Assembly: GCA_018970725.1 (NCBI GenBank)
Contig: JAGWVU010000001.1
Coordinates: 1-64,000, forward strand
DNA length: 64,000 nt
Source of the DNA: Verrucomicrobiota bacterium
Lineage (GTDB): Bacteria; Verrucomicrobiota; Verrucomicrobiia; Verrucomicrobiales; DEV007
Direction of reading: 5' to 3'
The notes under the pieces are model-generated. The model saw nothing but the letters and a program-made list of their open reading frames with translations. It was not told the origin of the DNA and ran no database searches. Numbering within the stretch: the first letter of the stretch is position 1; the number at the start of each line of letters is the position of its first letter. Positions 1-64,000 of this stretch are shown here, piece by piece. The translations under genes were made by a program, and so were the position numbers.

Positions 1-1
1 G

Positions 2-523
2 CTGATTCGCCTCTCCGATATGCCTGTGATTCGGGAGTGGTCCGAATCCATTTGGGGAACTGCCAGTCCCCATATCCTCTACCGCGTCGTAGCTGGGGCG
101 CCGCCAAGTCTTTCGCGGACTGAACGCATCAATGAACGAATGCCAAGCAGTGCGGAAAAGGAGCTCCTTCTGAAACGCGACGGCTTTCATTGTCGATTCT
201 GCGGCATCCCCGTCATCCGTGCCGAAGTCAGGCAAGCCATCCGGAGCGCCTACCCGGAGGCAGTGCCGTGGGGGCCAAAGAACACCGAGCAGCATGCTGG
301 TTTCCAGGCCATGTGGCTTCAATACGACCACGTTTTGCCTCATGCTAGAGGGGGGAACAACGATTTAGAGAACGTCGTCATCTCGTGCGCACCGTGCAAC
401 TACGGTCGCTGGAACAAGACTGTTGAAGAGGTTGGCGTTCGAGACCCGCGGACCAGGCAACCAATTCGCTCCGCATGGGATGGATTGGAACGCTTTCTCA
501 AACCGGTAGGAGCAACGAATTGA
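2..523 (+). CDS. HNH endonuclease (5' end probably outside window)
   Basis: A zinc-ribbon HNH nuclease predicted to cut DNA. Counting from the ATG at 20, a first CxxC pair (C58/C61) is followed about 40 residues later by the DH of the HNH core (D103-H104, in QYDHVLPHARGG), an Asn in the NDLEN segment, and a second CxxC (C123/C126). This is the standard beta-beta-alpha-metal arrangement. The frame stays open upstream of the ATG to the window edge, so the true start may lie outside. An insertion of about 40 residues between the first zinc pair and the active site is longer than in minimal HNH proteins. It lies on the element side of the tRNA-Leu fragment at 1507-1563, so it is probably accessory cargo. 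Restriction, homing or phage-type roles cannot be separated from sequence alone. Confidence 0.8.
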   Translation: MIRLSDMPVIREWSESIWGTASPHILYRVVAGAPPSLSRTERINERMPSSAEKELLLKRDGFHCRFCGIPVIRAEVRQAIRSAYPEAVPWGPKNTEQHAGFQAMWLQYDHVLPHARGGNNDLENVVISCAPCNYGRWNKTVEEVGVRDPRTRQPIRSAWDGLERFLKPVGATN

Positions 524-845
524 GCAGATCAGTTCTCGGGCTCAAAAAACGGTGATGTCGTGCGTGACAGAACATGACAACCGGCGCGCGCATCCCTGCG
601 AAACCTTGCATTCACACCCCCGATCCGGTTTGCAAGGAAGCCCGTAGGAATGCAGGTTTCCGCTTGAAGCAACGTGTTCGCCAGGCCCGTTGGGCCTGAC
701 TGATCAAGGGGGTGCCAACATCTGATCACCAGCCGCAGGGACTGGGGCATGGGGGAGGGAATCTCCTCTGAATCCGGTTGCGGGCAGATATTCACTCAGG
801 AATAATTCCATTGCGCTGGATGGCCCAGAGGGACATCATCTCGAC
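524..845. other. Intergenic region with one copy of a direct repeat
   Basis: No convincing gene is seen here. The only clear structure is copy A of the 50-bp direct repeat (565-614), described as its own feature. The rest may be the regulatory region of the XRE gene at 846. Confidence 0.5.
565..614 (+). repeat. Direct repeat copy A with phased TGACA sites
   Basis: This copy contains TGACA, five bases, TGACAACCG, 13 variable bases, then TGCGAAACCTTGCATTCA. The same arrangement with the same spacing recurs at 1376-1425. The two TGACA motifs start exactly 10 bp apart, one helical turn, which suggests a protein-binding array rather than a chance duplication. Confidence 0.65.
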
Positions 846-1238
846 GTGTCCGAACGTAGACCACTTTCCGCGTCCAAGTACAGCTTTCTGCGAAAGAAGA
901 TCGGAACGCAGGCGGAGGTTGCCCGCCTGTTGGGTGTCCGGCAATCGGTCATCTCCAAACGCGAACGAGGGTTATCGGCCATCAGCGTGGAAGCCTCGTT
1001 GGCACTGGAGCGACTGTTGGCCGATTGTGTCCGCAAGCCCGCGCCCGTCAGAGTGCGGTTGGATTCCCCGGAGGGGCGGGCTGTGGGCAAGGCGATTTCG
1101 AGGAAGCGTGACGCCGAGTCCGTTGTGAGCGGCCGGGTCTCTCTTGCCGAACTTCAAAGACGGAACGCGCGGTTCGCGGGATCAGGTGACGGAATCCCGG
1201 ACATTCCAAACCTGCGGGAAGCACTGGTGAATGGATGA
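846..1238 (+). CDS. XRE-type helix-turn-helix regulator, probable antitoxin
   Basis: A 130-residue protein with an N-terminal Cro/C1-type helix-turn-helix at about residues 20-45 (GTQAEVARLLGVRQSVISKR). The basic, low-complexity C-terminal half shows no recognisable domain. It should bind DNA and repress its own operon. The next reading frame, a truncated nucleotidyltransferase at 1231, overlaps its stop codon by 8 bp, so the two were translated as a coupled pair. Together they resemble the regulator half and toxin half of a nucleotidyltransferase-type toxin-antitoxin module. Repeats at 565-614 and 1376-1425 flank the pair and may include its operator. The HTH assignment is secure; the antitoxin role is inferred from the neighbour. 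Confidence 0.65.
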   Translation: MSERRPLSASKYSFLRKKIGTQAEVARLLGVRQSVISKRERGLSAISVEASLALERLLADCVRKPAPVRVRLDSPEGRAVGKAISRKRDAESVVSGRVSLAELQRRNARFAGSGDGIPDIPNLREALVNG

Positions 1239-1404
1239 GGAGGGTCCCGATGACTTCATTCACCGGCTTTGGGAGATCGAAGATGCCGGAGTGCGGTTCT
1301 TTGTGGTTGGCGGACAAGCGGTCAACAAGTGGGCGGAAGTCTTTCTGCCCGCAGAGGGGAGGACCGGAAACCGTATGACAACTTCTGACAACCGAGCTGC
1401 GTGA
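1231..1404 (+). pseudogene. Truncated nucleotidyltransferase (AbiEii/DUF6036-like) fragment
   Basis: A 57-residue open frame starting at ATG 1231, inside the end of the XRE gene. Residues 20-37 (VRFFVVGGQAVNKWAEVF) match the GG-type start of nucleotidyltransferase-fold proteins related to AbiEii and DUF6036, in which metal-binding acidic residues should follow within about 20-40 residues. Here the frame loses similarity after about residue 40 and ends at 1404, just after direct-repeat copy B begins (1376). The catalytic Asp residues and the whole C-terminal domain are missing, so this is read as a remnant cut off by recombination at the element boundary. The family assignment rests on one short motif. 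Confidence 0.5.
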
Positions 1405-1425
1405 ACATGCGAAAACTTGCATTCA
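1376..1425 (+). repeat. Direct repeat copy B with phased TGACA sites
   Basis: Second copy of the repeat at 565-614: TGACA, five bases, TGACAACCG, 13 variable bases, then TGCGAAAACTTGCATTCA, with a single mismatch in the last 18 bases. It begins where the nucleotidyltransferase reading frame stops resembling its family and lies about 80 bp before the tRNA-Leu fragment. That position would suit integrase arm sites or a recombination junction. Confidence 0.65.
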
Positions 1426-1731
1426 GAAAAAGTTTCTCTCTTGCAATCTCGCGCAAAATAGCGAAGGATTAGGAGTAAACGGAAGCAAAACAACTAACCA
1501 ATAAGAGGACTTAAAATCCGTTGCTCCGCGAGGGGTGTGCGGGTTCGAGTCCCGCCGGTGGTAGTGTGCCTTCTGTTCCTCAGGCTTCAGTCCGCTCGGT
1601 CGATTGGAGTCACTGAGCCTGTGAGGTTCGTCAAAGGAACCGGATTCTTCATTGAGGCTTGCAACGGACGGCTTGAACGCGCAAGTTTACCTGGGTCGGT
1701 GAGCCGTCCCCTCAGGGAAACGCGATTTATC
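1405..1731. other. Intergenic region: AT-rich element end, tRNA fragment, hairpin leader
   Basis: An AT-rich stretch (about 1425-1506) precedes the tRNA-Leu 3' fragment (1507-1563). The rest is the leader of the VIT-family gene. An imperfect 14-bp hairpin lies at 1578-1626, with left arm CCTCAGGCTTCAGT, right arm ACTGAGCCTGTGAGG and a 20-base loop. It has no U-tract and could be a processed leader structure. Confidence 0.5.
1507..1563 (+). tRNA. 3' half of tRNA-Leu(UAA), attachment-site remnant
   Basis: The sequence holds the anticodon loop CTTAAAA (anticodon UAA), the 3' strand of the anticodon stem, a long leucine-type variable arm, a perfect T arm (GCGGG-TTCGAGT-CCCGC), the 3' acceptor strand CGGTGGT and discriminator A. 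The 5' half (acceptor, D arm, most of the anticodon stem) is absent: upstream bases do not pair with the expected partners beyond three positions. Integrative elements recombine into the 3' half of tRNA genes and leave such a copy at the distal end. The intact tRNA gene should lie upstream of the window, across the element. The fragment itself is not a functional tRNA. Confidence 0.85.
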
Positions 1732-2421
1732 ATGAGGCACTCCGAGTTCCACCGCACCGACCGCGTCGGTTGGCTTCGGGCCGCCGTTCTCGGCGCGAAT
1801 GATGGCATCGTTTCGACCGCCAGCCTTATCGTTGGCGTGGCCGCTGCCGAGTCGGACAGGGGAGGTGTGCTCGTTGCGGGAATTGCCGGTCTGGTGGCGG
1901 GGGCGATGTCGATGGCGGCCGGCGAATATGTCTCGGTGAGTTCCCAGGCCGATACGGAAGGCGCTGATCTGGCGAGGGAAAGGGACGAACTGGCGAAGCA
2001 GCCGGAAAAGGAACATGCCGAACTGGCCGCCATCTATGTGGCGCGTGGTCTCGATGGTGAACTGGCCAAAGAGGTGGCCACTCAATTAATGGCCAAGGAT
2101 GCACTCGGAAGCCACTTGCGAGATGAACTGGGGATTTCCGACACCCTTAGCGCGCGGCCGGTTCAGGCTGCAATCGCTTCAGCCGGCACCTTTGCGGTTG
2201 GTGCGGCCCTGCCTTTGCTGCTCGTGCCGTTGGTTCCAGCCACTTCGCTTGTCTGGAGCGTATCCGGAGCATCGTTGGTCTTCCTCGCGGTTTTGGGAGG
2301 GCTCGCCGCCCGGGTCGGCGGGTCGCCCGTTTTCAAGTCGGTGGCTCGCGTGACCTTTTGGGGCGCGCTTGCCATGGCCCTTACGGCTGGAGTCGGTGCC
2401 CTGTTCGGGGCATCCGCCTGA
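1732..2421 (+). CDS. VIT1/CCC1-family iron/manganese transporter
   Basis: A 229-residue membrane protein of the VIT/CCC1 family, which moves Fe2+ or Mn2+ out of the cytoplasm. The N terminus has the family hallmark (residues 13-36, including LGANDGIVSTASLIVGVA). Small-residue-rich helix 2 (LVAGAMSMAAGEYVSVSSQ) follows, then an acidic cytoplasmic loop with Glu and Asp metal ligands (about residues 74-115), and three further C-terminal helices. Length fits bacterial members of 220-240 residues. The ATG at 1732 is chosen because upstream in-frame codons run through the tRNA fragment and hairpin leader. It is the first backbone gene after the element boundary. Confidence 0.88.
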   Translation: MRHSEFHRTDRVGWLRAAVLGANDGIVSTASLIVGVAAAESDRGGVLVAGIAGLVAGAMSMAAGEYVSVSSQADTEGADLARERDELAKQPEKEHAELAAIYVARGLDGELAKEVATQLMAKDALGSHLRDELGISDTLSARPVQAAIASAGTFAVGAALPLLLVPLVPATSLVWSVSGASLVFLAVLGGLAARVGGSPVFKSVARVTFWGALAMALTAGVGALFGASA

Positions 2422-2632
2422 GGTGGCTGATTCCTTTGCCCTTGCTCTTGAGGGCCATTCTTCCTCAGCCAATCTTTGGGCATGCTGTCTCAGCGTTCCC
2501 AGAACTGCGGGCAAAACTGTGAGCTAACGGAGCCAGAGTTGCATAGGACATCCTCCGCTGACTGCGGTCCGTCGGATTCCCCGACGATGCCATCTCGAAG
2601 TTCCACCCGCGCGCGATATTCTCGGCGGAACC

Positions 2633-4327
2633 TTAAAGTGATTGGACGAACTGCAGCAGAAGAGCGCGGTCTGCGGGTTTCAGTTTGTTGAAGCGGTCTC
2701 TGGAAGCGGCGCCCTCACCATCGTGCGCCGTGACGGCGGATTGGATGTTGGGGGAGCGGCCGTCGTGCAGATAGGGGGCGCTGAGGCGGACTCCCCACAG
2801 GGGGGCGGTGCGCATCTCGCGGGCCCCGGCCTGTTCTTGGGTGATGCCATCGCCGAGTCTGCCCATGTCGTGGAGGAGCAGGTCGGAATAGAGAGGCACC
2901 GGCTTGTTCGAGGTGGCCGCGCTTCCGGTGGCGCCGGTGAGCAGTTCAGGGACATGGCAGACGGCGCAGCCGACACTGCTGAAGAGTGCGCGGCCGGATT
3001 CGGTGCGCGAATCGGCGGGCAACGCAGGCGGGGCGGCGAGGAATCTCATGAAATCGGCGCTGAGATCGACATCCGCCTTGCCCGTAGCGGGATCGACCAC
3101 GTCCTCGGGATCGGCCACCCGATCGTGGAGAGCGAGGAGGGTGGCATTCCCGTTGGGAGCATTCTCCACGGGGAAAAGGCGGTTGGTGACACCCATCTCA
3201 TTACGGTAGGCGTCGGCAGCGAAAGCCAGCACGGTGGCGTGTTGGGCCTTCCATCCGAAACGGCCGACCCTCTCGGCTCCCGAAACCGGATCGATGACCA
3301 GATGAGCCCTTCCGCGGACTCCGTCCGGCTTGGTGGCGGAGGCCAGAGCGAGCAGGGTTTGGTCCGGAATGGCTTCGATCAAGCCGAGGCCAAAGAGGGC
3401 GGTCGGCTGACGCACCGCAACGACATTCGCGATCCGGGGGATGAATTCGCGAGCGGCGGGAGCGATGGCTTGAGCCTGCAAGAGCGAACCTCCGAGCGAA
3501 GTCAGGGGATCGAAGCCCTCGGGGCTGATTCGGCCGAAATGGCGCACCGTGATGAGGCCGGCCCCACCGAGACCACCCTGAAAGTGGCACACTGCGCAGG
3601 AAGTTTGGTTGAAGATCGGGCCCAAGCCACCCTGCGGCGTCTCGCGGTTCTGGAATTCCTGACGCCCTGCCGCAAAAGCAGCCAGTTCTGCGTCGGTCAG
3701 GTCCGGCAAGGGATCGCCACTGCGGAAAGGCGGGCGGGGGCGGGAAACCGGCTGGCGCGGGGGAGCGGGACGCAAGGCTGGGAGCATCGAGGATGGGCCG
3801 GTGCCGCCCGGGGCGGATTCGGGAGGTTGGGCAGCCGGTGGAGGAGGTGGAACGGGTTGGACGGCAACCGGTGGGTTCGGGGCTGTGGGCGGATTTGGCG
3901 GAGGGACGGTGCCCGGCGGTGGGACGGGATTCCGCGGCGGGACCGGTTGGGTGGTGACCGGAGGATTCGGGCCGGTTGGCGGAATCTGAGGAGGCACGCT
4001 GCCCGGAGGTGGCGCGGGTTGAGTTGTGGCCGGTGGGTTCGGGGCTGTGGGCGGGTTTGGCGGCGGGACGGTGCCCAGCGGTGGGACGGGATTGCGTGGC
4101 GGCGCCGGTTGGGTGGTGACCGGAGGATTCAGGTTGGAAGGCGGGACCGGCGGGCGGACGCCTCCGGGGGGCATTCCTGGGTTTTGCGGAGGAGACGGCG
4201 GCGGCGGGTTCGGGAGTCCGTTGGTAACGGTCGGTGGCGTCGTTGACGGCGATGAGCTGGTAGATTCCTCGACGGCGAATGCTGGACTTGAGGCGAGCAA
4301 CCAGAGAGAAGCGGCGAGCGATTTCAT
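2633..4327 (-). CDS. Secreted di-haem cytochrome c, DUF1111 family, with proline-rich stalk
   Basis: A 564-residue exported protein. A signal peptide (MKSLAASLWLLASSPAFA) is followed by about 180 residues extremely rich in proline, containing 24-30-residue repeats that each begin NPPVTT or similar. The catalytic part follows, with CAVCH haem motifs near residues 244-248 and 454-458. The spacing, the FNQTSCAVCH context and the C-terminal YLHDGRSP segment are typical of the DUF1111 di-haem thiol oxidoreductase/MauG-like family. A periplasmic peroxidase or electron-transfer role is likely; the substrate is unknown. The proline-rich stalk is not part of the normal family architecture and may span the cell wall or hold the cytochrome away from the membrane. 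Start at 4327 is set by the signal peptide. The gene is monocistronic. Confidence 0.85.
   Translation of the reverse strand: MKSLAASLWLLASSPAFAVEESTSSSPSTTPPTVTNGLPNPPPPSPPQNPGMPPGGVRPPVPPSNLNPPVTTQPAPPRNPVPPLGTVPPPNPPTAPNPPATTQPAPPPGSVPPQIPPTGPNPPVTTQPVPPRNPVPPPGTVPPPNPPTAPNPPVAVQPVPPPPPAAQPPESAPGGTGPSSMLPALRPAPPRQPVSRPRPPFRSGDPLPDLTDAELAAFAAGRQEFQNRETPQGGLGPIFNQTSCAVCHFQGGLGGAGLITVRHFGRISPEGFDPLTSLGGSLLQAQAIAPAAREFIPRIANVVAVRQPTALFGLGLIEAIPDQTLLALASATKPDGVRGRAHLVIDPVSGAERVGRFGWKAQHATVLAFAADAYRNEMGVTNRLFPVENAPNGNATLLALHDRVADPEDVVDPATGKADVDLSADFMRFLAAPPALPADSRTESGRALFSSVGCAVCHVPELLTGATGSAATSNKPVPLYSDLLLHDMGRLGDGITQEQAGAREMRTAPLWGVRLSAPYLHDGRSPNIQSAVTAHDGEGAASRDRFNKLKPADRALLLQFVQSL
3811..4129 (-). 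repeat. Coding tandem repeat for proline-rich stalk
   Basis: Inside the DUF1111 gene, roughly 90-, 72- and 90-bp units plus a degenerate fourth encode 30-, 24- and 30-residue blocks of the pattern NPP(V/A)TTQPxPP...PPNPPTAP. The 24-residue unit is the 30-residue unit lacking six residues, as expected from slippage. Confidence 0.75.
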
Positions 4328-4637
4328 GGTGTCAGGGGGAAGGGAGCGAGCATTCCGTCCAGCGACGATGATCATAGAAAACCGGGCTCGCGGATGGAAG
4401 CTCAAAATCAACGAATCCAGACAAAAGGAGCGCCAGTGGGCGTGGTCCGTTTGAAGTTGGCCGGCCCTTTTGATTCCTTCCCTCGATAGGCATCGAGAGG
4501 GTGGAGGCGGTGGAGGTTCGCCTAAATTGGCGGACTCTGTGCCATTTTTGCCAAACCGTTGACAGGTTGTGGTGCGAGGTGTTAGGACTGAGGCGTCTTC
4601 CTACCGAAGTTTCGCAACCCTAAAGATGCAATTATCC
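4328..4637. other. Divergent intergenic region
   Basis: Region between the DUF1111 gene and the TAXI-like gene. It holds an imperfect hairpin at 4480-4501 (CCCTCGAT / ATCGAGAGGG) and a TTGACA hexamer at 4559-4564, a possible -35 element for the plus-strand gene, with TTAGGA 17 bases downstream as a poor -10. No further gene is seen. Confidence 0.4.
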
Positions 4638-5939
4638 ATGAAACGGATTGCTGTTCTGGCTCATTCCCTTCTCCTTGTCGCGGTTCTCCATCCAACCTTG
4701 GCGGTTGGTCAGGATGCCCTGCCGAAAAACACCGACTACCGTGCTGTCGCAGGGCGACGGCCTGGCATTGCCACCGGACCGAGTTATGGCTCGCTGATTC
4801 GTTTGGGCGAAGATCTTGCGCGGATCTGCTCGAACACGGCTTACGGGCAATTGGACAAGCTGCCGCCGGACTCGCCGATCGGGCTCGATGTCTTCGCGAC
4901 CCAGGGCGGATTTGATTCTCTGGCCCGTCTGGTGGAGGACGACAACATCCAGTTGGCGATCGTGCCCGCGGATGCTTGGTTGCTTGCGGGGCTTTCAATG
5001 AACGGGAAGCTGAAATTGGGGCCGGACGGGCAGCGGGTGGTCACCAGTGAGCGTTCCAAGAAGTTGATGGACCAAGTTTCCGTGATCCTGCCGCTGAACC
5101 AGGAGACGGTCCACATCGTGGTGCGGAGCGAGGATTTGGGGGCGGAGTCGGAAGGCAAATTGGCGGATCTCTACAGTCTATTTGCGAAAGGGAAGAATGG
5201 CAGGAAGCCGCGGAGTTCGATCGGCTTGGTGGGGGACAGTTCCTGGATCACCGCGCAGACCCTCACCGCGTTGACCAATTCCGCGGGCAAGGCCGATTGG
5301 GGATTGCGGGAGTTGACCTACGATGACGTGACGGGCCTGGAAAAATTGAGCAAGTCGGTGCTCGGCGATAGCGATCCGAAGGGGGTGGACGCGGTGATTC
5401 TGGTGGGGACCCCGCCACACCCTGCGTTGAGGGGGTTCAATGTCCCGAAAGGTTGGTTCGAAAAGGGGCTGACCTTTCTGCCGATCGTGGCGGGGCCGGA
5501 CGCGGCGAAGCGGAGGCAGCCGATTGAAAAAGTCTATCCCTTCACGGAATTGAGGATGGAGCATTACAAGGAACTCATGAGGGGCAGGGGTGCGGTGAAC
5601 GCTCTGGCGGTGACGGCCTTGCTGGCGGGAGTGGATCTCACGGTCAAGAGCAACAAGCCGAAGCTGGAGACGAACCGGGCCCAAATGGCGACCTGGGCGG
5701 AGGGGGTGGTCTACCTGTTGCTGAAGAATTTGAATGTCTCCACGCTCAACCGCACCCTTGAAGAGGAAGGGAACAACTATGGTTTCTATTGGCAGGCGTG
5801 GCAGCAAGTAGATCCGCATGCTGCCAAGGTTCTGCGGGAAAAAGGGGGTGGTCTCGGTGTTCCGGTGAAGGAATTCCAGGAAACCTCGCAGATGCGGAAG
5901 ATGATCAAGTGGTGGGAGAACCAGCGCCGGGTCCAGTGA
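4638..5939 (+). CDS. TAXI-like periplasmic solute-binding protein
   Basis: A 433-residue exported protein with a signal peptide (MKRIAVLAHSLLLVAVLHPTLAVGQ). Residues from about 40 follow the TAXI (TRAP-associated extracytoplasmic immunogenic) pattern: IATGPSYGSLIRLGEDLA, then the LDVFATQGGFDSLARLV and NIQLAIVPADAWLL segments that line the ligand cleft, and a later VHIVVR strand. The family captures substrates for TRAP transporters, but no DctQ/DctM-type membrane partner is nearby, so the protein may be an orphan sensor-type binding protein. The ATG at 4638 gives the cleanest signal peptide; 4626 is possible. It does not overlap the next gene. Confidence 0.65.
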   Translation: MKRIAVLAHSLLLVAVLHPTLAVGQDALPKNTDYRAVAGRRPGIATGPSYGSLIRLGEDLARICSNTAYGQLDKLPPDSPIGLDVFATQGGFDSLARLVEDDNIQLAIVPADAWLLAGLSMNGKLKLGPDGQRVVTSERSKKLMDQVSVILPLNQETVHIVVRSEDLGAESEGKLADLYSLFAKGKNGRKPRSSIGLVGDSSWITAQTLTALTNSAGKADWGLRELTYDDVTGLEKLSKSVLGDSDPKGVDAVILVGTPPHPALRGFNVPKGWFEKGLTFLPIVAGPDAAKRRQPIEKVYPFTELRMEHYKELMRGRGAVNALAVTALLAGVDLTVKSNKPKLETNRAQMATWAEGVVYLLLKNLNVSTLNRTLEEEGNNYGFYWQAWQQVDPHAAKVLREKGGGLGVPVKEFQETSQMRKMIKWWENQRRVQ

Positions 5940-5990
5940 CTTGAAGTCGCGAGTTTCGGGACTCCCGGGACTTGCAAATCCGTCCTGCCG

Positions 5991-6752
5991 GTGGGAATGG
6001 GTGGGATGGGTTTGCTAGAAGACAGAGTGGCCGTGGTCACCGGTGCCGGACGCGGGATCGGGAGAGCCATCGCCGAGGTGTTTGCCAGTGAGGGGGCCAT
6101 GGTGGCGGTAGTCAGCCGGAGCTTGGCGAGTTGTCAGGCGGCGGCTGACCAAATCAATTCAAGGTTTGCGGGGAAAGCCCGTGCCTTTGCCATGGATGTG
6201 GCGGACAGCGGCTCGACCTCGGTAGTGGGGAAGGAGATTCTCGAAGCGTATGGGAAAGTGGACATTCTGGTCAACAACGCGGGTGTGACGCGGGATGGGC
6301 TGGCGTTGCGGATGAGTGAGGAAGACTGGGACGTGGTGTTGGACACGAACCTGAAAGGGGCTTTCAACTGCGTGAAAGCGTTCCAGAGGTCCCTCTTGAA
6401 ACAGCCGGCGGCGAGAATCATCAACATCAGTTCGGTGGTGGGTCTGATGGGGAACGCGGGCCAGGCGAATTACGCCGCCTCCAAGGCTGGATTGATCGGC
6501 TTCACAAAGGCGCTCGCGCGGGAGTTTTCCTCACGCGGGGTGACGGTGAACGCGATTGCGCCCGGATTCATCACCACGGACATGACCGACGTCCTGACCG
6601 GTGAGCAGAAGGAGGCGATCACCCGGAACATCCCGCTCGGGAAATTGGGGGAGCCCGGGGACATCGCGGCGGCGGCCTTGTTTCTGGCTGGGGGTGGGGC
6701 GTCCTATATTACTGGGCAGGTCCTGACGGTGGACGGCGGCATGGTGATGTGA
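5991..6752 (+). CDS. fabG: 3-oxoacyl-ACP reductase-like SDR (FabG family)
   Basis: A 253-residue classical short-chain dehydrogenase. It has the Rossmann TGAGRGIG cofactor loop, NNAG, catalytic Ser in INISSVVG, YAASK for Tyr and Lys, and the C-terminal GGGASYITGQVLTVDGG that is typical of FabG proteins using NADPH to reduce 3-oxoacyl-ACP. Alternative in-frame starts lie at 6006 (MGLLEDRVAV, closest to family N termini) and 5991. No acpP, fabD or fabF is adjacent, so a secondary FabG-like role with another substrate is possible. sixA follows after 16 bp on the same strand. Confidence 0.82.
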   Translation: MGMGGMGLLEDRVAVVTGAGRGIGRAIAEVFASEGAMVAVVSRSLASCQAAADQINSRFAGKARAFAMDVADSGSTSVVGKEILEAYGKVDILVNNAGVTRDGLALRMSEEDWDVVLDTNLKGAFNCVKAFQRSLLKQPAARIINISSVVGLMGNAGQANYAASKAGLIGFTKALAREFSSRGVTVNAIAPGFITTDMTDVLTGEQKEAITRNIPLGKLGEPGDIAAAALFLAGGGASYITGQVLTVDGGMVM

Positions 6753-6768
6753 GAGGGGTGCCGACCTG

Positions 6769-7263
6769 ATGAAGCTGACTTTGTTGAGGCACGGAACCGC
6801 GGAGGGTGAGCCTCCGGCCGGGAGGGATGCCTTGAGAGAGCTGGTGGACCGGGGCCGCAGGGAGTCGCGAAACGCGGGCTGGTATTACCGGCAACGGAGG
6901 GGCGTCCCCGATCTGGTCCTCCATAGTCCTTACCGGCGGACCACGGAGACGGCCCGGCTTTTCTGTGAGGAAGGCGGTTTCGCTCCCCCGGTGGAAGCGG
7001 AGTTTCTGGCGAGTGGCATGTGGGTGGAGCAGGCACTGGGCGGCTTGGCTCCTTACCTGGGTTTGGGGCGGGTGGTCATCGTGGGGCACCAACCGGATCT
7101 CGGGATGCTCCTGGGCTATCTGGTTGGCAAAGCCGACGCAGATTTTGAGGTCGGCAAAGGTTCGTTGCACGAAATGGAGCTCGACCGGTTGGAAGAGGGG
7201 GCGGGACGGCTGATCTATGCCATGACCGCCCCGGAGATCGCCTCGGAGCGAAGCCGGGCATGA
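6769..7263 (+). CDS. sixA: SixA-type phosphohistidine phosphatase
   Basis: A 164-residue histidine phosphatase. The N-terminal LRHGTAE carries the phospho-accepting His and an Arg. HSPYRRTTETA supplies the second Arg region, and VIVGHQPDLG the second catalytic His. Length and lack of insertions match SixA, which removes phosphate from histidine-phosphotransfer or PTS proteins. It lies 16 bp after the fabG-like gene in the same direction, so cotranscription is likely. No phosphorelay or PTS gene is seen nearby, so the target is unknown. Confidence 0.85.
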   Translation: MKLTLLRHGTAEGEPPAGRDALRELVDRGRRESRNAGWYYRQRRGVPDLVLHSPYRRTTETARLFCEEGGFAPPVEAEFLASGMWVEQALGGLAPYLGLGRVVIVGHQPDLGMLLGYLVGKADADFEVGKGSLHEMELDRLEEGAGRLIYAMTAPEIASERSRA

Positions 7264-7338
7264 CAGGCGGCGGTGCGGTGCCGGAAAAAAGTGGACGAGA
7301 TGTGGCTTTCCGCGTGACTCGGAGCGGAGCAGAATCGA

Positions 7339-8484
7339 ATGTCCTTGGCAGATCGGACTATGAAACTGACGACGACGGCCTTTGGAACCTGGAGCGGAGG
7401 GCGCTACATGCACTTCGGCGAGCAGCTCAGCGAGGAAGCGTTGGGCCAATTGATGCGTGAAGCCTACGACAAGGGGATCCGCACGTTTGTGACCGCGGAC
7501 GTTTACGGCAACGGCAAGGCGGACGAGTTGCTGGGCCAGGCCTTGGCCGGGGTGGATCGGGACAGCTATTGCCTCGTCGGGACCGTGGGACACGACATTT
7601 ACGAAGGGGTGCGCCAAGGTTCCAAGGGCTACCCCCGGTTCACGGATCCCTCTCTTCGCGGGCCCGAGCAATATGCCTCCTACCTTCGAATGGCGACCGA
7701 GAAATCCCTTGAGCGCTGCCGGGTCTCCCGGTTCGATTACGTGTTTCTGCACAACCCCGACGCCATCGGGTATTCGAGTCCTGCTGTTTGGGACGGGATG
7801 GAGAGCCTCTGCGAGGCGGGTCTGACCGAAATGATTGGCGTGGCTCCGGGGCCGGCCAATGGCTTTGTCATGGATCTGATCCACAACTTCGAGACCTTTG
7901 GGGACCGCATTGATGCCGCGATGCTGATCTTGAATCCATTGGAGCCATGGCCGCAGCGCCATGTCCTCCCCGTGGCGCAGCGTTTCGGGATCGATATCAT
8001 CACGCGGGTGGTGGACTATGGCGGCGTGTTCCACGGCGTCGTCCAGCCCGGGCACAAGTTCCGCGATGGCGACCATCGCGGGTATCGCCCGCAAGGTTGG
8101 GTGGAGCACGCCCATGAAAAGCTGGCCCGTTTCCGGCAGATTGCAGACGGGCACGGATTGACCCTGTTGCAGTTCGCCTGCCAATGGAATCTGGCGCAAC
8201 CTGCGGTGAAATCAGTGGTGCCGACCTTGATTCAGGAGCATGGGGCGGGGTCGAAGAGCATCCACGAGGAGTTGGATGAGCTGGCCGCGGTGACGTCGGG
8301 CATCCTGCTGACCCCGGACGAAATCGCCGAGGTGGAGCGCTTGGGCAACAACGAGGGTTGCATGCACCTCAAGGGGGCGACCGAGCGTTTTCCAACCGGG
8401 GAACCGTCGTTGCCGGATCAGTGGGCGGTGCGGCCGGAGCTGAGCGAAATCGCGGGGCGCTATGGATTGAACCCGGCGTGGTGA
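7339..8484 (+). CDS. Aldo/keto-reductase-fold protein lacking canonical catalytic residues
   Basis: A 381-residue member of the aldo/keto reductase superfamily by fold: FGTWSGG start, TADVYGNGKADELLGQAL on strand 2/helix 2, VFLHNPDAIGY with the His, and the LLQFACQWNLAQPAVKSVVPT region near the C terminus. In the usual Asp-Tyr-Lys-His tetrad, the Tyr (Y56) and His (H138) are kept. The Asp position of the FDTA motif is Val (V51) and the Lys of the ATK(V/F)G motif is Thr (T82, in LVGTVG). The protein is also about 50 residues longer than typical AKRs. It may be a non-redox relative, or use NAD(P) differently. An alternative start at 7360 gives MKLTTTAFG. Confidence 0.75.
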   Translation: MSLADRTMKLTTTAFGTWSGGRYMHFGEQLSEEALGQLMREAYDKGIRTFVTADVYGNGKADELLGQALAGVDRDSYCLVGTVGHDIYEGVRQGSKGYPRFTDPSLRGPEQYASYLRMATEKSLERCRVSRFDYVFLHNPDAIGYSSPAVWDGMESLCEAGLTEMIGVAPGPANGFVMDLIHNFETFGDRIDAAMLILNPLEPWPQRHVLPVAQRFGIDIITRVVDYGGVFHGVVQPGHKFRDGDHRGYRPQGWVEHAHEKLARFRQIADGHGLTLLQFACQWNLAQPAVKSVVPTLIQEHGAGSKSIHEELDELAAVTSGILLTPDEIAEVERLGNNEGCMHLKGATERFPTGEPSLPDQWAVRPELSEIAGRYGLNPAW

Positions 8485-8497
8485 CCGGGCGGAGGGA

Positions 8498-8770
8498 TCA
8501 AAGATCCTTCATCTCCTGTTCCAGTCGCTCACTGAGCCACTGTTTCATCATGCTCTGGTAGTTGAGAAACCGGGAACGGGCGATTCGCTTGATGCGGGCC
8601 AGCATGCGGGGATCGAATCGGAGGGTGATGGTGGTGGATTCCCGAACTGATTCCTTGAGGACGGCGCTGTTCATAAGGCGGACATCCAAGGTGTGGAGGG
8701 TCCACCAGGCCGCTTCGGTCTCCGCGTCATCAAATTCGGGGATCTCGTCCCATCGGTGAATCGTGTCCAT
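8498..8770 (-). CDS. CopG/BrnA-like ribbon-helix-helix antitoxin
   Basis: A 90-residue protein with a C-terminal ribbon-helix-helix (TITLRFDPRMLARIKRIARSRFLNYQSMMKQW). The beta strand TITLRFD would enter the DNA major groove as a dimer. The acidic, aromatic N-terminal 35 residues would wrap the toxin. It starts 15 bp after the BrnT-like toxin stop on the same strand, the normal brnT-brnA order, and should neutralise the toxin and repress the operon. Placement as CopG-family antitoxin is firm; a true BrnA orthologue is not certain. Confidence 0.78.
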   Translation of the reverse strand: MDTIHRWDEIPEFDDAETEAAWWTLHTLDVRLMNSAVLKESVRESTTITLRFDPRMLARIKRIARSRFLNYQSMMKQWLSERLEQEMKDL

Positions 8771-8785
8771 GTTCCGCCGGTTGTG

Positions 8786-9064
8786 CTACTGCAGCTCCGC
8801 ATTCTTGCGATCGTAGAAATGCAATTCGTCGCCGGTCATCAGCCGCGAGGCGACGACCCGGTATTGTTTGCCATCGGTCCAGAAGACGCTGAAAACGGCC
8901 TTGTTGTTGAGAGCCTTGCCGAGGCAAAAAAACCGGCTCTCGCGGCTGTCATCGGAAAATTCCGGGAGCAGCCGGATGGAGAAAGGATCTTCGAACGATT
9001 CCTCGATCTCCCTCTTCGTCAACTCGCCGTTCGCGAACGGGTTCTCCGGCCAATCGAATTCCAT
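8786..9064 (-). CDS. brnT: BrnT-like ribonuclease toxin
   Basis: A 92-residue protein resembling BrnT toxins. It has an N-terminal MEFDWPENPFANGELTKREI helix region, a FEDPFSIRL loop, RFFCLGKALNNKAVFSVF strands, YRVVASRLMTGDELHFYD and a C-terminal basic helix. BrnT is a RelE-fold endoribonuclease that arrests translation. The family's WDxxKxxxNxxKHG opening is diverged here (the Lys and KHG are not conserved), so activity may differ. It is the first gene of the minus-strand pair; the antitoxin follows 15 bp downstream. Confidence 0.65.
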   Translation of the reverse strand: MEFDWPENPFANGELTKREIEESFEDPFSIRLLPEFSDDSRESRFFCLGKALNNKAVFSVFWTDGKQYRVVASRLMTGDELHFYDRKNAELQ

Positions 9065-9105
9065 CGGTGCTCTGGCCTTCGACTATCCGTGGTTCAAAGC
9101 CGAAT

Positions 9106-9915
9106 TCAAGCGGGGGTCGAGGAAGAAGGTGGATTGGCGAAGCGGGACATTTGGTTGGCGCGGATTCCGCCATCGACGAACAGGGTCTCCCCCGTGATGT
9201 AAGCGGCGTCTTTGCCGAGCAGGAAAAGGATGGCGCCAACGCAATCCTCGGGGGTTCCGGCGCGATCAAACGGGATATTCAGGCGGACGTGCCGATGGAT
9301 CGCAGGGTCCTCGAAGACCGTCTCGGTCAATCGGGTGCGGATCAGTCCCGGGGCCACGGCGTTGAAGCGGAGCCTCGGGGCAAATTGGATCGCAAAGGCG
9401 CGAACCACGCCGCCGAGGGCGGCGCAGGCAGGGTCGTAGGCGAGATGATCCGGCTCCGATTGTTCGGCGTTGATCGAGGTGATGGCGACGAATCCGGATC
9501 CGGGGGTGGCGAGCTTTGCAAACTCACCGGCGAGAAGATAGCCGGCCCGGGCCTTCACATTCAGAGTCAGTTCCCAGAGCTCCAGAGGGGTCCGTCCTGC
9601 CGGATTCGCCTCGGGATAAATTCCCGCGCAATGCACCAGTCCGTCGATGCCGCCCATCAATCGGACGGCTTCATCGATGGACCGCACCGGGGCGTCTGGA
9701 AGGGTGAAATCCGCTCGGATGGGAAAAACACGCGGTGTGGAGCGCAGATCGTCGGGCAGCGTCTCGGTTGCGTCATCGGAAACCACGGCAATGGGGTCCG
9801 CGGCGCCGCCCGATTGGAGCAAGCGACGAACCACGGCGAGACCGATGCCGCGGCTGCCGCCGGTGACGAGGATGCGGCCGAAACCGCCGGTTGACGTAAG
9901 GGGAACAGGATTCAT
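9106..9915 (-). CDS. Short-chain dehydrogenase/reductase lacking the catalytic lysine
   Basis: A 269-residue Rossmann-fold SDR. The N-terminal VTGGSRGIG nucleotide loop, the acidic AD residue after strand 3, HCAG in place of NNAG, Ser147 in ITSINA, and the C-terminal AAYITGETLFVDGG are all present. At the active site Tyr160 is followed by DPAC, so the Lys of YxxxK is Cys164. That normally abolishes hydride transfer, and the protein may have another mechanism or a binding role. Start at 9915 is set by the Met before PVPLTSTGGFGRILVTGG; its ATG overlaps the stop of the CPBP protease gene (ATGA). The two genes are therefore translationally coupled. Confidence 0.78.
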   Translation of the reverse strand: MNPVPLTSTGGFGRILVTGGSRGIGLAVVRRLLQSGGAADPIAVVSDDATETLPDDLRSTPRVFPIRADFTLPDAPVRSIDEAVRLMGGIDGLVHCAGIYPEANPAGRTPLELWELTLNVKARAGYLLAGEFAKLATPGSGFVAITSINAEQSEPDHLAYDPACAALGGVVRAFAIQFAPRLRFNAVAPGLIRTRLTETVFEDPAIHRHVRLNIPFDRAGTPEDCVGAILFLLGKDAAYITGETLFVDGGIRANQMSRFANPPSSSTPA

Positions 9916-10457
9916 TTGAAAAACACCGGGCCGCCGAGGCAAGCCTTCCAAATCACAACGATAAACCAGTGGAGGATGACCGGGGGCCAGATGGAGCCGG
10001 TCCGTTGGTAGGACCATCCGCAGGTCAATCCAAGCCCGGCGACAATGAGCAGAAACCTCCAATCCCAAAAGACCGGGCGGGCGCTCGGGAAGGTGAGCCA
10101 GGCGTTCCCGACGTGCCAGAGAATGAAGATCACGGAGCTCAAGACCAGGGCGAAAACTCGACTGGAGGAGAAGCCTGGCTCCGCGGGATGGGGGAGCAGG
10201 AGGCCTCGAAAGACCATCTCCTCCGCGATGCCGGGGAATACGAAAAGAATCAGGATGAGCCCCAGAAAATTCAGCGGGGGCATGGAGGTGGGTTGCGGCT
10301 GGAAGAAGCCGGTGACGAAACCGACGGCCAATGCGTAGAGGGCGAAAAAGCCGAAAGCGATTCCGCTGGCGCGCCAACCGGCCGGATCGGGCCAGCCCTT
10401 GAGGGCGCGTGTGACGCGGGCGCGCAGCAAAGTCGGAAGATCGGGGGAATCGGGCAT
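9912..10457 (-). CDS. CPBP-family intramembrane glutamic endopeptidase
   Basis: A 181-residue membrane protein of the CPBP (CAAX protease and bacteriocin-processing) family. Motif 1 (GIAEEMVFRG) holds the catalytic Glu pair and Arg, motif 2 is FILWHVGNAW, and the third His is in ILHW near the C terminus. Helices occur at about 40-60, 70-100 and 120-170. A strong Shine-Dalgarno GGAGG lies 8 bp before the ATG at 10457, which fixes the start; a longer frame would run into the promoter of the divergent exoprotein. Substrates are unknown. The downstream SDR overlaps by 4 bp, an unusual partner for such a protease. Confidence 0.85.
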   Translation of the reverse strand: MPDSPDLPTLLRARVTRALKGWPDPAGWRASGIAFGFFALYALAVGFVTGFFQPQPTSMPPLNFLGLILILFVFPGIAEEMVFRGLLLPHPAEPGFSSSRVFALVLSSVIFILWHVGNAWLTFPSARPVFWDWRFLLIVAGLGLTCGWSYQRTGSIWPPVILHWFIVVIWKACLGGPVFFK

Positions 10458-10561
10458 CGGGAAACCTCCGGTAATCAGAAGGGAAACCGGGAGAAAGGCA
10501 ATGGGCAAAGCGTGAATCCGAACGCCGGAGCGGCCGGCGATTCTTTCAAAATTGCGATTTA

Positions 10562-10589
10562 TTGCAAAAATAAGAACCGCATCTATAAA
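10562..10589 (+). promoter_or_regulatory. Sigma-70-like promoter for Kelch/Ig exoprotein
   Basis: TTGCAA (10562-10567) and TATAAA (10584-10589) are separated by 16 bp in an AT-rich patch that contrasts with the GC-rich surroundings. Transcription would begin near 10596, leaving a leader of about 26 bases before the ATG at 10622. The hexamers match 5/6 and 5/6 of consensus. Confidence 0.5.
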
Positions 10590-10621
10590 AACAGTGGCGA
10601 AGATGAAAACCACAGCTAAGA

Positions 10622-13600
10622 ATGCCGAGTCTAAAAGCTGTGACCCCTGTTTTTTCAACTTCCACTGCGACGCTGTGGCGGGCCTGTGCCGCGCTCCTCG
10701 TCCTGGCGTGGGCGGTTGGCCGGGTTTACGCCCAAGATGCGGATGGGGATTTGCTGTTGGATGGAGTGGATCCGAAGCCGCTGGATGCCTTTAATGGCGG
10801 GTGGCAATATTTGCCGGGAGCGGGCGGAACCGGACCGCTTTCTCGTCATGAGGGGGACGGTTGCCAAGCTTTGAACCGCTTCATGGTCTTTGGGGGAAGG
10901 GAAACGGCGTTGGTAGAGACGTATGATCCCGAGGCCAACTTGTGGAAGAAATCGGGCACGGCACCATTAGCCTTTCACCACGTTCAAGGTGTGGTCGTGG
11001 GCGGACTGGTCTATGTGATCGGTGCGTTTTCCGGATCGTATCCAGATGAGGTGCCTGTCCCGGACGTCTACATTCACGATCCGTCGAGGGGAACGTGGAC
11101 CAAAGGGCCGGCAATCCCGGTCGATCGCCGACGGGGGGCCACCGCGGGTGCGGCGTATGGAGGAAAGATTTATCTTGCCGGAGGAAACACGAAGGGGCAT
11201 CGGGCCGGTTGGGTGGCTTGGTTCGACGAGTTTGATCCGGTCAGCGGCAGTTGGCGACGCCTCCCGGATGCTCCGCGGCCCCGTGACCATCATCGGGCAG
11301 TGGTGGCGGGTGATCGGTTGTTTCTCGTGAGCGGGCGGCGTACCAGTTTTGGCGACACTGGCGGCGTGCGGGGAAACACCGTTCCCGAGGTGGATGTCTA
11401 TGATTTCACGAGCGGCGTGTGGAGCCAGTTGCCCGATCCGATTCCGACGCCCCGCGCGGGCTGTGCGCTGATGGTGCATGGGCGGGATGTGGTGGTGGCC
11501 GGAGGGGAAGCGGAAGGCGGCGCGGTGGCGAAGGTGGAAGCGCTCGATCTGGAAACCGGGGACTGGCGGTCCTTTCCGGATCTGAAGCAGGCGCGCAACG
11601 GCCCGGTTGGGTTCAGTATCGGCAACCGGATTTTCGTGTCCGGAGGGCAGAATCCGGAGAACGCGAGCCAGGAGGTTCTGTTGGTTCCTCCGCGCCCGGT
11701 AGCCCCGACGCCATTTGTGATCAGCGGCAGCCCGCCGAACGTGATCCTGAGCCGGGTGAAGTCGGTGAACTGCGGGGGGCGCGGTGCGGGGAGCTTCGTG
11801 GGGGACGCGGGCTTTTCAGGCGGGGTGAGCGAGGAGACGACGATGGCGGTCGCCGGATCGGAGACCGCACCCGAGGCGGTGTTCAAGACGCGGCGCACTG
11901 GAGAGTGTGTTTACGAGGTGGAAGGTCTGGTGCCGTTGGCGCTCCACCGTCTGGACCTCAATTTTGCGGAGCTCGATTCTCCTCAAGGAACATTCGCGGT
12001 TTGGGTAAACGGAGAACCCGTCCTGCAAGATTTCGACGTGGTCCGGGAGGCGGCGGGGGTTCGCCGGGGCGTGACCAGATCTTTCACGTTGCGAACCGGA
12101 GCGGACGGCAGGATGCGGCTGGAACTCCGGGCGGGTGCCGGGGAACCGTTTCTCAATGGATGGACCCTCTTCCGCGCCACATACCCAGCGGGTGCGGCAG
12201 CTTCCTCCAGTTTGGCGCGACCCAACGATGTGCTTGCGAAGGTGGGAGATCCGGCATCCTTCGGTGCTCTGGTGAACGGAAGGGCCCCGGCCCGGTATCA
12301 ATGGAAGCGGAATGGGGAAACCCTCAAAGGTGCGACCGCGCCGGTGTTGAAGCTGGGCGCGGTGGGAATGACGCACGCCGGTGAATACGATGTGACCGCC
12401 GATGGGAAAATCTCGAGCGCACGGGCGAAGTTGGTTGTGGTGGGCCGCCCGGTCTATTCATCGGTGGTGGTGCGCGGTCAAACCACCACCTTGCGGATTC
12501 CGTTTGCGGGTGCGGGAGCCTCTTTCCAGTGGTTCAAGGACGGTGCCGCGCTCACGGATAGCCAGCTTCGACGTGGCAGTCGATCCGCATTGCTGGAAAT
12601 CCGAGGGTTCGCGGCCGCCGATTGCGGCACCTATTCGTGCGAGGTTCGTGCTTTTGGCGACACGGAGGTTTTCGATGGGTGCAAGTTGCGATTGATGGAG
12701 ATCCCGGTAGTCACCACGCCGCCGCCGCGCGCTGGAATCATCGGGGCCATCCGGTGGCAAATCGCGGCGAGCGAGGGATGGACGAAGTTTTTGGTGAAGG
12801 GCCTGCCGGAGGGATTGCGCTATGATGCGAAGCAGCGTGTCGTCTACGGAACCCCGGTCCGGGCGGGGAACTATGCGATCTTGATCACGCCCAGCAATCC
12901 AGCGGGCATTGGTCCGGTGCAAAGGTATCTCCTTTGCGCGGAGCTGCCGGACCCGGCTTTCCGGGGGAACTGGGTGGGATTGTCGGATCGTTCTGCGGCC
13001 ATCAATGGTCTGCTTGGGGGGGGGCTGCGGCTCACGGTAGGTTCCACCGGGCTTGTGACCGGCGTGTTTCGCAACGGCGGCCCCTCTTATCGGTTCTCCG
13101 GCCGGCTGGCGGGAGTGCCGGGCGGCGATGCCTCGTTCCGCACGGTGATCGACCGTGGACCTTCGCTGCCTCTGCTTCTCCACCTGACGTTTCCCAAGGG
13201 TGGCGACACCATCACCGGGAAGGTGACCATGGGCGGGAACGAGGCACGAATCACGGCGAGACGAGGTGCCGTGCCCGCCCCCGGCGTCACGGGTTCCGTC
13301 GAATCATTGCAATGCGTGTTCCGATTGGCCGACGACACCTTGGCGGGAAATCCGGCGGTGCCCCAGGGAACGGGATGGATGCGAATCAGTCGATCCGTCG
13401 GAACATCGTCGATCACACTCTCAGGAACCGGGCGACTTGCCGACGGGACCGATATCACGTTTTCGGTCGAAGAGGGCGTAGGCGGGGATTTTCCGATTTT
13501 CATGGTCTACCCGGCATTCAATGGGAGTCTCTCCGGCTGGGGGCGGGTGTCGCAAGGATTTGCTCCGTGGCGGGAGTTCGCAGGAAGCTTCCAATGGCGG

Positions 13601-14056
13601 AAGCTTCGTCCTGCCGGCAGTCTGGATTCGAGCTACCGGGCGGGTTTCAATGTTTGGCTCAACGGAGAAGGGGAATCCCGGGCGCCCCGGTCGCCGGACC
13701 TGAGCTGGCCAGACGTGATCGATCTCTCGGGGAACGCGGAAGTCGTCTTTGCGGATGGAGGATTGACGTGGAGTCAGGAGGCGGAGTTGAACCAAACATT
13801 CAGCCTCGCACCGAACGGGGAGGGGCGGTTTCCGGGCGGTCCACTCAGCCCGGCATGGCTCTCGATGCGCGTCGACGCGGCCCGGGGCACGTTCTCGGGG
13901 AATGTCCGACTCAAGGAAGGGTTGGTGATCCGGAATTTCGGCTATGAGGGGATCCTGATCAACGGAATCGGTGAGGGCTTCTTCAACCTGCGCCAGGCGC
14001 CGCTGACAGGTCCGGCACCGGTATGGTCCGGGGGAGTGCGGATTCTGCCTTACTGA
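10622..14056 (+). CDS. Secreted Kelch-malectin-Ig multidomain protein
   Basis: A 1144-residue exported protein. A signal peptide ending about VYAQ is followed by a calcium-type DADGDLLLDGVDP loop. Residues about 60-360 are a Kelch beta-propeller, with repeats of the type AGG/SGR...V..YD..T..W. Next is a malectin-like sugar-binding domain (about 375-515, NCGG...GWTLFRA). Two Ig-like domains come next (about 530-605 and 610-690, including GTYSCEV), then a He_PIG-type putative Ig domain and a long repetitive beta-rich C-terminal region. No PEP-CTERM or membrane anchor is seen. It most likely binds extracellular glycans or cells. It is monocistronic and divergent from the CPBP-SDR pair. Confidence 0.72.
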   Translation: MPSLKAVTPVFSTSTATLWRACAALLVLAWAVGRVYAQDADGDLLLDGVDPKPLDAFNGGWQYLPGAGGTGPLSRHEGDGCQALNRFMVFGGRETALVETYDPEANLWKKSGTAPLAFHHVQGVVVGGLVYVIGAFSGSYPDEVPVPDVYIHDPSRGTWTKGPAIPVDRRRGATAGAAYGGKIYLAGGNTKGHRAGWVAWFDEFDPVSGSWRRLPDAPRPRDHHRAVVAGDRLFLVSGRRTSFGDTGGVRGNTVPEVDVYDFTSGVWSQLPDPIPTPRAGCALMVHGRDVVVAGGEAEGGAVAKVEALDLETGDWRSFPDLKQARNGPVGFSIGNRIFVSGGQNPENASQEVLLVPPRPVAPTPFVISGSPPNVILSRVKSVNCGGRGAGSFVGDAGFSGGVSEETTMAVAGSETAPEAVFKTRRTGECVYEVEGLVPLALHRLDLNFAELDSPQGTFAVWVNGEPVLQDFDVVREAAGVRRGVTRSFTLRTGADGRMRLELRAGAGEPFLNGWTLFRATYPAGAAASSSLARPNDVLAKVGDPASFGALVNGRAPARYQWKRNGETLKGATAPVLKLGAVGMTHAGEYDVTADGKISSARAKLVVVGRPVYSSVVVRGQTTTLRIPFAGAGASFQWFKDGAALTDSQLRRGSRSALLEIRGFAAADCGTYSCEVRAFGDTEVFDGCKLRLMEIPVVTTPPPRAGIIGAIRWQIAASEGWTKFLVKGLPEGLRYDAKQRVVYGTPVRAGNYAILITPSNPAGIGPVQRYLLCAELPDPAFRGNWVGLSDRSAAINGLLGGGLRLTVGSTGLVTGVFRNGGPSYRFSGRLAGVPGGDASFRTVIDRGPSLPLLLHLTFPKGGDTITGKVTMGGNEARITARRGAVPAPGVTGSVESLQCVFRLADDTLAGNPAVPQGTGWMRISRSVGTSSITLSGTGRLADGTDITFSVEEGVGGDFPIFMVYPAFNGSLSGWGRVSQGFAPWREFAGSFQWRKLRPAGSLDSSYRAGFNVWLNGEGESRAPRSPDLSWPDVIDLSGNAEVVFADGGLTWSQEAELNQTFSLAPNGEGRFPGGPLSPAWLSMRVDAARGTFSGNVRLKEGLVIRNFGYEGILINGIGEGFFNLRQAPLTGPAPVWSGGVRILPY

Positions 14057-14705
14057 ACGTTCGAATGGATGCGGTCGGACCGAAGTTCCGGGACAGGATC
14101 AGCCCAGGGCAACGCCCTGGGATTTTGGGGGCACAGATGAGTCACGGATGAAACGGATGGCACGGAGAGGGGCCCAAAGGAGAGAATTTCCCGTCCCATT
14201 CGTGTCATCCCGCCAAAGCGACCTTGCAGGGGACGGTGAAAAAACACTACGGTATGAGCGATCTTGGATGATTCCCAAAAAAGCCGCTGAACACTCCGCG
14301 CTCCGGTCTGCGGCGCGCGCTGCCGCGGCGGAGAGAACGTCGTTTGAGGTTCCCAATGGAAGAGAAGACAGGCGGCTACTGCGGATTCAAGCCGGGATTT
14401 CCCGATTCATCTTGTCTTGGCCAGTCAGGGCAATCGATGCACCAATTCAGACCCCAAGGTCCAACTGACGGGTATGCCAGGTTAGAACGATCATCCCGGT
14501 TCACCGCTGGTTTCCAATGGTGGCCGGATTCCAGTCCGGAAGCTCTCACTTTGCACGGCCCGGAACGGCGTGGTGACAAGCGGGGTGAGGGTTGTTTTGC
14601 AGGGGGGACGCCCGCTTCACCTCACAGCCGGAACGGCGGTGTCCTGACTTGGCGGTCAAGGGGGATTATGATTGATTTGTGATCCGGCCGGACCACAGGC
14701 CCTCC
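14057..14705. other. Long non-coding gap
   Basis: No gene in this stretch of about 650 bp looks real: reading frames there show no family motifs, good ribosome sites or consistent codon use. A hairpin at 14103-14121 is listed separately. Two short purine-rich stretches (cacagatgagtcacggatga) resemble simple-sequence-type intergenic repeats, but no clear second copy occurs in this window. It may contain a degraded gene or mobile remnant. Confidence 0.5.
14103..14125 (+). terminator. Possible terminator hairpin after Kelch exoprotein
   Basis: A perfect 8-bp stem, CCCAGGGC / GCCCTGGG with loop AAC, is followed by ATTTT, 47 bp after the exoprotein stop. The T-run is short, so termination strength is uncertain. 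Confidence 0.4.
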
Positions 14706-15710
14706 TCACGGGGCCTGAGCCGGTGGCAGGGCGCTGGTCAGGGAGGATGCCTTTGCGGTGGGAGTCGCATCGGCGCTGAGATCGCCCAACGCGTATTGGA
14801 TGCCATCGAGGAAATGCTTGAGCATGGGGGCCGAGGAATAAGTGGATTCGTTGTGGCCGAAGTTCGAGTAGAAGACGCGGCCGCCGCCGTATTCGCGGAT
14901 CCAAGAAACCGGAACCTCGCGTTGGGCGGCTTCAGCCGGATTGGCCGCCTCAGCGGGTTTGTCCTTTCTGGGTTGAAGCAAAGGGGCTTGATTTTGTGGT
15001 TTGGAGAGGTCAAGGCTGACGAGGATCCGCAAATGATCGGGGCCTTGGTAGGTTGCGGGGTTGTATTGATAGATCTCGTCCCTGTGCCAGAACCCCTTGC
15101 CGGCGAAGGCCTGGCTGACCGGGTGTCCGGTGTCATCGATCCGGAAGGCCCAGGTGCCGCCGGCATTCCACGGATGACCGTTGAAGATGCCGCCGATCAT
15201 GGCGAGGGCCTCGGGCCAGTTGTCGAAGTTGTCGCTCGCGGCGTGGATGCCGGCGATTCCCTTGCCTGCGGCGACGAAGTCCATGATGGCCTTGCGATGC
15301 TCCGGGTTCGGGAACTTGAGCCGGGTGGTGCTGTTGAAGAGGATCAGATCATACCGGGCCAGGTTCGACGGGGTGAAAACGCCATAGTCGTCGGCGAGGG
15401 TGGCGGTGTAGGCCCCGGTCTTTTGGCCCATGGTTTCCAATGCGAAGTTGGCGGTGGGGATGGAAGTGTGAATGAAGCCTTCACAGAGCCAGAACACGAG
15501 AACTCGCCTCGGAGCCTTTGGGGCAATGGCGGGGCGCTCTGGAATGGCGTCGATCACGGCCTGCTTTTCGGGCTCTGAAAGAGGCTTGAGGCGAGCCGCC
15601 TTCTTTTCCTCCCAGGTCTGCGGCGGGGCCTTGTCTTGCGTCCGTCCCACGGGCGCAAAGAGGGACAGGAGAGTGGCCGTGAGCAAAATCCGGGCGGTCG
15701 AAGAGGTCAT
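14706..15710 (-). CDS. Secreted ThuA-like domain protein
   Basis: A 334-residue exported protein with a signal peptide (MTSSTARILLTATLLSLFAPVGRTQ). The body is a ThuA/trehalose-utilisation-like flavodoxin-type fold. RVLVFWLCEGFIHTS begins the first strand, GKGIAGIHAASDNF sits at the nucleophile-elbow-like turn, GGIFNGHPW follows, and GGRVFYSNFGHNESTY near the C terminus is the family signature. ThuA proteins bind or modify sugars, but the activity of secreted PVC-group members is not established. It is divergent from the MFS-sulfatase cassette with an intergenic space of about 110 bp, which suggests shared control in glycan use. Confidence 0.8.
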   Translation of the reverse strand: MTSSTARILLTATLLSLFAPVGRTQDKAPPQTWEEKKAARLKPLSEPEKQAVIDAIPERPAIAPKAPRRVLVFWLCEGFIHTSIPTANFALETMGQKTGAYTATLADDYGVFTPSNLARYDLILFNSTTRLKFPNPEHRKAIMDFVAAGKGIAGIHAASDNFDNWPEALAMIGGIFNGHPWNAGGTWAFRIDDTGHPVSQAFAGKGFWHRDEIYQYNPATYQGPDHLRILVSLDLSKPQNQAPLLQPRKDKPAEAANPAEAAQREVPVSWIREYGGGRVFYSNFGHNESTYSSAPMLKHFLDGIQYALGDLSADATPTAKASSLTSALPPAQAP

Positions 15711-15823
15711 GCCCGCTCTTTCCCTTGATGGGCAAGGATTGGAAAGGCATCCGACAGATTGTGCGCTTGCCCTCCGGCAGACTCGCTGATAGGAGAGGGC
15801 AAGTCTTCGAGTTTCGCCATCCC

Positions 15824-17122
15824 ATGCATTCCCACCCCATCGAAACCAGAGCCACCCGTGTTCGCGAAGGCGTGCTCTGGTTCGCCATCACGCTGGCGAT
15901 CATCACCTACATCGACCGGGTCTGCATTTCCCAGGCCGCGCCCGCCATGCAAAAGGAACTCGGGTTGACCAAGCTCCAGATGGGCTATGCGTTCACCGCG
16001 TTCGGCTGGGCCTACGCCCTGTTCGAGATTCCTGGTGGTTGGTTAGGAGATCGCGTCGGCCCCCGCAAGGTGTTGATGAGGGTGGTTGCCATGTGGTCGG
16101 TTTTCACCGTCGCGACCGGTTGGGCGTGGAATCTGCTCTCCCTGGTTTTTTTCCGCTTTCTTTTCGGAGTCGGCGAGGCGGGTTGTTTCCCCAACATCGC
16201 CAAAGCGTTCACCAATTGGTTTCCCGTCGCGGAGCGGGTCAAAGCCCAGGGGATGCTCTGGTTGAGCGCAAGGTGGGGCGGAGCCTTCACCCCGTTGGTG
16301 GTCGGTTGGATGCTGGCGTCCGGCGGGCAGGGGAAGTTCGGTTTGGGGCTGCACTACAAGTGGGTCTTCCTGCTGTTCGGCTTGTGTGGGATTGTCTGGG
16401 CGGTGTTGTTTTTCCGGTGGTTTCGTGATCATCCGGAAGAGCACCCCGGCGTAAACGCGGCCGAGATTGCAGCCATCGGCGCGCAGCACCGGGGGGATTC
16501 GCACGCCATGCCGTGGCGGAAACTGTTCGCCTCGCGCACCGTCTGGATGCTCTGGGGGCAGTATTTTTTCATGTCCTACTCCTGGTATTTTTATATCACC
16601 TGGTTTCCCACCTACCTGAAGGAGAATTTTGCCGGCCTCGGCGATCTGCAGCGCGCCTTGCTGGCTTGTGTGCCCCTGTTTTTCGGAGGGATCGGTTCCC
16701 TTCTCTGCGGACTCTTTTCCGGACAGATCGAGCGGAGGTTGGGGGGCACGGCGGTGACCCGGCGGGTGTTGGGGGGAGTGGGCATGACGCTGGCCGGATT
16801 GATGTTGCTGGTCTCCCTGCAACTTCATGTGCCGGTGGCCGCGGTTCTGGCGATTGGTATGGCCGCGCTGTTCAGTGACTTGTCCTTGCCCGGATCCTGG
16901 GGAGCTTGCATGGATGTCGGGGGGAGGCACACAGGAGCACTTTCGGGGAGCATGAATATGATTGGCAATGCGGGGGGGGCGGTGGCGCCGATGGCGGTTC
17001 CTCTGGTTCTGAAGGCGACCGGAGAGAATTGGAGCGTCAATATCGCCTTGTTCGCCGCGAGTTACTTCCTGGGAGCGATTTGTTGGCTTTTCATCAACTC
17101 CGACGAGCGACTTCATGATTGA
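15824..17122 (+). CDS. MFS transporter, anion:cation symporter type
   Basis: A 432-residue major facilitator with 12 predicted helices. TM1 carries ITYIDRVCISQAAP, then GWAYALFEIPGGWLGDRVGPRKVL (the A motif of the family between TM2 and TM3), and GVGEAGCFPNIAKAF on TM4-5. These features match the ACS family (glucarate, galactonate, tartrate, sialic acid). The cargo is probably an organic acid or a sugar acid released by the neighbouring sulfatase. The 3' end overlaps the sulfatase start by 8 bp, so the two are coupled. The ATG at 15824 gives a normal cytoplasmic N terminus. Confidence 0.82.
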   Translation: MHSHPIETRATRVREGVLWFAITLAIITYIDRVCISQAAPAMQKELGLTKLQMGYAFTAFGWAYALFEIPGGWLGDRVGPRKVLMRVVAMWSVFTVATGWAWNLLSLVFFRFLFGVGEAGCFPNIAKAFTNWFPVAERVKAQGMLWLSARWGGAFTPLVVGWMLASGGQGKFGLGLHYKWVFLLFGLCGIVWAVLFFRWFRDHPEEHPGVNAAEIAAIGAQHRGDSHAMPWRKLFASRTVWMLWGQYFFMSYSWYFYITWFPTYLKENFAGLGDLQRALLACVPLFFGGIGSLLCGLFSGQIERRLGGTAVTRRVLGGVGMTLAGLMLLVSLQLHVPVAAVLAIGMAALFSDLSLPGSWGACMDVGGRHTGALSGSMNMIGNAGGAVAPMAVPLVLKATGENWSVNIALFAASYFLGAICWLFINSDERLHD

Positions 17123-18581
17123 GCGGGCCATCCTCCTCTGCGCCCTCTTTTTAGGGGGCGCGGGGCCGGTGCTGGGCGGAGAGCGTCCCAATCTCCTTTT
17201 CATTCTGGCGGATGATCTCGGATTCGGGGACCTCGGGTGTCAGGGCGCGGTTGGAATCCGGACGCCGAACCTCGACCGTTTGGCGCGCGAGGGGAGCCGA
17301 TTCACGTCCTACTATGTCTGCCAGGCGGTCTGCACAGCGAGTCGGGCCTCCCTGATGAGCGGGTGCCACGCGAACCGGATCGGCCTGCACGGTGCCTTGA
17401 ATCATACGAGCCGGAACGGAATTCATCCGGAGGAATGGCTGCTTCCGGAGATGCTCAGGGAGCAGGGGTATGCCACGGCGTGTATCGGCAAATGGCATCT
17501 CGGGACCGTCGCGGAGTTCAATCCCTTGCGGAACGGCTTCGACCAATGGTTCGGATTGCCCTATTCCAACGACAATTCGAAGTATCATCCCGTGCTGGCC
17601 GCGGAGATGCCACCCTTGCCTTTGTATGATGGTGATGACGTGATCGAGTTGGATCCCGATCAGAGTCGCTTCACGCGTCGGTTCACGGAGCGGGCTCTCG
17701 CCTTCCTTAAGGCGAGCCGGGAACGGCCTTTCTTTCTCTATCTGGCCCACGTGATGCCGCATGTGCCGATTTTCGCTTCGGATGCCTTCAAGGGGCGGTC
17801 CGGCCGTGGATTGTATGGGGACGTGGTGGAGGAGTTGGACGATTCCGTTGGGCAAATCCTCACGGCGTTGGACCGGCTCGGCCTTGCGAAAGACACCATC
17901 GTGGTCTTTTCTTCAGACAACGGGGCTTGGTTGAGCTACGGCGAGCATGCTGGTTCCAACGGTCCGTTCCGCGAGGGAAAACTCACCTGCTTCGAGGGGG
18001 GAGTGCGGGTGCCGCTGTTGATCCGGTGGCCCGGGCGCATTCCATCCGGGCGGGTGTCCGATGTTCCTTTCATGTCGATCGATTGGTTACCGACCTTCAC
18101 GGAACTTGCGGCCGGACGCCCCCCGGCGCTGACGATCGATGGCGTCAGCGTGGCCCCGCTATTGACCGGTGCCTCCGGGAGCCCGCCCCACGAGGCGCTT
18201 TTCTTCTATGCCGGTGAGGAGTTGCATGCGGTGCGGAGCGGTCAATACAAGCTGCATCTTCCGCATCCCTATCTCACCACGGCTGGCGAGCCGGGGCGGG
18301 GTGGCAAGCCTTCCGAATGGGGGAAGACCACGCCCGTGGCCATCACGGATTCGAGCATGGGCGCGATCGCGAGCCGCCACGGCCAAAAGGTGGCGGAGAC
18401 CGGGCTGTCGTTGTACGATCTCTCGGTTGATCCGGGAGAGCAACGGAATGTGGCGCAAGATCATCCGGAGGTGGTGCGCCGTCTCTTGACGATGGCGGAT
18501 TCGGTCCGGGCGGAACTGGGCGACCGTCTGACCGGCATGGCCGGAAGCGGTTGTCGGGAATCCGGCCGAAAGTCGCTTTGA
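17115..18581 (+). CDS. Secreted FGly-dependent sulfatase
   Basis: A 488-residue arylsulfatase-type enzyme with a signal peptide (MIERAILLCALFLGGAGPVLGG). NLLFILADDLGFGDLGC supplies the calcium-binding Asp pair. C73-T-A-S-R77 is the C-x-A/P-x-R motif whose Cys becomes formylglycine, followed by GKWHLG with the Lys and His. FFLYLAHVMPHVP and VVFSSDNGAW give further active-site residues. Likely substrate is a sulfated polysaccharide or ester in the periplasm. It follows the MFS gene with an 8-bp overlap and precedes the SGNH/MBOAT pair by about 30 bp, so the four form one operon. The matching FGly-generating enzyme is not in this window. Confidence 0.9.
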   Translation: MIERAILLCALFLGGAGPVLGGERPNLLFILADDLGFGDLGCQGAVGIRTPNLDRLAREGSRFTSYYVCQAVCTASRASLMSGCHANRIGLHGALNHTSRNGIHPEEWLLPEMLREQGYATACIGKWHLGTVAEFNPLRNGFDQWFGLPYSNDNSKYHPVLAAEMPPLPLYDGDDVIELDPDQSRFTRRFTERALAFLKASRERPFFLYLAHVMPHVPIFASDAFKGRSGRGLYGDVVEELDDSVGQILTALDRLGLAKDTIVVFSSDNGAWLSYGEHAGSNGPFREGKLTCFEGGVRVPLLIRWPGRIPSGRVSDVPFMSIDWLPTFTELAAGRPPALTIDGVSVAPLLTGASGSPPHEALFFYAGEELHAVRSGQYKLHLPHPYLTTAGEPGRGGKPSEWGKTTPVAITDSSMGAIASRHGQKVAETGLSLYDLSVDPGEQRNVAQDHPEVVRRLLTMADSVRAELGDRLTGMAGSGCRESGRKSL

Positions 18582-18611
18582 CAAGCGGTCTCTTCTGTCG
18601 GAAGAGCGGGT

Positions 18612-19730
18612 GTGCGCTCATTCGGGCAGTTTATCGCGGCCGCCATCGTGGCTCTGGCCTTGCCGGCCTGGCTCTGCCGGCTTTGGAACACGGATGAGGG
18701 ATTGGAAGGGGCGGATAAAGGCTACGACGTGGCCCGGACCATCGCTGAGTTGGAGAAGGAGGACCCGGATTGGGTCTTGATTGGGAACTCCATGTTGTAT
18801 ACCCGCTTGAGCGAGGACCGACTCAGGACGGTGAGCGGTATTCAAGCGAGTCTCCTCGCGCGTGGGCGGAGCCAATCCGCCATGTGGTGGCTCTGCGTGA
18901 AGAACGTTCTCCTGCGCTCGAAGGTTCGTCCGGAACTGATCACGGTTTTCTTCCGTGACACGGATCTCACCTGGGCGGACTTCCGGGTTGACGGGGGGAA
19001 CGAGCGGGCGATCGAGGACCTGAAGATCGAGCCAGAGCCTGAGTGGGAAATGGTCTTGGGGCGGCGCGCGGTGGCGGCGGGGGATGCTCTGACCGATCGG
19101 CTTTCCGCTTCCCTGCAGCAGTTGTTCCCGGCGGAGAAGCTCCGTCCTGTGGCGCAACGTCAGGTTCAGGAGAGGGCGTTTCGTGCGACACGGCTTGGGA
19201 CAAAGGCGAATTCAAGCGTCCGCCGGGCGGAACTCAACGACCGCTTTTCTTTGGCGCATCTTCGTTCCGATCTGGGGTTGGATGCGGCGCCCCGGAGTTC
19301 CGACCAATCGGCTGAACTGGCGAAGGTCGGGAATGAGACGATCGATACGGGCTTTTACGAGGATGGGCCGTCCGCTTTCGAGGCCTCGCCGGAGGCATCG
19401 TTTTTGCCGCACCTGGTGGCCTTGGCGAAGGCGAATCAGATCAAGTTGCATTTCCACCGGGTGAAACGGCGGCCGGCTTCGAATCATACGCGTCCTGACG
19501 GCCCGGTGATTGCCGCCTACATGAGGGATCTGCGGACTTACCTAGAAAGCAACGGATGCCTGCTTACGGATGAGAGTGTGGATCCGTTGCTCACTCTGGA
19601 TATGTATGTGGATGGGGATCACGTGTCTTCCAAGGAGGAGATTCAGCGTCGCTACCATGAATTGTTTTGGGGGCGGGTCAGTCCGGTGGTGGCGCCTCAT
19701 TTGGGGAGCATGGGAGGGAAGGATTCCTGA
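18612..19730 (+). CDS. SGNH-like/AlgJ-type partner of MBOAT O-acyltransferase
   Basis: A 372-residue protein with a GTG start at 18612 and an N-terminal hydrophobic segment (VRSFGQFIAAAIVALALPAW) that could anchor it in the membrane. DWVLIGNSMLYTRL resembles the GDS/GNS nucleophile block of SGNH hydrolases, and the C-terminal MYVDGDHVS gives a D-x-x-H dyad. These features fit the periplasmic acetyl-transferring proteins that work with AlgI-type MBOATs, but the overall sequence is not close to AlgJ or AlgX. Its stop overlaps the ATG of the MBOAT gene (TGATG), so the pair is coupled. Role inferred: transfer of acyl groups to an exported glycan. Confidence 0.6.
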   Translation: MRSFGQFIAAAIVALALPAWLCRLWNTDEGLEGADKGYDVARTIAELEKEDPDWVLIGNSMLYTRLSEDRLRTVSGIQASLLARGRSQSAMWWLCVKNVLLRSKVRPELITVFFRDTDLTWADFRVDGGNERAIEDLKIEPEPEWEMVLGRRAVAAGDALTDRLSASLQQLFPAEKLRPVAQRQVQERAFRATRLGTKANSSVRRAELNDRFSLAHLRSDLGLDAAPRSSDQSAELAKVGNETIDTGFYEDGPSAFEASPEASFLPHLVALAKANQIKLHFHRVKRRPASNHTRPDGPVIAAYMRDLRTYLESNGCLLTDESVDPLLTLDMYVDGDHVSSKEEIQRRYHELFWGRVSPVVAPHLGSMGGKDS

Positions 19731-21172
19731 TGGTCTTCCAGAGCGTTGAATACCTCTTGTTTCTCGCGGCGGTGCTCGCGGTTTATTTCGTGTTGCCCGG
19801 AAAAGGTCAGAATGCCTTTCTCGTTCTGGCCAGTTATCTCTTCTATGGATGGGTGCATCCTTGGTATGTGGGATTGATTGTGAGCGTGACCTTGGTGGAT
19901 TGGGTTTGCGCGAGGGGAATGGAGGACAGTGCCAGTCCCCGCCGGAAGAGAATGTTCTTCGCCCTTGCCTTGACGGTGAATCTCGCAGTCTTGGGCGCTT
20001 TCAAGTATTTCGGCTTTTTTGTGGGGAACGTCACGGCGCTGTTGAGCGCCATTGGGATGATGCCCGCCCCGATACTCTTAAAGATCGCCCTTCCGGCGGG
20101 GATCTCGTTCTTTACCTTTCAGAGCGTTTCCTATGCGGTCGACGTCTTCCAAGGGCGGACCAGGGCTTGTCGATCGCTGGTTGATTACGCGGCGTTTGTC
20201 TGCTTTTTCCCGCAGCTTGTGGCGGGGCCGATCGAGCGGGCGGCTCACATGATCCCGCAATACCAGCGACAACGGTTCGCCGATTGGGGTATGTTCCGGG
20301 CTGGTGGATTGCAGTTCCTCTGGGGACTTTTTCAGAAGGTTGCCATCGCCGACAACGCGGCGCTGCTCGCGGACCGGGTGTTTTCGCTTGGTGATCCGTC
20401 GTTCCCCATCCTGTGGGGAGGGGTGATCGCCTTTGGGGTGCAGATCTATGCGGACTTCAGCGGATACACCGCCATGGCACGGGGATCCGCGCGGCTATTG
20501 GGGATCGAGTTGTGCGCGAATTTCCGGCACCCCTACCTCTCCCAAAGCCCACCGGAATTCTGGAGGCGGTGGCACATGAGCTTGTCCACGTGGTTCCGGG
20601 ATTACGTGTATATTCCGTTGGGAGGTTCGAGGGCGGGCGGTCTCTTCTGGGCGCGGAACCTGTTCCTGACCTTCCTTTTGAGCGGACTCTGGCACGGTGC
20701 CGAGTGGAACTATGTGGTGTGGGGCGCTTACCACGGCGCCCTGGTGGTGATCTGGCCTTGGCTCGCGTCGCGTCTCAGCGTGCTGAAACCGTCCGCGCCG
20801 GATTCGTTTTCCCTGACCGGGCTCGGACGGATGGCGCTGACCTTTGGGTTGATGAATCTGGGCTGGCTCTGTTTCCGCGAGCATTCCCTGGCCATGCTCT
20901 GGAAAGATTTGTGTCTCAGTCCGTTCGCGGCGTCTGCGGCGGAATGGCGGATGGGCGTGGCCCTGGGATTGGAAGCGCTCCTCTTCGGGTTCCCGCTTTT
21001 GGTGCTCCATCCGCTCCTGGAACGCCTCGGATGGCTGGAACCGGGGCGCTGCGGAGGCCACGAATCCTGGCGCTGGACCGTGGCACAGGGGCTCGCTGCT
21101 GGAGCCTGTCTCTACGGGGCCGTGGCGTTACGGTGTGAAGTCGGCGCGGACTTCATCTACTTCCAGTTCTGA
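19730..21172 (+). CDS. AlgI-like MBOAT O-acyltransferase
   Basis: A 480-residue membrane-bound O-acyltransferase. The N terminus (VFQSVEYLLFLAAVLAVYFVLP) matches the AlgI family, and later segments YADFSGYTAMARG, SPPEFWRRWHMSLSTWFRDYVYIPLGGS and LLSGLWHGAEWNYVVWG hold the two catalytic His positions. These enzymes carry acetyl groups across the membrane for alginate or other polysaccharides. The ATG at 19730 overlaps the previous stop, with GGGAGGGAAGG just before as ribosome site. Together with the SGNH-like protein it forms the last part of the MFS-sulfatase operon. Confidence 0.9.
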   Translation: MVFQSVEYLLFLAAVLAVYFVLPGKGQNAFLVLASYLFYGWVHPWYVGLIVSVTLVDWVCARGMEDSASPRRKRMFFALALTVNLAVLGAFKYFGFFVGNVTALLSAIGMMPAPILLKIALPAGISFFTFQSVSYAVDVFQGRTRACRSLVDYAAFVCFFPQLVAGPIERAAHMIPQYQRQRFADWGMFRAGGLQFLWGLFQKVAIADNAALLADRVFSLGDPSFPILWGGVIAFGVQIYADFSGYTAMARGSARLLGIELCANFRHPYLSQSPPEFWRRWHMSLSTWFRDYVYIPLGGSRAGGLFWARNLFLTFLLSGLWHGAEWNYVVWGAYHGALVVIWPWLASRLSVLKPSAPDSFSLTGLGRMALTFGLMNLGWLCFREHSLAMLWKDLCLSPFAASAAEWRMGVALGLEALLFGFPLLVLHPLLERLGWLEPGRCGGHESWRWTVAQGLAAGACLYGAVALRCEVGADFIYFQF

Positions 21173-21353
21173 CGGGACGGCGCAAGGACTAAGGCTGCAA
21201 GCTAAGCCGCTGTCCAAACCCTCTTGCACCGGTGATGGCTTCGCGTTTCTCGCCGATGCTGCGGGGGATCCCTATATTGCAGCTCACTGGGAGCCGTTTG
21301 ATGCCAATGCAGCACAAAATCGCTCCGTGCAGGGAGCCACCCGGGGCGGTCGC

Positions 21354-21647
21354 TTACTCCGGGATGTTTGCCAGTTCGGTGGTGTCGCCCCATTGCACGA
21401 GGCGACCCTCACGGAAGTAGACGAGAAGCTCACCATCGTCATCATCCTTGTAGCGGACGACCTCGACCTTGCCGTGGATGCTGCTGTCCCTGGCGCCGAC
21501 GGTCTGGAATTCCTTGCCGAGCACCTTGATCACCTGCTCCTTGGACATGCCAAGGGACAACTGCTGGGTCTTGTCCGACATCGTGCTGCATGCCGAAAGC
21601 AGCGCGGCGGCGGAGAGGCTGAGGAGGGTGAGGTTCAGAGAGGACAT
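21354..21647 (-). CDS. Small lipoprotein, SmpA/BamE-like
   Basis: A 97-residue lipoprotein. The signal peptide ends in a lipobox LLSAC with the Cys at about residue 20. The mature part has LSLGMSKEQVIKVLGKE, the GMT/SxxEVxxxLG motif of SmpA/OmlA/BamE-type proteins that support outer-membrane assembly, followed by a beta hairpin. It is shorter than E. coli BamE, so BamE orthology is not claimed. ATG at 21647 gives the lipoprotein signal. It is divergent from dinB across about 110 bp. Confidence 0.6.
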   Translation of the reverse strand: MSSLNLTLLSLSAAALLSACSTMSDKTQQLSLGMSKEQVIKVLGKEFQTVGARDSSIHGKVEVVRYKDDDDGELLVYFREGRLVQWGDTTELANIPE

Positions 21648-21756
21648 GGTGGGTAATCTAGGAAGCAAACATTTAAAATCAAGCGAGGAAATGTGCTTTC
21701 ATGGAAAGAAAATTTTATATGATCACCGGTTCGTCGCGGTGTAAACTCAGTTTTGC

Positions 21757-22809
21757 ATGTGGACCGGGCGGACGATCATCCATGTGGACATGGACTGTTT
21801 TTACGCGGCGATCGAGGTCCGGGAGCATCCACATTTGAGAGGACTTCCGGTGGCCGTGGGAGGGAGATCGAGCCGGCGCGGAGTCCTGACGACCGCCAAC
21901 TACGAGGCGCGGAAGTTTGGCTGCCGCTCCGCCATGCCTACTTTCAAGGCGCTGCGGCTCTGTCCGCAATTGACGGTTTTGCCGGTGCGATTCGAACTCT
22001 ATCGATGCGAGTCGCAGCGGATTCGTGAGATTTTCGAGGGATTCACCGGACTGATCGAGCCCCTCTCGTTGGACGAGGCCTATTTGGACGTGAGTCATCT
22101 GCGCTCGGGCGGGGCGAGCGTGGCGGCGGAGATCCGCGCGCGGATATTTGAAGAGACCCGGCTGACGGCTTCCGCGGGCATCGGGCCGAACAAATTTTTG
22201 GCGAAGGTGGCCAGTGATCTGAACAAACCCAATGGTCAGTTCGAGATTGTGCCGGACGAGGTGGATTCCTTCATGACGGCGCTGCCGATCTCAAAGATCT
22301 GGGGCGTGGGGAAACGGACGGCGGAACGCCTGCAGGCTCTCGGGGCGCGGACCTGTGGCGATCTCCAGAGATGGGGGATCACGACGTTGACGCGGGAGTT
22401 CGGAAAGTTTGGCGTCGAACTCTACCACCTTTGCCGGGGGCGGGATGATCGGTTGGTTACCCCGGACCGGGAGCGCAAGTCGGTGAGTAACGAGCGCACG
22501 TTTGCGGAGGATCTCGAGGAGCTGGGCGAGGCATTGGAGAAGCTGGACGTGATTCTGGAGGAACTGGCCGTGGACCTGCAGCTTCGGCATGGCGGGCGGC
22601 GGATCGCGAAAAGCTTTGTGAAGCTAAAGTTTAGCGACTTTCAAACCACGACCGCCGAATGCGCGGCCCGCGCGTTGGAGCCGGGGGCTTACGCGGCGCT
22701 TTTGGAGGAGGCATGGGCGAGACGGGGGCGCCGGACGGTCAGGCTGATCGGGGCGGGCGTCCGCTTCGTGCCGATGGGGGCGCCGGAGCAGTTGGAATTT
22801 CCCGTTTGA
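21757..22809 (+). CDS. dinB: DNA polymerase IV
   Basis: A 350-residue Y-family polymerase. The palm opens with IIHVDMDCFYAAIEV (first catalytic Asp and steric-gate region), continues with VGGRSSRRGVLTTANYEARKFG, then the SLDEAYLDVS motif with the catalytic DE pair. The SAGIGPNKFLAKVASDLNKPNG segment and helix-hairpin-helix KIWGVGKRTAERL follow, and the little-finger domain takes the C terminus. It copies past lesions at stalled forks. No clear LexA box is visible upstream, so SOS control is unproven. Its 3' end overlaps the convergent pseudouridine-synthase gene by about 70 bp. Confidence 0.95.
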   Translation: MWTGRTIIHVDMDCFYAAIEVREHPHLRGLPVAVGGRSSRRGVLTTANYEARKFGCRSAMPTFKALRLCPQLTVLPVRFELYRCESQRIREIFEGFTGLIEPLSLDEAYLDVSHLRSGGASVAAEIRARIFEETRLTASAGIGPNKFLAKVASDLNKPNGQFEIVPDEVDSFMTALPISKIWGVGKRTAERLQALGARTCGDLQRWGITTLTREFGKFGVELYHLCRGRDDRLVTPDRERKSVSNERTFAEDLEELGEALEKLDVILEELAVDLQLRHGGRRIAKSFVKLKFSDFQTTTAECAARALEPGAYAALLEEAWARRGRRTVRLIGAGVRFVPMGAPEQLEFPV

Positions 22810-23380
22810 GGACGGCGTTCTTTGCAGTGGCTCCCAACTCTATCCAGTCTCCGGGCCCGAGGGAGAGGTCATCGAGGCTGAGGGAGCCGATGGCGTGGCG
22901 GACGAGGCGAAGGGTGGGCAGTCCGACCGCCGCCGTCATGCGCCGGACCTGTCGGTTGCGCCCCTCCGTGAGGACGAGGGCGATCCAGTGATCCGGGATG
23001 GATTGGCGGAAACGGACGGGCGGATTCCGTGGAGGATAGGGCGGCGGCGGATCGAGAAGCCAGGCGAGACAGGGCAAGGTGGGGCGTCCCTGAATGAGGA
23101 GGCCGCCGCGGAGAGAGGCAAGGGCGGACTCGTCGGGGCTTCCCTCGACCTGGGCATGGTAGGTGCGGGGATGGGAACGGCCGGGACCGAGGAGGCGGCT
23201 GGTCCAGGAAGGTTCATCGCTCAAGAGGAGGAGTCCCTCGGAGTCGGCGTCGAGCCGCCCGATCGGATAGACATGCGGCGGGAAGCCGAACGCGGCCAGC
23301 GTATCATTCGCGGAGCCGTCCGGGGTGAAGGCGGACAGGACGCGGAAAGGTTTGTGAAATGCGATCAACATTTTCTCCAA
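22739..23380 (-). CDS. RsuA/RluE-type pseudouridine synthase
   Basis: A 213-residue RNA pseudouridine synthase. The catalytic Asp sits in YPIGRLDADSEGLLLLSDE, and LTEGRNRQVRRMTAAVG is the C-terminal RNA-binding motif of the RsuA/RluB/E/F branch. There is no S4 domain, which suits RluE-type enzymes acting on 23S rRNA. The tail is Pro/Ser/Arg-rich and overlaps the 3' end of dinB on the other strand. The first 16 bp overlap the end of mtfA on the same strand, so it ends the lutABC-mtfA operon. A specific position cannot be named. Confidence 0.82.
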   Translation of the reverse strand: MEKMLIAFHKPFRVLSAFTPDGSANDTLAAFGFPPHVYPIGRLDADSEGLLLLSDEPSWTSRLLGPGRSHPRTYHAQVEGSPDESALASLRGGLLIQGRPTLPCLAWLLDPPPPYPPRNPPVRFRQSIPDHWIALVLTEGRNRQVRRMTAAVGLPTLRLVRHAIGSLSLDDLSLGPGDWIELGATAKNAVLKREIPTAPAPPSARSGRPPRSA

Positions 23381-24213
23381 GTCACAGGATCCAAGCCGTA
23401 AAACGCCGCCATTTCCGCATAGAGATCGGGGGCGTCGCGCGCCAGATCGCGGGGCCGCTCAAAAAAAGACTCCGTGCTCACGGCAAAGAACTCGGCCGGG
23501 TCGCTGGCTCCATATTCATCGAGGAGCGGGGCGCGCCCCTGTTCGATGTCGTCCTGGAGGTCCTCGAAATGCTGCCCGAGAACCTCGGACCAACGGTCCG
23601 CGTCCTTCGGGTCCGCGAAAGCTGGGACGCCGTTCGGATCTCCGGCGGTCTGGTCGATTTGATGGGCGAACTCGTGAAACACGACATTGAGACCATCGTG
23701 ATCTCCTGACGCGCCGCGCTTCACGCTGTGCCAGGAGAGGATGACGCTGCCGCTGGCCCATGATTCGCCGAGGCGGGTCGCACCTGCTTCCTCGTGGAGG
23801 GAAAATGTGCGTCTGCCCCGATCCTTGAATGAACCCGGATAGACGAGGATGGAAACGAGGGCCGGATAAAAGCGGTGATGGGCCGTGGGGCGTCCAGCGA
23901 GCAGCAGGGCGGCTTGGGCGGCGATGAGGAGGCGCATTTCCGTCGTGATGGCAGGCAGACCACCGCAGGGCTCGAAGCGCTTTTCATCGAGCAGGACCTG
24001 GGTGCAACCCTGCAGGGAGTGCCGGAGGTCAGGCGGCAACCGATCATACAAGCGCCACTTCGTGCGGAGGAGGTCGTGCCACTCCGCTGGAAACGGGCGG
24101 AGAAACCATTGTTTGCGGCGGCGCTCGCGCCAGACGTGGCGCAGAACCGGCAGCAGCGCGATGGCTCCGCCGGCGATGGCGATCAAGAGGAGGGCAAGTT
24201 CGGAGCGGTCCAC
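23365..24213 (-). CDS. mtfA: MtfA-like zinc-dependent peptidase
   Basis: A 282-residue M90-family metallopeptidase. An N-terminal membrane segment (ALLLIAIAGGAIALLPVL) precedes a cytoplasmic domain with VVFHEFAHQID (HExxH zinc motif) and a later acidic residue in the SDPAEFFAVSTESFF segment as third ligand. E. coli MtfA regulates Mlc and the PTS; here no Mlc is seen. A GTG at 24213 is the best start because upstream codons read through the end of lutC. It overlaps lutC by 31 bp and the pseudouridine-synthase gene by 16 bp. A longer ATG-start version is possible but less likely. Confidence 0.8.
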   Translation of the reverse strand: MDRSELALLLIAIAGGAIALLPVLRHVWRERRRKQWFLRPFPAEWHDLLRTKWRLYDRLPPDLRHSLQGCTQVLLDEKRFEPCGGLPAITTEMRLLIAAQAALLLAGRPTAHHRFYPALVSILVYPGSFKDRGRRTFSLHEEAGATRLGESWASGSVILSWHSVKRGASGDHDGLNVVFHEFAHQIDQTAGDPNGVPAFADPKDADRWSEVLGQHFEDLQDDIEQGRAPLLDEYGASDPAEFFAVSTESFFERPRDLARDAPDLYAEMAAFYGLDPVTWRKC

Positions 24214-24821
24214 GATGAAGCCGAAGAAAGGTAAGCGACCTGGACTCCCGGGCCATGGACGCCCTCGATCAGGATGCCTTCGACATCCGCGGTGCGGGAG
24301 GGTCCGGTGACCCAAATGAGGTGCACGCTGTCCCCGAAGCGACGGATCGCCTCGGGAACGGAGGGCGCGATGGTGGCCGGATCAACCACCGCGATATGCA
24401 CCCAGGGCGCGAGAGCGGCCAGTCGGTCGGATGTCACCTCATCGCTCAGGACCAGGGTTCCGGTTTCCGCGATGGCCCCGGTAGCGCGGGTGATGCCGAA
24501 TTGGTAATCGTCGTAGCGCGATCGATCGAAGGTGGTGGAGACATCGAGGCCGGCGTCTGCCAGGGGGCGGCCGAGGAGCGAAAAAAGGTCGGGATCGCAA
24601 TAACCGCGGGTGTTGCCGGTTCCGCGGAGGAGGGCGATGAGGGGTAGGGGGGAATCGAACGCGTGCCCATTGATGGCGGCGAACTGGAGCCGGAAAGCGG
24701 ACTCTGCATTTTCGGGGCGGCCGGTCCTGGAGAGGAGCAATCCGTCGTCGTATTCGGGATAGGGCTCCGGTTCCGCCGGAAGGGACTGGCGCAGTCTTTG
24801 GAACAGGATTTCCCGATTCAT
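24183..24821 (-). CDS. lutC: LutC, lactate-utilisation LUD-domain protein
   Basis: A 212-residue LUD-domain protein. Characteristic segments are FGITRATGAIAETGTLVL and LAPWVHIAVVD, and GDSVHLIWVTGPSRTADVEGIL closes the fold. With LutA and LutB it forms the three-subunit L-lactate oxidase complex of Bacillus and other bacteria. The start at 24821 overlaps the lutB stop (ATGA), which favours balanced synthesis. It overlaps the next gene, mtfA, by 31 bp if the GTG start is right. Confidence 0.88.
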   Translation of the reverse strand: MNREILFQRLRQSLPAEPEPYPEYDDGLLLSRTGRPENAESAFRLQFAAINGHAFDSPLPLIALLRGTGNTRGYCDPDLFSLLGRPLADAGLDVSTTFDRSRYDDYQFGITRATGAIAETGTLVLSDEVTSDRLAALAPWVHIAVVDPATIAPSVPEAIRRFGDSVHLIWVTGPSRTADVEGILIEGVHGPGVQVAYLSSASSWTAPNLPSS

Positions 24822-26209
24822 GATGGGGCGCGTTGAGCCATCCATTGGCGGAACTCGCCACCGCGCCATCGGGGCAGGGTGCGCAGTTGGAGCCAACTCT
24901 GGAGGGCGGGGACCGGAAGCATCCGGGTGGGGAGGAGATTGGCGGCGCGGGACAGGCTCATGGCCCCGCGCCAGACCATTGGCCGGGTGGCGAGCTCGGC
25001 GAACGGAGCCATGGGCGGAGAACCTGGTGAGCGCAGCCCGGCGTCGTGGGCCTGGTGCCGCAACTTGAGAAGCATGTCAGGAATGGGGATGTCGACCGGA
25101 CAGACCTCCCGGCAGGCGCCGCAAAGGCTTGAGGCCTTGGGCAGGTCGGCATAGCTCGCGAAATCGTCGCCCGCCAGCAGGGGGGAAAGCACGGCCCCGA
25201 TCGGGCCGCCGTAGGTGGAGCGGTAGGCATGTCCGCTGGCCTGACGATACACCGGGCATACGTTCTGACAGGCTCCGCAACGAATGCAGCGCAGAATCTC
25301 GCGGCAGTCGGACGCGAGGATGCGGGATCGTCCGTTGTCGAGAAAGACGACGTGCATTTCCTCCGGGCCGGAAGGTTGTCGCGGTGCCTTGGGACCGCGG
25401 AGGAACTCGGTGTAGACGGTCAAGCGCTGTCCGGTGGCGGACCGTGCCAAAAGGTTGAGAAAGACACCGAGATCCCGGTCCCGGGGAATGATCTTTTCAA
25501 TCCCGACCACGGCGATATGGAGCGGGTTGGGCGCCATGCTGAAGCGGGAGTTCCCCTCATTGGTCACGAGAACGATGCGACCGGACTCCGCGCTGACGAA
25601 GTTGGCGCCGGTGATGCCGGCCTGGCTCCGCATGTAGTGGTCGCGCAAGTGGACCCGGGCGCGCCGGGTGATGACCTCGGGATCATCGTTGTAGGCCCCC
25701 AATCCCTCGCGCTCGAAGCTCTGCGCGATCTCGCGCCGGTTCTTGTGGGTGATGGGGCGGATGATATGGCTCGGGACGTCGCCATCGATCTGGATGATGA
25801 ACTCGCCCAGATCCGTCTCCAGGCATTCGATGCCACGCTCGATGAGATACTCGTTGAGGTGAATCTCCTCGGTGACCATCGACTTGGCCTTGACGACGCG
25901 ACGGGCATCACGGTCCGCCAGGATCCGGTGAATCGTGGATCGGGCCTCCCCGGCACCGTCGGCGAAATGCACCTGGACTCCCTGTTCCTCGAGCCGGTCG
26001 GTGGCGGCAGCGAGGTAGCGGTCGAGGTGATCGAGGGTGTGTTGCTTGATTCGGGCCGCAAGGCGGCGGAGTTCATCGGCGTGCGGAAAATCATCAGCCA
26101 ATGCGGTGACCCGCTTGGAGGTGGCCGCCTGGCAACTGCCGAGGACGCTGGAGCGCCGGTCTCCCGGGAGACCGGCGGCGAACTGATCGATCGGTTGACG
26201 AGCACTCAT
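24818..26209 (-). CDS. lutB: LutB, iron-sulfur LUD-domain subunit
   Basis: A 463-residue iron-sulfur protein. An N-terminal LUD domain (about 40-300, with VRVHLRDHYMRSQAGITGANF-like segments) is followed by two ferredoxin-like 4Fe-4S cysteine clusters (CIRCGACQNVCPVY and CGACREVCPVDIP). These are the LutB/YkgF hallmarks. LutB transfers electrons from lactate through the clusters. ATGA overlaps join it to lutA upstream and lutC downstream. The ATG at 26209 is the first family-like start. Confidence 0.9.
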   Translation of the reverse strand: MSARQPIDQFAAGLPGDRRSSVLGSCQAATSKRVTALADDFPHADELRRLAARIKQHTLDHLDRYLAAATDRLEEQGVQVHFADGAGEARSTIHRILADRDARRVVKAKSMVTEEIHLNEYLIERGIECLETDLGEFIIQIDGDVPSHIIRPITHKNRREIAQSFEREGLGAYNDDPEVITRRARVHLRDHYMRSQAGITGANFVSAESGRIVLVTNEGNSRFSMAPNPLHIAVVGIEKIIPRDRDLGVFLNLLARSATGQRLTVYTEFLRGPKAPRQPSGPEEMHVVFLDNGRSRILASDCREILRCIRCGACQNVCPVYRQASGHAYRSTYGGPIGAVLSPLLAGDDFASYADLPKASSLCGACREVCPVDIPIPDMLLKLRHQAHDAGLRSPGSPPMAPFAELATRPMVWRGAMSLSRAANLLPTRMLPVPALQSWLQLRTLPRWRGGEFRQWMAQRAPS

Positions 26210-26967
26210 CGGGGTAAGGCGCCGAGCAAAATCTGGGCGATATGGAGGACCTTCACCGGACGGTTCTGGCGTTCCGCGAGACCGGCGAGATGCATCAGGC
26301 AGCTGAGATCGGCCGACGTCATGAAATCGGGATGTTCCTCGAGCACGTGGTCCAGTTTCAACGTGCCCATCGATCCGGAGACATGGGGGAAGCTGACGCA
26401 GAATGTGCCTCCGAAACCGCAGCATTGATCCTGTTGGGCGAAGGGAAGAAGAGTGAGGCCGTTGATCGAGCCGAGCAGGGTGCGCAACGCGGAGCGGGTC
26501 CCGGAACCACGGGTATGGCAGGAATCATGGAGCGCGATGCGATGGGGAAACGATCCCGGCCAGGAATCCAGGCCGAGACCGTTGACCAGGAAATCGCAGA
26601 GCTCCCAGGTGCGCCGCCCGAGGTCGCCGAATTTGGCGGAGTCCGGCTCGCCCTCAAACTGGAGGGCGTGTCCATGGAGATGCATCGCGGCGCAGGAACC
26701 CGAGGGAACGATGACCGGAAGTTCGCCCGCGAAGACGGTTTCAGTGTGGCGGGCCACCCGGCGCGAAGCCGGAAAATCGCCGCTGTTGAAGGCGGGCTGT
26801 CCGCAGCAGGTTTGGTCCGGCGGGAACAGGACCTCGCACCCCGCGTGCTCCAGAACTTGGACCGCCGCTTGGGCCGCCTCCGGAAAAAAGGCGTCGCACA
26901 GGCAGGTCGCCATAAAAAGAACCTGACGGGAGACCGGTTTCGGGGGGGCGGAAACGGAAGGACTCAT
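26206..26967 (-). CDS. lutA: LutA, CCG-domain lactate-utilisation subunit
   Basis: A 253-residue protein with two CCG-type domains: DQTCCGQPAFNSGDF and QDQCCGFGGTFCVSFP each place cysteines for iron-sulfur or heterodisulfide-type chemistry, and HDSCHTRGSG is also conserved. LutA/YkgE is the first subunit of the LutABC lactate oxidase. ATG 26967 leaves about 20 residues before VLFMATCLCDAFFPE. It follows the PVC cytochrome gene by 35 bp on the same strand. Confidence 0.9.
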   Translation of the reverse strand: MSPSVSAPPKPVSRQVLFMATCLCDAFFPEAAQAAVQVLEHAGCEVLFPPDQTCCGQPAFNSGDFPASRRVARHTETVFAGELPVIVPSGSCAAMHLHGHALQFEGEPDSAKFGDLGRRTWELCDFLVNGLGLDSWPGSFPHRIALHDSCHTRGSGTRSALRTLLGSINGLTLLPFAQQDQCCGFGGTFCVSFPHVSGSMGTLKLDHVLEEHPDFMTSADLSCLMHLAGLAERQNRPVKVLHIAQILLGALPR

Positions 26968-27002
26968 GCAGGCTGCCAACCTCCGGTCGGAGTGGATTGG
27001 CG

Positions 27003-29831
27003 TCAATCCCGGAAGTTGGGCGCGGAAGGGTTTCCGCCGGATTCGAGAAAGGCGAGGAGATCGAGGATCTGATCCTCCTTGAGTGTGGCAAGGAGGCCGG
27101 CGGGCATCGGGGAGACGTCGGAGACCTCGCGGCGGACGATGAGGGACTTTCCTACCTCGACCACCTCCGGGGAAAGGGGATTGGGCTTGAGGACGATGCG
27201 CTCGTCGTCCTCGCTGTCGATTCCTCCAGCCACCGTCCGTCCATCGCTCAGGGTGAGGAGGGTGAGCCGGAATTTGTCGTCAATCACCTTCGAGGGGTCG
27301 AGAATCTGTTCCAGCAGGTCGTGACGTCCGAAGCGGGCCGAGACTTGAACCAGATCCGGGCCGAAGTGACCCGCCGGGAGGTCGGGCGCCGGACTGAGAC
27401 GGTGGCAAAAGACGCATTGGGTGCTGATGGCGGCAGCGCGGCCGGCGGAGAACGATCGTCCCTTGCCGACTTGATCCAGCCGGGGAAGGAGGTCTGCGAG
27501 TTTCCACTGGCGGAAGGTGTGCCCGGGCAGAGCATGAGGCGACAAGGCCACCGGCTTGGCGGCGTGGATTACGGAAGCGAGCAGACCGGCCTGCCCGGGA
27601 GGTGTTGTGGCGGCGTATTCGTTGCGCAGATCCTGGATCGCTTTGAAATAACTGCTGGCTCCGGGGAGCGTTTCCGCCCGCTTTAGGGACTCAAACACAA
27701 GTCGGCGCCGATCGAGGTCCCAGCCCCTGGCGATGTCGCGCAGAAGCAGGGGGTAGAACACCAGTTCCTCGGAGCTTGCCGCCGCTCGGAGCAACGGCAG
27801 CGAGCGCTCGAGAACCACCGCGGAACGAAGGGCGACAAGCAATCGGCAGAGGCTTTGGTTAAGGGGAAAGGAGGAAGCCGGGTAAAGCGGCTCGAGTTGG
27901 GTCAGCAAGGACGACCGCCCCTCCTCACCGGGAAGACCATGCCGGGCGAGGCCTACCTCCAGAACGCGGAAAGCGGCCAGCCACTGTTCTTCTTCAAACC
28001 GGTCCCGGAATGCAAAGAGCGGTGCGATATCGGGCAGGCTCTCCAACCGGGCGAGCGCGAGCGCCCCGGTGAGTCGCGCCCAGGGATTCTCCGTGGTGAG
28101 GATGCTCTCGCGCCAAAGTTCCACCGGGAGGGACTCCAGAGCGACGCGGGCGGCGTGGCGGATGAACCGGTCTTCATGACCAAGCTGTTCCATGATGAAG
28201 GGGAGGTCGGCCGGTGCGGCGGCGGTTTGCAGGGCTTCAAGACGACGCCGGAGTTGGTGCAGCGGGGGCAGCGGCGGGGAAGGGGGGGAAGCCCCGGGGG
28301 CCCCGGAGAAGGAGACGCGGTAGAGCCCGCTGAGGGTGCCACGCCCTCCGGTGATGAACCAGAGGGCACCGTCCGGTCCAATGCAGCCGTCCGTCACATT
28401 GAGCGGCCGTCCGGAGAGGAAAGGTTCGACGGTTCCACGGTAGGAAGCTCCGCGCGGCTCAAGCTGCACCGCGAGAATCCGCCCGTATGACCAGTCACAA
28501 ATGAAAAGCGACTCGACATATCGCTCCGGCATGCGGGCGCCGTAACCGAAAAAAATGGCGGTCGGTGAAGCGAGCCCGACGTCGACCGCGCTGGGCAACG
28601 TGTCCGCGTGGGTGGCCGGGAAGCGCCCGGTGCCGCGACGCCAACCGAAATCAGCTCCGGAAACGACGTGGAGGACTCTGGTAGGCATATACCAGAAGCT
28701 CCCGACGTCGCGCTCCATGTCGGCGTCGAAGGTGAAAAGATCCCCGGCGCGATTGAACGCGATGTCGAGAGGATTGCGCAGGCCGCCGGCGAAGAGTTCG
28801 ACCGGACGACCGTCGCGCCCCGTCCGGAGAATGTGCCCCGCGGGAAGTTCGACATTGCCGTCGAACATCGATCGGTCCCACGGGTTGGGGACGACCTGAT
28901 CCGGGGCGAAGCGCCGGAGCGGCGAGCGCGCCGAGATCTCGTTCGGGGGGAGGACATTGTTGCCATTGGCCAGCCAGAGGTCGCCGTCCGGTCCCTCTTT
29001 GACATGGTTGCGCCCGTGCCCCACACCGCCTTCGGTCCGGAGAAGTTCCCGGGGGGAATTGGGAAGTTCGAGGGAAAAGAGGGCTTTGGAATTGTTCGCG
29101 TGGGCGTAGAGGCGGCCATGGGCGTAGAGCAGTCCGCGGCACTCGAGCAGCGTGTCGTCGATAGCTTCCATCGTTCCCTGAAGGGGATCAAAGCGGAGCA
29201 GGCCGCGTTTTTCCCGGGCCAAAGTGATCCGGCCTTGAGGATCAAAGGCCATCGCCACCCAGGAGTCTTCCTCCGGTTTGGCCGCGCGGATCAGCTCCGC
29301 CCTGAATCCCGGTGGCAGGTTAAGCTTGGAGGAATCGGTGGCGTTGGTTTGCTCACCCGGTTTCGCGAGCTGCCAGCTGTTGTAGGCATCGAATGTCTTT
29401 TTGAGATCGAAGGCCTCCGCCGCCGGGCGTCGCGTTGCGGGCGCGCCGGACCAGGCCCCGTCCGTGGCGATCCAGCGCTTCGCCTTGAGGTCCCCGTTCA
29501 GCTCGAGCAACGCGGCCACTTGAATGGGGCGGCCATCGGTTGAGCGGAGGGAAAGGGTGTTGCTCCCGGGCCGAAGCCACCGGGTGATGTCCCGGCTCAA
29601 GGCCTTGGCCGGGCTCGCGGACAGGGATTCGCGCTCCCCGTTGACCGATACCTCCAGCTCGCGGTGCGATGCGACCAACAGGACCGCCATCAGAAGGGGT
29701 TCCTGATGCTCGAACGTCCGGACGTATTCGGGCGCGCCATCGAGCCAGTCCGGAGCGGGTGGAGAGTTCGCCAATTGGGCGCCCAAGGGCATCGTGGAGA
29801 GCAAGAGCCAAATAAGAAGCCGATGTTTCAT
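27003..29831 (-). CDS. Secreted PVC-type dehydrogenase with C-terminal cytochrome domain
   Basis: A 942-residue exported protein. A signal peptide (MKHRLLIWLLLSTMPLGA) and a carbohydrate-binding-like N-terminal domain are followed by a six-bladed NHL/glucose-dehydrogenase-like propeller (about 180-550, with DGDLWLANGNN, GGLRNPLDIAFNRAGDLFTFDADME and GPDGALWFITGGRG). A HEAT-like helical region comes next. The C terminus has a CVFCH haem motif (about 806-810) and the distal SPMPAGL Met. This is the 'putative membrane-bound dehydrogenase' plus PVC-type CxxCH domain typical of Planctomycetes and Verrucomicrobia. It lies 35 bp before lutA, so it may feed or accept electrons. The substrate is unknown. 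Confidence 0.85.
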   Translation of the reverse strand: MKHRLLIWLLLSTMPLGAQLANSPPAPDWLDGAPEYVRTFEHQEPLLMAVLLVASHRELEVSVNGERESLSASPAKALSRDITRWLRPGSNTLSLRSTDGRPIQVAALLELNGDLKAKRWIATDGAWSGAPATRRPAAEAFDLKKTFDAYNSWQLAKPGEQTNATDSSKLNLPPGFRAELIRAAKPEEDSWVAMAFDPQGRITLAREKRGLLRFDPLQGTMEAIDDTLLECRGLLYAHGRLYAHANNSKALFSLELPNSPRELLRTEGGVGHGRNHVKEGPDGDLWLANGNNVLPPNEISARSPLRRFAPDQVVPNPWDRSMFDGNVELPAGHILRTGRDGRPVELFAGGLRNPLDIAFNRAGDLFTFDADMERDVGSFWYMPTRVLHVVSGADFGWRRGTGRFPATHADTLPSAVDVGLASPTAIFFGYGARMPERYVESLFICDWSYGRILAVQLEPRGASYRGTVEPFLSGRPLNVTDGCIGPDGALWFITGGRGTLSGLYRVSFSGAPGASPPSPPLPPLHQLRRRLEALQTAAAPADLPFIMEQLGHEDRFIRHAARVALESLPVELWRESILTTENPWARLTGALALARLESLPDIAPLFAFRDRFEEEQWLAAFRVLEVGLARHGLPGEEGRSSLLTQLEPLYPASSFPLNQSLCRLLVALRSAVVLERSLPLLRAAASSEELVFYPLLLRDIARGWDLDRRRLVFESLKRAETLPGASSYFKAIQDLRNEYAATTPPGQAGLLASVIHAAKPVALSPHALPGHTFRQWKLADLLPRLDQVGKGRSFSAGRAAAISTQCVFCHRLSPAPDLPAGHFGPDLVQVSARFGRHDLLEQILDPSKVIDDKFRLTLLTLSDGRTVAGGIDSEDDERIVLKPNPLSPEVVEVGKSLIVRREVSDVSPMPAGLLATLKEDQILDLLAFLESGGNPSAPNFRD

Positions 29832-29922
29832 GAGCTTGGGGCAACCCGAGCAGGTTGGCGGTCTGAGGGAGGCGAAGCAAGGAGGAAGCGACGTTGCCGT
29901 CCGGTTGAATCCTCGCACCTGC

Positions 29923-29951
29923 TTGACATTTAAGGTGGGTTAAGCGTTTAT
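29923..29951 (+). promoter_or_regulatory. Candidate promoter for efflux channel
   Basis: A perfect TTGACA (29923-29928) is followed by 17 bp and GTTTAT (29946-29951). The -35 is ideal, the -10 weak. The first ATG of the efflux gene is at 29966, so the leader would be very short. Confidence 0.35.
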
Positions 29952-29965
29952 GCGACGCCGTCCTG

Positions 29966-31393
29966 ATGCCCCGCAGTCTCATCTTTTTCATGCATCTCAG
30001 CGTCCTGCTCTTGGCAGGGTGCATGGTCGGGCCTGACCCGAAGGCGCCGGTCCTGCCGGAATTGGATGCCGGCTTCGCCGGCGCGGCATCAGGTGGGAAC
30101 TCACCGGCGGTCGACGTCCGTTGGTGGGAGCGCCTCGGCGATCCCGTGTTGAACGGGGTGGTGGAGGAGGCGGTAGGCGGCAATTTTGATTTGGCGATCG
30201 CGATCGAGCGGATCAAGGAGGCCCGGGCGTTGCGGGGGGAGGCGAGGGCCGCGCTGTTTCCCGCATTGACCGGGCGCACGGACTACACGGATATCGGGAT
30301 CAGCGAGACCCAGAATGCCGCGGTCAATCCCATTGTGGCCTTCGGCGGCCCGATTCCCAACCGGGTCGAGTCTTGGACGACGGGGCTGGATGCATCTTGG
30401 GAGGTAGATGTCTTCGGCGGCACCCGCCGGCGGGCACAGGCGGCGCGTTTCCGGGAGGAGGCGGCCACCGAGAGGGCCAATGGTGTCCGCCTTTCGCTCG
30501 TCGCCGATGTGGTCGACGCCTACTACACTCTCGCCGGGCTCCGCGGTCAGCGGGGCCGGATCCGTGAGAACGTGGAGAGGCAGCGGACCACCACGGAGCT
30601 GGTGAGTCGTCTGCATCGCGAGGGGTTGCGCAGTGAACTCGATTTGCGTCGGGCCAAAGCGCAACTTGCCGCTACACAAGCGGTCGAGCCTCCGGTCACG
30701 GCGTCGATCACGGCGCAACTTCGGCGGCTCAGTCTGCTGCTGGGATGCAAACCCGGCTCTGTGGAGGCGATGGCTCCGGGATTCCGCGGCTTTCCCGCGC
30801 GTTTACCCGTCGCGGCGGCCGGGTTGCCTGCGGATCTGGTGATGCGCCGGCCCGATCTCCGGGAGGCGGAGCGCAACCTCGCGGCCGCAACGTCCGATAT
30901 TGGCGTGGCCACGGCGGCTTTTTATCCACGCTTCATCCTTCTGGGGAGCCCTCAGCTCACCTCCGGGTCCAGCGCGGATCTCTTCAACGCGAACAGCCTC
31001 TCCTGGCGTGCGGGCCCCAGGGTCGAGTGGTCTCTTTTCCGGGGCGGGGCGAACAAGGCGGTTCTCGCTGCAGCAAATTCCAAGGAGCGACAGGTGATGC
31101 TGGGCTTTGAGAAGTCTGTACTCAATGCGGTCGGAGAAGTGGAATCGAATCTGGCCACGCTTCAGGCCGAGACGCTCCGGCTGCATTTTCTGGAAACCTC
31201 GGTGAGCGAGACCCGGGCCAGTGTCGATCTATCCGCGAAACTCTATCGGGAGGGCTTGGAGGATTTGGTGACGGTTCTTCTGGAACAGCAGCGGTTGATC
31301 GCGACGCAATTGGAGGAGGTGTCGAGCCGGACCTCGTTGGTGGCCGCCTGGATCCGGCTGCACAAGTCACTGGGCGGGGGCTGGGATCGTTAA
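29966..31393 (+). CDS. NodT-family outer-membrane efflux lipoprotein
   Basis: A 475-residue TolC-type channel. The N-terminal lipobox LLLAGCMVG would be acylated. The body has two OEP repeats, with ...WWERLGDPVLNGVV..., DVVDAYYTLAGLRGQ, VMRRPDLREAERNLAAATSDIGVA between repeats, and LYREGLEDLVTVLLEQQ in the second. It forms the outer-membrane exit of a tripartite RND or similar pump. No inner-membrane pump or adaptor gene is adjacent, so it may serve a distant pump. The TTGACA promoter lies just upstream; the gene appears to be transcribed alone. Confidence 0.88.
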   Translation: MPRSLIFFMHLSVLLLAGCMVGPDPKAPVLPELDAGFAGAASGGNSPAVDVRWWERLGDPVLNGVVEEAVGGNFDLAIAIERIKEARALRGEARAALFPALTGRTDYTDIGISETQNAAVNPIVAFGGPIPNRVESWTTGLDASWEVDVFGGTRRRAQAARFREEAATERANGVRLSLVADVVDAYYTLAGLRGQRGRIRENVERQRTTTELVSRLHREGLRSELDLRRAKAQLAATQAVEPPVTASITAQLRRLSLLLGCKPGSVEAMAPGFRGFPARLPVAAAGLPADLVMRRPDLREAERNLAAATSDIGVATAAFYPRFILLGSPQLTSGSSADLFNANSLSWRAGPRVEWSLFRGGANKAVLAAANSKERQVMLGFEKSVLNAVGEVESNLATLQAETLRLHFLETSVSETRASVDLSAKLYREGLEDLVTVLLEQQRLIATQLEEVSSRTSLVAAWIRLHKSLGGGWDR

Positions 31394-31458
31394 TAAACCT
31401 TAACTATCAAGTTCTACGTAATTAGCGGGATGCGGATACAAAAATAAGAAAATCACGG

Positions 31459-31487
31459 TTGAGCGAAGGTCCGGTTATGTGTATTAT
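31459..31487 (+). promoter_or_regulatory. Sigma-70-like promoter of L,D-transpeptidase gene
   Basis: TTGAGC (31459-31464) and TATTAT (31482-31487) lie 17 bp apart. Transcription would begin near 31494, leaving about 16 bases before the ATG at 31510, and this supports the shorter start for the gene. Confidence 0.6.
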
Positions 31488-31500
31488 AAATTCCATAACC
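31473..31500 (+). promoter_or_regulatory. Palindromic operator over the -10 box
   Basis: Inverted repeat GGTTATG (31473-31479) and CATAACC (31494-31500), with 14 bp between. The arms are 21 bp centre to centre, two helical turns, and straddle the -10 hexamer. A repressor dimer bound here would block RNA polymerase. The binding protein is not identified. Confidence 0.5.
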
Positions 31501-31509
31501 ATTGCTTCC

Positions 31510-32262
31510 ATGTTCCGTCTTCTCTTCCCTCGGTCCGTCGCCACTGCGTTTCTCGCCATGGCGTTTTTCCCTGTTCCAGCGGTCGCCACTGAAAGCGCGT
31601 CTCCGCCTCAAGCTTGCTTTGGCTTGTTCCGCGGAACCCAAAAGGCCCCGCAGCGTCCGGAGGTCGACAAGTCCCGCAAACGCGACGGGGCGGAGTCCCG
31701 CCGGTCCCGGACGACCAACGGGTTCGGCTGGTTCTCCGCCAAACAGGGCACGTCATCCGCTTCCGCGAACCGTTCCAGCCGTTCCGGGAGCTACCCGGTC
31801 GTTTCCCATTTCGGGAATGTCACGACGGTCAAGGTCAACGGGGCGCAAAGACCGGCCACAATTCATCATGGCGTCCTTGCCAACGGGGCCGGAGGTTCGA
31901 GTCAGGTGATCATCGATTTGAGCGCGCAACGGGGTTATCTCCTGATCAACGGGAAGATCGCGATCGATACCCCGGTTTCGACCGCAGCCGCCGGCATGGT
32001 GACGCCGACCGGTACTTACACGATTACGGAGAAGGTGCGGAGTGGCAAGATGTCGACCATTTACCACTGTCTCATGCCGAACTGGATGCGCTTGGGCGGC
32101 ACTTCCTACGGGATGCACACGGGCTTCCTGCCGGGCTACCCGGCCTCGCATGGCTGCGTCCGGCTTCCCGGCCACGTGGCACCCTACATTTTCGATCACA
32201 CGCGATACGGGACCCGGGTAGCGATCCGCAGCGCGTGGGGTGGCGAGAGCCACAACATGTGA
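31510..32262 (+). CDS. L,D-transpeptidase (YkuD domain)
   Basis: A 250-residue exported protein. The signal peptide (MFRLLFPRSVATAFLAMAFFPVPAVAT) is followed by a basic Ser-rich linker of about 90 residues and then the YkuD domain. The domain holds the HTGFLPGYPASHGCVRLP signature with catalytic Cys and His. Such enzymes form 3-3 peptidoglycan cross-links or attach lipoproteins to the wall. The promoter at 31459-31487 starts transcription after the earlier in-frame ATG/TTG codons, which fixes the ATG at 31510. A palindrome over the -10 suggests tight regulation. Confidence 0.88.
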   Translation: MFRLLFPRSVATAFLAMAFFPVPAVATESASPPQACFGLFRGTQKAPQRPEVDKSRKRDGAESRRSRTTNGFGWFSAKQGTSSASANRSSRSGSYPVVSHFGNVTTVKVNGAQRPATIHHGVLANGAGGSSQVIIDLSAQRGYLLINGKIAIDTPVSTAAAGMVTPTGTYTITEKVRSGKMSTIYHCLMPNWMRLGGTSYGMHTGFLPGYPASHGCVRLPGHVAPYIFDHTRYGTRVAIRSAWGGESHNM

Positions 32263-32279
32263 TTGAGGATGGTGAGGGG

Positions 32280-33128
32280 TCAGAGGAGATCCTCGACAAA
32301 GCGCTCGCGCTGGAATCGATTTAGATCCTCGATCCCTTCGCCCGTCCCAATAAAAAGGGTGGGAATGCCGAGTTGCTGCTGAATGGCGACGGCCATCCCA
32401 CCCTTGCCGCTTCCATCCAGCTTGGTGATGATCAATCCGGTGAGGCGGAGCGAGGCATGAAATTCCCGGGCTTGGGCGAGAGCATTGGAGCCGGTGGTGG
32501 CGTCGACGACCAAGATGCGGTCGTGCGGCGCGGTGGGGTCCCGTTTCCCGAGGGTGCGCTCGATCTTCTTGAGTTCGTCCATCAGATTGGAGCGGACATG
32601 GAGCCGGCCGGCGGTATCGCAAATGAGGTGGGTGGCTCCCCGTTTGGCGGCCGCCTCGTAGGCATCGTAACAGACGGCGCTCGGGTCTCCTTGGTATTGG
32701 GTCTTGATGAGCGGGACCCCGATGCGCGTGGCCCAGTGGTCGAGTTGTTCGATGGCCGCGGCGCGAAACGTGTCGGCGGCGGCCAGCACGACCTGATGAC
32801 CTTCGCGGGTGAGGAGGTGGGCGAGTTTGGCGATGGAGGTGGTCTTTCCGGTCCCGTTCACCCCCGCCACCAGAACCACCCTGGGGAGACCGGACGCGAG
32901 CGGGCTCAGGGCGGGCGTTTCCGTTTCCGGAAAGACTGCGAGGACGCGGCGACGACATTCCGCCAGGACGTCTGAAGCCTTGAGTGTGCGGCCCAGAGAC
33001 CGGAGCTGTTTGAGGATCTCCATCGAAAAGGGGACGCCCAGGTCCGCGCCGATGAGCAGTTCCTCGAGATCATCCCAATCGATGTCCCGGTTCGCGAAGC
33101 GTTTGAGGATGGCGTCGAAGAGTCCCAT
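32280..33128 (-). CDS. ftsY: Signal recognition particle receptor FtsY
   Basis: A 282-residue SRP-family GTPase. The N domain (about 1-75) is followed by the G domain with GVNGTGKTTSIAKLA (P-loop), AADTFRAAAIEQL (G2), CDTAGRL (G3), TKLDGSGKGG and IGTGEGIEDL. It docks the ribosome-SRP complex at the membrane for co-translational insertion. The acidic A domain of E. coli FtsY is missing, as in many bacteria. It is the last gene of the ribH-nusB-ftsY operon, 12 bp after nusB. Confidence 0.95.
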   Translation of the reverse strand: MGLFDAILKRFANRDIDWDDLEELLIGADLGVPFSMEILKQLRSLGRTLKASDVLAECRRRVLAVFPETETPALSPLASGLPRVVLVAGVNGTGKTTSIAKLAHLLTREGHQVVLAAADTFRAAAIEQLDHWATRIGVPLIKTQYQGDPSAVCYDAYEAAAKRGATHLICDTAGRLHVRSNLMDELKKIERTLGKRDPTAPHDRILVVDATTGSNALAQAREFHASLRLTGLIITKLDGSGKGGMAVAIQQQLGIPTLFIGTGEGIEDLNRFQRERFVEDLL

Positions 33129-33139
33129 GGGAGGAGGGT

Positions 33140-33580
33140 TCAGCGGTCGGTGGAGTGTGCCGGGCTTGGGGGCATTCCGTTCTTGCGGATCTGGTCGAGC
33201 ACCCCGTTGACAAAACGACCGGAGTCCGGCGTTCCAAAGGCTTTGGCGATCTCGATGGCCTCATTGATGACCACGGGAGGCGGCACGTCCGGGACGAAAA
33301 GGAGTTCGAAGGTGGCGAGACGGAGAAGATTGCGGTCGACCGCGGCGAGGCGGTTGACCTCGAAGTTCTCGAGGCAGGCGGCCAGAGCCTGATCGATCAG
33401 CAAAAGATGACGAAGGACCCCGTCGACGAGATCCTCGGCGAACTTCCGACCCTTGGGGTTGGCAGTGCAAAGCTCCCAAAAAGCCTCCCGGTTCTGCCCG
33501 TCCGCGAGTTGGTTCTCGAGGTCGCTGGCGAACAAAAGTTGGAGAGCCGCTTCCCTGCCGCGGCGGCGTGAGTTGGCCAT
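33140..33580 (-). CDS. nusB: Transcription antitermination factor NusB
   Basis: A 146-residue all-helical protein. The N terminus (MANSRRRGREAALQLLFASD) and C-terminal PVVINEAIEIAKAFGTPDSGRFVNGVLDQI are the NusB signatures. It binds boxA RNA with S10/NusE in the antitermination complex for rRNA. The ATG at 33580 is the first family-like start; upstream codons belong to the end of ribH. Gene order ribH-nusB-ftsY is common. Confidence 0.93.
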   Translation of the reverse strand: MANSRRRGREAALQLLFASDLENQLADGQNREAFWELCTANPKGRKFAEDLVDGVLRHLLLIDQALAACLENFEVNRLAAVDRNLLRLATFELLFVPDVPPPVVINEAIEIAKAFGTPDSGRFVNGVLDQIRKNGMPPSPAHSTDR

Positions 33581-33596
33581 TTCGGAGAAAAGGTGC

Positions 33597-34079
33597 TTAT
33601 TTCCGGGGATCGAGTTGGTGAAACAGATCGGCCATGGCGGCTGCGGTGCGCGCGGCCTCCGCTCCCCGGTTGATGCGGACGCCGAGACACCGCTCGCGCG
33701 CATCCTCCTCCGTGTTGACGAGGAGTACCTCATGGATCACCGGGCAGCGTCGCTCGATCGCGATCTGCTGCAACGCCGTCGTCACGGAAGTCCCCACGAG
33801 GTCCGCGTGCGCGGTTGCTCCGCGGATGATCACCCCGAGAGCCACCACGGCGGAGAGGTCCCGCGTGTCGAGCACCTTGGCGACGGTCACGGGAATCTCA
33901 TAGGCACCCGGGACGCGGAAGACGGGGACCTGCATCTTCGGGAAAAGGGACTCTAATTCAGCCATGGCCGCCTGGAGCATGCCATCGACCATCTCCCGGT
34001 TGTAGGTGCTGGCCACGATCGCGATGGGAAAATCGGCGCGCGGCTTCTTCGGGCGGGGTTGGATTTCGACGAGGGCCAT
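33597..34079 (-). CDS. ribH: 6,7-dimethyl-8-ribityllumazine synthase
   Basis: A 160-residue riboflavin-pathway enzyme. AIVASTYNREMVDGMLQAA, VFRVPGAYEIPVTV, ALGVIIRGATAHADLV and the later GVRINRGAEAARTAAAM segments contain the substrate-binding motifs. It condenses ribitylaminouracil and dihydroxybutanone phosphate, with 60-mer or pentamer assembly typical. The ATG at 34079 is chosen by similarity. First gene of the ribH-nusB-ftsY operon, 16 bp before nusB. Confidence 0.95.
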   Translation of the reverse strand: MALVEIQPRPKKPRADFPIAIVASTYNREMVDGMLQAAMAELESLFPKMQVPVFRVPGAYEIPVTVAKVLDTRDLSAVVALGVIIRGATAHADLVGTSVTTALQQIAIERRCPVIHEVLLVNTEEDARERCLGVRINRGAEAARTAAAMADLFHQLDPRK

Positions 34080-34171
34080 GGAACGGGAAGGAGGAAGACC
34101 ATGCCGGATTCCGGGCGAAAAGCAACATCGGGCGGAGGTTTCGATGCGGAAGAACCGGGCGGCCAGTTCAC

Positions 34172-34200
34172 TTGACTCCGTTTCTGTGTCTGTTAGGGTT
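34172..34200 (+). promoter_or_regulatory. Candidate promoter for porin gene
   Basis: TTGACT (34172-34177) is a near-consensus -35. The -10 is poor: TTAGGG lies 15 bp downstream and no TATAAT-like hexamer is present. The same TTGACA...TTAGG pattern occurs at 4559-4587. Confidence 0.3.
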
Positions 34201-34207
34201 TTCATCC

Positions 34208-35470
34208 ATGGTCGTCGGATCAAGGCACGAGGGGTTCGTCAATTTCCCAGGGGTAGCCCGCGGGTGGATTCTCGCGGTCGGGCTCTGGTCGGCCCTTGGG
34301 GTGGGCCTTCGCGCCGCGGAAGCCGGTCTGGCGACGGTGAACCCGGACCGGGTGATCGTCGTCGATCCGGTTGGCGATTTGGGGAGCCGGCTCGACGATC
34401 TAGGGCGGATTTCGTTAGAAACCGGGCCTTCCTGGCTTGACGAATTATGGTTACTGGGGCGCTATCACGGGCAATACCATTGGTCCGATGGGAGCCTCGG
34501 CGAGGATCAAGGCTATGAGACCAGGCGGGCCCGCTTCGGATTTCAAGCGCGCCTGCTCGAGCGGATGACGGTGCACGCCCAGATGATCAGCGGGAGGGAC
34601 TTCGAACCTTTCTACAACGGGTTCACGGAACTCTGGATTGGTTGGAAATTCGACCCGCGCCTGACACTGACCATCGGCCAGCAGAAACACCGGTTCACCC
34701 ACGATCGCAACGTTTCCAGTCGTTACATCAACTACCTCGAGCGCGCCCAACTCACCAACATGTTCCGGGCGGACTATACCCCGGCCATCAACCTTTCCGG
34801 TCAATGGGGGCGGACCACTTACCATGCCGGCGTTTTCTCAAATGCCACCGGCCGCGATATAGTGGCGGCATTCTCCGAATTCAATTCCGGTCGATCCTTG
34901 ATTGGAGGTGTCTATTACGAATTGGAAGATTTCCCCGGTGTCGACAGCGCCCATATCAACGTGACCGGATATGACAGCACAGCGAATCGGAATGCGACAA
35001 ATCTCAATGTCTTCGGCTCCGGTCTTTCGTCGGCGTTGATCCTGACCCGCGGGGCCGGTTCGCTGATCACGGAGGTCACCGGAGGGTTTGATGCCGAACA
35101 GGGGGACGCGGGGGGCTTCAATCTCCAACCGGCCCTCTTTCTCACCGATCGCTTGCAAGTCGCCCTCCGCTACCAGATGGCGGTTTCCGATCGAGAACAG
35201 GGATTGCTGCCGCAGAACCGCTACGAAGCACCGGCCGGGTTGCCCCCGGGGGAATTGTATCAGGCTGGCTACGCAGGCCTGAACTACTACCTGGCCCGGC
35301 ACCGGCTGAAGCTGATGAGCGGAATCGAATACGCCTCGATGGACGGAGAGGATGTCTGGACGGCGAGCACGATGTTTCGTTTTTATTTCGGTCCGCATTC
35401 AGGCAGCGTGTTTCCGACCAACAACCTTCTCCACAAGCGGGAGGGGCGGGATTTTCTCGAGCATGATTGA
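34208..35470 (+). CDS. OprP/OprO-like outer-membrane porin
   Basis: A 420-residue exported protein. The start MVVGSRHEGF leads into a hydrophobic signal region (WILAVGLWSALGVGLRA). The body is beta-strand rich, with RRARFGFQARLLERMTVHAQM, DPRLTLTIGQQKHRF, GGVYYELEDFP and regularly alternating hydrophobic residues, as in phosphate-selective porins (OprO/OprP, PF07396). It ends in FRFYFGPHSG plus a short tail rather than the usual final aromatic, so the last strand may lie just upstream. Anion or polyphosphate transport is possible, but selectivity cannot be inferred. Divergent from ribH; the 34172 promoter may serve it. Confidence 0.7.
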   Translation: MVVGSRHEGFVNFPGVARGWILAVGLWSALGVGLRAAEAGLATVNPDRVIVVDPVGDLGSRLDDLGRISLETGPSWLDELWLLGRYHGQYHWSDGSLGEDQGYETRRARFGFQARLLERMTVHAQMISGRDFEPFYNGFTELWIGWKFDPRLTLTIGQQKHRFTHDRNVSSRYINYLERAQLTNMFRADYTPAINLSGQWGRTTYHAGVFSNATGRDIVAAFSEFNSGRSLIGGVYYELEDFPGVDSAHINVTGYDSTANRNATNLNVFGSGLSSALILTRGAGSLITEVTGGFDAEQGDAGGFNLQPALFLTDRLQVALRYQMAVSDREQGLLPQNRYEAPAGLPPGELYQAGYAGLNYYLARHRLKLMSGIEYASMDGEDVWTASTMFRFYFGPHSGSVFPTNNLLHKREGRDFLEHD

Positions 35471-35481
35471 GCCTGGGAGAC

Positions 35482-36921
35482 TCACTTCCTCACGGGGAGG
35501 CGGTATCGGTGGACGGTGGATCCATTGGGCTCCGCCGACCTTGTGACACCCGGCAGGGAAGCGCGGATGAGTTCCACCGTGCAATGATCGGGTTCGACGC
35601 CGACCCTCACATGCCCCGGGCTGCCATGGATCACCCCGGTGTATTGATAGTCCGCGGCGCTGCGCGTGCCGCCTCCGGGATGTCCCGGTTGAGGCACCTC
35701 CTGATAGATGATTCCGTCGAGCTCCTCCATGGCATAGAGATGATCGTGGCCATGAAAGACGATGCTGACTTGATGTTTCACGAGCAATCCGTGGATGGGC
35801 AGGTCCCAACCGGGGCGATGGTCCTTGAAGCCGTCAGTCCCGTCCGCGTTCCTGCCTCCCCATTCCATGTAGGGGGCCGGGGTGATTCCACCGCGGGCAT
35901 CCTTGCCCAGACCGCCCACCAGATGATGGATGAAGATGAATTTGAAGGGGGACCGGCTTTGCGACAACGTCGTGGTCAACCAGCGGTATTGGGTCTCGCC
36001 TAGGGTCATCGCCCAGTTGTCCTGACCGCTCCGTTGCGTGGTTGGCCAGAAGGGATCGAGAACGACAAAGAGGGCGCCGCCCCACTGCCAGGCATAATAG
36101 TCCTGAGGCAGGCCTGCGCCCGGGAGGGGATGGATGTTGCCTGTGTAGATCGTGCCCTCGGCGGGTTCCGGGTTGGCAAAGTATTTTTTGCGCATCGCCA
36201 GGGACCAGAGAGGCATGCTGTCCGGTTGCCCGGTGAGTCTCGCGGCGGTTTCACCATCATGGTTTCCCAAGGTCAGAAAGATGGGCACGCTATGGCCGAT
36301 CCGGCCGAGATGATAACGCTGCGCTTTATATTGGCTTTCCGCCCTTTGATAAAACGGACCGAACTTGTCGACCATGAAAGTGTCGCCGAGATCGATGAGG
36401 AAGTCCGGCTGATCCGCCAGCATGTTTGCCAGGGTCCGCTGATATACCCGCACATCCGTGCTCGTATCGAGATGCGAGTCCGCCTGAACCACGAAGCGAA
36501 ACGGGGCGCCGGCCTTGCGGCAGGTCTGGAAGGACCGGACCTCATCGCTCTCGAAATCGGTGGCTCCGGGAAATCGATAGCTGAAGCGGTAATGATACCG
36601 GCTGTCCGGCTCAAGGGACAGCAAGGGAACGAGCAAGGGCTCGCCGGCGCGAAGCGGGAAAACCGGGGAGGAATGATTGAGCGCATCCGGTTGAAGCCCA
36701 TAAGTAAGTTTTCCCTCGAGCTGTTCCCAAGCGAGAACGCTCACCGTGATCCGGTCCGGCCCGGGCTGGCAGAGGATCAGGTTGAAAAGATACTCCGGGA
36801 CAATGGCCGGTTCCACCCCGGCTCCGCCACCGGAGGTCTTGGGAGGCTTTGGACCGGCCGATACGCAGAGGAGCGCCAAGGTCCCCAAAAGGCAGGCGGA
36901 AATGGTGGCAGGAGTCTTCAC
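35482..36921 (-). CDS. Secreted metallophosphoesterase with N-terminal Fn3-like domain
   Basis: A 479-residue exported protein. A signal peptide and short Gly/Pro linker are followed by a purple-acid-phosphatase-type N-terminal beta-sandwich (about 45-135, SVLAWEQLEGKLTYG and YHYRFSY). The calcineurin-like domain then holds D148-SH, DLGD (about 177-180), GNHD (219-222), the IHHL segment and GHDHLY. Together these ligate two metals. The ATG overlaps the sulfatase stop (ATGA), so it is the last gene of the YHYH-sulfatase-phosphatase operon. The substrate is unknown; phosphate esters released by, or linked to, sulfated glycans are plausible. Confidence 0.88.
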   Translation of the reverse strand: MKTPATISACLLGTLALLCVSAGPKPPKTSGGGAGVEPAIVPEYLFNLILCQPGPDRITVSVLAWEQLEGKLTYGLQPDALNHSSPVFPLRAGEPLLVPLLSLEPDSRYHYRFSYRFPGATDFESDEVRSFQTCRKAGAPFRFVVQADSHLDTSTDVRVYQRTLANMLADQPDFLIDLGDTFMVDKFGPFYQRAESQYKAQRYHLGRIGHSVPIFLTLGNHDGETAARLTGQPDSMPLWSLAMRKKYFANPEPAEGTIYTGNIHPLPGAGLPQDYYAWQWGGALFVVLDPFWPTTQRSGQDNWAMTLGETQYRWLTTTLSQSRSPFKFIFIHHLVGGLGKDARGGITPAPYMEWGGRNADGTDGFKDHRPGWDLPIHGLLVKHQVSIVFHGHDHLYAMEELDGIIYQEVPQPGHPGGGTRSAADYQYTGVIHGSPGHVRVGVEPDHCTVELIRASLPGVTRSAEPNGSTVHRYRLPVRK

Positions 36922-38300
36922 GGACGCGGCTTGGGTTTGCCTTTGTTGCGCCCCCCTTTCCGGGCGGGCTCACGGGCCGGATCAAAGTTTGGATTGGGCG
37001 AGGGCATCGCGGCATCGACGTCACGGAGATAGGTAGCGAGGCGCCCCCTCAGGTCGGTGACGATCTCAGGCCTGGTTGGGGCGAGATCCTTGCGCTCCCC
37101 CAGATCCGTGGCGAGATCGTAAAGGCGATCCTCGCCCGTCTCATAAAAATGGAGAAGTTTGTGATTCCCCACCCGGATCGCGGAATGCGGGGTGTCCCCT
37201 TGATAGTGAGGGAAATGAAAGACCAACTCCCCGGTCGGGCGGCGGAAGCCATCGGGATTTCCGTGCAGAAGGCTGGAGATATCGGTTCCATCCAGCTGAG
37301 GCGGCAGGGAAGCGGTGACTCCGGCCAACTGGCAAAAAGTGGGAAAGAGATCATAGGCGAGCACCGGGACGTGTGACCATGAACCCGCCGGAATCCCTGG
37401 GCCGCGCACGATGAAGGGAACCCGGATCCCCCCCTCGGAGACCCCGCCCTTTCCGGCGCTCAACGGCCGGATTCCCCCCCGGCCGCCACCGCCGGCACCA
37501 TTGTCGGATAGATAGACAATGTAGGTGTGATCCGCGAGTTTGAGGCGCTCCACGGCATCGAGCACCTGACCCACACCCGTGTCAAGATTCTCCGTGATGG
37601 CAGCAACGTCGACATCCTGATGCATCCGTCCCGGCGGCTGCTTCTCATAAAACGCGCGGGTCAGTTTCAGGGCATTTTGCGGAAGGTGCAGGGGATACCA
37701 GGAAAGCTGCAGATAAAAGGGAGTCCCTGAGGCGGCTTGCCTGGAGAGAAAAGCCTCCGCCCGCGAGGCCATGCCAAAGACATCGTCAGGGTTGGGATCC
37801 ACGAAAGGATCCGCGTCCCGGTTCCCGGTATCGCCATCGCTCACGTCATACCCATGGGCCTCCGGTCCGCCGCCGCCCAGATGCCATTTGCCCAAATGCG
37901 CGGTGGCATAGCCCGCCCCCTTGAGCATTTCCGCCACGGTGACTTCCTCACGGCGGATGTCCTTGCGGGACTCCGCTTCGATGAGCCTGTGGCCAGTCTC
38001 CGGCGGGGCGGCTTTGGTCCAGCGAAGGCGGGCCGGGCTTTTGCCGGTCTGGAGGCTGATGCGGGTCGGGGAACAGACGGGCGCGGGTGCGTATCCGTTG
38101 CTGAAGCGGATGCCTTGTGAGGCGAACCGTTCGAGGTTCGGAGTGCGGAAAAAATCGCTCTTGGAATTGGGCACGTCGGGATGCATTTCCACGGAAAGAC
38201 CGGTCCAATCCTGGTCATCGGAAAGCATCACGATGAAATTGGGCCGGTCCGCGCCGTAGACCGGAAGCAGCAGGAAGAGGAATAGGAATAATGACTTCAT
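36918..38300 (-). CDS. Secreted FGly-dependent sulfatase
   Basis: A 460-residue sulfatase with a signal peptide (MKSLFLFLFLLLPVYGA). NFIVMLSDDQDW gives the metal-binding Asp pair, C76-S-P-T-R80 is the FGly motif with Pro at position 3, and GKWHLGGGGPEAHGYD, SWYPLHLPQ and VYLSDNGAGG follow. The closing 30 residues are basic (RKGGRNKGKPKPRP), unusual and possibly glycan- or surface-binding. It starts 6 bp after the YHYH fusion stop and overlaps the phosphatase start by 4 bp, so the three are one operon. Confidence 0.9.
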   Translation of the reverse strand: MKSLFLFLFLLLPVYGADRPNFIVMLSDDQDWTGLSVEMHPDVPNSKSDFFRTPNLERFASQGIRFSNGYAPAPVCSPTRISLQTGKSPARLRWTKAAPPETGHRLIEAESRKDIRREEVTVAEMLKGAGYATAHLGKWHLGGGGPEAHGYDVSDGDTGNRDADPFVDPNPDDVFGMASRAEAFLSRQAASGTPFYLQLSWYPLHLPQNALKLTRAFYEKQPPGRMHQDVDVAAITENLDTGVGQVLDAVERLKLADHTYIVYLSDNGAGGGGRGGIRPLSAGKGGVSEGGIRVPFIVRGPGIPAGSWSHVPVLAYDLFPTFCQLAGVTASLPPQLDGTDISSLLHGNPDGFRRPTGELVFHFPHYQGDTPHSAIRVGNHKLLHFYETGEDRLYDLATDLGERKDLAPTRPEIVTDLRGRLATYLRDVDAAMPSPNPNFDPAREPARKGGRNKGKPKPRP

Positions 38301-38306
38301 AATCTC

Positions 38307-40865
38307 TCAGGGAAGGGAGAGATGGGTGACATCCAGATCGGGCTTGGTATTCCAGCGGGGTGTCCAACCCGGCTTCTCGACGCGCTTGCGGAAGATCACG
38401 GTATTGTCGAGCGCCAGGTCCTCGCTCCAGATGAACTTCGCGCCGGCGAAGTCATGGTCAAAGTAGGGCTGTTTCGGGTCGACTTCCTCCGTGGTGAACT
38501 CCTTTGCTCCGGGCCACGCGGTGTCGTCGAAGTCGGGGGACCACCAGTTCCCGGGAAGAGGCTCGATCGCCACCTTGGGATTCGTAGTGTCCCCGCCTTC
38601 GGGACCGCGGAAAAACGACTTCGCCTTCCAGCTGGCGTCGGTGACGGTGCCGTCGGCGAATTTCAGCACGAAGCCTCCATCTCCGATGCTGTTGCCGTAT
38701 TCCATGCCGGTCTTCGGGTCGGCGTTGTCCTTGGCGAGGACCGCGATGGTCATCGGATATTCCGGCAGGAAGTCGACGCTGACCACATTGTGCGGGGTGA
38801 ATTGAATGGGATCGACGGCGACCAGCCTCCCGTTGACATAGAGAAGAAACCAATTGTCCGCATAGACATTGAGTTTCACTGTGTCATCGAGCGAGGGTTT
38901 GACGAGTCCGTCCTTCGGCTTGGTCGGTCCGGGCGGCTTTCTTCCGGATTCGCCGGGTGCGGAAGACCCGCTGGCGTGAATCATCTGGAGAGAACTGCTG
39001 GCGAGGATTTTTCCTTCCATCGCTGCCAGCAGGAGGTCCCGGTCCACTTGTTCGGCCGGCTCCTTGATTTGGACGGGCGCGGCCAAAGCATAAAGCGTGA
39101 TGGTATAGGTTTTGTCGCCGGGACCCTGGGAATGTGGGGGCTCGTAGCCGGTCTGGCGCTTGAAGTTGCCGCCTGTCTTACCGATTCCGGTGGCGGCTTC
39201 CGGCAGCCCGGTCAGACTGGCGGGCAGATCATAGAGCGTCCAATACCACTTGATTTGCCCATCTTTGGCGACGTGATCCATGATCAGGGCGAAGGCCTTT
39301 GTCCCGGGGGGCGGGTTCGACCAGGTCAACGGGGGCGAGATCCCGCGTCCGTCTCCGGTAAATTCCACGGGCATTCTGCCGCCGTTCTCGATCCGGGGAC
39401 TCGTGAGGAGGAACCTGCCATCACTGACTGGCCCACGTCCGGTGGGGGCCGGAGGATCTGGTGGCGCGGTGCGCTGGGTTTCGTCGGGATCGAGCTTGCC
39501 GTTTCCATTGAGGTCAAGCGCCTGAAAGGTTTCCCTGGCCTTGGCCATCGCCTGCGGGAGGCTCGAGAAGCCGGACCGACCTCCCTCAAATTCTCGTTTG
39601 GCCTGGGCGGCGAACTCCTGAGCCGAGACGAAGCCGTCGGCGTTCCGATCGGCCGCCGGTTTGGGGGGAGCCTGCGCGCCGTCGGCCGGACGCGGTGGGG
39701 GCGGTGAGGGACGCGGCGGAGGACCATCCCGCATATCGCCGCCACGACCGCCCTTGCCCCGGCCCTCTTTGCCTCCGCGTGGCTCGCCGGGAGCGCCGCC
39801 GCCACCGGGGCGCCGTTGATAGACCTCTTTCGTCACGCCATCGCGTCCGTTGTCGAATTCAAAGGGATAGGTGCCGTCAGGTTCAATGCGGTAGCGGATG
39901 AACCGGGTCTCGCCGTTGAGTGTGTAGGATAGTTCGCAGGCGTTGATCCCGGTTCTGGCGAAGCCGGTGATCTCCGCACCGCGCAGAGCTTGCAAGGCTT
40001 CGCGGACTGGCGTGGCCCGCGGTTGGGGATCGACTTGTTCCTGAGCCTCGATCACCTCTCCGTGGAAGCCACCGATCACGTAGGGATATTGGTTGGAGGC
40101 ATGGTAATGGTAACCGCGTTTCGGGTCGTCGTGACCATGGCAGGCATCGAGGCCGGTAACCGCCGATCCATCCGGTTCGGTGAGCCCGTGGACGGGATAG
40201 CCATCGAGGGCGAAGGCGATGGGCTGCTCCTTGCCGGCCGTGGCCTGGAGGTGGAGCGGCGCGATATGATAATGGTAGTCGTCCGCCCGGCCGCAGTGCC
40301 CGCCCCAATGATCCAGTTCCCCGATCTCGTAGGAGATCTCCCCGCGATTGTTTTGCGGGTTGAATATGGGGATCCCGTTGACGGCCAAAGCGATGGCCCC
40401 GCGAAGGAAGCGCCCCTTGATCATGGCCGGTTCCGTGGCGGGTTTGGGATGGAGGGGAATGCGCCAGGCATTGGACCCAGTGTAATCCTGGGGCAGGGGG
40501 ACCTGCTGTTGCCATGCGGTGATCCCGCTCATCATGGAATGGGCCGGCAACCCATTGGAACCGACAAAGAGGAAGGAATCATCCCAAGAGAGTTCGACCG
40601 CGGGCAGGAAAGCCTCAAAAGGCTTGGCCTGGGGCGGAGCCTGAGGGATGGCGCCGGCAGCTCCGTTGGCTGCGGTGACCACCGGAAGGGCGGGGCGGAC
40701 CCCGAGATCGCTCGCCGTGTGCCCGGCCCGCCATGATTCCTCAATATGGCGTCTCAGGGCTTCGCGGGAGTCCGGGTCGTCGGGATGCATGTCATGCCCG
40801 AATCCGGCCCCGGGTTGTCCCACTAGAATCCATGCCGCAAGGCCCGGCTGGAGGAAGCGTTTCAT
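38307..40865 (-). CDS. Secreted YHYH/EF-hand/PEBP fusion protein
   Basis: An 852-residue exported protein. A signal peptide (MKRFLQPGLAAWILVGQPGAGFG) leads to a YHYH domain (about 80-350) with GHCGRADDYHYH (189-200) and GYHYH (251-255), rich in His and probably metal-binding. A Gly/Pro/Arg linker follows, then two EF-hand-like calcium loops (DRNADGFVSAQEF near 406 and DLNGNGKLDPDE near 451). A PEBP/YbhB-type domain comes next (484-634, FLLTSPRIENGGRMPVEF...). A C-terminal beta-sandwich (655-852, NWFLLYVNGRLVAVD) completes the protein. The ATG at 40865 fixes the signal peptide. It heads the sulfatase-phosphatase operon and is divergent from a CusRS-like system across a copper-box-like palindrome. 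Confidence 0.82.
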   Translation of the reverse strand: MKRFLQPGLAAWILVGQPGAGFGHDMHPDDPDSREALRRHIEESWRAGHTASDLGVRPALPVVTAANGAAGAIPQAPPQAKPFEAFLPAVELSWDDSFLFVGSNGLPAHSMMSGITAWQQQVPLPQDYTGSNAWRIPLHPKPATEPAMIKGRFLRGAIALAVNGIPIFNPQNNRGEISYEIGELDHWGGHCGRADDYHYHIAPLHLQATAGKEQPIAFALDGYPVHGLTEPDGSAVTGLDACHGHDDPKRGYHYHASNQYPYVIGGFHGEVIEAQEQVDPQPRATPVREALQALRGAEITGFARTGINACELSYTLNGETRFIRYRIEPDGTYPFEFDNGRDGVTKEVYQRRPGGGGAPGEPRGGKEGRGKGGRGGDMRDGPPPRPSPPPPRPADGAQAPPKPAADRNADGFVSAQEFAAQAKREFEGGRSGFSSLPQAMAKARETFQALDLNGNGKLDPDETQRTAPPDPPAPTGRGPVSDGRFLLTSPRIENGGRMPVEFTGDGRGISPPLTWSNPPPGTKAFALIMDHVAKDGQIKWYWTLYDLPASLTGLPEAATGIGKTGGNFKRQTGYEPPHSQGPGDKTYTITLYALAAPVQIKEPAEQVDRDLLLAAMEGKILASSSLQMIHASGSSAPGESGRKPPGPTKPKDGLVKPSLDDTVKLNVYADNWFLLYVNGRLVAVDPIQFTPHNVVSVDFLPEYPMTIAVLAKDNADPKTGMEYGNSIGDGGFVLKFADGTVTDASWKAKSFFRGPEGGDTTNPKVAIEPLPGNWWSPDFDDTAWPGAKEFTTEEVDPKQPYFDHDFAGAKFIWSEDLALDNTVIFRKRVEKPGWTPRWNTKPDLDVTHLSLP

Positions 40866-40888
40866 GAGTGTATCTTTGCCTCCGCCCC

Positions 40889-40928
40889 ATGACAAACACG
40901 GGCGCGGACCGATGACAAAATCGTCATC
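40889..40928 (+). promoter_or_regulatory. CusR/CopR-box-like palindrome and extra half-site
   Basis: ATGACAAAATCGTCAT at 40912-40927 has the layout of the CusR/CopR copper box (ATGACAA-NN-TTGTCAT) with one mismatch. An additional half-site ATGACAAA occurs at 40889-40896, 23 bp upstream. Both lie in the 113-bp gap between the YHYH operon and the response-regulator gene, so a bound regulator could control either or both directions. Confidence 0.7.
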
Positions 40929-40978
40929 TTTTCGACGGGGGATTGTGGGGAGGGGGAGCATGGCGTTACAGTGGGAGG

Positions 40979-41659
40979 GTGAAGATTCTCCTCGTCGAGG
41001 ACGACCGCAAGATCGCCGGGTTTGTGGCCAAGGCTCTGGAGGAGCACGGGTTTGTGGTGGATGTCTGCCGAACCGGGACGGAAGGACTGGAGATGGCTTT
41101 GAACGGCTCCTTTGAAGCGATCCTTCTCGATATCATGATCCCCGGGCCGGACGGGTTGAGCATTCTCCGGAGGCTTCGGGAGCAGGGCAACAACGTCCCC
41201 GTGCTGTTGCTCACCGCCCGGAATTCTCCCCATGAGCGGGTCGAAGGTCTCAATCTCGGTGCGGACGATTACCTTTCCAAGCCCTTTTACATCGATGAGT
41301 TGATCGCCCGGGTCCACGCGTTGCTGCGGCGTTCGTCGGACCGGGGCTCCAGCGTGCTGCACGTTGGCGATCTCACGGTGAACTTGCTAACGCGGGAAGT
41401 TAGTCGAGGCGGGCGGGTGATCGAGCTTTCGGCACGGGAATTCGCCCTTTTGACCTGTCTCATGCATGCACCGGGCCGCGTCTTCACCCGGACCCAACTC
41501 TGCGAGCGGGTCTGGAATTACCATCATGATCCGGGCACCAACCTGGTGGATGTCTACATTCAGCGGGTCCGGCGAAAAATTGGCGATGACCCCACGCAGC
41601 CCTTGATCGAGACTCTGCGTGGCGTCGGCTATCGTTTCCGCAAGGAGGGCACGGTTTGA
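40979..41659 (+). CDS. OmpR-family response regulator, CusR/CopR type
   Basis: A 226-residue response regulator. The receiver has ILLVEDDRKIAGFV (acidic pocket), D51 in LLDIMIPGPDG as phosphorylation site, TARNSPHERVEGL, and Lys in YLSKPF. The C-terminal winged helix binds DNA (SAREFALLTCLMHAPGRVFTRTQL). Its close relatives are CusR/CopR/CzcR heavy-metal regulators, and a copper-box-like palindrome lies upstream. GTG at 40979 is the start by family similarity; a TTG at 40943 is the upstream alternative. The ribosome site directly abuts this GTG, so the start needs checking. Its stop overlaps the kinase TTG start (TTGA). Confidence 0.88.
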   Translation: MKILLVEDDRKIAGFVAKALEEHGFVVDVCRTGTEGLEMALNGSFEAILLDIMIPGPDGLSILRRLREQGNNVPVLLLTARNSPHERVEGLNLGADDYLSKPFYIDELIARVHALLRRSSDRGSSVLHVGDLTVNLLTREVSRGGRVIELSAREFALLTCLMHAPGRVFTRTQLCERVWNYHHDPGTNLVDVYIQRVRRKIGDDPTQPLIETLRGVGYRFRKEGTV

Positions 41660-43137
41660 AAGGGGCCAGTTTCCGGCTAAAACTCACCCTTGGTTCCGCC
41701 GCGTTGACCTGCGGTCTGCTGGTCCTGTGCGGTTGGGTCGCTTGGAAGGTGAATTACCGGATCCAAATGGAGCGTCTCGATCGGGAGGTGCGGGGGCTGG
41801 GGAGCGCAAACCTCGACCGTGTCTTTGGACGGGATCACTGGGAGCGGTTTGAAAAGGCGCTGCGCTTCATCGGCGGGGATGACCACAACGGGTATCTCGT
41901 TCTCGTCCGCGATGAGCAAGGCCGGGAAGTTTACCGCTCCCCGCAGTGGCCGGTCGATTTGGATCCGGCCCTTTTTCCCGCTCCCGGACCGGTCGACATT
42001 TCCACCGAGCCGGAGCTGGATCCGGTGCACCGGTTGCACCGCGCCCCGCCGCGTCCCGGTGAGCCCTTGTCCCGGGAGAATCCACCGTTGCCGCGGCTTC
42101 AGCCGGTGTTTCTCACGGGCCGTGGTGGCGGGCAGGCCTGGCGGATCGGGGTTATGGGAAACCCGTCGGCCACCCTCGTTATTGCAGCGAACTTGAAGGA
42201 ATTGGAGTCCGGCATGAGCGACCTCGGGAAAGCGTTTTGGCTCGGACTGCCTCTCGCTCTTCTATTGGTGGCCGGAGGCAGCTGGATCATGGCGGGGCAG
42301 GCGCTCCGCCCCGTTGCGTTGCTCACCTCCGCCGTGGAGGCGATGAACGCCCGTCGGCTGGACGAGCGGGTGGCGGGGAGTGGTTACGACCGGGAATTCC
42401 AGCGTTTGGTCGAGGTCTTCAATGCCATGTTGGGCAGGCTGGAGGCAAGTTTTCAACAGGCGGGACGCTTTACCGCGGACGCGGCTCATGAGCTGCGGAC
42501 CCCTCTGACCGTTTTGCAGGGGGAACTGGAACAGGCCCTGCAACAGGCCCCGCCAACCTCCGGGACCGAGATCGCCCGGGAAGTGGTCCTGCTCGAGGAG
42601 GTGGAGCATCTCAAGGCCATCGTCGAAAAGCTGCTGATGCTGGCGCAGGCGGACGCGGGCCATCTCCCGGTGGATCGCCAACCCGTGGATTTGAGCCAAC
42701 TCGTCGCGGAGGTGGCGGATGACGCGGCGATCCTTGCGGGCGGCAAAGTGGAGATCGAGCGCCAGATCGAGCCGGATGTGGTCCTCCCAGTGGACGAGGT
42801 TCTGGCGCATCAACTCCTCCAAAATCTGGCGACCAACGCGATCCGATACAACCGCTGCGGAGGCATGGTGCGGTTCTCCCTCAGAAAACAGGAGGGAGCG
42901 GTCGTCCTGACCGTCGCGAATACAGGTCCCGGGATTCCCGCCGGGGATTGGGACCGGGTGTTCGAGAGGTTCTATCGGGCCGATCCCGCGCGGACGAGAA
43001 CCCGGGGTGAAGGGGCTGGACTCGGTTTGGCACTGTCCCGGGAAATTGCCCGGGCTCACGGGGGCGACCTGCGGCTCGTCCCGGCCCAAGGCGAATGGAC
43101 GGTGTTTGAGTTGCGGTTTCCAGCGATAGCCGCGTAA
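41656..43137 (+). CDS. Heavy-metal-type sensor histidine kinase, CusS-like
   Basis: A 493-residue inner-membrane kinase. TM1 (about 10-34) precedes a periplasmic sensor (about 35-190) with His residues and a Pro-rich segment. TM2 (about 193-213) and a HAMP linker lead to HisKA with H278 in FTADAAHELRTPLTVLQGEL. The HATPase region has NAIRYNR (N box), NTGPGIP, the F box and EGAGLGLALSREIARAHGG. A TTG start at 41656 overlaps the regulator stop, with AAGGAGGG 7 bp before. Architecture and operon fit CusS/CopS/CzcS; the ligand is a metal or periplasmic stress, with copper favoured by the upstream box. Confidence 0.88.
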   Translation: MKGASFRLKLTLGSAALTCGLLVLCGWVAWKVNYRIQMERLDREVRGLGSANLDRVFGRDHWERFEKALRFIGGDDHNGYLVLVRDEQGREVYRSPQWPVDLDPALFPAPGPVDISTEPELDPVHRLHRAPPRPGEPLSRENPPLPRLQPVFLTGRGGGQAWRIGVMGNPSATLVIAANLKELESGMSDLGKAFWLGLPLALLLVAGGSWIMAGQALRPVALLTSAVEAMNARRLDERVAGSGYDREFQRLVEVFNAMLGRLEASFQQAGRFTADAAHELRTPLTVLQGELEQALQQAPPTSGTEIAREVVLLEEVEHLKAIVEKLLMLAQADAGHLPVDRQPVDLSQLVAEVADDAAILAGGKVEIERQIEPDVVLPVDEVLAHQLLQNLATNAIRYNRCGGMVRFSLRKQEGAVVLTVANTGPGIPAGDWDRVFERFYRADPARTRTRGEGAGLGLALSREIARAHGGDLRLVPAQGEWTVFELRFPAIAA

Positions 43138-43149
43138 ATCAAGCAGCGC

Positions 43150-44040
43150 TCAGCCCTCTTCCCGCATCAGGTTTTGGCGGCATGCAGCAAGGCGGCCCAG
43201 CGCATCCTCGCCCAAGACCGGGTAGGAGATGGGCAGGGCTTTGAGGGCATTCCGAACAATCGTTGCAATCAAAAGGCGGGCTGTCTTTTTGTCGTCTGCC
43301 GGAATGACGTGCCAGGGGGACTCCGGGGTGGCGGTGGCGTTGATCGCCTCCTCGTAAGCCTCGATGTATCGCGGCCAAAGTTGGCGCTCCCTGACATCGC
43401 CCTCATTGAATTTCCAGTTCTTCGCCGGGTCTTCGATGCGGTCGAGAAAGCGCCGTCGTTGCTCCTCGAAAGAGAGGTGCAAGTAGAACTTGTGGATGCG
43501 GGTCCCGTTGCGGTGGTGATTCCGCTCCAAGGCGCGGATGGTCTCAAACCGTTGGGCCCAGAGAGTTTCGAGGTTGCTGGCAATCTCCTCCGGAAGTTTT
43601 TGGCTGCGGGTGATGATGTCAGGGTGAACCCTTGCGATAAGCACCTCCTCGTAGTAAGACCGATTGAAAATTCCGATCCGTCCCCGCGGTGGCATGGCCC
43701 TGTCGGTGCGCCAGAAGAAGGTGTGGTCGATCTCCTCGGGGGAAGGAGTTTTGAACGCGTAGACCTCGAGACCGTGGGGATTGACCCCCGAAAAAACCGC
43801 GCGGATCGCGCCGTCCTTGCCGGCGGCGTCCATCGCTTGGAAAATGCAGAGCATCGCATACCGGTCGTGGGCATACATGACCTGCTGGAGGGCGTCAATT
43901 TCCTCCCTGATCGATTGAAGGTGTTTGTCCGCTTTCTTGTCCGGACAGAGCGGCTCGATCCTTGTCGGCACGTCCCGGAACCGGATCGGCTTGGAGCCGT
44001 CGACAAGGCAGGGGGCGGTGTTGAACTCGCTCTTTGGCAT
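43150..44040 (-). CDS. ppk2: Polyphosphate kinase 2
   Basis: A 296-residue PPK2-family enzyme. AMDAAGKDGAIRAVFSGVNPHGLEVYAF contains the P-loop Walker A region, and YYEEVLIARVHP and RNGTRIHKFYLHLSFEEQRRRFLDRIEDP the lid and Walker B regions. It transfers phosphate between polyphosphate and nucleotides; class (ADP or AMP or XMP substrate) cannot be told by eye. The ATG at 44040 is the family-like start. It lies convergent to the sensor kinase and on the same strand as the glycosyltransferase, 61 bp away. Confidence 0.92.
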   Translation of the reverse strand: MPKSEFNTAPCLVDGSKPIRFRDVPTRIEPLCPDKKADKHLQSIREEIDALQQVMYAHDRYAMLCIFQAMDAAGKDGAIRAVFSGVNPHGLEVYAFKTPSPEEIDHTFFWRTDRAMPPRGRIGIFNRSYYEEVLIARVHPDIITRSQKLPEEIASNLETLWAQRFETIRALERNHHRNGTRIHKFYLHLSFEEQRRRFLDRIEDPAKNWKFNEGDVRERQLWPRYIEAYEEAINATATPESPWHVIPADDKKTARLLIATIVRNALKALPISYPVLGEDALGRLAACRQNLMREEG

Positions 44041-44101
44041 GGAGGATGAAACACGGAACGGGCGTGAGGAGCAACCCGCATTTCCGGGGACCCGGGGCGT
44101 T

Positions 44102-45253
44102 TCAGGGGGGAGTGAGAAGCTCTGCGTAGAATCCCTCGAGCTTGGCCACTTGCACCGCGGAATCGAAATTCTCACGCGCGGACAGGGCGGCGGCCCGCGA
44201 CATCGTGGTCCATTCGTGCGGAGCCGCGGTCAAGCGGTCAAGAAAACCGGCAAGGGCCGGCCAATCGTTCTCCGGAGCAAGCAACCCGGTCTCTCCGTGG
44301 GTCACCGCTTCGGGAATCCCGCCGTGGCGGGTGGCCACCACAGGCAGTCCCGTGGCCATGGCCTCGATCATCGAATTGGGGATGCCCTCCTGATTCTGAT
44401 CTTCGGTGAGGCGGCTCGGATGGATGAAGATGTGGGCGGAGGCGTAAAGCGAGTAGAGCTGGGGAACGGAGAGGAACCCGGGAAAGGAGACGGAATCGCC
44501 AAGGGCGAGGGCGGCCGCCTGTTCCTTGAGGGACTCGAGCAGCGGGCCCTCTCCCGCGATGGTCAGTTTCGCCGCCGGGAAGCGGGCTTGGAAATCGGCA
44601 AAGGCCTTGAGCGTGAGGTCGAGCCCCTTCTTTTCGATGAGTCGGCAGGCTTGGACAAGGTGCCAGGAGCCATCCTCCGGGATCGGGCGCTCCCGGAAGG
44701 GAAACTGCGCCATGGGGATCCCGGTGCGGTTGAGGCGGATTTTGGCGGGGTCGCACCCGAGATCGACGAGGCGGACCCGGAGCGATTCGCTGCGAGCCAT
44801 CACCATGGGGAGAAACTGCAACATCCGGCGCAGGGTCGGCAGGTAGTCGGGCTGGTCCGCACGGGGCTGAACATCCATCCCGTGGAACGAGACCACCGCT
44901 GGCTTGGGCCATCGCTGGAGAAACGGGAAAAGGTGGACGCCGGTGTGCCCGAAATAGACGTGCATCAGGTCTGTGTGACGCTGTTCCAGGAGTGCGGCGA
45001 GCACGCCATATTCGCCCCGGTAGACGATGGGAGGTTCCCGGCGCACATATTTCAGCCAGAACCGGCGCAGGAAGTTCTTGCGGGCGGCCGGGGCCAGTTC
45101 GATGTCGGGAAACGGGTAACGGTCCTCGCATTGCCGTTCCTTGCAGACGATGAACGTTTCGAAGTCCCGCAGACCGGTCACCTGCCGGTAGATGTGAAGC
45201 ATCTCCGGCTTCAGGAAGGTGGTGCAGTAACTGGCGACGACCGGTTTGCTCAT
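44102..45253 (-). CDS. Glycosyltransferase, group 1 (GT4)
   Basis: A 383-residue GT-B glycosyltransferase. The N-terminal domain begins with KPVVASYCTTFLKPEMLHIYRQV, and the C-terminal nucleotide-sugar domain has LVQACRLIEKKGLDLTLKAF, FIHPSRLTEDQNQEGIPNSMIEAMATGLPVVATRHGGIPE (EX7E motif) and GLLAPENDWPAL. It would add a sugar to a lipid- or glycan-linked acceptor in the cytoplasm. The ATG at 45253 is the family-like start; ATG 45262 is the alternative. It is divergent from the small RNase III-like gene at 45314. Confidence 0.87.
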   Translation of the reverse strand: MSKPVVASYCTTFLKPEMLHIYRQVTGLRDFETFIVCKERQCEDRYPFPDIELAPAARKNFLRRFWLKYVRREPPIVYRGEYGVLAALLEQRHTDLMHVYFGHTGVHLFPFLQRWPKPAVVSFHGMDVQPRADQPDYLPTLRRMLQFLPMVMARSESLRVRLVDLGCDPAKIRLNRTGIPMAQFPFRERPIPEDGSWHLVQACRLIEKKGLDLTLKAFADFQARFPAAKLTIAGEGPLLESLKEQAAALALGDSVSFPGFLSVPQLYSLYASAHIFIHPSRLTEDQNQEGIPNSMIEAMATGLPVVATRHGGIPEAVTHGETGLLAPENDWPALAGFLDRLTAAPHEWTTMSRAAALSARENFDSAVQVAKLEGFYAELLTPP

Positions 45254-45313
45254 GAGAGGCATCGTGCTCTGGATCGGCACTTGTGCAATCCCTTGTTGCG
45301 GCTAGGATGCCTT

Positions 45314-45610
45314 ATGATCGGGCCGAGCGAAACTCCGGAGGATCGGGAGCTGGCCTGGATCGGGGACGCGGCCCTGGCGTTGGTGGCTCGCGAGTGGATC
45401 CTTGAGAACAGGGGCGGGCTCGATGGCGAGGTGCACCGGCTGATCACTTCAAACCGCTTCCTCCGGGCGTTCGGCCATCCGACCAAGGTCGAGGCAGAGC
45501 TGGGCGTGCTTTACCGAGAGGGAGGTTTGGACGCAGTGCGTGAGCGCTTCCGGACCAAGTTTCTGCCGAAGTTCCGGGAACTGCACGGACCGGTTCAGAG
45601 AATGGGCTGA
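45314..45610 (+). CDS. Small RNase III-domain-like protein
   Basis: A 98-residue protein resembling the central part of the RNase III catalytic domain. DRELAWIGDAALALVAREWIL corresponds to the LEFLGDAVL motif, and TKVEAELGVLYREGGLDAVRER to the second acidic motif near EALIGAIYLDGG. In the four-residue metal site, the first Glu position is Ala and the second Asp position is Thr; D18 and E60 are retained. There is no first helix and no dsRNA-binding domain, as in Mini-III proteins, but it is even shorter. It may be inactive, or an rRNA-processing or RNA-binding helper. Convergent with the C39-like gene, overlapping by 16 bp. Confidence 0.6.
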   Translation: MIGPSETPEDRELAWIGDAALALVAREWILENRGGLDGEVHRLITSNRFLRAFGHPTKVEAELGVLYREGGLDAVRERFRTKFLPKFRELHGPVQRMG

Positions 45611-46887
45611 ATGGAATACAGCCCGTGGGTGGCGCAGAAGGCCTCGGCCGTGCCAAGCCGTTTCATCTCGTGTCCGGCTCCCCAGCTGTCGCTGTAGAGT
45701 ACTTCGTTGGTGGCGGTGTTGTAGCCGATGATCAGACGCATATGACCGCCCCGGGTCTGTGGATTGATTTTCTCCTCGGGAAAAATGCCCACCGTGACGG
45801 TCCAGAGAAGAGGGACACCGGCGTCGACGGAGCGCTGCACCTCGGCGATGAACGATTTGAAACCGGCACCGTCCTTCATCCGGGTTTCCTTGAGGATCGC
45901 AGGATCGAATGCATCGAAGTAAGTCCACATGTTGACCGATGGATCGGCGGGGAACTCCCGTGCGTTTTTCCGTTTCGCGAGCCGGTTGTAATCGGACACG
46001 AGGTCGCCGAGTTCCGGATACTCCATCTCCTCGTGGGTCTTGACCCGCACCTTGAAGCGTCCCGCGATCCGGCCCAGCGACTCGATCATCCCGGAGGAAC
46101 TGGTTCCGCTCTCGGCCGAGGCGTTGGCAATCTGGGCGATCTCGTGCTGATCCACCTGCATGCCATAATAACCGAAGACACGGGCGGTGGTGGCCACCAC
46201 GCAGTAGCCCTTCTCTCCTTGGTCCACCATGGGGATGTTCTGGATGAAGGTGGCGCCGTCCTTCTTCAGCACATTCCCCGGCAACGTGGCCCGGGTGGCC
46301 CGTGCGGGGCCTGCGGAGGCCATACCCGGCCCCGTCGGGACGGCGCGGAGCCTGATGAACTCGGCGCGAAACGGAATATCCCTGGTCTTCACTTCCCGCT
46401 GGGCGCTGAATTCGAGGAGATAGGCACTCGAGGCCCCCTGCCAGAGAAACCCTTCGGAACGGGTGGCGCTTTTGTTGTCCTTGCCTCGATCGACGGCGGT
46501 CAAGCCGGTGGCCTCGGTGAGCGTCTTTTTGAAATGCTCGATGGCGCCGAGATAGAGATCCTCCGTCAGGAGTCCGTTGTCACCGCGGTTGAAGATGGAG
46601 ACCTGGATCTGGCTCGGTTTCTCCCCCTTAAACGTAATGATGGTCTCTCCGACGGGCTTGCCCAGCAGGGTCAATGCCGCGCGCTTGCCGTCCGCTCTCG
46701 CGGATTCCTTGGTCGCCGAGGTCCAGGCGAACCCAGCCGTCGGATAGGCCTTGATGATGTCGTTCACACTTGCCTGCCAAATGGTCGGGCTCACGACGAG
46801 AGCATCGAGCGCCACCTCGGGAGCGGTCTGGCACCAGATCGAGCCGATGGGAAGCGCCAAGGTGAGGAGCAACGGGATCGCTTTCAT
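45595..46887 (-). CDS. Exported C39-like cysteine peptidase
   Basis: A 430-residue secreted protein with a signal peptide (MKAIPLLLTLALPIGSIWCQ). The N-terminal about 200 residues have no clear family. The C-terminal half is a papain/C39-like domain: the MVDQGEKGYCVVATTARVFGYYG segment places Gln223 and catalytic Cys229, GGHMRLIIGYN gives His382, and YSDSWG supplies the third residue. Such PVC-group proteins are called Peptidase_C39_2. It is not linked to a bacteriocin ABC transporter, so a role in cleaving an exported protein or amide bond is inferred. Start at 46887 is given by the signal peptide. Confidence 0.72.
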   Translation of the reverse strand: MKAIPLLLTLALPIGSIWCQTAPEVALDALVVSPTIWQASVNDIIKAYPTAGFAWTSATKESARADGKRAALTLLGKPVGETIITFKGEKPSQIQVSIFNRGDNGLLTEDLYLGAIEHFKKTLTEATGLTAVDRGKDNKSATRSEGFLWQGASSAYLLEFSAQREVKTRDIPFRAEFIRLRAVPTGPGMASAGPARATRATLPGNVLKKDGATFIQNIPMVDQGEKGYCVVATTARVFGYYGMQVDQHEIAQIANASAESGTSSSGMIESLGRIAGRFKVRVKTHEEMEYPELGDLVSDYNRLAKRKNAREFPADPSVNMWTYFDAFDPAILKETRMKDGAGFKSFIAEVQRSVDAGVPLLWTVTVGIFPEEKINPQTRGGHMRLIIGYNTATNEVLYSDSWGAGHEMKRLGTAEAFCATHGLYSIQPIL

Positions 46888-46925
46888 GAAATCTGGATCA
46901 TAGAGGAAATGCGGTCCGGACGCAA

Positions 46926-51167
<4,242 letters not shown>

Positions 51168-51171
<4 letters not shown>

Positions 51172-51731
51172 GGTTCGGTTGGGTGACTCTGGTGGCCGCC
51201 TTGACCCCTGTAGCAGCAGGTGCCGGTCTGCGGGAGATCGCGGTTCCCTCGGTCCCGGGACCGCCCATCCGCCCGGCGGATGCGGGCGCAGGGCCTTTCG
51301 CGGTAATCGTGTTCGTGACCACGGATTGTCCGGTCGGGAACGCCTTTCAGCCGGAGTTGCGCCGGTTGACGATCCGCGCGGAGGAACTCGGCGGACGCTT
51401 CACCTTGGTTCATGTCGATCCCACCGTAACGCGGGAAGCTGCGGTGGAGCACGGCAAGGCGTATGCGGTGACGGCCGCGGTGGCGATTGATCGTGACCAC
51501 CGTCTCGTCCGGGCTACCGGGGCGCAGCAGGTTCCGGAGGCGGTGGTGGTGGATCGGACGGGAACCGTGGTCTACCAAGGGCGCATCAGCAACCTTTTCG
51601 TCACTTATGGAAAGAGACGAAGCGAGGCCACCGAGCACGACCTGCGCGAGGCGATGGAAGCAGTGGCTGAGGGGCGCGCGCCGGACCAACCGCGTGGTGA
51701 AGTGCTGGGATGCTTCATCCCCGGGCTCTGA
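51168..51731 (+). CDS. Secreted redoxin/thioredoxin-like protein
   Basis: A 187-residue exported protein with an N-terminal signal (MRFGWVTLVAALTPVAAGAG). The thioredoxin-like fold has VIVFVTTDCPVGNAF with a single Cys54 (CPVGN) instead of a CXXC pair, and VPEAVVVDRTGTVVYQGRI after the central cis-Pro. Single-Cys versions act as peroxiredoxin-type reductants or thiol carriers. The ATG overlaps the copper-monooxygenase stop, so the pair is coupled; it may maintain or load the copper site, which is an inference. Confidence 0.75.
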
Positions 51732-51735
51732 CGGT

Positions 51736-52788
51736 TCACTGCGCCGCGCGGCGCAGGGTGACGGCCAGGTCCACGGCGCGTTGCACGACCTTGTCGAGAA
51801 GCGGGACGGTGTCGTAGGGAGTGGTCTCTCCGCGGGAACGGGCGAGATGATAATCCAATTCGGGATCGGTATCATGAACCAGCGCGGCCTCGTTGAGGCG
51901 TGGTCTGGAATGTTCGAAGACGTAGCTGCGCAGGGGTTTGTGGACGGTGGCTTCGAAGACCCGATGCTTGGCCTCGAGCGGTTGCTTGACCTCGTAGACC
52001 GGTTTGATTCCCTTGCCGAAGAGCGATTGGTCGTCCGCGAGAACGACTTCGGCGGCCGCATAACGGAGGGCAACGGCGTCATTGAGGGGAACCTGTTGGT
52101 ATTCGACCGTGCGGCCCGGAGTGGGTTCGCCGAGGCTCAGGGCAGGGTAGTTGCGCAGAATGATAGCGGCCATCAATTCAGCGGCGCCACAGGTTTCGGA
52201 ATCCATGAGGAGGAGGACCGGGCCTTTCCATCTTTGCGCGGCCTGCTTGGAGATGAAAAGTTTGGGGGACTTCTCCGAGGGACTGACGACCCTGAAAAGC
52301 ATGGTGTCCGGCGCGACAAACCGATCCAGCATTCGCGCGGCGGCCTCGAGGCTGGCTTTGGGCTGGGGGACGCGGAGATCGAGGATCAGGAAATCCGCCT
52401 TGGCGTCATGGAAACCCGTCATCTCCTTCTCGAACCGGCCGAGTTCTTCGAGAGAATACGCCGATGGCCGCAGGTAGGCGAATTTTCCGGCGAGCAGTTC
52501 TGCGTGGAAACCCGGTGCCGACTTGGGGGCTTGCTCCTTGGCGGGTTGCGTGGGGATCAATTCAGCCCCCGGCCCGAGGCGGTGCAGGAGACCATCGAGC
52601 GCGGAACGGTTGATGGTGTCGTAGTCGAGCGATCCGGCACCGATGAAGCGTGTCCGCAGCACCTTGAACGCCTCCTGCAATTCCGCTTGGGACAGGGAAT
52701 CCGGACCGGGTGCCGGCACCGCGAAGAGCGCTGCGGTGGCGATGAGATGGACGCCGGAAAGGATGAGTTTGACCTGCACGGCAAACAA
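51736..52788 (-). CDS. S41 tail-specific-protease-like protein without catalytic dyad
   Basis: A 350-residue exported protein. The signal peptide region (VKLILSGVHLIATAALFAVPAP) leads to a C-terminal S41 fold, seen in KADFLILDLRVPQPKASLEAAARMLD, GPVLLLMDSETCGAAELMAAIILRNYPALSLGEPTPGR. Against Tsp/CtpA, the nucleophile Ser falls on Gly201 and the general-base Lys on Arg226, at the exact family spacing of 25. It therefore should not cleave peptides. No PDZ domain is seen. It may be a scaffold or inhibitor of an active paralogue. It is convergent with the redoxin gene, 4 bp away. Confidence 0.7.
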   Translation of the reverse strand: MFAVQVKLILSGVHLIATAALFAVPAPGPDSLSQAELQEAFKVLRTRFIGAGSLDYDTINRSALDGLLHRLGPGAELIPTQPAKEQAPKSAPGFHAELLAGKFAYLRPSAYSLEELGRFEKEMTGFHDAKADFLILDLRVPQPKASLEAAARMLDRFVAPDTMLFRVVSPSEKSPKLFISKQAAQRWKGPVLLLMDSETCGAAELMAAIILRNYPALSLGEPTPGRTVEYQQVPLNDAVALRYAAAEVVLADDQSLFGKGIKPVYEVKQPLEAKHRVFEATVHKPLRSYVFEHSRPRLNEAALVHDTDPELDYHLARSRGETTPYDTVPLLDKVVQRAVDLAVTLRRAAQ

Positions 52789-52792
52789 TCTC

Positions 52793-53599
52793 CTACGATT
52801 CGGCGGGGTTCGCCAGTGCTTTTATCCCTTCGTCTCCCCGACCGGGCCAATGGAAATGGCCCTGCATCGCGGAGTGGAGGTAGCGTCGCGCCTCGCGCAC
52901 CGCGGTCGGCAGTTCCTTGCCAAGCGCCAAATGAGCCGCGATCGCCGCGGAATAGGTGCAGCCCGTTCCATGCAAATCCAGACCGGGGATCCTTGGCGCA
53001 CGGATTTTCTCGACGTCGCCCCGGGGATCATGCGCCAGCCAGTCGATGGCGTCGGGGCCTTCGAAGTGACCGCCTTTCAACAGCACGGCACAACCGAAGA
53101 GCTGTTGCAAACCCCGGGCCGCATCGCGTGCCTCTTCCGGCCCGGGAATGGCCATTCCCAGAAAATGTTCGGCCTCGGCGCGGTTCGGCGTCACCAACCG
53201 GCCGCAGGTGCGGATGAAGTCAGCCAACGCCGCCCCGGCTCCAGCGCTGGCCAATGCTGTGCCGGTGGAAGCGACCGCCACCGGATCGATCACGACGCGC
53301 ACCGGGAAGCCCTGAAGCGCCGCAGCCACGGCCTCGACAGCCGCGGACGAAGGGAGCAGCCCGGTCTTGATCGCCCGGATCGGGTAATGGGTCAACACCG
53401 CCCGCAATTGATCCGAAATCGCTCCCGGGGAGACCAGTTCCGAGGACAGGACGGCTCCGGGACGCTCCGCGACGATCGCGGTCGCCACGGTGAGGCCATA
53501 AACGCCGAGGGCGGAGAACGCCTTCAGATCCGCCTGAAGACCAGCCCCGGCGCTGGAGTCGGAACCCGCGATGGTGAGGGCGACGGCTGGAGCATTCAC
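52793..53599 (-). CDS. thiD: Hydroxymethylpyrimidine/phosphomethylpyrimidine kinase ThiD
   Basis: A 268-residue ribokinase-fold kinase of thiamine synthesis. ALTIAGSDSSAGAGLQADLKAFSALGVYG is the N-terminal signature, VVIDPVAVASTG and VTPNRAEAEHFLG follow, and LLKGGHF and LHGTGCTYSAAIAAHLALG give the anion hole and catalytic Asp region (here in the GTGC motif). It phosphorylates HMP and HMP-P. It overlaps the upstream MurQ-like stop by 4 bp. No other thi gene is adjacent. Confidence 0.93.
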   Translation of the reverse strand: MNAPAVALTIAGSDSSAGAGLQADLKAFSALGVYGLTVATAIVAERPGAVLSSELVSPGAISDQLRAVLTHYPIRAIKTGLLPSSAAVEAVAAALQGFPVRVVIDPVAVASTGTALASAGAGAALADFIRTCGRLVTPNRAEAEHFLGMAIPGPEEARDAARGLQQLFGCAVLLKGGHFEGPDAIDWLAHDPRGDVEKIRAPRIPGLDLHGTGCTYSAAIAAHLALGKELPTAVREARRYLHSAMQGHFHWPGRGDEGIKALANPAES

Positions 53600-55128
53600 G
53601 GCTGGGACTCCTGCAAAATGGCGGCCACCGTGCGCCCGACGATCGGTTCTCCGGGGGCCAAATGCGCCTTTTCCCGGAGCAGCACCCGGGCCACGGTCTC
53701 GTAATCCGGCTTCAATCCGTGCCGCTGCTCGAGCCGCTGCAATGCGTAGCGGATGGCGCGGTCGATCAGCTTGAAATTGTTCGCGGCGACGTAGGTCATG
53801 CAGTTTCCCTCATATCGGCCCAGCCTCCCCATGACCAGGGTGGAGTGGGCGTTGAGCAGCATCTTCAGCACGAGATTCTCGCCGAGCAAACTGATGCCGT
53901 CTGGCACGGGGATACGGTGTTCGAGATCGCCAAACCGCCAGACGATGCCATCCCCTTTCCGGGCGATCTGGAAGAGGCGTTGCGGGCGTCCGGTCCGGAG
54001 CCTGCGCCGCTCGGGAAGCCCCGAAGAAAAGTCAAACTGCAGGATGGCCTCCGCCCCGGTGAGGTGGCTCAGGGAGCCCCACTCCAGCGGGCGCGGACTT
54101 CGTTCCAGCAACTGGGTCCACGCCTCGGCCGGCGACCTGGTTCCGGGCACATGCAGGTAACAGCGCGATGGCGGCTCCGAAGATCCGGACCGCTCGAAAG
54201 GCGGCAGGGCGAAGGTCGGGGAACGCTCCGTGGTGTCCGTCAAGACGGAAATTTGGAAGGGACCCGGCTCGTAAATTACGTCCTCCCCAGCCTCATAGGC
54301 GGAGGCCTCCGACTCGATGAAAGGGGCGAGGAACTGCCAGTCCAATTCTCCGAGCGCCCAATCCATCCAGCGGGCAAAAGCGGTCTCCGGCCCTTCCGGT
54401 ACCATGGAAAATCCAATCGCTGCCATGAGCACGGTGCTCGCCTGCATCCGGGTGCTCCCGGAGAGGGCCATCGGACCCACGGCTAGGTTGATCTTGCGGA
54501 TGCTCCCGTTGTCCAGCACCCGCCGCGACCGCTCCACGTGACGGTGGAGAAGATCGTCCGGGTTGCAGTAGAGGAAAAAGGGGCGTTCCCGGCTTGCCGT
54601 CGCTGCCGTCTCGGCCGCCCCGATGACAAACGGTGTCTCCCCACCCTCCGTCGAGGCGACCAGAAGATCACCATCGCGAAATCCGAGTTCGCGTAACTGG
54701 CGTTCGGCATGCTCCGGATGATCCTCGAAACGTTCGATTGCCCGGATCAAGGCTGCGTCGCCGCCTGCCATGAAGCCGATGATGTTGGATACATTCGCCC
54801 CGCGCAGCAGACCGGCGCGGGCGAATATTTCCAGGGCAATGGACAACCGCCCTGTGGCCCCGCAACCACAGAGAAAAATCCGGTCCCCACGGTCGATGAC
54901 CTCCCGCATGGCGATCCGCAAAGGGGCGAGTGAGGAAAACCGTCCCCGGAGGATTTCGAGGGCCTCGCGGTCCACGGCGCGGAGCGCGGCCAGTGCGGCC
55001 GGCAGGTCCCCCCGGGCCCATTCAGCGAGGCGGAGGGTTTGCGGATGGGGGCGCTCCGTGTCCAGCATCCCCAGTTGGAAGCGGGAAGCCACCGCGAGGA
55101 AATCCGGGGAGTCGACGGGCGGATTCAT
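53596..55128 (-). CDS. MurQ/GckR-like double-SIS sugar-phosphate protein
   Basis: A 510-residue protein with two SIS-type halves. RGDRIFLCGCGATGRLSIALEIFARAG matches the MurQ/GckR SIS motif, followed by LLVASTEGGETPFVIGAAETA, LAVGPMALSGSTRMQASTVLMAAIG (the Ser/Thr phosphosugar site) and KMLLNAHSTLVMGRLGRYEGNCMTYV near the end. MurQ removes lactate from MurNAc-6-P; GckR-type proteins bind fructose-6-P. The sequence is longer than bacterial MurQ (about 300). An etherase role in peptidoglycan recycling is possible but unproven. ATG 55128 overlaps the exoIII stop. Confidence 0.75.
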   Translation of the reverse strand: MNPPVDSPDFLAVASRFQLGMLDTERPHPQTLRLAEWARGDLPAALAALRAVDREALEILRGRFSSLAPLRIAMREVIDRGDRIFLCGCGATGRLSIALEIFARAGLLRGANVSNIIGFMAGGDAALIRAIERFEDHPEHAERQLRELGFRDGDLLVASTEGGETPFVIGAAETAATASRERPFFLYCNPDDLLHRHVERSRRVLDNGSIRKINLAVGPMALSGSTRMQASTVLMAAIGFSMVPEGPETAFARWMDWALGELDWQFLAPFIESEASAYEAGEDVIYEPGPFQISVLTDTTERSPTFALPPFERSGSSEPPSRCYLHVPGTRSPAEAWTQLLERSPRPLEWGSLSHLTGAEAILQFDFSSGLPERRRLRTGRPQRLFQIARKGDGIVWRFGDLEHRIPVPDGISLLGENLVLKMLLNAHSTLVMGRLGRYEGNCMTYVAANNFKLIDRAIRYALQRLEQRHGLKPDYETVARVLLREKAHLAPGEPIVGRTVAAILQESQP

Positions 55129-55883
55129 CGCAACGACAACTCCACGGGACAATGATCGGAACCCGTGATCTCGGGCCGGATGGTGGCGGCAAGCACCCGA
55201 TCCCAGATCGCGGCATCCACGATGAAATAATCGAGCCGCCAACCGATGTTCCGGGCGCGGGCGTCGGTGCGCTGGGTCCACCAAGTGTAGTGACCGGGCC
55301 CGGACTCAAACTGACGGAAGGAATCGATGAATCCGGATTCAAGAATGCGGGAGAGACCGGCGCGCTCTTCGTCGGTGAACCCGGCGTTGCGCCGGTTCGG
55401 CTTGGGATTGGCGAGGTCGATTTCCTGGTGGGCGCAATTCAGGTCCCCGCAAAAAATCACGGGTTTCTCCTCTTGGAGCCGCCGCAGGAAAATGAGAAAG
55501 TCGAGATCCCATTGGATGCGGTAATCGAGCCGGGTGAGCCCCCGTTGGGCGTTGGGCGTGTAGACGTTGACGAGATGGAAATCCGAATAGGTGGCCACGA
55601 GGACGCGGCCCTCTTGATCGTGTTCCGGCAGTCCCAGACCGGCCGAGACCCGGGTGACGGGGAGCTTGGACAGGATGGCGGTACCGCTGTAGCCCTTGCG
55701 CACGCCGGTGGCGGCATGGACTTCATAGCCAAGGGCGGTGGCCCAGGAAAGATCGACCTGGTCGAGTTCGGCCTTGATTTCCTGAAGGCAAAGGACGTCC
55801 GGCCGATCCTGTTCGACGAAAGAACGCAGGCCCTTGTCCATGGCGGCGCGGATTCCGTTGACATTCCAAGAGATAAATTTCAT
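55125..55883 (-). CDS. xthA: Exodeoxyribonuclease III
   Basis: A 252-residue Xth-family AP endonuclease/exonuclease. MKFISWNVNGIRAAMDKGL, LCLQEIKAE (metal-binding Glu), VNVYTPNAQRG, IFCGDLNCAHQEIDLANPK (Asp and Asn) and GSDHCPVELSL (catalytic Asp-His) are all present. It repairs abasic sites and trims 3' ends. First gene of a minus-strand, ATGA-linked operon with the MurQ-like gene and thiD. It is divergent from the Gld-type ABC cluster. Confidence 0.93.
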   Translation of the reverse strand: MKFISWNVNGIRAAMDKGLRSFVEQDRPDVLCLQEIKAELDQVDLSWATALGYEVHAATGVRKGYSGTAILSKLPVTRVSAGLGLPEHDQEGRVLVATYSDFHLVNVYTPNAQRGLTRLDYRIQWDLDFLIFLRRLQEEKPVIFCGDLNCAHQEIDLANPKPNRRNAGFTDEERAGLSRILESGFIDSFRQFESGPGHYTWWTQRTDARARNIGWRLDYFIVDAAIWDRVLAATIRPEITGSDHCPVELSLR

Positions 55884-56026
55884 GAGCGGGAGGGGGGGGC
55901 TGTGTCAAATTGGCACAAAGAAAAGGGATCCGTCCTGTCGGTTGCAACCGTTGAAGTGTGACGACTTGACAGCTTGGACCGTATGATACATGGGAAAAGC
56001 GGTTCGATACCAAGGAGACAGGCAGC

Positions 56027-56974
56027 ATGATCGAAATCAAAAACCTCAGCAAACATTTTGGTCCGAAGGTCGCCGTCGATGGAATTTCCTTCGAGGTGAA
56101 GAAGGGGGAAGTCCTCGGGTTCCTCGGGCCCAACGGCGCCGGGAAGTCCACCACGATGCGGATGATCACCGGTTTCATCCCGCCGTCGGCCGGCACGGTC
56201 TCGGTGGGCGGGTTTGACATTGTGGAAAACGAACTCCAGGCCAAGGCCAAGATGGGGTATCTTCCAGAGTCCGCCCCCCTCTACAACGACATGCCGGTTC
56301 AGGGATTCCTCTCGTTTGCAGCGGAAATCCGTGGGATGGACGGCGTGCAAAGGGACAAGGCCGTCGACCGCGTGATTGAACTTTGCTTCCTTCAAAGCGT
56401 CCGGCACCAGAGCATCGATACCCTGTCAAAAGGCTATCGGCACCGGACCTGTCTGGCTCAAGCCTTGATTCATGACCCGGAGGTTCTCGTCATGGACGAA
56501 CCTACGGACGGTTTGGACCCGAATCAGAAACACGAAGTCCGCAACCTCATCCGGAGGATGGGCGAGGAGAAGGCGATCGTGTTTTCCACCCACATTCTCG
56601 AGGAAGTGGAGGCCGCCTGTTCCCGGGCAATCATCATCGACCGGGGCCGGATCATTGCCAACGGCACGCCTGCGGAATTGCGGTCCAGGGCGGAGAGCGC
56701 CGGGAGCGTGATCCTCACCGTCCGCGGCAAGGACGTGCGCAATGTGCGCGACGAGATTGCCAAGATGCCCGAGGCGCGTGGCGCCAAGGTGCTCGAGCAA
56801 ATCGAAGGCTTGCTCACGCTCCAAGTCGAGCCGCGCAAGGCCAAGGAACCTCTTTCCCCGGTCCTCTTCGACTTCTGCGTGAAGCGGGATCTCCGGATCG
56901 AGCAACTCACCGTGGAGAAGGGGCACCTCGACGAGGTTTTCCGTTCCCTTACCACCTCGGACATCGCCGCGTGA
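56027..56974 (+). CDS. Gld-type ABC transporter, ATP-binding protein
   Basis: A 315-residue ABC ATPase of the GldA/NosF-like branch. GPNGAGKST (34-42) is Walker A, LSKGYRHRTCLAQALIHDPEVLVMDEPTDGLD combines a variant signature LSKGY with Walker B and D loop, and VFSTHILEEVEAACSRAI has the H loop. A C-terminal extension of about 80 residues follows. A good ribosome site (AAGGAGA) lies before the ATG at 56027, and GTGACG-N18-TATGAT (55958-55987) is a candidate promoter. It heads a cluster with the permease, GldG-like and DUF4340 proteins. Confidence 0.9.
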   Translation: MIEIKNLSKHFGPKVAVDGISFEVKKGEVLGFLGPNGAGKSTTMRMITGFIPPSAGTVSVGGFDIVENELQAKAKMGYLPESAPLYNDMPVQGFLSFAAEIRGMDGVQRDKAVDRVIELCFLQSVRHQSIDTLSKGYRHRTCLAQALIHDPEVLVMDEPTDGLDPNQKHEVRNLIRRMGEEKAIVFSTHILEEVEAACSRAIIIDRGRIIANGTPAELRSRAESAGSVILTVRGKDVRNVRDEIAKMPEARGAKVLEQIEGLLTLQVEPRKAKEPLSPVLFDFCVKRDLRIEQLTVEKGHLDEVFRSLTTSDIAA

Positions 56975-57014
56975 ACCCTAGAAACCCCGAAAACCCTTTC
57001 CGCATCGCAACACC

Positions 57015-57833
57015 ATGAAGTGGATCGCCCTTATCTTCAGCTTCCTCGGCCCGGTCGCATTGTTCGCCGGCATCGGTTACTTCCTGATCTGGAACGTATT
57101 GCCGCGCGGCGTGAGAATCACGTTTCAACGGGAACTCGGCAGCTTTTTCTATTCGCCGATCGCCTACGTCTGCGTCGTCGTCTTCACCGTCCTCTCGAGC
57201 GTGCTGTCGTTCACCCTGGGCGGTTTCATTGAGGCGGGCGACGCCTCGCTGACCCGCACGTTCTTCAATTTTCATCCCTGGCTCTTTGCTTTCGTGGCCC
57301 CGGCAATCGGGATGCGGCTTTGGTCAGAGGAGCATCGTCAAGGCACGATTGAGTTGCTTTCGACGATGCCGATCGCGGTTTGGCACGTCATTTTGGGGAA
57401 ATATCTGGCCGCGAGTGTCGTCATCTGGGTGGCGTTGTTCTGCACCTTCCCGGCGCTGCTGACCATGGAGGTGCTCGGGGATCCGGATTGGGGTCCGATG
57501 TTCAGCGGCTACCTCGCCAGTTTCCTGTTGGCCACCGCCTGCCTTGCGGTCACCTCCGCGGTCTCCGCGTTCACCCGGAGCCAAGTCATCGCCTTCCTCG
57601 TTTCCGTCCTGCTCTGCGTGCTCATGCTGTTCGTCGGGATTCCGCCGGTGGCCGAGTTTGCGGGCGGCATCCTCCCTTTCGGGGACACCATCATGACCGC
57701 TCTCGGTTTCTGGAATCATTTCGCCGAGATGAACAAGGGGCTCATTCTTGGAGCGGACCTGGTCTACTTCGTTTCCATCACCGCTTTCTGTCTTTTCACC
57801 ACGGCGGTCGTGCTCCGCGCGCGCCGCGCCTGA
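57015..57833 (+). CDS. ABC-2-type permease, GldF-like
   Basis: A 272-residue membrane protein with about six helices. RELGSFFYSPIAYVCVVVFTVLS, MRLWSEEHRQGTIELLSTMPIAVWHVILGKYLAA and the later helices match ABC-2/GldF permeases that pair with the ATPase upstream. It forms the membrane pore for export of an unknown substrate. Starts 40 bp after the ATPase stop and 64 bp before the GldG-like gene. Confidence 0.9.
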   Translation: MKWIALIFSFLGPVALFAGIGYFLIWNVLPRGVRITFQRELGSFFYSPIAYVCVVVFTVLSSVLSFTLGGFIEAGDASLTRTFFNFHPWLFAFVAPAIGMRLWSEEHRQGTIELLSTMPIAVWHVILGKYLAASVVIWVALFCTFPALLTMEVLGDPDWGPMFSGYLASFLLATACLAVTSAVSAFTRSQVIAFLVSVLLCVLMLFVGIPPVAEFAGGILPFGDTIMTALGFWNHFAEMNKGLILGADLVYFVSITAFCLFTTAVVLRARRA

Positions 57834-57897
57834 GCGGCCCGGCTTGACCCGTCAACGCATTCCATTTTCCAAAAAACCTTAGCTTCTGTCGTATCCA

Positions 57898-60183
57898 ATG
57901 AGTGACACCAAGGCTCAATCAAAGGGATGGCTCGACCAGCTCCGGCAGGTTCTCGGCCAAAACCGCTTCGAAGATCTTCTCTCAACCACCGGCGTAATCA
58001 TCGTGCTGGGGATCGTTGTTCTCGTGAATCTGATTTTCGGCGCCCTGCCGATGCGGTTTGATTTCACCGAGCACAAGATTTTCACTCTCTCCGAAGGCAC
58101 CAAACAGATTCTCCGTGGTTTGGATACCCCGGTCACCATCCGGTATTATGCGACCGATGGTGCCGATGCCATGGGAGCGGACGAGCGCCAGTTCTCCAAG
58201 ATGGTGGAGGACCGTCTGATTGAATACAAGAAGATCGGGGGCGGGAAAATCATCTTCGAGAAACTCGTTCCCATTCCGGACACCAACGCGGAGGATTCCG
58301 CCGAAGTGGACGGAGTGCAGCCCCTGCAAGGGCAGAGGGGCCAGGTTTACATGGGCATCGTCGTGCAATGCATCGACAAAAAGGAGGTCATTCCCTTTGT
58401 CGACCCGCAGCGCGAGCAGTTGCTGGAGTATGATGTCACCAACGCGATCACCCGCGTCTACCGCGAGGATAAACCGAAGGTAAAGATCATGACCGGCCTG
58501 AACATCGCCGGTGGGTTCAGCGGGAATTTCCAGGCCCCTCCGGCCGAACCATGGGTCGTCTACCGCCAATTGTCCCGTGACTTCACCGTTGAGGTCATCC
58601 CGAGCACGACGGAGAAGATCGATCCGGCATCCACCCAGGTGCTCATCGTGCTCCACCCCTACGACGTGACCGAGGTGGGTGAATTTGCGATCGATCAGTA
58701 TCTCATGGCCGGCGGCACGGTCATCGCTCTGGTGGATCCGCTTTTCTACGCGGCCCGCATGATGACCCCGCCGCAGAACCCGATGATGGGCGGGATGCCG
58801 CCGCAGGGCCCGGCTCCGTCCTCGGACCTTCCGACGCTTTTTGGTGCCTACGGTGTCAAGTATCAGGCGGCTCAGGTGGTGGCTGACACGAATTACCAGA
58901 CCCAGATTGATCGCTCCCGCTTTCTTCCCACCTTCCTGACGTTGGGGCGGGAGGCGTTCAATCCCAAGAACGTGGTCACCGCCGAGTTGAACGACGTGGG
59001 TATGCCGTTCCCGGGCGGGTTCACGATCGAAGAACCGGTCGGGGTCGAGGTGGAACCCTTGGTGACGTCCTCGAAGAACAATAAGTTGGTCGCCTCATTC
59101 GAGGCCGAGCCCGAGGGCTTGGATCGGATGATGGCTGAGTTCCGGCCCACCGGCAAGCCGCTCCTGCTCGCGGCCCGGATGTCGGGACGCTTCAAGTCCG
59201 CGTTTCCCAACGGTAACCCCAAGCCGACCCCGGATCCGGCGGCTGCTGGCACCGAGGCTCCGCCTGCGCCACCGGTTCCAACCGCTCCTCCGGCTTCGGC
59301 TCCTCCGGCTTCAGCTCCTCCGGCTTCAGCTCCTCCGGCTTCAGCTCCGGTTGCGCCGGCCGCACCCAAGGAAGCTCCGGCTCCCACCCCGTCGGCTGCT
59401 TCGTCCGCGCCTGTGGTGACGCCTCCGGTTCCTGCCCCTGCTGTTCCCAAGTCGGCCCCCGCTCCGGTTGCGCCGCCTCAGCCCGAGCCCGCCAAACCCG
59501 CCGTGCCGCAGCCCGCGGAGGCACCGAAGCCGGATACGGGCGGCGAGAAGGATAGCGACGCGGCGAAAGGTGCAGCGGAGAAGCCGAAGGGGGACGCCTC
59601 CTCGCTGAAGGAAACGGAGAAAGGAAAGAGCAGCAACTTGATCCTGGTCGGCGATGTTGACTTCCTCATGGATGCCTTCGCCGTGGAGATCATGAACCTC
59701 GGTCCGATCCGTCAGGCTGTTCCGCGGAACCAGAATTTGAGCCTCATTCAAAACTTGGTGGAGAATGTGGCCGGGGATTCCCGCCTCATCAGCTTGCGCA
59801 GCCGCGCTTCCACCCGGCGTCCGTTCACCCTGCTCAACCAAATGCAGGCGGCGGCCGAGGGGCGGATGGCGGACAAGATCAAGGATCTGGAAGCCAAGGA
59901 ACAAGAAGTGGGCCGCAAGCTCCAGGAGGCGCTAAAGGTCCAGGAGGACGGAGCCATCGTCTTGGATCAGGCGGCGGTCGACAAGGGAACGATCGACCAA
60001 CTCCGGGAGGCGCAAGTCACTGCGCGTCGCGAGATTCGGGACCTTCGCAAGGAGTTGAAGCGCGACAAGGACTCGGTCGTGAACATGATCAAGTTCCTCA
60101 ACATCGCGGTGATGCCTCTTGTGGTCATCATCGCCGGACTCATGCTCTACGGAAAGCGGCAGAACCGCATGGCAGCCCGCTGA
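57898..60183 (+). CDS. GldG-like ABC accessory protein with Pro/Ala-rich insert
   Basis: A 761-residue protein with an N-terminal membrane helix (about residues 27-50, TTGVIIVLGIVVLVNLIFGAL). The family GldG/DUF7088-type domain (IKYYAT-type, here TIRYYATDGAD) is followed by PEPWVVYRQL-type loops. About residues 440-575 are a Pro/Ala-rich insert with repeats APPAS. A coiled-coil-rich stretch (about 655-740) and a final membrane helix (MPLVVIIAGLMLYG) end the protein. The soluble domain is extracytoplasmic and may bind the exported substrate. The DNA carries four 15-bp repeats in the insert. Confidence 0.85.
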   Translation: MSDTKAQSKGWLDQLRQVLGQNRFEDLLSTTGVIIVLGIVVLVNLIFGALPMRFDFTEHKIFTLSEGTKQILRGLDTPVTIRYYATDGADAMGADERQFSKMVEDRLIEYKKIGGGKIIFEKLVPIPDTNAEDSAEVDGVQPLQGQRGQVYMGIVVQCIDKKEVIPFVDPQREQLLEYDVTNAITRVYREDKPKVKIMTGLNIAGGFSGNFQAPPAEPWVVYRQLSRDFTVEVIPSTTEKIDPASTQVLIVLHPYDVTEVGEFAIDQYLMAGGTVIALVDPLFYAARMMTPPQNPMMGGMPPQGPAPSSDLPTLFGAYGVKYQAAQVVADTNYQTQIDRSRFLPTFLTLGREAFNPKNVVTAELNDVGMPFPGGFTIEEPVGVEVEPLVTSSKNNKLVASFEAEPEGLDRMMAEFRPTGKPLLLAARMSGRFKSAFPNGNPKPTPDPAAAGTEAPPAPPVPTAPPASAPPASAPPASAPPASAPVAPAAPKEAPAPTPSAASSAPVVTPPVPAPAVPKSAPAPVAPPQPEPAKPAVPQPAEAPKPDTGGEKDSDAAKGAAEKPKGDASSLKETEKGKSSNLILVGDVDFLMDAFAVEIMNLGPIRQAVPRNQNLSLIQNLVENVAGDSRLISLRSRASTRRPFTLLNQMQAAAEGRMADKIKDLEAKEQEVGRKLQEALKVQEDGAIVLDQAAVDKGTIDQLREAQVTARREIRDLRKELKRDKDSVVNMIKFLNIAVMPLVVIIAGLMLYGKRQNRMAAR
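59284..59343 (+). repeat. Four tandem 15-bp repeats in GldG-like gene
   Basis: Unit GCTCCTCCGGCTTCA (or G at the end) occurs four times in a row, encoding repeated APPAS, plus a partial fifth. Length changes by multiples of five residues are expected and should not disrupt the frame. Confidence 0.9.
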
Positions 60184-60218
60184 TCCTCAATCCCCGTGTG
60201 TAAAACCAAACCTCGACA

Positions 60219-61445
60219 ATGAAGACGCAACAAATCGTTTCCTTGGGAATCGGCCTTCTCGTCGCCGCACTTCTCGCCATCGTGTTCACCAGTGCCCGGA
60301 ATCGCAACGTCAGCCAAGTTGGCGCTTCGACCGAGCGGAACCGGGTGATGCCCTCCTTCCCGGTGAATCAGATCACGTCGGTGGTCATGAAGGATGCCAA
60401 GGGCAGCTTGACCCTCGAGAAAAAGGAGAGCGGATGGGTCGTCGCGGAGCGGGCGGGGTATCCGGCCGATTTCAAGAAGCTGGGGGAGTTCCTCCGCACG
60501 ATGTATGATCTGGCCTCGGTACAGAAGGTGGAGGTGGGACCGTCCAAGTTTTCGCGGGTGGGGCTTCTGGATCCGGCCGACAAAGCGGCTGGGGAAGGGC
60601 AGTCGGCGACCGTGGTCACATTCAAGAAGGAAAAGGGTGAGGAGGTCGGGAGCCTCTGGGTGGGCAAGGAATACAAGAAAGAAGAGCGCAGCCAGTTCGG
60701 GACCTTCGACTCGACCGCCGGACGCTATGTCCGGCGCGGGGGATCCGACGAGGTCTATCTGGTGGCCGAGGAACTCCGCGAAGCCACGATTGAGCCGAAG
60801 GATTGGATCAACAAGGACTTCTTCAAGGTGGCCAAGGTCAAATCCATTTCCCGGACCGTGGCTGACGCCGCCAAGTCCTGGAAGTTGACCCGGGAGTCCG
60901 ATACAGCAGACTTCACCTTGGTCGATGCCAAGAAGGGAGAGGAGCTGGACGCGGCGAAGGTTAGTTCGATGAAGAGTGCCTTCAGCAGCCCGAGTTTCGA
61001 GGATGTCCTTACCGGAGACAAGGTTCCCAAGCCCTCCGAGGCGACCATTTTGGTCGAAACGTTCGATGGGTTTCGGTATGAAACCAAGTTCGGACCCAAG
61101 AACGACTTGGGCGAGTATGACATGACGGTCAGTGTCTCCGGAGAGTTTTCGACCACCCGCAAGGCGCCGGAGGGCGAGAAGGAGGAGGACAAGAAAAAGG
61201 CTGATGAGGAGTTTTCCAAAAATCTCGAGACCCTCAAGAAGCAGTTGGCTGCGGAGAAGAAACTGGCTGGCCATGTCTATCACGTCCGCGGTTTCGTGGT
61301 CGATTCCCTGAACAAGGATCGGGCCGACCTGATGAAGTCGGATGAGCCTGCGGCGACGCCGGATGGGCCTGCGGCTGAGGGTGCGGCAGCGAATCCCGGT
61401 CTGCCGGGTCTCGATATGCCGCTTCCCGCGCTCGGTGGCAATTGA
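60219..61445 (+). CDS. DUF4340 domain protein of Gld-type ABC cluster
   Basis: A 408-residue protein with an N-terminal membrane anchor (IVSLGIGLLVAALLAIVFTSA) and DUF4340-type periplasmic domain, including TLEKKESGWVV, KKLGEFLRTMYDLASVQKV and LIEPKDWINKDFF-like segments. DUF4340 proteins almost always sit with GldA/F/G-type ABC transporters. Function is unknown; it may sense or assist substrate binding. The C terminus is Lys/Glu-rich and then Pro/Ala-rich. It lies 35 bp after the GldG-like gene. Confidence 0.85.
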   Translation: MKTQQIVSLGIGLLVAALLAIVFTSARNRNVSQVGASTERNRVMPSFPVNQITSVVMKDAKGSLTLEKKESGWVVAERAGYPADFKKLGEFLRTMYDLASVQKVEVGPSKFSRVGLLDPADKAAGEGQSATVVTFKKEKGEEVGSLWVGKEYKKEERSQFGTFDSTAGRYVRRGGSDEVYLVAEELREATIEPKDWINKDFFKVAKVKSISRTVADAAKSWKLTRESDTADFTLVDAKKGEELDAAKVSSMKSAFSSPSFEDVLTGDKVPKPSEATILVETFDGFRYETKFGPKNDLGEYDMTVSVSGEFSTTRKAPEGEKEEDKKKADEEFSKNLETLKKQLAAEKKLAGHVYHVRGFVVDSLNKDRADLMKSDEPAATPDGPAAEGAAANPGLPGLDMPLPALGGN

Positions 61446-61536
61446 GTTTCCGGATCGTTACCCTCCCGGGACTGCCGGACCCGGGAGGATGCGATTGCAC
61501 TTGGCAGGTTCCGATTTGCGGTCTTGAGTGGACGTC

Positions 61537-63000
61537 ATGTTGTCCGCCGCCCGAGTTGGATTCCTTTTGTGGACCCTGTTGGGACCGTTGGGCCTGGTGC
61601 TCGCGGCTACGTCCGCGCCAAATATTGTCGTGCTTTTCGCGGATGACCTGGGCTACGGTGATCTCGGCTGTTATGGCGCCACGGCCTACCAGACTCCGCA
61701 CCTTGACCGATTGGCCACGGAGGGGGTGCGCTTCACGGATTTCTATGTCTCAAGTCCGGTCTGTTCGGCCTCGCGCGCGGCTCTCTTGACCGGCTGTTAT
61801 CACGAGCGGGTCGGGATTTCCGGAGCCCTCGGCCCGGCTTCCACTTCCGGGATTCATCCGGATGAGACCACGATGGCGGAACTTTGCCGGGCCTCGGGGT
61901 ATGCGACCGCCGCCATCGGCAAGTGGCACCTCGGGCGTCCGGAGCAATTCCTGCCCCTGCAACACGGATTCGACTCATATTTCGGGCTGCCTTACTCGAA
62001 CGACATGTGGCCCTTCCATCCCGGCGTCCGGCACCTAACCCCGGAAGAGAGGGCGAAGCGGTGGCCGCCCTTGCCGCTCCTCGATGGCAACCAGGTGGTC
62101 GATCCCGAGGTGAGTCCGGAGGATCAGAAGACCTTGACGGGGCGTTACACCCGGCGGGCGGTCGATTTCATCCGGTCACAGCGTGAAACGCCCTTTTTTC
62201 TCTATGTGGCCTACTCGATGCCTCACGTGCCGCTGTTTGTCTCTCCGGAAGGCGAAGGGCGCTCCGGCGCTGGTCTCTACGGCGATGTCATCCGGGAGAT
62301 CGATGATTCCGTGGGGAGCATCCTTGGCGCTTTGACCGAGGAGGGGATTGATGGCAACACGATGGTTGTTTTCAGTTCCGACAACGGTCCCTGGCTCAGT
62401 TACGGCAAACACGCTGGGTCGTCCGGCGGGCTTCGGGAGGGGAAGGGAACCTGTTGGGAAGGCGGCATCCGGGTGCCCTTTCTCGCCCGGTGGCCCGGCA
62501 AAATCCCGTCCGGGAGAGTGGTGCGTGAACCAGCGATGACGATTGACCTTTTTCCGACCGTCGCGGGTTTACTGGGGGCGAACCTGCCATCCCGGCGGAT
62601 CGACGGAGTGGACATCTGGCCGTTATTGGCTGATCGGGCAGGGGCGGAATCACCGCACGATGCCTTGTTTTTCTATTTTCTGTCCAATGAACTGCAAGCA
62701 ATGCGGTCGGGTCCGTGGAAACTTATTCTCCCGCACCGATACCGGTCTTTCGCGGGACTGACGGGCCGCGATGACGGTCTCCCGGTCGAGTATGCCATGA
62801 GGGAGGCGGGGCTTGAGTTGTATCACTTGGAGGATGATCCCGCCGAGACCAAGGATGTGGCGGCGCAACATCCCGCCGTTGTCGAGGATCTTCTCCGCAA
62901 GGTCGAGGTCATGCGAGGTGATCTCGGGGACCGCCTCACCTCACGGAAGGGAAGCGGGAACCGCCCCGCCGCGGACTCCGTGCAACCGCCCAAGTCATGA
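61537..63000 (+). CDS. Secreted FGly-dependent sulfatase
   Basis: A 487-residue arylsulfatase-type enzyme with a signal peptide (MLSAARVGFLLWTLLGPLGLVLA). NIVVLFADDLGYGDLGCYG gives the Asp pair, C76-S-A-S-R80 is the FGly motif, and GKWHLG, FLYVAYSMPHVP and VVFSSDNGPWLSYGKHAG follow. ATG at 61537 is preferred over a GTG at 61528. It is close in sequence pattern to the sulfatase at 17115. Its stop overlaps the next gene (ATGA), joining it to the squalene synthase-like gene. Substrate unknown. Confidence 0.9.
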   Translation: MLSAARVGFLLWTLLGPLGLVLAATSAPNIVVLFADDLGYGDLGCYGATAYQTPHLDRLATEGVRFTDFYVSSPVCSASRAALLTGCYHERVGISGALGPASTSGIHPDETTMAELCRASGYATAAIGKWHLGRPEQFLPLQHGFDSYFGLPYSNDMWPFHPGVRHLTPEERAKRWPPLPLLDGNQVVDPEVSPEDQKTLTGRYTRRAVDFIRSQRETPFFLYVAYSMPHVPLFVSPEGEGRSGAGLYGDVIREIDDSVGSILGALTEEGIDGNTMVVFSSDNGPWLSYGKHAGSSGGLREGKGTCWEGGIRVPFLARWPGKIPSGRVVREPAMTIDLFPTVAGLLGANLPSRRIDGVDIWPLLADRAGAESPHDALFFYFLSNELQAMRSGPWKLILPHRYRSFAGLTGRDDGLPVEYAMREAGLELYHLEDDPAETKDVAAQHPAVVEDLLRKVEVMRGDLGDRLTSRKGSGNRPAADSVQPPKS

Positions 63001-63845
63001 GCGCCGGATTTCAGACGGCCCGGGGCGACGCTGCTGCCATCACCAAGGCGAGCCGGTCCAATCTCGCCTTCGCGTTCGCGTGCCTGCCCAAGCAGCAACG
63101 GCTGGATATGACCACCTTCTATGCCTTCTGTCGCGTGGTTGACGACATCGCCGATGACCCGGTTCTCGAGCGCCCGGCGAAACAGGAGCGGCTCGATCGA
63201 TGGAGCGCCGTGATTGAAACCGCAGCCGAGCCGTCCGAACCACTGGAGAAGGGCGTGACCGACCTGTTGCAGCGCCATCCGACGATCGATCCCCGGCTGC
63301 TCCGGGAGATCGTTCGTGGAATGGAAATGGATCTGGGTCGCGTTCGCTATCAGACTTACAAGGAGCTTCAGGAATATTGCTACCGGGTTGCCTGTGCGGT
63401 CGGGCTGGTCAGTATTGAAATTTTCGGGGCGAGAACCTTCGAGGCCCCGCAATATGCCATCGAACTAGGCCATGCTTTGCAACTGACCAACATTATTCGC
63501 GACGTCGGTGAGGATCTCTCCCAATCGGACCGGATTTACCTTCCGCAAGAGGAGTTGGACCGTTTTGGTGTGACCGAACAAGGTATGCGGGAGGGCCGTC
63601 CCGGGGAGGGGTTCAGGCCCTTGATGCAATTTCAGGCGGACAGGGCCAAGGCAAGGTTTGCGGCGGCCTGCCGCCATTTTCCGCACCGCGACAGGAATGC
63701 GCTCCGGGCAAGCGAACTGATGAGGCGATTCTACCGGACCCTGCTCCACCAGATGGAGCGGGACGGGTTCCGCGTCCTCAACAGGCGCTACCGTCTCGGC
63801 ACGCTCCAGAAAACTTTTTTGCTTCTGGGTAGTCTGCTCCCGTGA
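62997..63845 (+). CDS. hpnD: Squalene/presqualene (HpnD-like) or phytoene synthase
   Basis: A 282-residue head-to-head prenyl synthase. TFYAFCRVVDDIADD is the first Asp-rich motif, GALGLTN-like QLTNIIRDVGEDL the second, with EYCYRVACAVGLVSIEIFG between. It should join two farnesyl (or geranylgeranyl) diphosphates. HpnD, which makes presqualene diphosphate for hopanoids, is favoured by similarity, but hpnC and hpnE are not in this window, so phytoene synthase is not excluded. ATG 62997 overlaps the sulfatase stop, an odd functional pairing. Confidence 0.75.
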   Translation: MSAGFQTARGDAAAITKASRSNLAFAFACLPKQQRLDMTTFYAFCRVVDDIADDPVLERPAKQERLDRWSAVIETAAEPSEPLEKGVTDLLQRHPTIDPRLLREIVRGMEMDLGRVRYQTYKELQEYCYRVACAVGLVSIEIFGARTFEAPQYAIELGHALQLTNIIRDVGEDLSQSDRIYLPQEELDRFGVTEQGMREGRPGEGFRPLMQFQADRAKARFAAACRHFPHRDRNALRASELMRRFYRTLLHQMERDGFRVLNRRYRLGTLQKTFLLLGSLLP

Positions 63846-63933
63846 GGCTGCCACTCCATGGATGGTCCGCATTCCTCAAGGACCGCGAGGCAGGGTGCAG
63901 CGGGAGATTGAGCAATGCGGGCGGGGTTTCGGG

Positions 63934-64000
63934 TCAGTCCAGATGGAGACAGATGGCCTTCAGATAGTGGGCCTCGGGGAAGGTGGCAGGATGATCCGGA
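63934..64000 (-). CDS. C-terminal end of probable RlmI-like rRNA methyltransferase (partial)
   Basis: The final 21 codons of a minus-strand gene enter from the right edge: PDHPATFPEAHYLKAICLHLD before the stop at 63934-63936. The DHPV-PEG-YLKG pattern is like the C terminus of RlmI and related class I RNA methyltransferases. Too little is visible for a firm call. Confidence 0.45.
   Translation of the reverse strand, partial: PDHPATFPEAHYLKAICLHLD

Follow-up and report, generated by a model that had tools for sequence, protein, structure and literature searches.

A candidate two-component-controlled operon for binding and de-esterifying sulfated glycans in Verrucomicrobiota

Several described systems offer points of comparison for the locus reported here. 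In E. coli, CusRS with its target operon cusCFBA, and likewise HprRS, display an arrangement with a common intergenic box (PMC8249747, PMC10920338). Among sulfatases, AMOR_S1_16A (PDB 9fo1) is a kappa-carrageenan 4-O-sulfatase in which Trp79 and His149 are hallmarks of S1_16, and glycoside hydrolases are reported from its contig (PMC11760155). The Legionella adhesin Lcl recognises sulfated glycosaminoglycans (PMC11162425), and the Lcl_C domain takes its name from a sulfated-glycan adhesin. With regard to the YHYH domain, that of phage tail proteins has been predicted to be a metal-dependent hydrolase (PMC7824862). Phages, diatoms and bacteria all have YHYH proteins, and an experimental function was found for none of them in the literature searched.

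The window, i.e., the whole 64-kb stretch of DNA that was analysed, contains a co-directional trio of genes on the minus strand (ORF calls and Pfam), here called P1, P2 and P3 (Table 1). The best explanation, to which we give about an even chance (roughly 0.5), is that they form a secreted module under two-component control for the capture and de-esterification of a sulfated glycan. The first-pass annotation placed the sulfatase gene 6 bp after the fusion gene, and this spacing is exact. It also described an ATGA overlap between sulfatase and metallophosphatase: the overlap of 4 bp stands, whereas its letters are GTGA and P3 starts with GTG.

Table 1. Features of the operon and its divergent regulator in the window
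Feature	Position	Strand	Basis
P3, calcineurin-like metallophosphatase, 479 aa	35482..36921	-	Pfam and motifs
P2, S1-type sulfatase, 460 aa	36918..38300	-	Pfam, best PDB 9fo1, motifs
P1, YHYH/EF-hand/PEBP/CTD fusion, 852 aa	38307..40865	-	ORF and Pfam
C-terminal domain (CTD) of P1, residues 641-848, CBM67/lectin-like jelly roll	38322..38945	-	AF2 and fold matches
PEBP domain of P1, residues 484-628, altered pocket KWYW	38982..39416	-	Pfam, motif, PDB match 3n08
Two EF-hand Ca2+ loops of P1, residues 406-417 and 451-462	39480..39650	-	Pfam
YHYH domain of P1, residues 77-350	39816..40637	-	Pfam PF14240, conserved His/Asp, AF2 pLDDT 89.6
Putative operator ATGACAAAATCGTCAT, CusR-box-like palindrome	40912..40927	.	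47 bp upstream of P1 ATG
CusR-like OmpR-family response regulator, divergent	40979..41659	+	Pfam / NCBIfam
CusS-like sensor histidine kinase	41656..43137	+	Pfam / NCBIfam

P1 does unite the four parts that had been read from its sequence, three of them above their Pfam cut-offs and the C-terminal beta-sandwich by an AF2 model; judging from its N terminus, it is probably secreted. The YHYH domain (49.4 bits, curated cut-off 25) is rich in His and Asp, with the motifs GGHCG, DDYHYH, HGH and GYHYH, and the His and Asp of these motifs, those of HYH included, are invariant or nearly so across 61 sequences. When its model was searched against the PDB, the best match (Z 7.3) covered 59 residues and just a common beta motif, so that no fold was assigned; the sole clear structural matches are viral proteins, one of them named YHYH. 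Two canonical EF-hand loops follow, DRNADGFVSAQE and DLNGNGKLDPDE (EF-hand_5, 36.9 bits, cut-off 25.9).

The PEBP domain (PF01161, 66.8 bits, cut-off 24) had suggested a lipid as one possible substrate, and this idea has lost ground. In P1, and in all motifs listed among 78 domains of the family, the pocket His of WxHW is replaced by Tyr (KWYW type), whereas it is present in E. coli YbhB (by alignment) and in canonical bacterial PEBP members. On this ground, phospholipid capture was given up as the main idea; no other observation speaks for lipids. Any role assigned to the altered pocket is inferred.

The CTD has no Pfam match, and its AF2 model (pLDDT 90.6) has the jelly-roll fold of the CBM67 family: the best fold matches are residues 166-299 of the GH78 enzyme 3w5n (Z 10.4, 120 residues) and the Pleurotus ostreatus lectin (Z 9.9, ∼120 residues), and other GH78 and lectin matches also rank above the remaining structures. 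Sequence searches returned only the GH78 structure 2okx, weakly (E 0.14 and 0.46). The Asp-Asn pair of the motif ADN(W/Y)F is invariant, and the CTD is predicted, from its modelled fold, to bind sugar. A search for this domain in phages gave no match.

P2 is an S1-type sulfatase (PF00884, 130.4 bits, cut-off 25). Its FGly motif, CSPTR at residue 76, fits CxPxR, and the S1 set is complete (CSPTR, DDQ, SDN, GKG and KWH, with the metal Asp/Asn and the catalytic Lys and His); the best PDB match is 9fo1, at 285 bits. In P3 (Metallophos PF00149, 39.7 bits, cut-off 21.5), the metal motifs DxH, GD, GNHD, HH and GHDH are intact. It was rejected as a purple acid phosphatase because the Tyr ligand of GDxxY is absent (GDTFMVD) and DxH stands instead of DxG; a single-sequence search found no PDB homologue of P3.

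What surrounds these genes? The operon is flanked by genes for a porin O/P and a PPK2 (Pfam scan). Neither was accepted as part of the module: the porin is retained in the closest relative only, and PPK2 is absent even there. A Pfam scan that covered the operon genes and those closest to them shows no SusC/SusD pair or CAZyme, so that a classical polysaccharide utilisation locus was rejected. Nor is a glycoside hydrolase, a transporter or SusC/D evident, reading by eye, among the genes that recur beside the cassette, and use of the sugar is thus not evident.

The flanking genes, and the joining of sulfatase and phosphatase in one operon as well as in one giant polypeptide (see below), would suit the scavenging of sulfate and phosphate, with the esterases splitting organic esters to yield inorganic S and P while the other domains just tether the enzymes to particles. 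However, both flanking genes are poorly retained, the regulators are Cus-, Cpx- or Pmr-like and neither PhoB nor sulfur regulators, and the phosphatase is frequently missing; this reading is decidedly unlikely.

The fusion is not peculiar to one strain. Within Verrucomicrobiota, YHYH joined to PEBP is the usual form (63 of the 75 complete YHYH genes), so that separation of the two, which would have told against the original interpretation, is not the rule there; outside the phylum, they do occur as separate genes. On the same contigs, the partner genes are enriched within three genes of YHYH as compared with positions farther off: the values are 17.2% near and 3.7% far for the sulfatase (p 5e-10), 7.2% and 1.1% for the phosphatase (p 3e-5), 3.3% and 0% for the CTD (p 4e-4), and 6.0% and 0.6% for the response regulator (p 2e-5). 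The phosphatase is the less constant partner: it lies within three genes of YHYH in 16/51 loci. In 9/51 loci, YHYH-PEBP stands without other cassette parts, and no sulfatase accompanies the YHYH and CTD homologues of Loktanella and of another Rhodobacterales plasmid; the esterases therefore look like additions to an older core.

The same parts also meet within single proteins. The same genome encodes, on a separate contig, a giant protein of 5,346 aa that combines YHYH, sulfatase and phosphatase with a pair of Lcl_C domains (140 bits). YHYH-sulfatase fusions occur in three separate branches, one of which is the clade of the giants. The CTD is either fused or a gene of its own, gene order is permuted among relatives, and well-supported branches of the tree force at least five changes of the fused state.

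As for regulation, the divergent regulator and kinase resemble CusR (TIGR01387, 235 bits, curated cut-off 279) and CusS (TIGR01386, 242 bits, curated cut-off 293), each below its cut-off. The exact box ATGACRANNTYGTCAT occurs only once in 4.9 Mb, at the window operator, and is conserved in relatives; with one mismatch allowed, the extra sites all lie inside ORFs. The operator pattern, ATKAC-N6-GTMAT, was matched 10 times within CusR-like loci (263 kb), each time 17-84 bp upstream of a cassette gene or of its divergent regulator, vs 2 matches in 435 kb of the other loci. The strict form ATTAC-N6-GTAAT has one match listed in each of the whole genomes of four relatives, at the cassette. The operator recurs on the contig of the giant, at a distance of 61 bp upstream of its gene, as well as upstream of the giant in a congener, and in one relative it precedes a cassette-type sulfatase unlinked to the cassette. 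It looks as if the window operon and the giant are under the same DNA switch. The CusRS-like pair, the operator and the giant one-protein version, the last of which lies outside the window, were absent from the first-pass annotation.

Could these genes simply be neighbours by chance, in a phylum where sulfatases abound? The genome has ∼55 sulfatase loci (60 matches, some of them fragments), which favours the idea; same-contig enrichment and repeated fusion speak against it, and the operator common to unlinked contigs already contradicts it. We consider it highly improbable.

A further alternative is an envelope or metal stress module, in which Cu, Ag or an oxidant would induce the genes via CusRS-like sensing, the cell would remodel an exopolymer of its own, sulfated or phosphorylated, and YHYH would bind metal, with no feeding on foreign glycans. 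The regulator and its CusR-box-like operator fit, as do the absence of recurring catabolic genes and the ability of Verrucomicrobiota to make sulfated exopolymers (PMC7356697). Cassettes use two further regulator lineages, which read by eye as CpxR- and PmrA-like, envelope sensors too; a cassette with a regulator that is not of the window's type is present in the cultured Verrucomicrobia bacterium IMCC26134. However, with three lineages a single metal signal for all cassettes is unlikely, so that the CusRS-like regulator is only suggestive as regards Cu2+; both proteins score below the Cus cut-offs, and the cassette has no metal transporter. This alternative deserves some tentative credence.

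In the preferred reading, that of a secreted module acting on a sulfated glycan, the CTD and the Lcl_C of the giant would hold the glycan, the sulfatase would take off sulfate and the phosphatase phosphate, the YHYH domain would provide a metal site, as an additional hydrolase or binding module, and the EF-hands of P1 would bind Ca2+. The divergent, dedicated envelope two-component system would control the operon via ATKAC-N6-GTMAT. Secretion to the surface, the catalytic roles, the chemistry of YHYH, the sensor signal and the glycan substrate itself are what we infer. On sequence grounds, the YHYH, CTD, sulfatase and phosphatase parts very probably work together, and one functional module, in CusR-like lineages also one regulon, is strongly supported; the substrate of the combined parts is most likely a sulfated surface polymer. 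An unlikely extension is that YHYH is a new metal-dependent enzyme whose substrates are sulfated or phosphorylated sugars, with the giant as a complete single-polypeptide machine that binds, desulfates, dephosphorylates and cleaves glycans.

The original interpretation is thus partly supported. Its capture and hydrolysis of a sulfated polymer gains from the CTD fold, the sulfatase nearest to S1_16 and the Lcl_C of the giant, and further from the common operator and the repeated fusion. YHYH is now tied by sequence to named enzymes via three largely separate routes (neighbourhood, fusion and common operator), and its function becomes a question for the bench, with a substrate class and a promoter predicted and an assay ready. 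The module would add an uncharted route of sulfated-glycan processing, in a phylum prominent there.

How does the locus compare with what is known? P2 aligns with AMOR_S1_16A over 428 residues, including the FGly motif, metal ligands and catalytic Lys and His, whereas Trp79 and His149 align, by eye, as Ala and Asn; the S1_16 assignment was lowered for this reason, and the specificity of 9fo1 is not transferable. The operon also lacks the glycoside hydrolases of that contig. The CTD resembles in fold the CBM67 of the GH78 alpha-L-rhamnosidase SaRha78A (3w5n), although it has no significant sequence match to it or to the Pleurotus lectin and is attached to YHYH/PEBP instead of a glycosidase. P1 and phage tail proteins have the YHYH Pfam family in common, whereas P1 is encoded in a cellular operon, together with sulfatase and phosphatase genes. 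The giant has two copies of the Lcl_C of Legionella Lcl, its sole common part, joined to YHYH, sulfatase and phosphatase. As in E. coli CusRS/cusCFBA and HprRS, divergent two-component genes and a target operon share one intergenic box; however, the window pair scores under the curated Cus cut-offs, and the predicted target here is a set of glycan esterases, where in E. coli it is an efflux pump.

The first-pass annotation had described a YHYH-EF-hand-PEBP fusion followed by a sulfatase and a metallophosphatase, and gene calls and Pfam place these three genes as stated; its ATGA overlap between the last two was a minor error. The N termini of all three products resemble signal peptides, judged by eye.

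Genes of the operon and its control region
Feature	Position	Strand	Description
P1	38307-40865	minus	852 aa; YHYH, two EF-hand loops, PEBP and C-terminal beta-sandwich domain (CTD)
P2	36918-38300	minus	460 aa; sulfatase, begins 6 bp after P1
P3	35482-36921	minus	479 aa; metallophosphatase, overlaps P2 by GTGA
Operator	40912-40927		ATKAC-N6-GTMAT
Regulator/kinase pair	40979-43137		divergent from P1

The same fusion was sought beyond this strain, and it recurs: among loci picked by YHYH similarity, many from metagenome assemblies, 63 of the 75 complete non-giant YHYH genes are joined to PEBP, and 28 of these also carry the CTD. Homologues occur in 21 of 57 relatives. Scanning species genomes with a YHYH alignment gave 80 loci, nearly all from Verrucomicrobiota (two are labelled Planctomycetota, and a few labels are possibly mis-binned). 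In 388 genomes sampled from the phylum, YHYH matches turned up in 39 and CTD matches in 27, many of them weak. Beyond the phylum, four adjoining genes of a Loktanella plasmid encode YHYH, PEBP, a CTD homologue and a second YHYH, and a CTD homologue adjoins YHYH on a second Rhodobacterales plasmid; no sulfatase accompanies them on either. On the simplest reading, the older core would be YHYH with CTD and PEBP, the esterases having joined in Verrucomicrobiota. On a conjugative Vibrio plasmid, a further CTD homologue (L198, 7611-8594) sits beside transfer genes; none of its neighbours is annotated as YHYH. Two others (L197, 9487-10134; L204, 7959-8600) are publicly named "PEBP family protein", probably a naming error; that of L197 has no Pfam match. 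A YHYH subgroup (L046, L047, L048, L049) reads YRYV at the second HYH motif, which may be dispensable there, or the metal site changed.

Around YHYH, gene maps were drawn with our own gene caller and with HMMs built from the same loci, so that gene starts are approximate. Five gene types (sulfatase, phosphatase, CTD, response regulator and kinase) are enriched within three genes of YHYH over distant genes of the same contigs, with p-values that overstate independence because the loci share kinship. In the 51 loci that extend for three genes on each side, a sulfatase is present in 33, a CTD in 29, a response regulator in 19 and a phosphatase in 16; YHYH-PEBP stands alone in nine. Gene order is permuted, e.g., with the phosphatase ahead of the sulfatase in L108 and L109. 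Tandem sulfatase-sulfatase fusions adjoin two cassettes (L039, 12792-16478; L042, 3989-6790), and a multicopper-oxidase-like protein adjoins YHYH genes in four loci (705 aa as gene 4 of L102).

Fusion has occurred repeatedly. On a tree of 95 YHYH domains, from a quick search and with long branches converging in the giant group, 11 changes between fused and unfused CTD are needed, at least five of them forced by starred branches. YHYH domains of the giants fall together with good support; YHYH-sulfatase fusions in L047 (gene 5, 1,016 aa) and L110 (gene 2, 1,066 aa) are placed elsewhere. The giant of this genome (L055), 5,346 aa without internal stops, contains YHYH, two Lcl_C, sulfatase, Ig-like, phosphatase, kelch and Calx-beta domains. 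Its phosphatase has an N-terminal domain of the purple-acid type, and its order of YHYH, sulfatase and phosphatase is identical to that of the window operon. The giant of genome G027 has an additional CTD-like segment and a formylglycine-generating-enzyme-type domain. In L063 and L102, Lcl_C-type segments are also encoded by genes of their own, no more than three genes away from YHYH. Kelch and Ig domains, present in the giant, recur in a 1,144-aa protein at 10622-14056 of the window.

The divergent OmpR-family regulator and kinase are nearest to CusR/CusS, below curated cut-offs. Between them and P1 lies ATGACAAAATCGTCAT, which matches the E. coli CusR box at 13 of 14 positions; the box is matched at all 14 in a congener and at 12 in an Opitutaceae locus. 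In twelve CusR-like loci (regulators 54-89% identical to the window's; 263 kb), the pattern ATKAC-N6-GTMAT, derived partly from the loci in which it was counted, has ten sites, each of which precedes the start of a cassette gene or its divergent regulator by 17-84 bp; 435 kb of other loci have two, one upstream of a YHYH-PEBP gene. Because of this shared origin, the strongest support comes from later matches. One such site precedes the giant gene by 61 bp in this genome, on a contig other than the window's, and by 46 bp in the congener; G018 has an identical box elsewhere, on a contig not linked to the cassette, 83 bp upstream of a sulfatase to which the cassette HMM gives 627 bits. The strict form ATTAC-N6-GTAAT is listed once per whole genome in four genomes, at the cassette, against 0.6-1.9 sites per 6 Mb expected from composition. 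The looser pattern ATKAC-N6-GTMAT has 16 sites in the window's genome; of ten inspected, six fall within ORFs and the others are at the window operon, the giant gene, C42:82048 and C43:33509. The regulon is therefore probably small. The operator-like C42 site (82048-82063, ATGACAAAGCTGTAAT) precedes by 23 bp an ORF called at 182 aa, a possible further member. Regulators at other cassettes come from two other lineages, which we read as CpxR- and PmrA-like; the control layer has therefore been swapped. Judged from sequence, co-inheritance, repeated fusion and a common operator of the cassette parts are well supported.

What might these parts do? Two models were built, on 61 and 31 sequences. That of the CTD (AlphaFold2, pLDDT 90.6) best matches SaRha78A residues 166-299 (Z 10.4), a Pleurotus ostreatus lectin (Z 9.9) and another GH78 enzyme (Z 9.0), all three standing above the next group. 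Provided that the alignment start is ungapped, the invariant CTD Asp-Asn would fall on SaRha78A residues 179-180, probably the sugar-binding pair. SaRha78A carries a calcium-dependent rhamnose-binding CBM67 (PMC4690510). For the YHYH model (pLDDT 89.6), structural comparison found no PDB fold, and the only clear matches are two viral proteins, one named YHYH; the domain has been predicted to be a metal-dependent hydrolase with a His triad and Asp (PMC7824862). The P1 PEBP domain belongs to its family, with the pocket His replaced. The CTD, plus Lcl_C where present, would bind a sulfated glycan for P2 and P3 to de-esterify, YHYH may contribute a step that depends on metal, and the two-component pair would sense the polymer or the envelope state that it causes. 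Remodelling of a self polymer under metal stress is a live alternative, as is nutrient scavenging; glycoside hydrolases are absent nearby, which argues against a full catabolic locus. Published experiments on this system were not found.

Sulfatase-like cassette genes of 11 loci lack the formylglycine motif CxPxR: HCKCECSR replaces it in L063, L069, L071, L075, L078, L079, L080, L083, L087 and L108, and HPKCECSR in L089, with KWQW replacing KWH; these changes are shared and conserved within the group. CSVTR takes its place in the giants' sulfatase domains (L055, 900-16940; L056, L057, L061, L068, L072, L110), with CSITR in L089. As for the enzymes of the operon, P3 is calcineurin-like; its assignment as a purple acid phosphatase was rejected. 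The nearest solved structure to P2, an S1-type sulfatase, is a kappa-carrageenan 4-O-sulfatase of subfamily S1_16, from which P2 differs in two subfamily hallmarks.
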